Of a DNA stretch of 37,842 bases, positions 1 through 37,842 are shown piece by piece. The notes beneath the pieces were generated by a model. The model was not told where the DNA came from. It saw nothing but the letters and a program-made list of their open reading frames with translations, and did not search any database. Within the stretch, counting starts at the first letter, position 1. Each line of letters opens with the position of its first letter. Source of the DNA: Bacteroidota bacterium (lineage in GTDB: Bacteria > Bacteroidota > Ignavibacteria > Ignavibacteriales > SURF-24); the NCBI GenBank assembly GCA_030706145.1, contig JAUZPB010000033.1, positions 1 through 37,842 on the forward strand, in the 5' to 3' direction. The position numbers were made by a program, and so were the translations under genes.

Positions 1-47
1 GTTTATCTGAAATCGGTTTATCTGAAAATTTTTTTATCTGACAATAG
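1..47. repeat. Tandem 15-16 bp repeat, cut by the left edge
   Basis: Three near-identical units share the core TTTATCTGA, which begins at positions 2, 17 and 33. The array reaches the first base of the window, so more units may lie outside it. It sits downstream of the 3' end of the DUF748 gene. No coding sense was seen. Confidence 0.75.
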
Positions 48-101
48 GTTTGTTTTGTTAAGCCAACTTTACTAAACGCTTTTTTATAAAGTACTATTGC
101 T

Positions 102-1211
102 TTATTTATCTTTATTATTGGATGAAGCTGTTTTAAGATTCACTGTCTTGTCTAGTCCAGGCATCAAAGCCTGAATGAAAGCATTCTTAATTAACTCCCA
201 TATTGTAGTCCATATGCCTATATCTGGATTGTCAAGCCTTCCACTAATTGGTATCCTTGTAGCTACCTGATCCTTTGGTGCATTTGTAAATATATCTTTA
301 ACCGCTCCAACAACAGTTTTCCATAAAAACTTAAAAAATGGTTTCTTTATATCTTCTTTCCATTTTACAACTTCAACATCCTTTAATAATGGCTTTGCAT
401 ATCCATCAAACTTTCCCTTTGAAGCAGCAACTTCACTGTAAAGTGAAAAGGTGCCCTTGTGAACATCAAACTTTCCGTACGCTCTTAAAAAATCATTGAG
501 CGAGACTAATTGAAGTCCTTTCATTTCCAGGGTCATCTTAAATGTTGGCTTTGTCTCGTATGGGTCAATATCAGCTCTTACGTGAAATCTCCCCGATTTC
601 AGCGCAAGTCCCGTTACATCAAGGGTCGCTGCTAAGGTCTTTGATATCTTTCTGCTGTTTGTAAGATTTGTAGCTACGAGGTTTAATTCCTGGATGTAAA
701 CGTTGACCTTAGGATCGCTGTGGAAATTCCTAAAATGTATTTCTCCATCATTTATCTCAAAGCGGTTTATCTTTAATGGCATTAGCTTCTGCACAGCTTC
801 CTGCCACGTCTCTTTGTCAACTTTTGTCTGTGACTGCCTTGGCGTAGGTCCCTGAACAAAGTTTACCTGGGGATGATCTAAAAATATCTTCCCTACAATT
901 GCACCATGAAATAGTTCTGACCACTGAAGTGAGAGTTCCAGGCGGTCGGCTTCAAAAAAGGGAACTGGTATTTTCCCCGTGGCTTTCTTTATCACAATAT
1001 CGTTAAGTGCATATGCTCCACGCAAAAGAGAAATATCAACATCTTCAACGTGCCCACGGTAACCTGGTGTATTTGCAAGCATTTTATTTATGTGGCTTTT
1101 TGCTATATAAGGTAAAGCAATTCTGAGAGCAACTAACAGAACAACTAATATTATCAGAATTATGAATGTAGTTTTTCCGATCTTAGCTATAATTTTGGCT
1201 ATTGGATCCAT
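102..1211 (-). CDS. DUF748 / AsmA-like membrane-anchored protein
   Basis: This encodes a protein of about 369 residues with one N-terminal membrane helix (about residues 13-34 from the chosen Met) followed by a large non-cytoplasmic domain. The sequence after the helix, with its pattern of short beta strands (phrases such as INRFEINDGEIHF), is typical of DUF748, a relative of AsmA-type proteins of the Gram-negative envelope. Members of that family are linked to envelope or lipid homeostasis, but the precise role is unknown. The open frame extends upstream to 1304. I chose the Met at 1211 because it directly precedes the membrane helix and the extra 31 residues look non-coding. It is transcribed away from the small membrane gene at 1391-1540 and may be in the same transcript. 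The family call is good; the function is open. Confidence 0.75.
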   Translation of the reverse strand: MDPIAKIIAKIGKTTFIILIILVVLLVALRIALPYIAKSHINKMLANTPGYRGHVEDVDISLLRGAYALNDIVIKKATGKIPVPFFEADRLELSLQWSELFHGAIVGKIFLDHPQVNFVQGPTPRQSQTKVDKETWQEAVQKLMPLKINRFEINDGEIHFRNFHSDPKVNVYIQELNLVATNLTNSRKISKTLAATLDVTGLALKSGRFHVRADIDPYETKPTFKMTLEMKGLQLVSLNDFLRAYGKFDVHKGTFSLYSEVAASKGKFDGYAKPLLKDVEVVKWKEDIKKPFFKFLWKTVVGAVKDIFTNAPKDQVATRIPISGRLDNPDIGIWTTIWELIKNAFIQALMPGLDKTVNLKTASSNNKDK

Positions 1212-1390
1212 ATCTTTATTTTCACTTTTAATATGTCTCCAGCTATCGGCCAGCTTTCTGTTTGAGCATTTCTGAGCATTATAAAGACTGATAGCTGAAT
1301 ACATATTCTTTTATGTAATTGGTTTTAGATTGTCAATAAGTTTCCCCCTTCTTTTCTTCTTCATTTATACCTATTAAAGAATTACTTAAG

Positions 1391-1540
1391 CTAAAGTACA
1401 CTTCTGCCCGATATTAGTCTTATTAGTAAAGCGACAACGGCTATTACAAGCAGAATATGTATAAAACCACCCAGTGTATACCCGCTAACTAAGCCTAAAA
1501 ACCATAAAACTAGAAGAATGACAAATATAGTCCAAAGCAT
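1391..1540 (-). CDS. 49-residue two-helix membrane protein (lmo0937/DUF5670-like)
   Basis: A short gene starts with MLWTIFVILLVLW and ends in SGRSVL, with two hydrophobic helices separated by the turn GLVSGYTLGG. This pattern matches the small, very conserved lmo0937/DUF5670 family of membrane peptides found across many phyla. The family is of unknown function; members often sit among stress or envelope genes. A strong ribosome binding site (GGAGG on the minus strand, about 1545-1550) lies just ahead of the ATG, which supports translation. The gene is monocistronic or is followed by the DUF748 gene 179 bases downstream. Confidence 0.8.
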   Translation of the reverse strand: MLWTIFVILLVLWFLGLVSGYTLGGFIHILLVIAVVALLIRLISGRSVL

Positions 1541-1870
1541 AAGGTCCTCCTTTTTTTTGAAGTGATGTTGTAATATCTTTGCCCATCAAGTCCGAAAGCA
1601 AGGATCATAAAGGGGATTTCCGAAAATAACCTTGTCTTATATTGAGATAAACCTCTATTGAGATAAATCTCGATTTCGAAAAGAATATTTGTATATGTTA
1701 CATCTGAAAATTGGGTTCCATCCTTATCTTACTTAAATAATAAGAGATTTCTTTTAATACAATCAAGGATACAATCTTTACCTTTGGGGATATCTTTCCT
1801 TATTTTTTTGTAATTTATCTTAGTAATCTTAATAGATTAAATAATTTTCTTTGGGTGTGACTAAAGCTAA
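1541..1870. other. Intergenic spacer with a 16-bp direct repeat
   Basis: These 330 bases separate two divergent genes and must hold promoters for both. The only visible structure is a direct repeat of TATTGAGATAAA at 1640-1651 and 1656-1667. The second copy runs into the small palindrome GAGATAAATCTC (1660-1671). No convincing open reading frame was found on either strand. Confidence 0.6.
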
Positions 1871-2512
1871 GTGAATCTATATCATTTCATTACATATTTT
1901 GTATGCCTTCATATTCTATTTGCAGGCAGTCTTTCTACCGATCCTAAAGCTGGCTTAAGTAAAATAGACAATGGCAATATTATTACTGACTGCAATATGT
2001 CTTTAGATGAAGCTCTAAAGGGAATAGTAATTCCACAAAAGCTTAAAAGTAACCTTGAGCTTATTGATGTAGAATATTACTCGATGGACAGTAAGCTCCA
2101 TAAGGGACAATTGCTTTTAGCAAAGGATCTTTCTTATGAAGTAAAATCAATATTTGAGGAAATTAAGATGAGTAAATATCCAATTGCAAAAGTGATCCCT
2201 ATAGTAAAATATCATTGGCTGGATTCCCTTTCTATGCTTGATAATAATTCTTCGTGTTTTAACTACAGGTCTGTAAAAGGGACTAAAATATTATCTTCCC
2301 ATGCACTCGGCAGAGGCATAGATATCAACCCGCTTCTAAATCCACAGTTCAAAAGGGGAAAGGTCTCCCCGGAAAATGCTCACTATAACCCTTCTATTCC
2401 AGGAACGTTAACTGAATCATCATTTGTCGTAAAAGCCTTTAAAAAACGAGGCTGGAAGTGGGGCGGCACCTGGAAAAGCACGAAGGATTATCAGCACTTC
2501 GAAAAAAAATAA
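1871..2512 (+). CDS. Secreted M15-family peptidoglycan peptidase (VanY/M15C-like)
   Basis: The 213-residue product is probably a zinc peptidase that trims peptidoglycan peptides. The N-terminus has a hydrophobic stretch ending near residue 22, consistent with export to the periplasm. The signature SSHALGRGIDINP gives zinc ligands His144 and Asp151. The C-terminal WGGTW...KDYQHFE block supplies Asp206 and the third ligand His209. The SCFNYR segment at 128-133 is also typical of the M15C subgroup. The start is GTG, chosen because it yields the complete signal sequence; no good Shine-Dalgarno site is visible. It stands alone, with 184 bases to the phenylacetate operon. D,D- versus L,D-specificity cannot be told from sequence alone. 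Confidence 0.8.
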   Translation: MNLYHFITYFVCLHILFAGSLSTDPKAGLSKIDNGNIITDCNMSLDEALKGIVIPQKLKSNLELIDVEYYSMDSKLHKGQLLLAKDLSYEVKSIFEEIKMSKYPIAKVIPIVKYHWLDSLSMLDNNSSCFNYRSVKGTKILSSHALGRGIDINPLLNPQFKRGKVSPENAHYNPSIPGTLTESSFVVKAFKKRGWKWGGTWKSTKDYQHFEKK

Positions 2513-2654
2513 CTCATGGGTTAAATATATCTGATTGCACCTGGTTGGAATTTTTACATACTTGTTATATTTAGCTTGCTTAGATTTAGCTCATTACTCC
2601 ATTCCTTGCCTTTAACACGTCTTTTCCATAGATTAAAAAAACAGGGCACAATAT

Positions 2655-2676
2655 CTCTTCATTTTTTTTTGAAGAG
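2655..2676 (+). promoter_or_regulatory. Hairpin in the paa operon leader
   Basis: Arms CTCTTCA (2655-2661) and TGAAGAG (2670-2676) pair perfectly around an eight-T loop, ending 20 bases before the paaA ATG. The right arm overlaps GAGGG, a possible ribosome binding site, so the hairpin could affect translation. Just upstream, ATTTAGCT repeats at 2569 and 2584 with 15-base spacing. A regulatory function is inference. Confidence 0.35.
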
Positions 2677-2696
2677 GGAAATTTAAGAGAATACCT

Positions 2697-3635
2697 ATGG
2701 ATGAAGTCTTAAGATTAAAAGAATTTGAAGAACGTATAGAATCCGGCCAAGTAATAGAACCCAAGCAGTGGATGCCTGATCGCTATAGAAAACAGTTAAT
2801 CCGTATGATCTCACAACATGCTCATTCTGAAATTGTAGGTATGCTCCCTGAAGGAAATTGGATCACAAGAGCTCCTAGTCTTCGAAGAAAAATGGCACTG
2901 CTTGCTAAGGTTCAGGACGAAGCTGGTCATGGACTTTACCTTTATAGTGCCGCTGAAACTCTTGGCGTTGAACGCCACCATCTTATTGATCAGCTTCTGT
3001 GCGGAACTGCTAAATACTCGAGTATATTTAATTATCCTGCTTTGAGCTGGGCTGACATTGGTGTTATTGGCTGGTTCGTCGATGGAGCTGCTATTGTTAA
3101 TCAGACTATGCTTGCCAAATGCTCCTATGGCCCATATGCAAGGGCTAACCTGAGAATATGTAAAGAAGAGAGCTTTCATAAAAAACAGGGCTATGAAATA
3201 ATTGCTACTCTTGCTGAAGGAACACCTAAACAAAAGGAGATGGCTCAGGATGCTGTTAATCGCTGGTGGTTCCCTACGCTAATGATGTTCGGCCCTCCTG
3301 ATAGTGATTCACCTAATAGCGCTGAACTTATGAAATGGAGAATTAAATTAAAAGGTAATGACGAACTAAGGCAGAGATTTATTGACCTTACTGTCCCTCA
3401 GGCAAAAGCTATTAACATCAAGCTGCCTGATCCCCAAATTGTCTTTAACGAACAGACCGGTCATTGGGATTATAGCCCGCTAAACTGGCAGGAGTTTTAT
3501 GAGGTAATTAGCGGTAAAGGACCATGCAATAAAGAAAGACTTAAGGCTAGAAAACAAGCCCATGAAAACGGTAGATGGGTTAGACTTGCTTCTGAAGCCT
3601 ATGCATCTAAAAAACAAATTGATAACCTTGCTTGA
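2697..3635 (+). CDS. paaA: Phenylacetyl-CoA epoxidase, catalytic subunit PaaA
   Basis: PaaA is the diiron oxygenase subunit that adds one oxygen atom across the aromatic ring of phenylacetyl-CoA to give the 1,2-epoxide, acting in the cytoplasm with PaaB, PaaC and a reductase. The 312 residues match the usual length (about 310) and are conserved end to end with proteobacterial PaaA. Iron ligands lie in helices holding HAHSEIVG (Glu45), QDEAGHG (Glu75 and His78) and CKEESFH (about 155-161). This is the first gene of an eleven-gene collinear block and probably the promoter-proximal gene. There is a 31-base gap to paaB. No truncation or odd residue was seen. Confidence 0.96.
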
Positions 3636-3666
3636 TTAATTTTTCTGGAGGAAGATAAGAAAAATA

Positions 3667-3969
3667 ATGGAGAATCAGGACTTCTTTGACAGTCAGCTAG
3701 AGCTTTGGGAGGTATTCCTACAGCAGGAACAAGGTGGCCCTCATACACACGCCGGAAGCCTGCATGCTTCTGATGCAGAAATGGCTCTTCAGAATGCAAG
3801 AGACGTTTATGCAAGACGTGGACCTGTCTTTAATATCTGGGTCGTTCCATCTGTGATGATCACTTCTACTACTCCTGATGACAAGGGCCCATTCTTTGAC
3901 CCTGCAGATAGTAAGATCTACAGGCACCCCCAGTTCTATAAGGTCCCTAAAGGAGTAAGAAATGTCTGA
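3667..3969 (+). CDS. paaB: Phenylacetyl-CoA epoxidase subunit PaaB
   Basis: This small subunit of 100 residues is needed for assembly of the PaaABC epoxidase and has no catalytic metal of its own. Recognisable family segments include HAGSLHASDAEMALQNARD, the IWVVPS strand and the FFDPADSKIYRHP block near the C-terminus. GGAGGA lies about 14 bases ahead of the ATG. The 3' end overlaps paaC by 8 bases, indicating translational coupling. The position between paaA and paaC is canonical. Confidence 0.95.
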   Translation: MENQDFFDSQLELWEVFLQQEQGGPHTHAGSLHASDAEMALQNARDVYARRGPVFNIWVVPSVMITSTTPDDKGPFFDPADSKIYRHPQFYKVPKGVRNV

Positions 3970-4747
3970 AGTTCACCATAACAGATCTGTTAATAATTCC
4001 TTATTCGACTATTTACTCTGCATCGGAGATGATCTTCTTATACTTGGTCACAGGCTCTCAGAATGGTGTGGGCATGGCCCTATTTTAGAAGAAGACATTG
4101 CCCTTACAAACATTGCACTTGACTGCATTGGCGGAGCTTCAGCTCTGCTTCAGTTTGCAGGACAAATTGAGTGTAAAGGGAGAACCGAAGATGACCTTGC
4201 ATTCTTTAGAGAAGCCGTAGAATTCAAGAACCTCCAGATGCTTGAACTCCCAAATGGCGACTTTGCCTTTACAATAGCAAGACAATTTCTTTTTGATACA
4301 TTTGGATATTTCCTTTATGGCGAACTTTCTAAAAGCACAAATAAAGAACTTGCCTCTATTGCTTCAAAATTATATAAGGAGGTCGTCTACCACCAGCGCC
4401 ATTCTATTGAATGGGTATACAGGCTTGGCGATGGTACACACGAAAGTCATTCAAGACTGCAGGCTGCATTTGATGAATTGTGGATGTATACTGGCGAATT
4501 GTTTTCTGTGGAAGAAAACCATCTTATACTCCTGGAGGAAAAAATTATCCCGGATCTTACAAAAGTAAAACCTCAGTGGCATGAGCGTATCTCCGAAATT
4601 CTTTCAAACGCAACAATCGCTATTATGCCTGAGGAAGATCTCTATTTTTCGCGCGGAAGCCGAAAGGGACTACATACAGAATATCTCGGCCATTTACTCT
4701 CTGAGATGCAGATACTTGCAAGATCTTTTCCGGGGGCAAAATGGTAA
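3962..4747 (+). CDS. paaC: Phenylacetyl-CoA epoxidase structural subunit PaaC
   Basis: PaaC is a ferritin-fold relative of PaaA that lost the catalytic iron site and forms the heterodimer core of the epoxidase. The 261-residue protein is close to the family length of about 250. Family segments include LILGHRLSEWCGHGPILEED near the N-terminus, LFDTFGYFLY, and the C-terminal HTEYLGHLLSEMQ block. The ATG overlaps the end of paaB, and the stop overlaps the proposed paaD start by 7 bases (ATGGTAA), so the three genes are read as a coupled unit. Confidence 0.94.
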   Translation: MSEVHHNRSVNNSLFDYLLCIGDDLLILGHRLSEWCGHGPILEEDIALTNIALDCIGGASALLQFAGQIECKGRTEDDLAFFREAVEFKNLQMLELPNGDFAFTIARQFLFDTFGYFLYGELSKSTNKELASIASKLYKEVVYHQRHSIEWVYRLGDGTHESHSRLQAAFDELWMYTGELFSVEENHLILLEEKIIPDLTKVKPQWHERISEILSNATIAIMPEEDLYFSRGSRKGLHTEYLGHLLSEMQILARSFPGAKW

Positions 4748-5253
4748 AGAATGTACTTATGAGCCTCACAAAAGAAACTAAAAAAAGAATATATCAGATC
4801 CTCTCTGAAATAAAAGATCCTGAAATTCCAGTGATAAATATTGTTGAACTGGGCATTATTAAAGAAGTTGAACTGAACAATGGAATTCTGGAAGTATCTA
4901 TTACTCCTACTTATTCAGGATGCCCTGCTATGCATGCAATTAAAAGTGAAATTGTATCTAGACTAAAATCTGAAAATTATTACTCTGTCGTCGTTAAAAT
5001 TAACTACTCTCCAGCATGGACAACCGATTTTATGACTCAGGAGGCAAAAGAGAAATTAAAAAACTATGGCATTGCCCCGCCAAAAGAGCTTAATAGGGAA
5101 ACTTGCATTCCAATATCACTTGAGGCTGTGGAATGTCCCTTCTGCGGTTCTTCTCACACAGAACTAAAGAGCAGGTTTGGTTCAACAGCTTGTAAATCAT
5201 TTTATTATTGCAAAAACTGCCTGCAATTATTTGAGCACTTTAAGAGCTTTTGA
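4741..5253 (+). CDS. paaD: PaaD, DUF59/MIP18 maturation protein
   Basis: PaaD is thought to help mature metal cofactors for the epoxidase system. The first part (about 12-100) is a DUF59 domain with the DPEIPVINIVELG motif and the conserved Cys61 in YSGCPA. The C-terminal part holds a zinc-ribbon-like set of cysteines (132, 135, 157, 160) plus Cys151 in the FGSTACK signature. The length of 170 matches the E. coli type (165). Two starts are possible: ATG 4741, overlapping the paaC stop, or the Met at 4759; I kept the first because of the coupling. The stop lies inside one copy of a 20-bp direct repeat. In proteobacteria the usual next gene is paaE, which is absent here. Confidence 0.93.
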   Translation: MVKNVLMSLTKETKKRIYQILSEIKDPEIPVINIVELGIIKEVELNNGILEVSITPTYSGCPAMHAIKSEIVSRLKSENYYSVVVKINYSPAWTTDFMTQEAKEKLKNYGIAPPKELNRETCIPISLEAVECPFCGSSHTELKSRFGSTACKSFYYCKNCLQLFEHFKSF

Positions 5254-5312
5254 TATTAAAAGTTTATCTTATTAAGAACTTCTTACTTCTTAAGAGCTTT
5301 TTTGATATTAAA
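5241..5312. repeat. Direct repeat spanning the paaD stop codon
   Basis: TAAGAGCTTTTGATATTAAA at 5241-5260 recurs at 5291-5312 with two extra T residues. Between the copies, TTATTAAGAACTTCT and TACTTCTTAAGAGCT look like a second layer of 15-base duplication. The first copy includes the last codons and stop of paaD. The rest of the 134-base gap before paaG is AT-rich, with no gene seen. Confidence 0.7.
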
Positions 5313-5387
5313 GGATTGGTATTTCTTTTAGAATTAGTAATATTATTTAAAATATACTTTTTTGTCCTAATCCTGAAGAGTATCTAT

Positions 5388-6179
5388 ATGGATTACAAGT
5401 TTCTTATTTGCACAATCATAAATGAAAATATTTTGAGGATTTCCTTAAACCGGCCTGAAGTACTAAATAGTTTTAATACAGAAATGCGACTTGAACTTTT
5501 AGAAGCACTGCAGTATGCTTCACTTAATGATAATATACGAACAGTTTTTTTAAGTGCCGAAGGACGTGCTTTTTCTGCCGGCCAGGACCTCAAGGAGATA
5601 CTTAGTCTTGAGATGGAAAAGGCTGACCCTGCCGTAATTGTTAGAAATACATATAACCCTATTATAAAAACTATCCGGCAGATCGAAAAGCCTGTCGTCT
5701 GTATGGTAAATGGAATCGCTGCAGGTGCCGCTGCTAACATCGCTTTTTCTTGCGATATTGTCCTGGCTTCAACTGATGCTAGCTTTGTAGAGTCATTCTC
5801 TCAGATTGGTCTTATACCCGATAGCGGGGGAACGTATTTCCTTCCAAGACTTATTGGTCTGCAGAAGTCTTCGGCTCTTATGATGATGGCAGAAAAAATT
5901 TCTGCCGATATGGCCGTGCAGATGGGACTCATTTATATGGCAGTTGACCCAAAGAGCCTTGAAACATTTGCTCTTGAAATTGTAAAGAAACTCTCTCTTA
6001 TGCCAACAAAAGCTTTGGCTTATATTAAAAGGGCACTTAACCTTTCATTCTCAAATACTCTGGATGAGCAGCTTGAACTTGAGGCTAAACTGCAGCACCT
6101 GGCAGGAAAAACTGGTGATTATAGAGAAGGAATAAAAGCTTTTTTGGAGAAAAGAAAACCTGATTTTAAAGGACATTGA
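5388..6179 (+). CDS. paaG: PaaG, epoxyphenylacetyl-CoA isomerase (crotonase family)
   Basis: PaaG converts ring-1,2-epoxyphenylacetyl-CoA to the seven-membered oxepin-CoA. The 263-residue product has the crotonase oxyanion-hole segment AFSAGQDLKE and the second one NGIAAGAAAN. The SQIGLIPDSGGT signature carries the Asp expected for PaaG isomerases, and the C-terminal AGKTGDYREGIKAFL block is strongly PaaG-like. The open frame runs back to 5250, but the added 46 residues are low-complexity and come from the repeat-bearing spacer, so I start at the Met at 5388. It is the only crotonase in the operon; no separate paaF (enoyl-CoA hydratase) is present, so either this enzyme or one elsewhere must hydrate 2,3-dehydroadipyl-CoA. 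Confidence 0.92.
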   Translation: MDYKFLICTIINENILRISLNRPEVLNSFNTEMRLELLEALQYASLNDNIRTVFLSAEGRAFSAGQDLKEILSLEMEKADPAVIVRNTYNPIIKTIRQIEKPVVCMVNGIAAGAAANIAFSCDIVLASTDASFVESFSQIGLIPDSGGTYFLPRLIGLQKSSALMMMAEKISADMAVQMGLIYMAVDPKSLETFALEIVKKLSLMPTKALAYIKRALNLSFSNTLDEQLELEAKLQHLAGKTGDYREGIKAFLEKRKPDFKGH

Positions 6180-6224
6180 AAAATCTGGTCATTTATTGTT
6201 TTTTAATAAAATTGTGAGGAGAAG

Positions 6225-7196
6225 ATGGAATATACTCACTTGGGGCGAAGTGGACTTAAAGTAAGTAGACTTTGCCTGGGAACAATGAACTTTGGCACTT
6301 ATACACCTGTCGAAGACAGCTTTCGCATAATGGATAAAGCTCTTGATCTGGGAATTAACTTTTTTGATACAGCCAATGTTTATGGCGCCGATAAACACAA
6401 GGGCTTTACAGAGGAGATAATCGGAAGATGGCTTTCTCAAGGTGGCTTAAGGCGCGATAAGATTGTCCTTGCTACAAAGGTATATGGCAATATGGGCGAC
6501 TGGCCTAATGAAGAAAAGCTTTCGGCTTACCATATTAGGAAAGCCTGCGAAAGTAGCCTTAAAAGACTTCAGACCGATCATATTGACCTTTATCAGATGC
6601 ACCATATAGATCGCGATACTCCCTGGGACGAAGTCTGGCAGGCAATGGAACAGCTAGTAGAGCAGGGAAAAGTGATCTATGTAGGCAGCAGCAACTTTGC
6701 TGCATGGAATATCGTAGAGGCAAATTATATGGCTCAGAAAAGAAACTTCCTTGGACTTGTTTCTGAGCAGAGTATATATAGCTTAAGAAACAGGCATATA
6801 GAACTTGAAGTTATTCCTGCATGCAAAGCTATGGGAGTTGGAATTATTCCTTGGAGCCCTTTGGGTGGTGGAATTCTCTGCGGCGTTCTTGATAAGCCCA
6901 ATTCAGGAAGACGTTCAAGGCCTGCTCTTCAAAGCTCTGTCGAAAAACTTAAACCTCAGCTTGAACGCTATGAGAACCTCTGTAAAGAGCTTTCAATGAA
7001 ACCGGCTGACCTTGCCCTTGCCTGGGTGCTCAGTAACCCAAGTGTTGCTTCTCCTATTGTTGGTCCTAGAACAATTGAACAGCTTCAGGAAAGTACAAAT
7101 GTGCTAAGTATGGAAATCCCTGAACAGGCTATGAAAAAACTTGATGAAATATGGCCGGGCCCTGGAAACCAGGCCCCTGAGGCTTATGCATGGTAA
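6225..7196 (+). CDS. Aldo/keto reductase embedded in the paa operon
   Basis: This 323-residue protein has a TIM-barrel aldo/keto reductase fold and uses NADPH to reduce aldehydes or ketones in the cytoplasm. The catalytic tetrad is visible: Asp48 and Tyr53 in FFDTANVYG, Lys85 in LATKVYG, and His126 in QMHHID. The cofactor-binding end has SNPSVASPIVGPRT. A strong ribosome binding site (GAGGAG, 6216-6221) sits just ahead of the ATG. It lies in the same direction between paaG and paaH with gaps of 45 and 91 bases, so it is probably co-transcribed. It is not a standard paa gene. It might detoxify the aldehyde released when the opened oxepin ring is not oxidised, but that is inference. It has no flavin or iron-sulfur motifs and cannot stand in for the PaaE reductase. 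Confidence 0.88.
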   Translation: MEYTHLGRSGLKVSRLCLGTMNFGTYTPVEDSFRIMDKALDLGINFFDTANVYGADKHKGFTEEIIGRWLSQGGLRRDKIVLATKVYGNMGDWPNEEKLSAYHIRKACESSLKRLQTDHIDLYQMHHIDRDTPWDEVWQAMEQLVEQGKVIYVGSSNFAAWNIVEANYMAQKRNFLGLVSEQSIYSLRNRHIELEVIPACKAMGVGIIPWSPLGGGILCGVLDKPNSGRRSRPALQSSVEKLKPQLERYENLCKELSMKPADLALAWVLSNPSVASPIVGPRTIEQLQESTNVLSMEIPEQAMKKLDEIWPGPGNQAPEAYAW

Positions 7197-7198
7197 TC

Positions 7199-7228
7199 AA
7201 ATTCATAGAAATGAAATTCATGAAAATT
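7199..7228. repeat. 15-bp tandem duplication after the aldo/keto reductase
   Basis: AAATTCATAGAAATG is followed at once by AAATTCATGAAAATT. The unit length is 15 bases with three differences. The pair starts at the stop codon of the preceding gene. Confidence 0.6.
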
Positions 7229-7287
7229 AAATTGTCCCTGGTTATTATTTAATGAAATTTGTATAAAAATGAGATTGACTTAAAACA

Positions 7288-8454
7288 ATGAATCCAATAA
7301 GATTTGGAATTGTAGGTGCAGGTACAATGGGTAGCGGAATTGCTGCCCTTGCTGCCATAAAAGGTCACAAGGTTGTCCTTTATGATATCGAACAGGCAGC
7401 TGTCGTGAGAGCTAAGGACTCTACAGCAAGGATTTTCTCTAAACAAAAACAAAAAGTCGCTTCCTTTCACTCTGCTAGCTTAAATGAACCTGAGCATAAT
7501 ATTACCTATTCCAGCGATATTATGGAACTAGCTGAATGTGAACTAGTAATAGAGGCAGTAATTGAGGACTTAGATACAAAACAAAGTGTCTTTAGCAGAC
7601 TCGAATCCTTCGTACCTGACAATACTATTATTGCTACTAATACTTCATCGCTATCAATTACATCTATTTCCTCTGTATGTAAAAATCCTGAGAGAACAAT
7701 TGGAACTCATTTTTTTAACCCGGCTCACCTTATGAAACTAGTCGAGGTCATTCCAGGATTAAATACAAAGCCAGATGTCGTTGAAAAAGTAAAAACAATT
7801 CTTACTGCATTAGGTAAAATTACGGTCCTGGCAAAGGATACTCCTGGATTTATTGTTAACCGCATTGCTAGACCTTTTTATGGTGAAGCTTTAAGGATAT
7901 ATGAAGAAGGAATAGCCGGATTTGCAACAATTGACTGGGCAATGAAGACTTTTGGAAATTTTCCTATGGGACCTTTTGAACTAATGGACCTCATTGGTAA
8001 TGATATCAATTTCAGGGTTACAAATACAATTTATAACGATACTTTCTTCGACCCACGCTATAAACCTTCTCAGGTTCAAAAGCGTCTGGTCGAGGCTAAT
8101 TATCTGGGTAGAAAAACTGGCCGTGGATTTTACCACTATGACGATGAGTTCAAAAACCCTATGCCTGAAGCCAATTCAGAACTTGGCTATGAAATTTTCT
8201 TTAGGATACTTTCTATGCTTATTAATGAGGCCGCAGATGCTGTCTTTATGAACGTTGCTTCTGTTATCGATATTGATACTGCTATGACAAATGGCGTTAA
8301 TTATCCAAAAGGACTCTTAAAATGGGCAGATGATATTGGAATTGAAAAGGTATTTGATAATATTGTAATGCTTCATGAAGAATATTCTGAGGAAAGATAT
8401 CGCCCTAGCCCTCTTCTTAAGAGAATGGTGCGTAATAATAAAAGTTTTTATTAA
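7288..8454 (+). CDS. paaH: PaaH-type 3-hydroxyacyl-CoA dehydrogenase
   Basis: PaaH oxidises 3-hydroxyadipyl-CoA to 3-oxoadipyl-CoA with NAD+. The N-terminal Rossmann domain opens with GIVGAGTMGSG (about residues 8-18). The catalytic region includes GTHFFNPAHLMKLVEV with the active-site His, and the hinge reads KDTPGFIVNRIARPF. The C-terminal 3HCDH domain contains the FPMGPFELMDLIGND segment and a second, degenerate half. At 388 residues it is shorter than the E. coli enzyme (about 475) but has both essential domains. Placement before paaI and paaJ is canonical. Confidence 0.92.
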   Translation: MNPIRFGIVGAGTMGSGIAALAAIKGHKVVLYDIEQAAVVRAKDSTARIFSKQKQKVASFHSASLNEPEHNITYSSDIMELAECELVIEAVIEDLDTKQSVFSRLESFVPDNTIIATNTSSLSITSISSVCKNPERTIGTHFFNPAHLMKLVEVIPGLNTKPDVVEKVKTILTALGKITVLAKDTPGFIVNRIARPFYGEALRIYEEGIAGFATIDWAMKTFGNFPMGPFELMDLIGNDINFRVTNTIYNDTFFDPRYKPSQVQKRLVEANYLGRKTGRGFYHYDDEFKNPMPEANSELGYEIFFRILSMLINEAADAVFMNVASVIDIDTAMTNGVNYPKGLLKWADDIGIEKVFDNIVMLHEEYSEERYRPSPLLKRMVRNNKSFY

Positions 8455-8480
8455 AATTACTAATCCTTTACATATTGCTT

Positions 8481-8900
8481 ATGACAGAACAGGAAATGGC
8501 TGAAAAAACAGTCAAAAAAATGCTCAAACACGATGGCTTCAGTGCATGGCTTGGTATTGAAACAGTTGAGATTCATCCGGGAAGTGCAGTACTGAGAATG
8601 AAAATCAGAAAAGAAATGCTAAACGGCTTTAACATCTGCCACGGCGGAATTCCTTATTCTCTTGCCGATAGCGCTCTTGCCTTTGCCTCAAATTCCGATG
8701 GACTAATAAGCCTGAGTCTTGAAAATAGTATTACTTATCTTTCGAAAATTAACGAAGGTGATGTTATTACTGCTACTTGCAATGAAGTCAGCTCTTCTGG
8801 TAAAATAGCTGTCTATGAAATATTAGTTCAAAAAAGTGACAGTACTAAGGTGGCTTTTTTTAAGGGCCTGGTATATAAGACAGGCAAAGAAATCTCCTGA
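8481..8900 (+). CDS. paaI: PaaI, hot-dog acyl-CoA thioesterase
   Basis: PaaI releases CoA from stalled ring-hydroxylated phenylacetyl-CoA intermediates. The 139-residue product shows the hot-dog helix signature MLNGFNICHGGIPYSLADSA, with the Asp of SLADSA as the expected catalytic residue. The length equals the E. coli protein (140). An in-frame TTG lies two codons upstream (8475), but the ATG at 8481 is the more likely start. It lies 26 bases after paaH. Confidence 0.93.
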   Translation: MTEQEMAEKTVKKMLKHDGFSAWLGIETVEIHPGSAVLRMKIRKEMLNGFNICHGGIPYSLADSALAFASNSDGLISLSLENSITYLSKINEGDVITATCNEVSSSGKIAVYEILVQKSDSTKVAFFKGLVYKTGKEIS

Positions 8901-8975
8901 AAGGAGATAATAAAATATATTCAAACTGAATTTGATTTGACTAACTGCTTGACCATAAGAAAGTTTGTGTGATAT

Positions 8976-10193
8976 ATGTATTTGCGAGATGCTTTTGTTG
9001 TAAAGGGACTTAGAACTCCAATTGGAAAGCATGCAGGAAGCCTTTCAAACATACGTGCCGATGACCTTGCTGCTTTAATTATTAAAGCCTTACTGGAACA
9101 ATATCCGCAGGTGGACAAATCTAAGATTGATGATGTTATCCTGGGCTGCGCGAACCAGGCTGGCGAAGATAATAGAAATGTAGCCAGAATGGCTTTGCTT
9201 TTATCTGGCTTGCCTTATTCAGTCCCCGGTGAAACTGTAAACAGGCTCTGCGCTTCAGGCATGAGCGCTGTTATTCATGCCTCTAATGCTATAAAGCTTT
9301 CCGAGGGTGAACTCTTTATTGCAGGCGGAATTGAGCATATGACACGCGCTCCTTTCGTACTTGCTAAGTCTCCTTCTGCTTTTTCTACTTCAACTGAAAT
9401 CTATGATACTTCAATTGGCTGGAGATTCCCTAATCCAAAGTTACATGAGCTCTATGGAACTGACTCAATGGGACAGACAGCTGAAAACCTTGCTGAACTT
9501 TACAATATTAGCCGATATGAGCAGGATGAGTTTGCATATTCTTCACAGTGTAAAGCCTCTGAGGCTACAAAAAACGGCAGGCTTTCAAGAGAAATTCATC
9601 CTCTGGAAATTTCTCAGCCTAAGGGCTCTTCATTTACATTCAAAGATGATGAGTTTATTAAGCCTGGAACAACCCTGGAAGTCCTTTCTTCACTTAAACC
9701 TGCTTTCAAAAAAGATGGAAAAGGAACTGTTACAGCTGGTAACTCCTCTGGCATTAATGATGGCGCTTGTGCATTGCTCATAGCTTCTGAAACTGCGCTT
9801 AAGGAATTTAACCTTAAACCTGCCGCTAGAATATTGTCTTATGCCATAACAGGAGTAGAACCACGCATTATGGGCATTGGCCCGGTAAAGGCTACTCAAA
9901 TGGCTCTGCAAAAATCTCAGCTTAAATTAGATGATATTTCTGTCATCGAGATAAACGAGGCCTTTGCATCTCAGTGCATTGCCTGCTTTAAGGAATTAAA
10001 ACTCGATCCTTTTGATAAAAGAATTAATCCTAACGGAGGAGCCATAGCCTTAGGGCATCCACTTGGTATGTCGGGAGCAAGATTAGTAAATACTGCTGCA
10101 TTTGAATTAGAGGAAAAACAGGGAAGGTTTGCTCTTTGCACAATGTGCGTTGGTCTTGGACAGGGCATGGCTGTTATTTTGGAAAGAATTTGA
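8976..10193 (+). CDS. paaJ: PaaJ, 3-oxoadipyl-CoA thiolase
   Basis: PaaJ cleaves 3-oxoadipyl-CoA to succinyl-CoA and acetyl-CoA and also the C8 intermediate 3-oxo-5,6-dehydrosuberyl-CoA. The 405-residue thiolase has nucleophile Cys92 in NRLCASGMSA, His361 in ALGHPLGMSGAR, and acid/base Cys391 in CTMCVGLGQG. The N-terminus RDAFVVKGLRTPIGK is typical of the PaaJ/PcaF branch. It sits 75 bases after paaI and 43 before paaY. No defect was seen. Confidence 0.94.
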   Translation: MYLRDAFVVKGLRTPIGKHAGSLSNIRADDLAALIIKALLEQYPQVDKSKIDDVILGCANQAGEDNRNVARMALLLSGLPYSVPGETVNRLCASGMSAVIHASNAIKLSEGELFIAGGIEHMTRAPFVLAKSPSAFSTSTEIYDTSIGWRFPNPKLHELYGTDSMGQTAENLAELYNISRYEQDEFAYSSQCKASEATKNGRLSREIHPLEISQPKGSSFTFKDDEFIKPGTTLEVLSSLKPAFKKDGKGTVTAGNSSGINDGACALLIASETALKEFNLKPAARILSYAITGVEPRIMGIGPVKATQMALQKSQLKLDDISVIEINEAFASQCIACFKELKLDPFDKRINPNGGAIALGHPLGMSGARLVNTAAFELEEKQGRFALCTMCVGLGQGMAVILERI

Positions 10194-10236
10194 ACTGCCC
10201 TTCTTTAAGAACTAAAAACAAATAGGAAAGAAGACT

Positions 10237-10847
10237 ATGAGCATATTCGAATTTGAAGGCTTTAGACCTGTAGTTGATGAAAGTGCTTTTGTCCATCCTC
10301 TTGCTTCGGTTATTGGTAACGTGATAATTGGGAGGAATGTCTATATCGGACCTGGAGCAGCAATAAGAGGTGATTGGGGTGAAATTATTATCGAAGATGG
10401 CTCGAATGTCCAGGAAAACTGCGTTATTCATATGTTCCCGGCGTTACGGTCAAATTAAAAAGTAATTCCCATATCGGGCATGGGGCAATTATTCATGGTG
10501 CTATTATTGGTTATAATACCTTAATTGGAATGAATACCGTAATAATGGATAACGCCGAAATTGGAGATGAATCTATTATAGGTGCCCTTAGCTTTATCCC
10601 TTCTGAAATGAAAATTCCAAAAAGAAAAGTTGTTGCAGGTAATCCTGCAAAGATCATAAAAGATGTAAGCGATGAGATGATTAAGTGGAAAACTGATGGA
10701 ACAAGGCTTTATCAATCTTTGCCTGAAAAGCTCTATGGATCATTTAAGGAATGTGAGCCTTTAAGGCAGATTCCCAAAGATAGAAAAAAGCAGGACCCAT
10801 TTTATAGGACATGGAAAGAAAGTAAATCCAAAGAAAGTAAATCCTGA
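10237..10847 (+). pseudogene. paaY: paaY (hexapeptide-repeat thioesterase), interrupted by a -1 frameshift
   Basis: PaaY is a trimeric left-handed beta-helix thioesterase of the gamma-carbonic-anhydrase fold. Residues 1-68 (FEGFRPVVDESAFVHP... through VQENCVIHMFP) are in one frame, and the homologous continuation (GVTVKLKSNSHIGHG... PAKIIKDVSDEM) is in the -1 frame. The join is at 10438-10442: reading CCG and then GGC, re-using the G at 10440, restores a normal PaaY of about 200 residues. As written, the first frame stops at 10456-10458 after 73 codons. Restoring one G would give CCCGGG, so this may be a homopolymer sequencing error, a recent mutation or, less likely, programmed slippage. The C-terminus ends in a 15-bp tandem duplication (KSKESKS). 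Confidence 0.85.
10815..10844 (+). repeat. Perfect 15-bp tandem duplication at the paaY 3' end
   Basis: AAAGAAAGTAAATCC occurs twice back to back, directly before the TGA stop. In the restored paaY frame it adds five residues (KESKS) to the C-terminus. Confidence 0.9.
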
Positions 10848-10880
10848 GAAAAGTTTTTTTAAGGGAGGTTAAGTAAAAAG

Positions 10881-12920
10881 ATGAGACTAAAAAGTTATGT
10901 AATGGGACAATGGCGCCTTGGTCAGGGAAAAGGAGAGCAGGTATTGAATGCCTCTACGGGAGAAAAGATTGCCGAGGTATCCTCTGAAGGAATAGATTTT
11001 AAGGGAATGCTCGAATATGCACGTAATATTGGAGGCCCAAATCTTAGAAAGATGACCTTCCATAAAAGAGCTCTTATGTTAAAAAATATTGCAAAGTATC
11101 TGCTTGAAAGAAAGCAGGAACTATACGATATCTCATTTTGGACAGGCGCTACAAAGACTGATAGCTGGATCGATATTGACGGCGGTATTGGTACTTTTTT
11201 TACATACGCCAGTAAAGGTAGACGGGATCTGCCCGATGAAAAGTTTGTTTTTGAGGGTGAAACAGAAGCTATTTCAAAAAATGGTACATTTGTGGCTAAA
11301 CACCTTTTGGTCCCTTTAGAAGGAGCTGCCGTCCATATCAATGCATATAATTTCCCATGCTGGGGAATGCTTGAAAAGCTTGCCCCAACTTTTCTTGCAG
11401 GCATGCCTGCAGTTGTAAAACCTGCCTCAGTTAGCTCTTATCTTACAGAGAAGGTAGTGCGCATGATCCTAGAATCTAATTTTCTGCCAGAAGGAGCTCT
11501 TCAGCTTATTTGCGGAAATGTTGGCGATCTTTTTGAATACCTTACATGCCAGGATGTAGTTACTTTTACTGGATCTGCAGAAACAGGCCAAAAACTTAAG
11601 ACCCATCCTATGGTTGTAAAAAACTCTGTGCGCTTTAATATGGAAGCAGACTCGCTTAATGCAACTATTCTTGGACCTGACGTTATGCCTGAATCTGAAG
11701 AGTTTGAGCTTTTTATTAAGGAAGTAGTAAGGGAAATGACTGCCAAGGCAGGTCAAAAGTGTACAGCCATAAGACGTACTATTGTCCCTCTTGACCGCGT
11801 GGCTGATGTTGTAAAAGCTCTTAAGAAAAATCTCTCTTCTATTAAAATTGGTAACCCTGCCTCAGAGGGAGTCAAAATGGGCCCTCTTGTAAGCTATGGA
11901 CAGCTTCGCGAGGTAAAAGACCGCATAGATCAGCTAAGCAAGGTAACTGAGGTCGTATATGGCTATTCAGATGAATATGAACTTGTAGATGCAGATAAAA
12001 ATAAAGGAGCTTTTATCTCTCCAACACTCCTTTACTGCTCAGATCCTGAAGGCTGCATTGAACCCCATGAGATAGAAGCCTTTGGTCCTGTAAATACGGT
12101 TATGCCTTATACTGATATACAAGATGCAATAAAAATTACAAATATGGGCAAAGGAAGTCTTGTGGCCTCAATTTTTACTTCTGATGATAACCTGGCAAAA
12201 CAGATCGTTATGGGCATCGCACCTTATCATGGAAGAATAATGATAATAAATAAGGATTGTGCAAAAGAATCCACTGGACATGGCTCTCCTCTGCCTCACC
12301 TTGTCCATGGCGGCCCTGGCAGAGCTGGCGGCGGTGAAGAACTTGGAGGCATTCTAGGCGTTAAACATTATATGCAGAGAGTCGCTCTTCAGGGATCCCC
12401 TAATACACTTAGTCATATCGGTAACCAATGGCTAAAAGGTGCAAAACAATTTGAAGATAAAGTCCACCCTTTTACTAAGTATTTCGAGGAACTTCATATT
12501 GGGGAGACACTTCTTACTCATAGGCGTACAATTACTGAGACAGACATAGTTAATTTTGCAGGCATTAGCGGTGACTTCTTCTATGCCCACACAGATGATA
12601 TTGCAGCAAAGGATTCTATATTTCATAACAGGGTAGCTCATGGATATCTGATCCTATCTGTGGCTGCTGGACTATTTGTTAATCCTGCTCCTGGACCTGT
12701 TATAGCAAATTATGGACTGGAGGGCCTGCGTTTTGTTAAACCTGTTTATATAGGTGATACAATTCACGTAAAGCTGACCTGCAGGCAGAAAACAATTAAA
12801 GAAAATCGGGATGACGAAATTCCTTCTGGCATCGTCGATTGGTATGTCGAAGTAATAAACCAAAATGAGGAACTAGTTGCCTCTTACGATATTCTTACAC
12901 TGGTCAAAAGAAAGGAATAA
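10881..12920 (+). CDS. paaZ: PaaZ, bifunctional oxepin-CoA hydrolase / aldehyde dehydrogenase
   Basis: PaaZ opens the oxepin-CoA ring and oxidises the resulting aldehyde to 3-oxo-5,6-dehydrosuberyl-CoA using NADP+. The 679 residues cover both modules. The aldehyde dehydrogenase part (about 1-520) has INAYNFPCWGMLEKLAPT, the FTGSAETG cofactor loop and catalytic Cys294 in KAGQKCTAIRR. The MaoC/R-hydratase part (about 540-679) has the ISGDFFYAHTDDIAAKDS helix with the catalytic Asp and His, and VAHGYLILS. Length and sequence match the E. coli enzyme (681). A strong ribosome binding site (GGGAGG, 10863-10868) precedes the ATG. It is the last gene of the operon; the following 180 bases are repeat-rich. 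Confidence 0.96.
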   Translation: MRLKSYVMGQWRLGQGKGEQVLNASTGEKIAEVSSEGIDFKGMLEYARNIGGPNLRKMTFHKRALMLKNIAKYLLERKQELYDISFWTGATKTDSWIDIDGGIGTFFTYASKGRRDLPDEKFVFEGETEAISKNGTFVAKHLLVPLEGAAVHINAYNFPCWGMLEKLAPTFLAGMPAVVKPASVSSYLTEKVVRMILESNFLPEGALQLICGNVGDLFEYLTCQDVVTFTGSAETGQKLKTHPMVVKNSVRFNMEADSLNATILGPDVMPESEEFELFIKEVVREMTAKAGQKCTAIRRTIVPLDRVADVVKALKKNLSSIKIGNPASEGVKMGPLVSYGQLREVKDRIDQLSKVTEVVYGYSDEYELVDADKNKGAFISPTLLYCSDPEGCIEPHEIEAFGPVNTVMPYTDIQDAIKITNMGKGSLVASIFTSDDNLAKQIVMGIAPYHGRIMIINKDCAKESTGHGSPLPHLVHGGPGRAGGGEELGGILGVKHYMQRVALQGSPNTLSHIGNQWLKGAKQFEDKVHPFTKYFEELHIGETLLTHRRTITETDIVNFAGISGDFFYAHTDDIAAKDSIFHNRVAHGYLILSVAAGLFVNPAPGPVIANYGLEGLRFVKPVYIGDTIHVKLTCRQKTIKENRDDEIPSGIVDWYVEVINQNEELVASYDILTLVKRKE

Positions 12921-12925
12921 CTTCT

Positions 12926-13105
12926 ACATTTTTGAAAAATGTTTCTGAAATATAGTTTCTGAAAACTATTATTTGAGAAAACTGTCGGAAAAAGTTGCTT
13001 AAAAAATAGTTGTTGAAAAAATAGTTATTGTAAAAGTCCTTGTATTTATTTTTCGTATTAGCTATGTTTTTTTTGCGTTAATGACCTTGTCTTTTCCCTT
13101 GTCTT
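12926..13105. repeat. Palindrome and degenerate ~15-bp repeats after paaZ
   Basis: ACATTTTT-G-AAAAATGT (12926-12942) is a 17-base palindrome right after the paaZ stop and may end the operon transcript. Degenerate units around GTTTCTGAAAA, then AGTTGTTGAAAAAAT and AGTTATTGTAAAAGT, follow to about 13035. CCTTGTCTT recurs at 13085 and 13097, the second copy running into the pdxB stop codon. No gene was seen. Confidence 0.6.
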
Positions 13106-14252
13106 AGTTAGTCTGATTAAGCTTGAACCTGAAGGCCCTTAAGATGTCTCCCGTATCTTGACTGAAAGGTTCAAGCCTGATCAGATAATTGCTGAATTCA
13201 CGCCTTAACTTGTAATCCTTTCTTAGTAGATCAAAGTATTTTGCTTTTTCTTCTTCTGTCATCTCAAGTGCCTTTCTCATTTGTACGTCGTCCTGACTTA
13301 TCTCATATGCATAGGAGAAGGCTTTGTTAAGTATACTCTCCTTTGATGCATTTGCTTTTAGAGTAATCTGCTGATCAGGAACAATTGGTAGTTCTGGATT
13401 AAAACTAAGCCCACTTTTTAGATAACTTGACAGAGCCTTAAAGATCATTTCTGTTCCATTTACTTTTCCTTCAAGTGAATATCCTGCAATGTGCGGAGTT
13501 CCAATCTCTATTGTTTTAAGCAGCCTCTGATCAAATCCAGGTTCTTTTTCCCATACATCAAGCGCAACACTTATGTAATCATTTTTCTTCTTTAACTCTA
13601 GCAAAGCTTCATTATCTATTACTGGCCCACGCGAAGCATTAATAAGAATTGCATCTTTCTTTATAAGGCTTAGCTTTTCTTTATCAAGAAGATGATACGT
13701 ATTATCTTCTCCGCCTAAGTTTAATGGGACATGAAAAGTAATTATGTCTGCCGAGAGTACTTCTTTTAATTCTACAAACCCTTTCTCTTTTGTCTTTCTC
13801 TCTAGTGGTGGATCGTTTTCAAGCACATTTAGGCCAAGAACTTTCCCAAGCCTTACAACCCTGCTTCCAATGTTACCAATGCCGACAACACCAAGCGTCT
13901 TATCTTTAAGAGTTAATCCTTTTTTCCCCATTATATGAAACATGGCGCTATATACATATTCAGCTACAGCATCAGCATTGCATCCTTTTGCACTTGAGAA
14001 AGCAATTCCGTTTTCCCTTAAGTATCCTTTGTCAATATGGTCTGTGCCGATTGTTGCTGTTCCAACAAATTTTACAGGTGTCCCTTTTAGCAGTTCTTCA
14101 TTTACATTTGTAATCGACCTTATTATTAGCGCATCTGCATCTGAAAGTGCCTGCCTGTCGATCTTTCTTCCATGCATTAACTTTACCTGGCCAAACTTAG
14201 AAAAAGCTTCAGCAGCATACGAAATGTTTTCATCAACAACCAGTTTGAACAT
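13104..14252 (-). CDS. pdxB: 4-phosphoerythronate dehydrogenase PdxB
   Basis: PdxB oxidises 4-phospho-D-erythronate to 2-oxo-3-hydroxy-4-phosphobutanoate in the DXP-independent branch of pyridoxal phosphate synthesis. The 382-residue protein is a D-2-hydroxyacid dehydrogenase. The NAD-binding glycine motif GIGNIG is at 124-129, the catalytic Arg is in NASRGPVID and the catalytic His in TPHIAGYS. The long C-terminal tail after about residue 290 corresponds to the PdxB dimerisation domain, which separates it from PGDH-type relatives. It faces the paa operon end-to-end and is divergent from aspS. No other B6 genes are in the window. Confidence 0.88.
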   Translation of the reverse strand: MFKLVVDENISYAAEAFSKFGQVKLMHGRKIDRQALSDADALIIRSITNVNEELLKGTPVKFVGTATIGTDHIDKGYLRENGIAFSSAKGCNADAVAEYVYSAMFHIMGKKGLTLKDKTLGVVGIGNIGSRVVRLGKVLGLNVLENDPPLERKTKEKGFVELKEVLSADIITFHVPLNLGGEDNTYHLLDKEKLSLIKKDAILINASRGPVIDNEALLELKKKNDYISVALDVWEKEPGFDQRLLKTIEIGTPHIAGYSLEGKVNGTEMIFKALSSYLKSGLSFNPELPIVPDQQITLKANASKESILNKAFSYAYEISQDDVQMRKALEMTEEEKAKYFDLLRKDYKLRREFSNYLIRLEPFSQDTGDILRAFRFKLNQTN

Positions 14253-14487
14253 TTATTCCCTTTAAGAATAATAAATGAAAAAAGAAATTATTATTGGTTT
14301 GTGATCAGGACAAATATAATAAACTCCTGCAATAAAGACCCAATAATTGCTTTAATTGATAAGACAATTAGGAATTAGAAACTATAAAACTGTATTATTA
14401 TGCAGAAAAATTGGCCCGAAATTCGAAATTGAGGCCAGAATTTGTTATCTTAGGGGCAAATCATTAACATGGAGTTATTTATTTTCG

Positions 14488-16254
14488 ATGAAGTTTAATA
14501 GTAGAACACATACTTGCGGGGAGTTAAGGGAATCAAATATTGATGAACATGTGGTCCTCAATGGCTGGGTCGATACAAGACGTGACCTTGGCGGGGTAAT
14601 ATTTATTGATCTTAGAGATAGATATGGCATTACTCAAGTTGTGTTTGAGCCTAATTATAATCTGGAAGCACATAATATAGCAAAGGATTTAAGAAGTGAA
14701 TATGTGATATCGATCGAAGGAAGAGTAAGAATGCGTCCTGAGGGTACTGAAAATCCTCAACTGCCTACAGGAAGTATTGATGTGATGGTTGATAGACTGG
14801 TTATATTGAATAAGGCTGTAACACCTCCTTTCCCACTGAAAGATGGAGTAGATATAAATGAGGATCTTAGACTTAAATATAGATTCCTGGATTTAAGACG
14901 CCCTTCTCTTCAGAGAAATTTGCTTCTGCGTCATAAGATCTATCAGGTAGCTAGAAAATATCTTGATGAAAATAGCTTCGTAGAAATTGAGACTCCAGTC
15001 TTAATGAAAAGTACACCTGAAGGAGCACGTGACTATCTTGTGCCAAGTAGACTCCATAAGGGTAAATTCTATGCTTTGCCACAGTCACCTCAGCAGTATA
15101 AACAGCTCCTCATGGTCTCTGGAATGGATAGATATTTTCAGATCGTTAAGTGTTTTCGCGATGAGGACCTAAGAGCAGATAGACAGCCTGAATTTACTCA
15201 GATTGATATGGAACTCTCTTTTGTCGATCAGGAGGATATCTTCCAGATCGTTGAAGGCCTGATGAAGAGCTTCTATAAGGAAATTAAAAATTATGACTTG
15301 CCGACTCCTATTAGAAGAATTCCCTTCGATGAGGCAATGGAGACATATGGAAGTGATAAGCCTGACTTAAGATTTGATCTTAAGATGACTACATTAAACG
15401 ATGTCCTCTCTAAGTCAACCTTCCGCGTTTATCAGGATGCAATTTCAAAAGGCGGCATAGTTACTTCGCTTGTCGCTCCTGGATGCGGTGATTATACTAG
15501 AAATCAGCTCGATGTTCTTACAGATTTTGTTAAAAAACTTGGAGCCTCTGGCCTGGTCTGGATCAGAGTTAAAGAAGAAGGCCTCGAATCTCCGACTGTT
15601 AAGTTCCTTACTGAAGAAGAGCAGAAGGGCATTATTGAAAAACTTAATGCAAAGCCTGGTGACCTGCTCTTTATTTTGTCTGGCCAAAAGCTTAAAACAC
15701 TCTCTATTATGGGATCTTTAAGACTTGAGATGGCAAGAAGACTAGAACTTATTAAGCCTGATGCAGAACCTGCCCTGCTTTGGGTTACTGACTTCCCTCT
15801 ACTTGAATGGGATGTCGAAACTCAAAGATATTATGCTATGCACCATCCATTTACATCACCTCGAATAGAGGATATTGAACTTATGACTACAGATCCAGGA
15901 AAGGTAAAAGCCCGCGCTTATGACCTTGTACTTAATGGAAGTGAAATTGCTGGCGGTAGTATTAGAATTCATGACAGTGAACTTCAGTCGCTTATGTTCA
16001 AAACAATCGGCATTTCGGATGAAGAGGCTGAATATAAGTTCGGCTTCCTTATGAATGCCTTTAAGTATGGTGCACCACCTCACGGTGGAATTGCTTTCGG
16101 TTTAGATAGAATGGCTATGATTTTTGCAGGCGAAGCTTCTATTAGAGAGGTAATGGCTTTCCCGAAAACTGCTAGTGCTACTTCTTTGATGGATGATGCA
16201 CCTTCCACAGTTTCCGAAGATCAGCTTAAGGAACTCCATATTAAGATTCGCTAA
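14488..16254 (+). CDS. aspS: Aspartyl-tRNA synthetase
   Basis: AspS charges tRNA(Asp). The 588-residue product has an N-terminal OB-fold anticodon-binding domain (starting RTHTCGELRE, with VLNGWVDTRRDLGG), class II motif 2 in CFRDEDLRADRQPEF, a bacterial GAD-type insertion in the middle, and motif 3 in GIAFGLDRMAMI near the end. The frame is open back to 14356, but the first 44 codons have no counterpart in the family, so the Met at 14488 is chosen. A perfect terminator hairpin follows. The 235-base spacer to divergent pdxB holds the promoters; TATCTTAG at 14446-14453 is a possible -7 element. Confidence 0.96.
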   Translation: MKFNSRTHTCGELRESNIDEHVVLNGWVDTRRDLGGVIFIDLRDRYGITQVVFEPNYNLEAHNIAKDLRSEYVISIEGRVRMRPEGTENPQLPTGSIDVMVDRLVILNKAVTPPFPLKDGVDINEDLRLKYRFLDLRRPSLQRNLLLRHKIYQVARKYLDENSFVEIETPVLMKSTPEGARDYLVPSRLHKGKFYALPQSPQQYKQLLMVSGMDRYFQIVKCFRDEDLRADRQPEFTQIDMELSFVDQEDIFQIVEGLMKSFYKEIKNYDLPTPIRRIPFDEAMETYGSDKPDLRFDLKMTTLNDVLSKSTFRVYQDAISKGGIVTSLVAPGCGDYTRNQLDVLTDFVKKLGASGLVWIRVKEEGLESPTVKFLTEEEQKGIIEKLNAKPGDLLFILSGQKLKTLSIMGSLRLEMARRLELIKPDAEPALLWVTDFPLLEWDVETQRYYAMHHPFTSPRIEDIELMTTDPGKVKARAYDLVLNGSEIAGGSIRIHDSELQSLMFKTIGISDEEAEYKFGFLMNAFKYGAPPHGGIAFGLDRMAMIFAGEASIREVMAFPKTASATSLMDDAPSTVSEDQLKELHIKIR

Positions 16255-16322
16255 AATAAACTTTTCTACGCGGAAAACCTGTGTAGTAAAATATAATGAT
16301 AGTGACTAAAGATAAGTTTCCC

Positions 16323-16356
16323 AATAAAAGAGCGGTAAATAAGCCGCTCTTTTATT
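16323..16356 (+). terminator. Rho-independent terminator after aspS
   Basis: AATAAAAGAGCGG (16323-16335) pairs perfectly over 13 bases with 16344-16356 around an 8-base loop. A T-rich right arm makes it a good intrinsic terminator. It lies 68 bases past the aspS stop. Confidence 0.88.
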
Positions 16357-16598
16357 AGTAGATCTTAAAGCCATATTCCCCCTTTTTACCAGTAATTTTT
16401 ACCAAATATCTCCTCTTTTTTACCTTTTTCTAAAGAAAACAGCTATAAAACTGCACCTTTATTTACATCTTTCATGTAGCACAATTGTTGATGCTTTTAG
16501 CGTTAATAAAATATCTCTTTATAATATGCAGGGTATTTCTGGCAAAGCCTGGGCTTTGATTAACTGCACTCTGCCATAAGCCAGATAGGTATTAAGCT
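16357..16598 (+). promoter_or_regulatory. Promoter and structured leader of the pilin-like operon
   Basis: After an AT-rich stretch, TATAAT occurs at 16520-16525, a good -10 candidate although no clear -35 is visible. The stretch 16538-16585 folds in alternative ways. TCTGGC (16538-16543) can pair with GCCAGA (16580-16585), enclosing the small hairpin AAAGC-CTGG-GCTTT (16544-16557). Instead, TGGCA (16540-16544) can pair with TGCCA (16572-16576). Mutually exclusive stems this close to a start codon suggest a regulatory leader, but it fits no riboswitch class that I can name. A 17-codon open frame (16526-16579) also covers it. Confidence 0.4.
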
Positions 16599-17093
16599 AT
16601 GAATACAGGACAGTTATTATTAACTCTTGGAGGAATGTTCCTTCTCTCCATGGTCATACTAAGGACGAATACTACTTTTTTAAGTACGGGGAATGTAATG
16701 TATAATACAAAGTTCGGCGTCCTGGCCACTTCACTCGGCACATCTATGATTGAAGAGGCAAATAGTAAGGCCTTTGACGCAGCTACAGATACTAATTCTG
16801 TGAGCTCGCTGACTTCGCTTACAAGCCCTTCAGGTTTGGGGCCGGCTTGGGGTGAGGTTTATCCGAATTTTAATGACTTCGATGATTATAACAACTATAC
16901 AAGAATTGATTCTACTATGCCTTCTGCTGTTTTTAAGATTACATGCAAGGTTGGCTATGTCCTTCCTACAAATCCGGACGTCTTTGTAAACCAGAAAACA
17001 TGGAATAAGAGAATTCTTGTCACTGTCACAAGCCCTTCTATGAATGATACTGTAAGAATGTCCTCGGTATTCAGTTACTGGTTCTTCAGATAA
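16599..17093 (+). CDS. Pilin-like membrane-anchored protein 1 (PilV-like position)
   Basis: The 164-residue product starts with MNTG and a hydrophobic helix (about 5-24), then a polar helix with TKFGVLATSLGTSMIEEAN and a beta-rich C-terminal domain. This is the layout of a type IV pilin or pseudopilin, but the usual leader of basic residues and the Glu at mature position 5 are missing. It is the first gene of a three-gene operon; the next starts 17 bases downstream. The segment resembling minor pilin PilV is inferred from position and shape rather than from a firm motif. The function is unknown; an envelope filament or secretion-related role is the working idea. Confidence 0.55.
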   Translation: MNTGQLLLTLGGMFLLSMVILRTNTTFLSTGNVMYNTKFGVLATSLGTSMIEEANSKAFDAATDTNSVSSLTSLTSPSGLGPAWGEVYPNFNDFDDYNNYTRIDSTMPSAVFKITCKVGYVLPTNPDVFVNQKTWNKRILVTVTSPSMNDTVRMSSVFSYWFFR

Positions 17094-17110
17094 AGGAGAC
17101 TAAATATAAT

Positions 17111-17713
17111 ATGGGATTTAGTACATTACTCGATATTTTAGGTTCGACAGTCATTGGGGGACTGCTCTTTATGATCCTCCTAAGAATGAATGATACAGCA
17201 ACGCAGAATACTTTTACTTTTGCAGGCGAAGCTCAGGTTCAGCAAAACCTCGTCTCTGTTGTTGAACTTCTAGAATATGATTTTAGAAAAATCGGCTATT
17301 GCGCTGACTTTACTAAGATCCCTGTACCGTCAAAAGCTATTATTGCTGCAGATTCAACAAGCATTAAGTTTTTAACAGACGTCTATCCTGCCGATGGTGT
17401 TGTTGATACAATGCGTTATTATCTTGGATCTGCAGATGAACTTTCTGGAACCCCAAATCCTAGAGATAAAATGCTCTACAGAGTGGTCAATTCTGAAAGC
17501 CCAAAGGGCTCAAATCTGGGCGTTACAAGATTTAGCATTACTTATTTTAACGCCCTGGGGAATAAAATACCCTTCCCAATTTCTGTCCCGGGCGAGATTT
17601 ATACAATGGAAATTGACGTTAAAGTCGAAAATACGGCAGCTTACAATGAGGAGTATTCAAATGCCTTCTGGAGGCAGATTAGATTGGCTGCAAGAAATAT
17701 CAGAAACAGGTAG
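17111..17713 (+). CDS. Pilin-like protein 2 (PilW-like)
   Basis: The 200-residue product begins MGFSTLLDILGSTVIGG, a hydrophobic helix that starts directly after Gly2 as in a processed type IV pilin. The phrase QQNLVSVVELLEYDFRKIGYC (about 45-66) resembles the helix in PilW-type minor pilins, where aligned residues read as an acidic-Arg-x-x-Gly-Tyr pattern. The remainder is beta-rich and ends in FWRQIRLAARNIRNR. A good ribosome binding site (AAAGGAG) sits ahead of the ATG. The normal basic leader peptide is absent. Co-transcription with both neighbours is near certain from 17- and 14-base gaps. Confidence 0.6.
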   Translation: MGFSTLLDILGSTVIGGLLFMILLRMNDTATQNTFTFAGEAQVQQNLVSVVELLEYDFRKIGYCADFTKIPVPSKAIIAADSTSIKFLTDVYPADGVVDTMRYYLGSADELSGTPNPRDKMLYRVVNSESPKGSNLGVTRFSITYFNALGNKIPFPISVPGEIYTMEIDVKVENTAAYNEEYSNAFWRQIRLAARNIRNR

Positions 17714-17727
17714 AGGGAGTATAATTT

Positions 17728-18969
17728 ATGGGCGGAAAAGCAAGTTTATATATGGTGCTGGGATTTAGCCTCATCTTTTTGGTGGCAGGCTATAATTATG
17801 GCCTCCTTACCAATAATGCAGTCGATAATAACGTGAATTATTACTGCGAAACTATTGCTCATAATATAGCTGTAAGCGGAGCTAATATTGCTGCTAATCA
17901 GGTATTCTTAAATAAAAGCTGGACAACGGGCTATTCTAATGTCCCTTTCTCCAATGGCACTATTAACGTAAAGGTCGAAAACGTCGGTGCAAACAATATT
18001 AAAATAACTTCGACCGGAACATACCAGAATATCACAAAAAAGGTCGAAATACTTCTTCAACCAAGTAGCTATGCCAAGTTTGCCTACTATATGAACATTT
18101 TCCCTGGCAGCAGCTTTCTTTATACAGGAGATACTATTACAGGACCTTTCCATACACAGGGGAAACTAAACGTTCAAGGTTCGCCAGTCTTCCAGGGTAA
18201 GGCCTCTGCAAAAAATGGACTGAAACTCTTAGATAAATATACTACCCCTAAGTTCTATGGCGGATTTGAAAGCGGCGTTGATATTCCAATTAACTGGGAT
18301 GTTACTCAAACAAAATTAGCTGCCCTTTCGGGCGGTCATGTCTTTAACTACGGCGGGGCAGGCAAAATGGACGTCCGCATTACATATAACGGAAATGCAA
18401 CTGTTACTTATAGCTACAGTACAAATGGTGGAGGTACCTGGACTCCCGATTCTACAAAACCCTTAAGTTCCTTTGCACCAAATGGAATTATATATGTCGA
18501 GAAAGGTAATGTCTACTTAAAAGGAACAGTCACCGGCAGGAATACATTATTCGTCGACCAGTCCTCAGGTGTTGGTACAGGTAATGTATATATTGATGGT
18601 GATGTGCTTTATAAAAGCAACCCTTTGACTAATCCTTCAAGCCAGGATATGCTTGGCATTGTTTGCTCTAATAACGTTCTTATTAGTGACAACACTGCTA
18701 ATAGAAATAACGTTGAAATAGATGCTTCAATTTTTGCTTATAAGGGGGGCCTGGGCCTGGTAAATGAAAATATGCCCGCTAGCGGAACTCTTAAGGTCTT
18801 CGGCGGCATAGTCGAATACCAGGCTCAGAATACCGGAACTGTTAATGGATCAGGTAAGGTTACAAACGGATATCACGAAAGGATTATTTTTGATGAACGC
18901 CTTATGCTTACCTCTCCGCCTTATTTCCCGGCAACAGATAAATATGAAATAATCTCATGGCTTGAATAA
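17728..18969 (+). CDS. Pilin-like protein 3 with DUF4900-like C-terminus (PilX-like)
   Basis: The 413-residue product has an N-terminal helix (about 6-24), then a helix with YCETIAHNIAVSGANIAANQ that recalls PilX/PilV-type helices rich in small residues. From about 130 it becomes a repetitive beta structure with phrases such as TITGPFHTQGKLNVQGSPVFQG, GNVYIDGDVLYKS and LKVFGGIVEYQ. This alternating glycine-rich pattern and the end motif DERL...PPYFP recall DUF4900-type proteins and bactofilin-like solenoids. It is preceded by AGAGGGAG as ribosome binding site and closes the operon. It probably forms an extended surface- or periplasm-facing domain. There is no enzyme motif. Confidence 0.6.
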   Translation: MGGKASLYMVLGFSLIFLVAGYNYGLLTNNAVDNNVNYYCETIAHNIAVSGANIAANQVFLNKSWTTGYSNVPFSNGTINVKVENVGANNIKITSTGTYQNITKKVEILLQPSSYAKFAYYMNIFPGSSFLYTGDTITGPFHTQGKLNVQGSPVFQGKASAKNGLKLLDKYTTPKFYGGFESGVDIPINWDVTQTKLAALSGGHVFNYGGAGKMDVRITYNGNATVTYSYSTNGGGTWTPDSTKPLSSFAPNGIIYVEKGNVYLKGTVTGRNTLFVDQSSGVGTGNVYIDGDVLYKSNPLTNPSSQDMLGIVCSNNVLISDNTANRNNVEIDASIFAYKGGLGLVNENMPASGTLKVFGGIVEYQAQNTGTVNGSGKVTNGYHERIIFDERLMLTSPPYFPATDKYEIISWLE

Positions 18970-19022
18970 CTTTCCCACCCCGTAGAGGAAATTTTGCCTC
19001 TTGTGTAAGGTGAATTATTTTT

Positions 19023-19050
19023 AGCAATGATCAATTAGTTGATCATTGCT
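19023..19050. terminator. Bidirectional terminator between convergent genes
   Basis: AGCAATGATCAA (19023-19034) pairs perfectly with TTGATCATTGCT (19039-19050) around the loop TTAG. Flanking AT-rich sequence is present on both sides. The stem overlaps the last codons of the hemolysin III family gene and also serves the pilin-like operon 54 bases upstream. Confidence 0.75.
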
Positions 19051-19703
19051 ATATATTTATACATCATCCAAAAGTGGCAGAAACTTCCAAGTAAGACAAA
19101 AAAATGCCATAATTCGTGTGATTCGAGTACTTTTGGTATGATTACAGGCTTTTTTAACGCATATACTATAGTGCCAGAGCTGTAGAAAAGTCCTCCCGAA
19201 ATTAACCATCTGAATGCCCCTTCTGGCATTGCCTTTACAATTGGAGTGTATGCAAGAAAGAAAAAATGCCCCATTATCAGATATAGCACTACCGGCAGCC
19301 AGGGTGGAAGCCCGTCCCAGAATATTCTTAATATCATCCCTATGAGTGCAATTAACCAAATGCTTGTCAAAAGATTCATCCCTAAGTCACCCCGAAGCGC
19401 AATTAAACATACCGGCGTATATGTCCCTGCAATCAGGACAAATATCATTGTCTGATCAAACTTCAAAAGTGAATGCCGCCCATCTTCACCAAGAGGCAGA
19501 AGATGGTAGATGGCACTGGCCGAATAAAGTAAAATTAAACTGATTCCGTAAATTGTAAATGAAATTATATGAAGTGGATTCGCCTTTATAAAAGAGAAAT
19601 AAATTAGTACAATCATACCGGCAACTGAAAGAAACAAACCTAATAAATGTGATAACCCGCTTACCGGCTCTTTTAACTTCGAAGTTAGCAGCCAGTTCAT
19701 CAT
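19035..19703 (-). CDS. Hemolysin III / TrhA family seven-helix membrane protein
   Basis: The 222-residue protein has about seven membrane helices and the family landmarks: GLSHLLGL near the N-terminus, SAIYHLLP, LKFDQTMIFVLIAGTYTP in the middle and ESHELWHFFVLLGSFCHF at the C-terminus. The His residues of these motifs form a metal site in the related PAQR receptors. The family includes TrhA, linked to membrane lipid homeostasis; haemolysis is a historic name. It is a single gene with its own promoter in the 273-base upstream spacer. Confidence 0.9.
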   Translation of the reverse strand: MMNWLLTSKLKEPVSGLSHLLGLFLSVAGMIVLIYFSFIKANPLHIISFTIYGISLILLYSASAIYHLLPLGEDGRHSLLKFDQTMIFVLIAGTYTPVCLIALRGDLGMNLLTSIWLIALIGMILRIFWDGLPPWLPVVLYLIMGHFFFLAYTPIVKAMPEGAFRWLISGGLFYSSGTIVYALKKPVIIPKVLESHELWHFFVLLGSFCHFWMMYKYIAMIN

Positions 19704-19864
19704 TTTTCCCTCACCAAATCAAAAACCTAAACATTAATTCCTAAAGTTTACTTGTGCAAACCTAGGTCTATTCTATACATGACCGATCTTAATCTTAATA
19801 AGCCAAAGCCCTCAAAGGTCAAATGGCATGCATAAATAATAGGACCCCTAGTCCTTTATTAATC

Positions 19865-19879
19865 AACAGGTTACCTGTT
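19865..19879. promoter_or_regulatory. 15-base palindrome AACAGGTTACCTGTT
   Basis: AACAGGT-T-ACCTGTT is a perfect odd-centred palindrome, about 160 bases upstream of the hemolysin III family start and about 100 beyond the cheD stop. A second small inverted repeat, AGGAC...GTCCT, lies just before it (about 19841-19856). This could be an operator; no cognate regulator is in reach. Confidence 0.3.
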
Positions 19880-19976
19880 CATAAAGTTCTACGAGGGATT
19901 ATATGGATATGTGTGTGTGATAAAAAACCTTAATAAGCTCTAAATTCGCAGAAAATTCTAAATGGATAAAATTTTA

Positions 19977-20528
19977 CTAAAATATCGTCGTATCAGGCTT
20001 TATTATCTGTGTAGGGTACTTATTTAGGAATTCTTCTTCTTTACTAAAGGTCTTAAAGAAACTGGACCTTATTTTTTTTAGATAAATTTCCGAGGTGTCT
20101 GTATGAAAGTAGATCGTCCTTGTAAATGTCCCACCTGTGTGCCGGCTAATAATTGGTATCGATTCGATCCTAAGGAAACTCTCTACAAATTCGATGTTTT
20201 TCCTTCCTGGTGAGTCTTTTATTGAAAAGTCAGGCAGAAGATGCGCCCCTCCAAAGATCTTTGCAATTAAATTTTGCTTTTTCCCACCAAGTGAAAATAT
20301 GCGGTTAAGCAGCAGCTCAACTGCATTTATACCAAAACGTGCACTGTCATTGTAGGTCTTAAGGTCTGGAGTGCCGGGTAAAAGTATATGGTTCATCCCA
20401 CCAATACGGGCTTTTTTTTCAAAAAAACAGACAGCTACACAGGAACCTAGTGTAGTATAAAGTGTGGCAGGCTCGCTTGAAGCGTAGTATTCACCAATAT
20501 TTATGTGTATCTTTTCCCTTACTTTCAC
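19977..20528 (-). CDS. cheD: CheD, chemoreceptor glutamine deamidase
   Basis: CheD deamidates specific glutamines on chemoreceptors and often works with CheC. The 183-residue product has the catalytic Cys30 in TTLGSCVAVCF and His47 in IGGMNHILLP, and family segments NDSARFGINAVELLLN and AKIFGGAHLL. The last 25 residues are a variable tail. It stands alone: no cheA, cheY, receptor or cheC is nearby. An orphan cheD next to valS suggests that the main chemotaxis or surface-motility genes lie elsewhere. It is divergent from valS, with 238 bases of spacer. Confidence 0.92.
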   Translation of the reverse strand: MKVREKIHINIGEYYASSEPATLYTTLGSCVAVCFFEKKARIGGMNHILLPGTPDLKTYNDSARFGINAVELLLNRIFSLGGKKQNLIAKIFGGAHLLPDFSIKDSPGRKNIEFVESFLRIESIPIISRHTGGTFTRTIYFHTDTSEIYLKKIRSSFFKTFSKEEEFLNKYPTQIIKPDTTIF

Positions 20529-20726
20529 TCTTTTACACTATCCTTGACTTACTAGATCAAAATCGTTCACTTAAGTTTAATACTCCATTACAAACATAGT
20601 GTAATTTTTGTCATTATGAAACCCTTTAACTCTGAACTACAGCTCTCTTTTCGGCTTCTCCTTATTTTTCAAAGATTTATACGTTATGGTATTAACAAAT
20701 GCTTCAGAAAATTCTGCAATTTTCCG

Positions 20727-20735
20727 TATATTTAG
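20727..20735 (+). promoter_or_regulatory. Possible -7 element of valS
   Basis: TATATTTAG lies 31 bases before the valS ATG and resembles the Bacteroidota -7 consensus TAnnTTTG. No good -33 TTTG is visible at the right distance. Confidence 0.35.
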
Positions 20736-20766
20736 GACTAATTTTTAAAACAGAAGAGTTGAAAAG

Positions 20767-23388
20767 ATGTCTGAACTTAAAACTGCAGAATTACCAAAAG
20801 CATATAATCCTAATAGCGTTGAAGATAAATGGTATGCTTACTGGGAAAACCATAAGCTCTACCATTCAGAAATTGACCCGAAAAAAAAGGCTTATACCAT
20901 CGTTATCCCTCCTCCTAATGTAACTGGAATACTTACAATGGGACATATCCTGAACAATTCAATTCAGGATGCTTTTATCCGCTATAAAAGAATGAAAGGC
21001 TTCAATGCCTGCTGGGTCCCTGGAACCGATCACGCCTCAATTGCTACAGAGGCAAAAGTCACTAACTACCTGAAAGAACAGGGAGTTGATAAAAGACAGA
21101 TAGGACGGGATGAATTCCTGAAGTATTGCTGGGAATGGACGGCAAAATATGGCGGAATAATTACTAAGCAGTTAAGAAAACTTGGCGTAAGCTGCGACTG
21201 GCAAAGAGAACGCTTCACAATGGATGAGCACTACTATGGCAAGGTAATAGAAGCTTTTGTCAATCTGTATAAAAAAGGAAAGATCTATCGCGGCTTCAGA
21301 ATGGTTAACTGGTGCCCTGCTTCTAAATCTGCTATTTCAGATGAAGAGGTAATCTACAGGCAGGTAAATGGAAAACTCTGGTATCTTAAATATCCTGTTA
21401 AAGACAGTAACAGATTTGTTATTGTAGCTACCACACGCCCTGAAACTATGCTGGGCGATACTGGAATTGCTGTTAATCCAAAGGATGAAAGATATAAAGA
21501 CCTTATTGGCAAAATGGTCGTACTCCCAATTGTCGGCCGCGAAATCCCAATTTTTGCCGATGATTATGTCGAACTTGAATTCGGTACAGGCGCAGTTAAA
21601 GTTACTCCGGCTCACGATGTAAATGACTATGAAATGGGCAAACGCCATAACCTTGAATTTATTAACATCTTTAACCCCGATGCTTCGACTAATGGTAATG
21701 TCCCTGAAGATCTTAGAAACTTAGACCGTTATGTCGTTAGAGAAAAAGTAATAGAAAGATTTGAAGCTTTGGAACTCCTTGAAAAAACTGAGGACTATAC
21801 AAATAAGGTCGGCTATTCAGAACGCGGCGGAGTGCCAATTGAACCTTATCTGTCTGAACAGTGGTTCCTGAAGATGGATGAGCTTGCCTGCCCGGCCCTC
21901 GAGGTTGTAAAAGAAGGCAAGATACACTTCCACCCCGATCACTGGGTAAAGACTTATGAACATTGGATGGAAAATATTCAGGATTGGTGCATCTCTAGAC
22001 AGCTTTGGTGGGGTCACAGGATCCCGGTATGGTATAACAAGAACAATCATGAGACTTATTGTGACGTTACACCTCCTGAAGATATTGAAAACTGGCGCCA
22101 GGATGAGGATGTACTTGATACCTGGGCCTCTAGCTGGCTTTGGGCCCACGAAGTTTTTAAGAGCAAAGAAGAACAAAACTATTATTACCCGACTGATACT
22201 CTGGTTACTGCTCCTGATATTATCTTCTTCTGGGTAGCAAGAATGATTATGTCTGGTTTGGAATTTATGCACGACATCCCCTTTAAGGATGTCTATTTTA
22301 CTAGCGTTATTCGTGACCTTCAGGGCCGAAAAATGAGTAAATCTCTAGGTAATTCTCCTGACCCTCTCGATGTTATCGAGGAATATGGCGCCGATGCACT
22401 TAGATTTTCTGTCCTCTATCTTGCTCCTCTTGGCCAGGATGTCCTCTTTAGCACTGAAAAATGCGAAATTGGTAGAAACTTTGCCAACAAGATATGGAAC
22501 GCAGGTAGATATCTTCTTATGAATGCCCAAAGCATTCCTGTAAATAATGACCTTAAAGATAAATACAGAGATTTCGCAGATGAATGGATTATCTCCCGGT
22601 TTGAAAGTACATTAAAACAGATCGACGAGGCAATGAACCGCTTTGAGATAAATAACGCCGTTAAGATTATTTACTCATACGTATGGAATGACTTCTGCGA
22701 TTGGTATATAGAAATGTCTAAGAGCCGCCTTTACTCTGATGATGAGAACGTAAAATCAGCTGTCCTGACTAGAGCTCTTTCTTTATTTGAAGAGATGCTT
22801 AAACTGGTTCATCCTTTTATGCCTTTTATTACAGAGGAGATCTGGCACCTTATTTATGAAAGAAAAGATGGTGAAAGCATTTCTACTTCTGACTTCCCTA
22901 AGTTTGATCCTTCACTCGTTAACTCTGAGGCTGAGGACCAGATTCACTTTGTGCAGGAAATTGTTACTGCAATACGTAATATTCGCGGCGAGATGAATAT
23001 CCCACCATCGAAATTCGTTAATGTATATATTAGAGGCAAAAAAGTAACAGAAAATGAAACACTCTATATAAAGAAACTTGGCAAGGTTGAAAATATCTTT
23101 AACCATGAGAATATAGAAAAACCAAAAGCTTCTGCTTCATCTGTTGTCGCTGGTTCAGATATCTTTGTCCCTTTAGAAGGCCTTATTGATCTGGATGTTG
23201 AACGCAATAGATTGCAAAAGGACATCGCAAGACTAGAAGGCAGCTTAATGGGTGTTAGTAAAAAACTTTCTAATGAAAATTTTGTCAATAATGCTCCGGC
23301 CGATGTCGTTGCAAAAGAAAGACAGAAAAAAGCAGACTGGGAAGAAAAGATCAATAAGCTAAAAACTATGCTCGATGATCTTAAATAG
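20767..23388 (+). CDS. valS: Valyl-tRNA synthetase
   Basis: ValS charges tRNA(Val) and edits threonine. The 873-residue class I enzyme has the HIGH-type motif in PPNVTGILTMGH (about 49-60), where the first His of the usual HMGH is Thr. The KMSKS loop is at about 522-526 (GRKMSKSLGNSPDP). The editing domain carries TTRPETMLGDTGIAVNP. The DWCISRQLWWGHRIP block and the C-terminal coiled coil (LDVERNRLQKDIARLEGSL, about 820-870) complete the standard architecture. The upstream ORF in another frame (20699) is a shadow. The start ATG follows AGTTGAAAAG, a weak ribosome site. Confidence 0.97.
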   Translation: MSELKTAELPKAYNPNSVEDKWYAYWENHKLYHSEIDPKKKAYTIVIPPPNVTGILTMGHILNNSIQDAFIRYKRMKGFNACWVPGTDHASIATEAKVTNYLKEQGVDKRQIGRDEFLKYCWEWTAKYGGIITKQLRKLGVSCDWQRERFTMDEHYYGKVIEAFVNLYKKGKIYRGFRMVNWCPASKSAISDEEVIYRQVNGKLWYLKYPVKDSNRFVIVATTRPETMLGDTGIAVNPKDERYKDLIGKMVVLPIVGREIPIFADDYVELEFGTGAVKVTPAHDVNDYEMGKRHNLEFINIFNPDASTNGNVPEDLRNLDRYVVREKVIERFEALELLEKTEDYTNKVGYSERGGVPIEPYLSEQWFLKMDELACPALEVVKEGKIHFHPDHWVKTYEHWMENIQDWCISRQLWWGHRIPVWYNKNNHETYCDVTPPEDIENWRQDEDVLDTWASSWLWAHEVFKSKEEQNYYYPTDTLVTAPDIIFFWVARMIMSGLEFMHDIPFKDVYFTSVIRDLQGRKMSKSLGNSPDPLDVIEEYGADALRFSVLYLAPLGQDVLFSTEKCEIGRNFANKIWNAGRYLLMNAQSIPVNNDLKDKYRDFADEWIISRFESTLKQIDEAMNRFEINNAVKIIYSYVWNDFCDWYIEMSKSRLYSDDENVKSAVLTRALSLFEEMLKLVHPFMPFITEEIWHLIYERKDGESISTSDFPKFDPSLVNSEAEDQIHFVQEIVTAIRNIRGEMNIPPSKFVNVYIRGKKVTENETLYIKKLGKVENIFNHENIEKPKASASSVVAGSDIFVPLEGLIDLDVERNRLQKDIARLEGSLMGVSKKLSNENFVNNAPADVVAKERQKKADWEEKINKLKTMLDDLK

Positions 23389-23471
23389 AGAAAACTGCCC
23401 TTTGGTTGATGTAAACTGTTTTTTTCGTAGATTATATAATTATAATTTGCTGGACATTTATTCCTTATTAT

Positions 23472-23506
23472 CGTGCACAGAAATCCTTATATTGTTTCTG
23501 TGCACG
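23472..23506. promoter_or_regulatory. Perfect 12-bp inverted repeat upstream of the PspC operon
   Basis: CGTGCACAGAAA (23472-23483) and TTTCTGTGCACG (23495-23506) are exact reverse complements separated by 11 bases, ending 29 bases before the ATG. The right arm is not followed by a T run, so this is more likely an operator or leader hairpin than a terminator for valS. No protein-binding site of this form is known to me. Confidence 0.5.
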
Positions 23507-23535
23507 TTATATATAGTATTAAAAGAAGAATTTAT

Positions 23536-24441
23536 ATGAACGAAGATATTCATTCGGAGAAAGATCAGGAAGAGGGGCATTCAAAAGGAGATGAAGGCTC
23601 GAAAGAAAATGATAAGGCAAATCAAAAGAAAAGTCCTGATAGTCAAAACGATGAGTTAAAAGATCACATTGACTCAAACGATAGCGACTCACAAGAGCAA
23701 AACGAGCCTTTAGAAAATGAGCAACCCAAGAGTAATGAAAATATTAGTTTCCAAAGACTCTATCGCTCTAAAAAAAATAAAATAATTTTGGGAGTGTGTA
23801 GTGGACTGGGTAAGTATTTTAATATTGATCCTGTGATATTCAGGCTCCTTTTTATTTTAAGTCTTCTTTTAGGTGGATGGGGAATTTTGGTCTATTTTAT
23901 AGCTGGAATTGTTTTACCCTATGACCCAGCTGATTCTAAGCAATTGCAAGCTGATAAATTCTCCTTACAAGCTGGGGCCTCTTCTACTGAAACTGCAGAA
24001 GAAAAAAACAATGCTATGAGGGAAAATACACGAATGGTTGTAGGCTCTTCGCTTATTCTCCTTGGTTTGTTTGCACTCTTGAAAAGTACAGGCCTTATAA
24101 GCTATTTCTCTTTCTTTGGCCTTTCAAATGAGATAATTATGCCTATTGGACTTATTGCTGTAGGAATTTTTCTTATTTATAGACATAACTATTTCCCTAA
24201 CTCAGAAATACTGGAGGAAGATGTTGAGGAGTATTATCCCAGAATTCTTTACCTTTCGTCTTATGACAAAAAAATCTCTGGCGTTTGCGGAGGCTTGGGT
24301 AAGTATTTTCATATGGATTCTAACCTGATTAGAGTCTTTTTCCTGATCTTTGCTTTCTGCTCCTTTGGCATTGGAATTCTGATTTATTTCCTTTTTGCTT
24401 TTGTAGTCCCGAAAGAAGAAAATGGGGTAAACATTGAATAA
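23536..24441 (+). CDS. Membrane protein with two PspC domains
   Basis: The 301-residue protein starts with about 70 acidic, low-complexity residues rich in Glu, Asp, Lys and Asn. Two PspC domains follow, each of the form (Y/L)RS..K..I.GVCSGLGKYF..D....R..F: the first about 75-140, the second about 245-300. Between them are two further membrane helices. PspC domains sense inner-membrane stress and regulate PspA-type responses. An in-frame GTG at 23473 would add 21 residues coded inside the inverted repeat; I prefer the Met at 23536. The stop overlaps the next gene by 8 bases. Confidence 0.8.
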   Translation: MNEDIHSEKDQEEGHSKGDEGSKENDKANQKKSPDSQNDELKDHIDSNDSDSQEQNEPLENEQPKSNENISFQRLYRSKKNKIILGVCSGLGKYFNIDPVIFRLLFILSLLLGGWGILVYFIAGIVLPYDPADSKQLQADKFSLQAGASSTETAEEKNNAMRENTRMVVGSSLILLGLFALLKSTGLISYFSFFGLSNEIIMPIGLIAVGIFLIYRHNYFPNSEILEEDVEEYYPRILYLSSYDKKISGVCGGLGKYFHMDSNLIRVFFLIFAFCSFGIGILIYFLFAFVVPKEENGVNIE

Positions 24442-24940
24442 AAGACATCAATCTCTGTTAAGTTATATCTTTATATTAGTCGCTTTAGCTTATGTACTTA
24501 AACTTACGGGTGTAATTCATATTAGCGTTACTATTGTTATTGCATATGCCTTTCTTTTCTATGGCGTTCTTTCAGTATATGTTAGTATGGGCACACATCA
24601 GCGTGCAGGTCTGTTTCTTGGGACAACGATCTTTTTAACTGGTGTAATTCTTTTTGTAGTTGAGAACTATACAATCATACAGCCTAGTATTCTTGTCTTC
24701 CCTTCAGTTCTCTTTATTTTGGGGGCTGGATTTCTTATGCTTTATATTGATGACCACTTGAACACTATCTTTCTCTATAGCGCACTTATTTTAATTCCAC
24801 TGTCTGTCCTTTCGATGCTCTTTGTCAGAAGATTTGCTGTCTTTGGCCTTGCTAATCGCCTTGCTGCCGGACTTGCAGATTATTATCCTGTATTTATTAT
24901 TTTACTTGGAGTTTATCTTTTACTTAACCGTAAGGGCTGA
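24434..24940 (+). CDS. Multi-helix membrane protein paired with the PspC gene
   Basis: The 168-residue product is almost entirely hydrophobic, with about five helices (for example SYIFILVALAYVLKL and VFPSVLFILGAGFLML) and short loops. No named family is recognised; proteins next to PspC in Bacteroidota often have this form. The start is TTG at 24434, overlapping the PspC stop, with AATGGGG as a possible ribosome site. Its 3' end overlaps the convergent anti-sigma gene by 21 bases. Confidence 0.7.
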   Translation: MNKRHQSLLSYIFILVALAYVLKLTGVIHISVTIVIAYAFLFYGVLSVYVSMGTHQRAGLFLGTTIFLTGVILFVVENYTIIQPSILVFPSVLFILGAGFLMLYIDDHLNTIFLYSALILIPLSVLSMLFVRRFAVFGLANRLAAGLADYYPVFIILLGVYLLLNRKG

Positions 24941-26185
24941 GCTACTACTACTGCTTCCTCCAGGTAAAGAAACTTTTCCGGATAAATAAACTTTTTTCGA
25001 CGGGGATTCTGCTTCTCCATTGTCTTCAAGTGTTACAAAAAATGAGCTGATCTGAGACTGTTCAACGGGTAATTGGTCTAAAGGATAATATTCAACATCT
25101 TGCTTAACATTAAAAGTCCCCATGGAAATTGTCTGATCTTTACTTGTGATCCAAAGCTGATATGCCTGCTTCCCTTTTGTTAAAGGCATATTGTACAGTT
25201 GCAGAACACCTTCTTTACCATCGGCTGAAATTGTAAGCTTACCAGAGGACTTTGTATTGCTTTCTGTCCCTTCTAGATTATACTGCTTTGTTTCTTTAGA
25301 GCTAAGTATTGAAGCTACTTTCTGGTATCTTTCAACTCGTGTAAGTTCATCCCTAAGGCTATTTAACTGAAGCCTTAAGCTTGCTGTCTCTCCTTTACTT
25401 TTTGTAAGCTCCTGGTCTATCTTGTAATATACGCCGCCTGATAATACTAGAGATACAAGAATTCCGCCCAGAAAATATACAAATGCTTTTTTACCGGAAC
25501 CTTTTTCCTTTTCACGCTCCTCATAAAGATTTTCTGTGACTAGTTCGGGCCTTATCTGATTTAACTCTGGCATCCTTGAAAACTCTGCACCAGTTTCTTT
25601 TGCCTGCAAGTCCATTGCTCTATTTTCTTCTTGCCCTTCTGCTTTATCATATGCTTTATCATATATATCGCTTCCCTGAAGTTCATTATATTGAACTTTA
25701 TTGACCAGATCACTTCCATACTCTGGACGTGACTCCGGTGATATAGCCTCAGATAAGGGAATATAATTTGAAAATTTTCTATCCTGAAGATTGCTATGCT
25801 GAGTACTACTATCCTGAATATTATCTCTGCCAGTTTCCTTCGAAGATATTGGCTGATCAGACTTTTCATCTACAGCTTGACTCTTTGTCATTTTCCCGGC
25901 ATCATCCTGTAAATTCATATTGACAACAATAGGCTTTTTTATTGCCTTTGACTCATCTTTCATTCTGTAAAGCTTGCGGGCTACTTTATCTTTTACCTTT
26001 GGATTTGGATGCTCAATTTCCAGTATGGCAGGAATAAGCGCAACAACATTCTGTAAATTTCCAAACTCCTTATCCATTATTCCATTTTCGGAACTTAGAT
26101 ACTTGAAAAACTCTGGATAATCTTCTGCATCCAAACACCCGCTTGAATATGCATATAGAATTTCCTTTAATTTATTTGCATCCAT
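24920..26185 (-). CDS. RskA-type anti-sigma factor
   Basis: The 421-residue protein has a cytoplasmic N-terminal part (1-80) that should bind the sigma factor, a long low-complexity linker (80-230), one membrane helix (about 233-254), a coiled coil (256-290) and a C-terminal RskA-like periplasmic domain (about 300-410) with QAYQLWITSKDQTISMGTF. RskA proteins hold an ECF sigma factor at the membrane until an envelope signal triggers proteolysis. No classic HxxxCxxC zinc motif is present in the N-terminus. The ATG is 3 bases after the sigma factor stop, so they are co-transcribed. The linker is much longer than usual for the family. The tail ends in a run of six Ser. Confidence 0.82.
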   Translation of the reverse strand: MDANKLKEILYAYSSGCLDAEDYPEFFKYLSSENGIMDKEFGNLQNVVALIPAILEIEHPNPKVKDKVARKLYRMKDESKAIKKPIVVNMNLQDDAGKMTKSQAVDEKSDQPISSKETGRDNIQDSSTQHSNLQDRKFSNYIPLSEAISPESRPEYGSDLVNKVQYNELQGSDIYDKAYDKAEGQEENRAMDLQAKETGAEFSRMPELNQIRPELVTENLYEEREKEKGSGKKAFVYFLGGILVSLVLSGGVYYKIDQELTKSKGETASLRLQLNSLRDELTRVERYQKVASILSSKETKQYNLEGTESNTKSSGKLTISADGKEGVLQLYNMPLTKGKQAYQLWITSKDQTISMGTFNVKQDVEYYPLDQLPVEQSQISSFFVTLEDNGEAESPSKKVYLSGKVSLPGGSSSSSSALTVK

Positions 26186-26188
26186 ACT

Positions 26189-26776
26189 TTATATACCTGC
26201 CTGATGTGTCAAATTATCTTTTAGGTTGTTTAGCGCTATTTGAAGTTTCGACTTTATTGTTTGCACGGGAATATTAAGCTTCTCGGCAATTTCTTTCTGC
26301 GTGTAACCTTCATAGAATGCTAAATGAATTACATACTTTTGTGCATCGGTTAGCTTTCCAAGTGAGGATTCAATGTCACTCCTTGACTCAAAGGCTTTCT
26401 TTAGGTCTAACTCTGCTACAGAAGAGGAAATATGAGGTATTATATAGTTGTTCTCATATTCATCATCATATGCCTCTGTAAGAGGATTTGCTGCCCTGTT
26501 TCTTCTTATATAATCAACGGCTTTGTTCCTGGCGAGCAGAATGAGCCAGGAATATACATTACCCCCGGAAAAATTAAAATATTCTACCTTTTTCCATATG
26601 ATCGAAAAAACATCTGCCAGTATTTCTTCTGCAATAGAGTCTCTGGAGACTATCTTTTTGATTAATGAAAATAATAGCGGGCTGTAGCGGTCGTATAATG
26701 TCTCAAGAGCCCGCGAATCATTTGCCGAAATCTTTCGGAATAATTCAATATCTGAAAGGGGTGAATCTGTTATCAC
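26189..26776 (-). CDS. ECF-type sigma factor (SigK/SigL-like)
   Basis: The 195-residue RNA polymerase sigma factor has region 2 (ALETLYDRYSPLLFSLIKKI and WSWLILLARNKAVDYIRR-like helices, about 21-95) and region 4 (LTDAQKYVIHLAFYEGYTQKEIAEKLN and TIKSKLQIALNNLK, about 135-190), with no region 1 or 3. This matches ECF sigmas that partner RskA anti-sigmas. The start is GTG at 26776, chosen as the first plausible start in frame. Target promoters cannot be read from this window. Confidence 0.9.
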   Translation of the reverse strand: MITDSPLSDIELFRKISANDSRALETLYDRYSPLLFSLIKKIVSRDSIAEEILADVFSIIWKKVEYFNFSGGNVYSWLILLARNKAVDYIRRNRAANPLTEAYDDEYENNYIIPHISSSVAELDLKKAFESRSDIESSLGKLTDAQKYVIHLAFYEGYTQKEIAEKLNIPVQTIKSKLQIALNNLKDNLTHQAGI

Positions 26777-26939
26777 GTTGTTAAATTGTTTGTTTCTAAA
26801 TTAAGTGTAAAACTAAAACACTCCCCTTTAAAAATCAAATCTCCAGCTTGCCTGTAAAAGTTTTCTTAAAATCAGTTAAAAATTTCACTTATATTTACAT
26901 ATATCTTTAAATATCTGTGCTATATGGTAGTAAAAAATA

Positions 26940-27671
26940 ATGATTGAAATTAAAGGCCTTTATAAAAACTTCAGAGATAAAAAAGTACTCCAGGGTGTCG
27001 ACTTAAACATTGAGAAGGGAGAAACTATTGTAATAATTGGTAGAAGCGGCGAGGGGAAAAGTGTTTTGCTTAAACATATCGTCGGACTTCTTTTCCCGGA
27101 TAAAGGTTTTGTTAAGGTCGAAGGACAAAACCTTAATGACTTGAGTACTAAGGAGCTATATAAGCTTAGACGGAAATTCGGATTTTTGTTTCAGGGCGCA
27201 GCCTTGTTTGATTCAATGACAGTTGGAGAAAACGTTGGGCTCCCAATTGTTGAGAACAATCCTCACGCTAAAAGATCAGAAATATTTAAAACAGTCGAGG
27301 AAAAACTTAGCCTTGTCGGATTGCCGGATATTCAGAACCTTAAACCAGCTGAACTCTCCGGTGGTATGAAAAAAAGAGTGGGCTTAGCTAGAGCCCTTAT
27401 TACTAATCCAGGCTATATTCTCTATGATGAACCTACTACAGGACTTGACCCGATTATGTCTGACTCGATCGATGAACTCATTAAGGACCTTGGGAAAAAG
27501 CTTAACGTTACCTCTATCGTCGTAACACACGATATGGTTAGCGTTAAAAATGTTGCCGATACAGTAGCCATGCTCCACGAAGGGAAGATATATTTTAAGG
27601 GTGCCCCCGAGGAAATTATGAATTCAAATGACCCAACTATTATTGATTTTATTAAAAGAACAGGTTTCTAG
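26940..27671 (+). CDS. MlaF-like ABC transporter ATP-binding protein
   Basis: The 243-residue ATPase has Walker A GRSGEGKS at 34-41, the ABC signature ELSGGMKKR near 138-146 and Walker B with YILYDEPTTGLDP. The GE residues within the P-loop and the ATGLDP-type end are typical of MlaF/Ttg2A, the ATPase of phospholipid (retrograde) transporters at the outer membrane. No MlaE-type permease or MCE-domain substrate-binding protein sits next to it here; in Bacteroidota the permease gene is often adjacent, so its absence is noted. Other organic-solvent-type ABC ATPases cannot be excluded. Confidence 0.82.
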   Translation: MIEIKGLYKNFRDKKVLQGVDLNIEKGETIVIIGRSGEGKSVLLKHIVGLLFPDKGFVKVEGQNLNDLSTKELYKLRRKFGFLFQGAALFDSMTVGENVGLPIVENNPHAKRSEIFKTVEEKLSLVGLPDIQNLKPAELSGGMKKRVGLARALITNPGYILYDEPTTGLDPIMSDSIDELIKDLGKKLNVTSIVVTHDMVSVKNVADTVAMLHEGKIYFKGAPEEIMNSNDPTIIDFIKRTGF

Positions 27672-27795
27672 CTGACCTGCTTATTTTTTTTGTGTAGCGC
27701 TGTGTATCTTTTGGCAACTCTTTGACCTGCAAAGGCGTTATGTGTGTGTGATTTAAGATAAGAAAAAGAAAATTATTACTTGTGGAATATTACCA

Positions 27796-29148
27796 ATGAG
27801 CAAAACAAAAACGAAATTTATCTGTTCCGAATGTGGCTATGAATCTTTGAGATGGCTTGGAAGGTGCCCTGAATGTGAAGCGTGGAATTCATTTTCTGAG
27901 GAATTGGTCGAAGATGATAAGCTAAAGAACCGCAGCCTAAAAAAACAGACCGTTAAAGCTACACAACTAAAGGATATTGTTTCTGCTGAAGAAGATAGGA
28001 TAAAAACAAATATTGACGAATTTGACCGTGTCTTAGGCGGCGGACTTATGCCAGGCTCTATTGTACTTATTGGCGGCGACCCTGGTATAGGCAAGTCGAC
28101 ACTTGTTATGCAGGCTGCTTCAAAGATAAAAGATAAAGTTCTCTATGTAACAGGCGAGGAATCCAACCGCCAGGTAAAATTGAGAGCCTCCAGACTTAAG
28201 GTCGACTCTGAAAATTTCTATATGCTTGCCGAAACTGAAATGGATAATGTTATCTATACTATGCAGGAACTTAATCCAAGCGTTGTTATTATAGATTCTA
28301 TTCAGACAATGTACCGCTCTGAACTAGATAACGCTCCTGGTACGATAACACAGATAAGAGAATGTACAGCTCAAATTATGCAGCTGGCTAAATCAACTCA
28401 TCAGATCGTAATTCTTATTGGCCATGTTACTAAAGAAGGTATGATAGCTGGACCAAAAGTACTCGAACACGTCGTCGATACGGTCCTTCAGTTCGAGGGT
28501 GAAAGAAATCATAGCTATAGAATTCTTCGCGCACAGAAAAACCGCTTCGGAAGTACGAACGAAATTGGCATCTTTGAAATGCACGATAACGGTCTTACTG
28601 AAGTTTCTAATCCTAGTGAAATATTTTTAAGCGAACGCGACCACCAGTCTACAGGGAGTTCTGTTACATCGAGCATGGAAGGCACACGCCCTATACTGCT
28701 TGAAGTTCAGGCACTTGTTACTCCCTCTAACTTTGGTAACCCACAAAGGGTGGCTACTGGTTTTGACTATAGAAGACTTTCAATCCTTTTAGCTGTACTG
28801 GAAAAAAGAGCTGGATTAAAACTCTCATCTGCCAATGTATTTCTTAATATGGCCGGCGGCGTTAAGATAGATGAGCCAGCTGTTGACCTTGCTGTCTGCT
28901 GCTCTATTGCTTCAAGCCTTTTAGATAGAAATATAAAGAGCAATTATGTCGTTATTGGCGAGGTCGGTCTTGGAGGCGAGGTTAGAAGTATTGGACAGAT
29001 TGAAAAACGTATACAGGAAGCTGAGAAACTTGGCTTTGAGGCTATCATTATTCCAAAGAATAACTTTAAGTCTGTCCAGGGTAAAAAGAACATAAAGATT
29101 GTCCCTGTTGATAACATTCATTCAGCAATAAATACAGTATTACAGTAA
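27796..29148 (+). CDS. radA: DNA repair protein RadA
   Basis: RadA (Sms) is a RecA-like DnaB-type branch migration helicase used in homologous recombination and repair. The 450 residues hold a CxxC...CxxC zinc finger at the N-terminus (FICSECGYES, GRCPECEAW), Walker A GDPGIGKST at about 94-102, the RadA-specific KNRFG motif at about 248-252, and a C-terminal Lon-like domain with GEVGLGGEVRSI. Length and layout are standard. It has 124 bases of upstream spacer with a TATGTGTGTGTGAT stretch (27740-27753) that also appears near cheD. Confidence 0.95.
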   Translation: MSKTKTKFICSECGYESLRWLGRCPECEAWNSFSEELVEDDKLKNRSLKKQTVKATQLKDIVSAEEDRIKTNIDEFDRVLGGGLMPGSIVLIGGDPGIGKSTLVMQAASKIKDKVLYVTGEESNRQVKLRASRLKVDSENFYMLAETEMDNVIYTMQELNPSVVIIDSIQTMYRSELDNAPGTITQIRECTAQIMQLAKSTHQIVILIGHVTKEGMIAGPKVLEHVVDTVLQFEGERNHSYRILRAQKNRFGSTNEIGIFEMHDNGLTEVSNPSEIFLSERDHQSTGSSVTSSMEGTRPILLEVQALVTPSNFGNPQRVATGFDYRRLSILLAVLEKRAGLKLSSANVFLNMAGGVKIDEPAVDLAVCCSIASSLLDRNIKSNYVVIGEVGLGGEVRSIGQIEKRIQEAEKLGFEAIIIPKNNFKSVQGKKNIKIVPVDNIHSAINTVLQ

Positions 29149-29244
29149 AGATAATTGCAAATTTGAACTCCTTTTGATCAAGTTTTCCCCATGGTGAAAA
29201 TATTTTTACATCTAATTTTTATGCAATATTTTAAATATTTTTCA

Positions 29245-29275
29245 TTTGCTTTTTAAAAAATTAGATTTATATTTA
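29245..29275 (+). promoter_or_regulatory. Bacteroidota-type promoter of the RRM gene
   Basis: TTTG (29245-29248) is followed after exactly 19 bases by TATATTTA (29268-29275), matching the -33 TTTG / -7 TAnnTTTG consensus of Bacteroidota sigma-A promoters. The predicted start lies near 29280, just at the hairpin GTGCT-AAA-AGCAC (29279-29291). Confidence 0.65.
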
Positions 29276-29327
29276 AGAGTGCTAAAAGCACAAAATGTTT
29301 CATTAATTATTTTTTAGAGGTATTTTC

Positions 29328-29579
29328 GTGAGTACTAAACTTTTTGTGGGAAGTCTCCCATGGGCTGTAAATGACGAATCATTAAAGTCAACTTTCTCTT
29401 CTTATGGAACAGTCGTTTCGGCAAAAGTTATTACCGATCGCCAGACCGGGAAGTCAAGAGGATTCGGTTTCGTAGAAATGGAGAACGAAACTGATGCCAA
29501 TGCTGCAATTAAAGCTCTTAACGGTAGCCAGTTAAATGGCCGTAATATTATTGTTAACGAAGCGAAACCACAGCGATAA
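29328..29579 (+). CDS. Small RRM-type RNA-binding protein
   Basis: The 83-residue single RRM domain has RNP2 KLFVGSL (4-10) and RNP1 KSRGFGFV (42-49). Such proteins bind single-stranded RNA and are often abundant in Bacteroidota, where they are common in place of CspA-like chaperones; the exact target is unknown. The start is GTG at 29328, preceded by AGAGGT. A leader of about 48 bases with a hairpin and a good terminator make this an independent monocistronic unit. Confidence 0.92.
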   Translation: MSTKLFVGSLPWAVNDESLKSTFSSYGTVVSAKVITDRQTGKSRGFGFVEMENETDANAAIKALNGSQLNGRNIIVNEAKPQR

Positions 29580-29601
29580 AGGTTTCTAATTGTAAGGCAT
29601 T

Positions 29602-29634
29602 AAAAAGCACTCTCGTGAGTGCTTTTTCATTTTT
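29602..29634 (+). terminator. Rho-independent terminator of the RRM gene
   Basis: AAAAAGCACTC (29602-29612) pairs with GAGTGCTTTTT (29617-29627) around the loop TCGT, followed by CATTTTT. The left arm contains AGCACTCT, which is exactly complementary to AGAGTGCT in the 5' leader (29276-29283). Confidence 0.9.
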
Positions 29635-29726
29635 AAAGCATACCTATGGCTTAATTTATTTTCCCTTCTTTCATTTGCACATATTCTTTTTTTTCATAAT
29701 CCCTTTTACTTTCTTTCTTCTAAATC

Positions 29727-32165
29727 TTAGAGAATAAAAGTATTTATTCCTATTACAAATGCGTTATTCTCCCTATGCGTTAGTCTCCATGCCAACTCAA
29801 GACTAAATGGAAATAATACGTGGCCAATATTAAAACCTGCTTCAAGTAGTGGCTTATTCATTGTTATATATCTTATAGGTATTATCTCTTTTGATTTTGC
29901 TGACATATTTGTCCAGGCAGCATCAAAGAAAGTATTTAGCTGGAGCTCCATATCTTTAAGTATTGGAATGCGCGACAATCTGAAAAGTTCATCACGGAAA
30001 TTATGCTCAATATTTATGGCAATGACTTTATCTGCAAAGACTTCGCTTATGCCTACTGTCCTGAATGTGTAATTCTTACCCGTTGCACTTATATTTCCTG
30101 CAAGAGCATATTGCATCTGAAATGGAACTGGTCCATCAGAATAAACACTGTGCAGTCTGTAATTTAAGCTTGCCGCCCTGAAGGTCCCTAAAGTCCCCTG
30201 TATATCGGCATTATACATTACATAATCAAGTAAGCTGCCAATAGCTTTTTTGCTGCTGATGTTTACTCCTCCACCCAAAAGTATATATGCTTTGCCTTCT
30301 GAAACCCTGCGCCTGAAGTAACCATCTTCTATAAAATTTCTGAAATCCAGATTGAAACCAAAATTTATTTCATTGATCTTTGTTTCATATATAGGTGGAT
30401 TATCTCTGTAGTGCCTGCTTTTAGCAAAGAATGAATAATCAGAATGCTTAAATGCTGAATTATCTGTCCTGTCTGTAAAACCTGCATTTAATTTGAGAAT
30501 TGGAAGTACTTCACCTTCCATTTGAAAATTAAATCCATTGGAATAATAATAATCTCTGAAATCATATTTGGCAAGTAGTGCAAGTATTGTTGAGGTAAAT
30601 TCATTGTATGCATCTGAAGATGCAAAAAGTGAATTAATGCGGTTGAAAAAATTTACTGATAAACTGTATGTCCTGTACTTGCCTAAATAATAACTGGCAG
30701 AAAAGAATTGCTTTGCCTTTTTATCTGCAAAACCATATGAGATTTTTCCGTCACTAAAAAGTCTTCTGTCAAAAAGGTTCTCTGCCGCTAAGTCAAAGTC
30801 TAAAGCCCATCCTTCAACCCTGTTGAAATGAAACAGTCCAAGTAAACCGCTTGTTGACACGTTCTCTGAAATTGACATATGTCTTCCAAGAGCCTCTTCT
30901 TTAACCCGGCTCCATATACTTCTTGGTTGCGCCTGAATGCTGTCAATCTGTTTATATGCTTTTATCTCCTCTAAAGAGTTTGGTATTGTCTGAATAGATT
31001 TCCAATAAGACGGGCCTTTTTTATCAGCATCAGGAAGAACTGTAAGTATTGACTTACTAAATAAAGAATCTCCTAAGGGTTCATTTATTCTGTAATTGTA
31101 TAAGACCGAATTTAATTCAAAACCTACCTTGGCCAGCCCAAGTATATTAGCCCTTATATATAAACGGTAATCTATCGGCATATAGATCTGATTTGCATAA
31201 GGCAGGAACTGCTGGAAAATATTTACACGGTCGAATATTCCTCCCGTGTTTGCCGCCCGGTTTAAATCGGCATCTATCCTTATCATATCAAAACTGCTGT
31301 CTGTAATGTAAACATAACCCTGAAACCCTGGATCGGTACTGTTGTCCGGTTCAAAATAAATCTTAAAGACTTTCCTGCTGTCTATTGCCGATGTATCTTC
31401 AATTCTGAAGTAGTAATATTTAAGTGCATTGTCTGATAATGGCCCTGCCATCGGCCGGTTGAAAAATTTTAAGTCATCACTATAAAAGTTCTGTATCAGC
31501 CTTCCGCCTGTTACTGCATTTAAAGATGAGGGAATATTTGAGGTCTGCTTTCTGGCTACTATTAGTTCCTTGTAGTCTCCGGGCTTCCTGTAAAAACCTT
31601 TACTCTGATTTTCAACTATTGCATTTATCCTTAGACCAAGTGAATCCTTTGCGGCTTTAACAGCAACACTTAATGAATTCTGGTTCGATTCAGCCCCCAT
31701 CTCTGTATTTGACCTTATTACACCTTTCGTGTATGCATCGTATTCATAGCTGTCAATGAGCTTTTCTCTTTCTGCTTTTCTTTTTATAGCCTTCTCCATT
31801 ATTTCTATTGCCGGATTTTTACCCGGCAGAATTGTGACCTCTGGCAGATGAATGGAAACAGGATTTAGAAAAAAATCTATATTTTTTTTATCTTCAATTA
31901 GATCTATTATAAGTGTATCGGACTTGAACCCAATTGATGAGGCAATAAGTGTATATCTCCCCTGCGGAAGGTTGATCTGATAACGTCCATGAATATCTGA
32001 CGATGTTCCCCTGGATGTACCCTCTGCTCTGAGATTTGCAAAGGCTAAACGTTGACCGTTAGATCTATTGTAAAAATTCCCTTCAATCTTTATCTGCTGG
32101 GAAAATAAAGTTCTGCTGAAAATAAGTATTAGAAGAAAGAGCCGAACAAAAGGCATATAGATCAT
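29727..32165 (-). CDS. DUF5686 outer-membrane protein with carboxypeptidase-regulatory-like domain
   Basis: The 812-residue protein has a signal peptide (to about residue 22, ...LFSQQ), then a CarboxypepD_reg-like beta-sandwich (about 25-110, with GRYQINLPQGRYTLIASSIGF). A DUF5686 core follows, with a long C-terminal half of alternating aromatic strands ending in aromatic/hydrophobic residues, consistent with an outer-membrane beta barrel. The family is widespread in Bacteroidota and its role is unknown, perhaps import or envelope assembly; no plug domain is evident. Only 52 bases separate it from the divergent gene at 32218. Confidence 0.85.
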   Translation of the reverse strand: MIYMPFVRLFLLILIFSRTLFSQQIKIEGNFYNRSNGQRLAFANLRAEGTSRGTSSDIHGRYQINLPQGRYTLIASSIGFKSDTLIIDLIEDKKNIDFFLNPVSIHLPEVTILPGKNPAIEIMEKAIKRKAEREKLIDSYEYDAYTKGVIRSNTEMGAESNQNSLSVAVKAAKDSLGLRINAIVENQSKGFYRKPGDYKELIVARKQTSNIPSSLNAVTGGRLIQNFYSDDLKFFNRPMAGPLSDNALKYYYFRIEDTSAIDSRKVFKIYFEPDNSTDPGFQGYVYITDSSFDMIRIDADLNRAANTGGIFDRVNIFQQFLPYANQIYMPIDYRLYIRANILGLAKVGFELNSVLYNYRINEPLGDSLFSKSILTVLPDADKKGPSYWKSIQTIPNSLEEIKAYKQIDSIQAQPRSIWSRVKEEALGRHMSISENVSTSGLLGLFHFNRVEGWALDFDLAAENLFDRRLFSDGKISYGFADKKAKQFFSASYYLGKYRTYSLSVNFFNRINSLFASSDAYNEFTSTILALLAKYDFRDYYYSNGFNFQMEGEVLPILKLNAGFTDRTDNSAFKHSDYSFFAKSRHYRDNPPIYETKINEINFGFNLDFRNFIEDGYFRRRVSEGKAYILLGGGVNISSKKAIGSLLDYVMYNADIQGTLGTFRAASLNYRLHSVYSDGPVPFQMQYALAGNISATGKNYTFRTVGISEVFADKVIAINIEHNFRDELFRLSRIPILKDMELQLNTFFDAAWTNMSAKSKEIIPIRYITMNKPLLEAGFNIGHVLFPFSLELAWRLTHRENNAFVIGINTFIL

Positions 32166-32217
32166 CCTGGAAGTAAATTGTTTTTTATTTTAGAATTATA
32201 CTTAAAAAATAAGATTT

Positions 32218-33156
32218 ATGGAACCCCAAATGCCTAAACATGTACTAATAACAGGAGCTACTGGACTAATAGGCCTTCATACAGCAAAGGCACTTATTGG
32301 CCGCGGCGATAAAGTAACTATCTTTTCCCATTCTTTGAATTCAGCTCAAAGGAAAATCCCTGGTGCCGATAAATATGTAAAGTGGAACTCTGAAGATGAA
32401 AAAGACTGGACTGGTTATTTGGAGGGGCAGGATGCCGTTATTCATTTATCTGGAGCACCAGTTATGGCAAAAAGATGGACAGGCCCATATAAGACCGAAA
32501 TCCTTAGCAGCCGCCAGAATTCCACGCATGCTCTTGTAAAGGCTATTGCTTCATTAGATATAAAGCCGGAAGTCTTTATCTGCGCTTCAGCAATTGGATA
32601 TTATGGAACTGCTAAGAGTGGTGAAACCTTTACAGAAAAAAGCCCAGCAGGAAGTGACTTCCTTGCTACAGTATGCAAAGTCTGGGAACGAGAAGCCTCT
32701 ATAGTTGAAAACTACGGTGTTAGACGCGTTAGCCTTAGAACTGGTATTGTACTTGACCTTTCTGGCGGAGCTTTGGCAAAGATGATCACTCCATTTCGTT
32801 ATTTTGCCGGGGGACCACTTGGCCATGGGAAACAGGGCTTTCCCTGGATACATATTGATGATGTGACCTCAATTATTCTTCTGGCATTAGATAATAAATC
32901 CCTAAATGGTCCGGTTAACTTAGTTGCTCCCGAAAAAATTTCGATGAATGAATTTTCCTCTACTCTTGGAAATTTACTTAATAGACCTTCTTGGCTTAAG
33001 GTGCCTGCCCCACTACTCAAAATTTTAATTGGTGAAGGAGAAGAAACTATTACAAAAACTCCATTTGTTAAACCTGAGGTCCTGGAGAATTTTAACTACA
33101 AATTTAAGTTTGAAAACTCCGGGCAGGCCCTGAAAAATATACTCCAGAAAACCTGA
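32218..33156 (+). CDS. TIGR01777 family epimerase-like NAD(P)-binding protein (YfcH)
   Basis: The 312-residue protein has an atypical SDR Rossmann fold with the motif ITGATGLIG (Gly13, Gly16, Gly19) and the signature SSRQNSTHALVKAI. The ICASAIGYYG loop carries the family Ser/Tyr positions, and HIDDV is followed by the DUF1731-like C-terminal region (EGEETITKTPFVKPEVLENF). The family (E. coli YfcH) has unknown substrates. Two starts are possible (32218 or the Met at 32230). The short divergent gap to the DUF5686 gene implies overlapping promoters. Confidence 0.87.
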   Translation: MEPQMPKHVLITGATGLIGLHTAKALIGRGDKVTIFSHSLNSAQRKIPGADKYVKWNSEDEKDWTGYLEGQDAVIHLSGAPVMAKRWTGPYKTEILSSRQNSTHALVKAIASLDIKPEVFICASAIGYYGTAKSGETFTEKSPAGSDFLATVCKVWEREASIVENYGVRRVSLRTGIVLDLSGGALAKMITPFRYFAGGPLGHGKQGFPWIHIDDVTSIILLALDNKSLNGPVNLVAPEKISMNEFSSTLGNLLNRPSWLKVPAPLLKILIGEGEETITKTPFVKPEVLENFNYKFKFENSGQALKNILQKT

Positions 33157-33471
33157 ACCTTATTTTTTTCTCTCTTTAAAAACTCTCCCACTTTTTGAGT
33201 AGGGCATTGGAATTGACGGTCCTGTAAAATTCACTTGAAACAGGTTAGTTAAGAAATATACCTTATCTATGTTGGGTAGGGAAAATCTAGCTTGTCTCTC
33301 TCTTTAGAGAGAAACTTTATTAACAAGATAATCATATCCCGCATCCTCCAAATCAAGACGCTGTTTTTTTAGAAACAAGGACCAATTTGTTAATAAATAG
33401 GACATAAGGTCCGATCTTAGAAAGAGCGCTATTTTTAACTTGAGGTGTAATTTTTTAGGAAGGAAAATTCT
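33157..33471. other. Intergenic spacer before the T9SS-exported protein
   Basis: These 315 bases are mainly AT-rich. Visible structures are the hairpin TCTCTCT-TT-AGAGAGA (33297-33312) and GGACC...GGTCC inverted arms around 33385-33412. A strong ribosome binding site (AGGAAGG) lies just upstream of 33472. No reading frame of note was seen; a 61-codon minus-strand frame was rejected. Confidence 0.5.
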
Positions 33472-34947
33472 ATGCAAACTGCAAGACAATATATAAGTGG
33501 ACTTTCACTTATCCTGTTGGTCCTGCTCAGCTTTTCAGGCCAGGTAAACGCCCAGCTTGATTCACTGAACAAATATGGCGGCTTTGAATCTGACCTGCCG
33601 AGCTATTGGATGCAAGGTAAACAGACAGGTGCTATACTTTCCTGGGCTACGGACCAGTCACGATCACTTGGAAGATCACTTAAAATTGTAAAACAGACAG
33701 CAACTGCTGATTCTGTATACTGGGTAAGCGAAAATATGGTGGACCTGTGGTCACCTATGATCAACCAGGGAGTAGATGTGCTTCTTGGCGCTTTCGTTAG
33801 GACAGATAGCGTTAATATAAATCCATCGGGTGAGGATGCAAAGTGGTGGATTTCATATACTTTCTGGGATAGTACAGGCGCTCTAATTGGTGAAGTTAAA
33901 CTGCCAATCGACCAGTCAAAGGCTTCCAGTTCAGATTGGGTGGCAGATACAAATCAGGTCGGACAAACTATACTGCCAAGGAACGCCTGGAGGCTAGTTA
34001 TTAAATTTGTTGCAGGTAAAAATGCTACTGGAACCGTTTGGGCCGATGACTTTATGCTGGTCGGAAGAAATGGCAAATGGGCCGGACAAGATTGGAATAC
34101 TTCAGTTGGAGTGCCTACAGGATGGAATTACTGGCTGCCGCCAATTGGTGGAAATGATGCTAAACTTGCAAATGGATTTGAAAACACTAGAATTACAAGC
34201 GAAGCGGCTCATACGGGTAAATATTCACTGAAGTTTGATATACCTAAAGGTACTCACGATGCATGGGTCGGTACTAGAAGGTATCAGCTCCCTGCAGGAG
34301 TAAAAGCAGGGGATTCATTAAAAATAAGCGTATGGGTTAAGGCCTCGCGCCTTGTCCCTGATTCGGCAGCTAAATACCCTGGACAGTGGGCCGTTGGCTT
34401 TACTCCTATTTTTCACTCGGGCTGGACAAATAATGCTAAATATGATGAAATAGGTGCAAAGGATACCGCCTTTACATTCCCGGCTAAGGATACTGCTTTT
34501 GACTGGACACAGTTTACGCTTGTATACCCTGTACCAAATGATACTACGGCTAAAGCTGTTTCAATTAGACTCCATGTCTATAGCAGGTTCCAGGGCATTG
34601 TTTACTTTGATGACTTGAACGTTACTATGCAGACCCCGACAGCCGTAGAAAGAATTGGAACGACTGTAAAAACATTCGCTCTTGACCAGAACTACCCAAA
34701 TCCTTTTAACCCTAGCACAACCATTAAGTATTCAATACCTGAAAATGCTTTTGTAAAACTCCGCATTTACGATATGCTGGGCCGTGAGGTTGCAACTCTT
34801 GTAAATTCAGAACAGAACGCTGGCGTCTATAGCGCTACCTGGAACGGTGAAAATAACTTTGGAGCTAAGGTCTCAAGCGGAACCTATATCTACAGAATTG
34901 AAGCAGGTAATTTCAGCCAGGTTAGAAAACTTGTTCTTTTGAAGTGA
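33472..34947 (+). CDS. T9SS-exported protein with two carbohydrate-binding-like domains
   Basis: The 491-residue protein has a signal peptide (to about residue 27, ...VNAQ), two beta-sandwich segments resembling CBM-type jelly rolls (about 30-195, starting GGFESDLPSYW and ending WADDFMLVG; about 205-385, ending VYFDDLNVTM), and a type IX secretion sorting domain (about 400-491) with YPNPFNPSTTIKYSIPE, LRIYDMLGREVATLV and SSGTYIYRIEAG. No catalytic motif was found, so a sugar- or surface-binding role is likely. A close paralogue starts at 37614. A strong terminator follows. Confidence 0.83.
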   Translation: MQTARQYISGLSLILLVLLSFSGQVNAQLDSLNKYGGFESDLPSYWMQGKQTGAILSWATDQSRSLGRSLKIVKQTATADSVYWVSENMVDLWSPMINQGVDVLLGAFVRTDSVNINPSGEDAKWWISYTFWDSTGALIGEVKLPIDQSKASSSDWVADTNQVGQTILPRNAWRLVIKFVAGKNATGTVWADDFMLVGRNGKWAGQDWNTSVGVPTGWNYWLPPIGGNDAKLANGFENTRITSEAAHTGKYSLKFDIPKGTHDAWVGTRRYQLPAGVKAGDSLKISVWVKASRLVPDSAAKYPGQWAVGFTPIFHSGWTNNAKYDEIGAKDTAFTFPAKDTAFDWTQFTLVYPVPNDTTAKAVSIRLHVYSRFQGIVYFDDLNVTMQTPTAVERIGTTVKTFALDQNYPNPFNPSTTIKYSIPENAFVKLRIYDMLGREVATLVNSEQNAGVYSATWNGENNFGAKVSSGTYIYRIEAGNFSQVRKLVLLK

Positions 34948-34985
34948 CAATCTCTTCTAATATTAGAAAGCCTTTTTCTTACCAA

Positions 34986-35026
34986 AAGAAACACCTATGG
35001 AAAATTACTTTCCACAGGTGTTTCTT
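34986..35026 (+). terminator. Strong terminator after the secreted protein gene
   Basis: The arms 34986-35003 and 35009-35026 pair in 17 of 18 positions (one A-C mismatch) around the loop ATTAC; the right arm ends in TTTCTT followed by ATTTAAG. This is a long stable hairpin. Confidence 0.85.
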
Positions 35027-35228
35027 ATTTAAGAAACGCCAGTATATAACTTTTAACTATCCCATCCTTAATATCTACAGTTTTAATATCTTTTATAGAC
35101 TTGACATTTCTCCGAAGTTTTCTGAGTTTATTTTATGAAGCACATTAACAGTGCATTGTCTTACGTTTACCCAAATAAAACTAATCCCTACTATCTACTT
35201 ACAAAATAGTAGAAATATTCAAAATACA

Positions 35229-35240
35229 TTAAACGCTTAA
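35229..35240. promoter_or_regulatory. Candidate LacI-family operator (upstream site)
   Basis: TTAAACGCTTAA is a CG-centred near-palindrome (one mismatch) of the kind bound by LacI-family repressors. It lies 189 bases before the start of the LacI gene and about 180 from the second site. Confidence 0.4.
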
Positions 35241-35377
35241 ACAAATCTTGATATTTTTTAATATGGATTACAACTATTGCCAATTGTTTTGTTTTGAAAT
35301 GTAACTTTGTAAAACTATTAAATATAATAAGTTAACGTATTTATGAATATATCTAAAAAATTCTCATAAATAACGAC

Positions 35378-35422
35378 TTGACAAAAGTATTGAAAAATAT
35401 TAGTTTTAATTAAAACGTTTAA
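35378..35422 (+). promoter_or_regulatory. Promoter with overlapping LacI-type operator of the regulator gene
   Basis: TTGACA (35378-35383) is followed after 17 bases by TAGTTTTA (35401-35408), which fits either a sigma-70-like or a Bacteroidota -33/-7 promoter. Immediately downstream, TAAAACGTTTAA (35411-35422) has the palindromic core AAACGTTT around CG. The site ends 7 bases before the ATG, placing it where bound repressor would block transcription, so autorepression is likely. Confidence 0.55.
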
Positions 35423-35428
35423 CTAACT

Positions 35429-36451
35429 ATGACACCAACAATAAAAGACGTAGCAAAAAAAGCTAATGTTTCAATAGCCACTGTTTCTCTTGTAATTCAT
35501 AATCATGAGAGGATCTCCCCAGAGACTAGACTACGGGTTAACAGGGCAATTAAAGAACTTGATTATCACCCCTCCAGGAGTGCCAGAGGTTTGGCTTCAA
35601 AAAAGTCGGGTAATATAGGTTTTATTGTTACTGAAGACCACTTTTTACGCTCTGAACCTTTTTATACCAGAATTTTCCTTGGAACAGAATTCGAAGCCAG
35701 GCAAAATGAATATTATATTCTTCTGACTATTATTCCCGCCGACTTTAAGAAAGGTGATAAACTGCCCCGCTGCGTTCTCGAACATAATGTCGATGGAATT
35801 ATCATTGCAGGAAAGGTACCTGAGGATATTATAAACCACCTAGTTGAGTATGACATTCCTATGGCTTTCGTTGACTATTATCCTCCTTCAGAAAACTTCC
35901 CTGTTGTTCTTATTGATAATTTCTCAGGCGGTCATCAGGCTACTCAGCACCTTCTTAACCTGGGACATAAGAATATTGGCTTTATTGCTGGTGATATACA
36001 ACATCCAAGTATACGTGATAGATTCCAGGGCTATAAAATGGCTCTTGAAGATGCAAACATAGAATTCGACGCTGGAAAATGTATTACTGATGAAGACTAC
36101 CCTGCACGCGAAAATGGCTATAACGCCGCTAAAAGGCTTTGGGAAAATAACAAAGATATTACCGCTGTCTTTTCATGTAACGATGCTATGGCAATTGGAG
36201 TTATGCAGTATTTTAAGGACGCTGGCATTAAGATACCTGAAGATGTATCTATTATTGGTTTTGATGATGTAGAGGCTGACCTTTCACTCGATCCTCCTCT
36301 TTGTACTATTAGTGTCCCTAAAATTGAAATGGGTATAGAAGTAATGCGCTTGATAAATGACGTTCTGAAGGATAGAACAAAATCCGCAAAAAAAGTTTTA
36401 GTCCCGGTTGAGATTGTTCATAGAAAATCAACCGCTCAGGTAAAACATTAG
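35429..36451 (+). CDS. LacI-family transcriptional regulator
   Basis: The 340-residue protein starts with the DNA-binding helix-turn-helix TIKDVAKKANVSIATVSLVI (2-21) and hinge helix HPSRSARGLASKKS, and ends with a periplasmic-binding-protein-like sugar sensor (about 60-330) with the AVFSCNDAMAIGVMQ and VSIIGFDDVE landmarks. Such regulators usually respond to a sugar or sugar phosphate. It lies between a secreted binding protein and a sugar/alcohol dehydrogenase, which may be its targets. The effector is unknown. It is separated from the dehydrogenase by 87 bases in the same direction. Confidence 0.92.
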   Translation: MTPTIKDVAKKANVSIATVSLVIHNHERISPETRLRVNRAIKELDYHPSRSARGLASKKSGNIGFIVTEDHFLRSEPFYTRIFLGTEFEARQNEYYILLTIIPADFKKGDKLPRCVLEHNVDGIIIAGKVPEDIINHLVEYDIPMAFVDYYPPSENFPVVLIDNFSGGHQATQHLLNLGHKNIGFIAGDIQHPSIRDRFQGYKMALEDANIEFDAGKCITDEDYPARENGYNAAKRLWENNKDITAVFSCNDAMAIGVMQYFKDAGIKIPEDVSIIGFDDVEADLSLDPPLCTISVPKIEMGIEVMRLINDVLKDRTKSAKKVLVPVEIVHRKSTAQVKH

Positions 36452-36538
36452 TTCACTGATACCAGTTTCTTACTGATTTCAAATACTTATTGAATGATCT
36501 GACAATTAAAATTTTTTTAATGTGTGAGGGCTTTAGAT

Positions 36539-37561
36539 ATGCAGGCAGCAATCTTTAGTGGTCCGCATAATATATCGGTTCAGGATTATTCACTCCCTAA
36601 ATTAAAAAATAACGAACTTTTTCTTAGGGTCGGCGCTTGCGGTGTATGCGGTACAGATTTCCATATCTTTGAAGGTGATGCACCAGCAAAACCTCCTGTA
36701 ATACTTGGACACGAGTATGTTGGCGAAATTGTTGACCTTGCCTCTAACATAAAGAATTTCAAAATTGGAGACAGAATAGCTGTTAATCCTAATATTCATT
36801 GCGGCTACTGTGAGTATTGCAGGAAAGGAAAGATCAACCTCTGCCTTAACCTTAAAGCACTTGGTGTTACTATTAATGGCGGATTCTCACAGTATTCTGT
36901 AGTCCCATTAACTCAGGCCTTTTTACTTCCTGCGGATTTCCCATTTGAAATTGCTGCTTTTGCAGAACCTCTCTCCTGCTGTGTCCATGGCCTAAATCAG
37001 GCTTCGATCCATGTTGACAATAGCGTAGCTATTGTTGGAGCAGGTCCAATTGGACTACTTATGATGCAGCTAGCTCGCCTTAGTGGGGCCTCTAAGACTT
37101 ATGTATTAGATATAGATGAAAATAAACGAAATATAGCTTCTAAACTTCATGCAGATGTTACATTTGATCCGCAGACAGGAAATTTTTTAGAAAGCTTTAT
37201 TGATCAGACTAATGGCGGCGCAGACATTGTCATTGAATGCGTTGGATCAGAACAAGCCGCTAAGACTTCACTTAACATTGTAAGAAAGGGCGGTACTCTG
37301 GTTGTATTTGGACTTGCCTCTCCAAAGGCACAGCTGCATATATTTCTGCAGCAACTTTTCCATAAAGAGCTAACTCTAAAGAGTTCTATATTGAACCCGA
37401 ATACTTTTCAGAGTGCTGTTGATCTTTTGGTTACAGGAAAAATTGAAACAAAATTATTCAATCCCAAACTGGTTCCCTTAAAAAATGATGATATAAATTC
37501 TCTTTTCAGTGCGAAAAGGGACAGTTCAATTATTAAGTATATGGTCGTTCCTAATAATTAA
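36539..37561 (+). CDS. Zinc-dependent medium-chain dehydrogenase (sorbitol/threonine dehydrogenase-like)
   Basis: The 340-residue enzyme oxidises a polyol, sugar alcohol or secondary alcohol with NAD(P)+. Catalytic zinc ligands are Cys37 (in CGVCGTD), His58 and Glu59 (in GHEY). The structural zinc has Cys88, Cys91, Cys94 and Cys102. The Rossmann motif GAGPIG lies at about 171-176. It resembles sorbitol and L-threonine 3-dehydrogenases; the exact substrate cannot be fixed. I start at ATG 36539 because GTGAGGG (36524-36530) looks like its ribosome binding site, not a start. It probably belongs to the same sugar-related locus as the LacI gene upstream. Confidence 0.88.
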   Translation: MQAAIFSGPHNISVQDYSLPKLKNNELFLRVGACGVCGTDFHIFEGDAPAKPPVILGHEYVGEIVDLASNIKNFKIGDRIAVNPNIHCGYCEYCRKGKINLCLNLKALGVTINGGFSQYSVVPLTQAFLLPADFPFEIAAFAEPLSCCVHGLNQASIHVDNSVAIVGAGPIGLLMMQLARLSGASKTYVLDIDENKRNIASKLHADVTFDPQTGNFLESFIDQTNGGADIVIECVGSEQAAKTSLNIVRKGGTLVVFGLASPKAQLHIFLQQLFHKELTLKSSILNPNTFQSAVDLLVTGKIETKLFNPKLVPLKNDDINSLFSAKRDSSIIKYMVVPNN

Positions 37562-37613
37562 ATATATGGTTCTGGAGTTCACCAATATAAAATAATTAAT
37601 TGAGGAGGTTCTT

Positions 37614-37842
37614 ATGGGAAGAGTCAGACATTATTTAGTGGGACTTACTGTTCTCTTAGCCCTGTTCTTATTCTCTGATCTTAAGGCGCAGATAAATGCT
37701 CTTAACTCAATAGGCGGCTTTGAGTCAGACTTGCCTAGCTACTGGAAGATGGGAAAACAAACAGGAGCAACACTTTCCTGGGCAACAGACCAGTCAAGGT
37801 CAATGGGAAGATCGCTAAAAATAGTAAAGACAGCAGCAACAA
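37614..37842 (+). CDS. Paralogue of the secreted two-domain protein (3' end outside the window)
   Basis: The first 76 residues are visible: a signal peptide (to about residue 26, ...DLKAQ) followed by GGFESDLPSYWKMGKQTGAT and WATDQSRSMGRSLKIVK. This is almost the same sequence as residues 38-86 of the protein at 33472, although the codons differ at many third positions. It has a strong ribosome binding site (GAGGAGG, 37602-37608). The gene continues past the right edge, so its C-terminal domains, including any sorting signal, cannot be seen. It lies 52 bases after the dehydrogenase and may be in the same operon. Confidence 0.85.
   Translation, partial: MGRVRHYLVGLTVLLALFLFSDLKAQINALNSIGGFESDLPSYWKMGKQTGATLSWATDQSRSMGRSLKIVKTAAT

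Follow-up and report, generated by a model that had tools for sequence, protein, structure and literature searches.

A trio of leaderless pilin-like genes likely belonging to a type IV filament machine in Bacteroidota

In reviews, the leader is the defining feature of type IV pilins and the prepilin peptidase a core part of the machinery; one review names only the Nanoarchaeota as a group without a detectable peptidase (PMC4471445, PMC10191384). Known type IV prepilins carry a class III signal peptide, with a leader of 6-26 aa ending in Gly (PMC4471445). In the standard route, the prepilin inserts with the leader inside, and the peptidase then removes the leader. Subsequently, the extension ATPase and the platform protein extract the subunits and polymerise them from a minor-pilin tip complex, and PilT powers retraction (PMC10191384).

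In this study, three adjacent pilin-like genes (P1, P2 and P3) were analysed in a stretch of 37,842 nucleotides (the window) from a member of the Bacteroidota. The trio resembles the T4aP minor pilins PilV-PilW-PilX (PilI-PilJ-PilK) in gene order and size range and in the predicted PilW/GspJ fold of P2. Unlike those pilins, however, it has no leader peptide, Glu5 or Pfam N_methyl motif, and pilY1, fimU and pilE are not nearby. The T2SS pseudopilins GspI-GspJ-GspK show the same tip-complex arrangement, but the trio's machine has a PilT-like ATPase and its pilins are leaderless. This machine shares homologous components with that of T4aP (PilB, PilT, PilC and PilMNOPQ), encoded in a single operon, and differs in that the peptidase is missing in most genomes, PilM and PilN are apparently fused and the major pilin is leaderless. 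The MSHA pilus locus also lacks a peptidase gene; however, MSHA genomes have another system supplying the peptidase (PMC6668835), whereas the present genomes usually have none. The system was widespread in the phylum, and its leaderless pilins together with the usual absence of the peptidase represent an apparent novelty within the known type IV filament class. No description of bacterial type IV pili lacking leaders or the peptidase was found in the open-licence PMC literature searched, and a prior description elsewhere is not excluded.

The trio and its predicted folds

The window is contig C257 of a draft genome (5.3 Mb, 345 contigs, 98.5% complete), in which P1 and P2 each occur once. The trio and its upstream neighbour are as follows:

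14356..16254, + strand: aspartyl-tRNA synthetase-like gene, outside the system and neighbouring the trio (identified by eye from the sequence)
16599..17093, + strand: P1, 164 aa, likely minor pilin in the PilV/GspI position, leaderless (MNTG-QLLLTLGG...); inferred from its place in the gene order, its size and its helix motif rather than from structure
17111..17713, + strand: P2, 200 aa, predicted PilW/GspJ minor pilin, leaderless (MG-FSTLLDILG...); from the AlphaFold2 model and fold matches
17728..18969, + strand: P3, 413 aa, likely large minor pilin in the PilX/GspK position with a DUF4900-like domain, leaderless (MGG-KASLYMVLGF...); from gene order and DUF4900 in homologs

A sequence-only reading had described three adjacent open reading frames whose products have short N-termini ending in Gly followed by a hydrophobic helix, and this description held with the coordinates correct (P1, MNTGQLLLTLGG; P2, MGFSTLLDILGSTVIGG; P3, MGGKASLYMVLGFSLIF; the starts of P2 and P3 also given as MGFSTLLDILGS and MGGKASLYMVLGF). 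Each product consists of 1-4 residues and then the helix. The reported lack of a basic leader and of Glu5 was also upheld, as was the absence of pilY1, fimU and pilE after the trio in the window. The DFRKIGY motif noted in P2 was confirmed and is conserved among P2 homologs. The DUF4900-like character ascribed to P3 held mainly through its homologs, 24 of the 32 aligned members being matched (best E 1.9e-8), with a sub-threshold Pfam match for the protein of the window itself (E 0.0012). Pfam scans of members of the P1, P2 and major-pilin families gave no convincing family, and PDB sequence searches yielded no useful match for P1, P3 or the major pilin. Homologs of P2 were present in 57 of 59 sampled relatives, far above chance; a related-locus search with P3 alone returned one named relative, SURF_24 Ignavibacteriales MAG, which makes it very likely that the window comes from the Ignavibacteriales.

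The genes next after the trio, identified by eye, are YqfA/hemolysin III-like and then, on the opposite strand, CheD-like (19977-20528, minus strand). Elsewhere in the window, two PaaA/PaaC-family proteins (2697-4747) lie in what is probably a phenylacetate degradation cluster; a thiolase and an aldehyde dehydrogenase-MaoC protein are encoded downstream of them.

Pilin folds were modelled only for P2 and for the major pilin of the operon described below. The AlphaFold2 model of P2 (pLDDT 87.5) predicted both the pilin helix and the beta head, the lack of which would have refuted the minor-pilin reading. In fold comparison, the ten best entries were all GspJ/PilW-type pilins (Z 9.5-12.2, the next being 3.9), the best solved matches including XcpW and EpsJ; Foldseek placed XcpV/XcpW first (E 1.3e-3). 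At the level of this model, P2 is predicted to have a PilW/GspJ-type fold and meets the criterion for a GspJ-type pilin. The model of the major pilin (pLDDT 90.3) comprised a helix at residues 2-55 (54 residues) followed by a four-stranded sheet. In a second-look alignment, its 14 best entries were all type IV pilins or pilin fusions, with Z 9.2 against T. thermophilus PilA4. Model residue 2 aligned on mature residue 1 of both T. thermophilus PilA4 and the N. gonorrhoeae pilin. Since Foldseek alone gave no E-value below 0.001 with this model, the match rests on the fold comparison (Z 6-9), and the model predicts that the protein adopts the canonical fold of type IV pilins, with its residues in register with those of mature pilins. 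The assignments of P1 as PilV and of P3 as PilX rest on gene order, size and weak motifs and are regarded as likely as part of the overall reading.

Missing leaders and the prepilin peptidase

The missing leaders were real and common to the whole system, including the major pilin, to which the sequence-only reading had not extended the loss. Within the window, P1 and P3 are each preceded by an in-frame stop at a distance of one codon from the start (TAA for P1), and the approximately 20 open codons upstream of P2 contain no start codon. A start-site survey covered distinct homologs of P1 (n=52), P2 (n=50), P3 (n=50) and the major pilin (n=71). An upstream in-frame stop was found for every homolog of all four families, at a median distance of 3-5 codons, and no alternative upstream start existed in 47/52, 47/50, 49/50 and 67/71 of them, respectively (90-98%). 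A hidden leader is excluded because these stops sit just upstream of the homolog starts. Mis-called start codons were likewise ruled out by the in-frame stops, by Shine-Dalgarno-like sites and by several major-pilin genes that use a TTG or GTG start at exactly the same residue.

With only 1-4 residues and stops upstream, these families do not meet the class III signal peptide criterion of classical prepilins. They also fail the Glu5/N_methyl criterion, and the N_methyl motif PF07963 had zero matches in any aligned member. Gly2 is nearly invariant in the major pilin (70/71 homologs). Asp at position 8 is kept in nearly all P2 members, and it is conceivable, by inference, that this residue substitutes for Glu5 in the P2 subunit.

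The usual absence of the prepilin peptidase had also gone unseen in the sequence-only reading. In a profile search, PF01478 was not found in the window's genome, in 55 of 59 relatives, including six in a single contig (G006, G020, G024, G026, G030 and G034), or in 90 of the 101 phylum-sample genomes having the leaderless major pilin; the same search was positive in 12 of 14 control genomes. The prepilin peptidase (A24) criterion of T4F machines was not met. Strong PF06750 matches occurred only alongside PF01478, and the weak PF06750 match of the window's genome (22 bits, contig C35) was rejected as a peptidase, being a radical SAM protein. Since the peptidase is usually absent, the proposed test of PilD-dependent processing is inapplicable in most of these species.

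An extra PilB of about 475 aa next to the peptidase was found in the four PF01478-bearing relatives (G003, G007, G028 and G049) and in no other relative (p 2e-6). Ordinary pilin-like genes with a leader and Glu5, exemplified by NNNKGFTLIEVL and NSELGFSLTELM, were present in six of eight inspected peptidase clusters (G028, G007, G255, G116, G203 and G289), and the canonical prepilins tested from G028 matched Pfam N_methyl; no canonical prepilin was seen in the two other clusters (G071 and G266). The loci around peptidases from one further family in the phylum (L106-L108) had no PilB match nearby and were of no use as a contrast. Where present, the peptidase usually sits in a separate cluster with leader-bearing prepilins. 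The few species keeping a PF01478 peptidase might in principle use it for both systems, and it remains possible that a peptidase with no relation to family A24 exists.

The filament machine operon and its linkage to the trio

In the window's genome, the operon lies on another contig (C322, locus L045). It carries two small proteins beginning MGQQQLLLIVLG, one of which has an alternative start four codons earlier. These major pilins are followed by PilC-like (458 aa), PilB-like (595 aa), PilT-like (408 aa), PilM/N-like (515 aa) and PilO-like (296 aa) proteins, a secretin (418 aa), a response regulator and a hybrid histidine kinase. The PilT-like protein scored above the TIGR01420 cut-off (328.0 versus 319.1 bits), meeting the T4aP retraction-ATPase criterion. 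The PilB-like protein matched PF00437 and also TIGR02538, at 426 bits against a cut-off of 676 bits. The PilC-like protein matched PF00482 (T2SSF) in Pfam and, below cut-off, GspF in NCBIfam. The secretin matched PF00263 (E 2.9e-24) and, below that model's cut-off, TIGR02515 (PilQ, E 1.6e-27). The machine is considered divergent because its PilB, GspF and PilQ scores fall below the model cut-offs. The T4F criteria of an extension ATPase and a platform protein, together with the secretin expected in diderms, were met in the operon, and that of the subunit pilin fold was met by the models of the major pilin and P2.

PilM and PilN are apparently fused into the 515 aa protein (L045:8210-10644), for which PilN was supported by a match to PDB 3jc8 (E 5e-5, residues 373-480) and PilM by only a weak match to the Amuc_1101 family (E 0.0018). 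The PilO/PilP assignment rests on position and a sequence motif only: a PDB search with the PilO-like family gave only chance matches, and the PilP/GspC-like stretch ending the 296 aa protein, GDPVYLGYLTKID, was not confirmed by search. Directly after the secretin gene (L045:11910-16588) lie the response regulator, the 1186 aa HAMP/GAF/hybrid histidine kinase and another regulator, and it is possible that these control the machine.

The trio, or its diverged second copy, adjoins the operon in G050, G056, G022, G012, G014 and G027 (L046-L051), lies a few kb beyond the pilin genes of the operon in G037 (L052) and is found within the operon, between PilB and PilT, in G140, G259 and G212 (L085, L089 and L093). 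Moreover, an aspartyl-tRNA synthetase-like gene is also near the trio in three operon-adjacent relatives (L046, L049 and L051), and this shared neighbour ties the detached trio of the window to the operon-linked trios. The phylum sample comprised 296 genomes; P2 was present in 90 of them, of which 88 also carry the MGQQQ major pilin (p 3e-58, the cells of the test counting genomes rather than independent events). The two order-level relatives without P2 (G018 and G035) also have no PilB and PilC, so the minor-pilin reading was not refuted by the trio occurring in genomes without pilus genes. In G040 (L100:7478-9841), a draft of 98% completeness, the trio is present near a contig end and a PilB/PilC match is absent. 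The suggestion of a divergent minor-pilin tip complex was supported as far as testable by the P2 fold, the operon linkage and the co-occurrence. The linkage and gene content were observed, and the trio likely belongs to a type IV filament machine, the filament itself being inferred.

A second, more diverged trio was observed (L051:15341-17557; L052:15897-18100; L049:3552-5618), sometimes beside the first trio and sometimes as the sole trio adjoining the operon; in its members, even the Gly is often missing (MQTNMF, MSELLD and MAYWLD). In G037, the major pilins and PilC are separated by small genes resembling toxin-antitoxin genes (by eye, nucleotidyltransferase-, PIN- and HicB-like; L052:7405-12380), and G107 has a second PilB-like gene immediately before its major pilins, on their upstream side (L084:4208-6043).

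Proposed explanation and its alternatives

The trio is likely a PilV-PilW-PilX (GspI-GspJ-GspK-like) minor-pilin tip complex of a T4aP-like filament with leaderless pilins and no prepilin-peptidase step. The gene content, the linkage, the missing leaders and the lack of a recognisable peptidase in most genomes were observed, and the two pilin folds come from models. The building of a filament, its extension and retraction, and the absence of any other protease trimming the N-termini are all inferred, and no experiment shows a filament in these organisms. The machine would consist of the leaderless major pilin, the PilC platform, the PilB extension and PilT-like retraction ATPases, the PilM/N-like and PilO-like proteins and the secretin. 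All four pilin families would be made mature-like. Because the start codon lies 1-4 residues before the classical mature residue 1, the hydrophobic helix may serve as an uncleaved signal anchor. Since the subunits are already mature-like, they would be inserted and assembled directly, with PilB and PilC pulling them from the membrane without prepilin-peptidase processing. For the MG- proteins, removal of the initiator Met is perhaps the sole trimming, and it is inferred that methionine aminopeptidase could expose the N-terminal Gly.

The strongest rival on the central claim is that the same machine exists but that its 2-4 residue N-termini are removed behind the Gly by a membrane peptidase outside family A24 that went unrecognised. 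Most members have a Gly in front of the hydrophobic helix, the near invariance of Gly2 in the major pilin might reflect residual processing, and a missing HMM match cannot rule out an unknown enzyme. However, several P1 and P2 homologs and the diverged copies lack the Gly (P2 starts include MSN, MTV, MAY and MSE), and the operon contains no recurring membrane-protease candidate, so this rival is judged unlikely.

A separate question from that of the leader is whether the machine forms not a pilus but a pseudopilus like that of type II secretion. The fold of P2 is about equally close to T2SS GspJ and to a T4P minor pilin, and the PilC-like protein is matched best by GspF. However, loss of PilT is described for T2SS (PMC10191384), and a pilus is favoured because a PilT-family ATPase over the NCBIfam cut-off is present in the operon; furthermore, the score of the extension ATPase is higher against PilB than against GspE. 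The pseudopilus thus appears improbable.

The idea that assemblies or HMMs missed a canonical peptidase and that ordinary prepilins have mis-called starts draws on the many draft genomes, including the window's own in 345 contigs, but it is very unlikely and already largely refuted by the six single-contig relatives without PF01478, by detection of the enzyme in the controls and in a few relatives with canonical prepilins, by in-frame stops that leave no space for a leader and by the TTG/GTG starts at the same position.

Returning to the leaderless filament, a bolder reading, towards which the balance leans slightly, is that an ancient, mostly vertically inherited T4P lineage of the phylum dropped the class III signal peptide entirely. 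Its major and minor pilins would be born mature, with uncleaved anchors and no basic leader, and would polymerise without prepilin peptidase or Glu5. If true, this would contradict leader cleavage as a universal, obligatory step of type IV filament assembly. A lineage without leader and peptidase makes testable why leader cleavage exists, what role Glu5 has and how pilins are oriented in the membrane, and genome surveys requiring a leader motif or peptidase will miss such pili. In the ATPase tree, the PilB proteins of leaderless operons formed one group (25 rows, support 86/97) that broadly tracks kinship, the depth of the split being uncertain owing to long branches, and the PilB proteins beside peptidases formed a separate group (11 rows, support 98/98).
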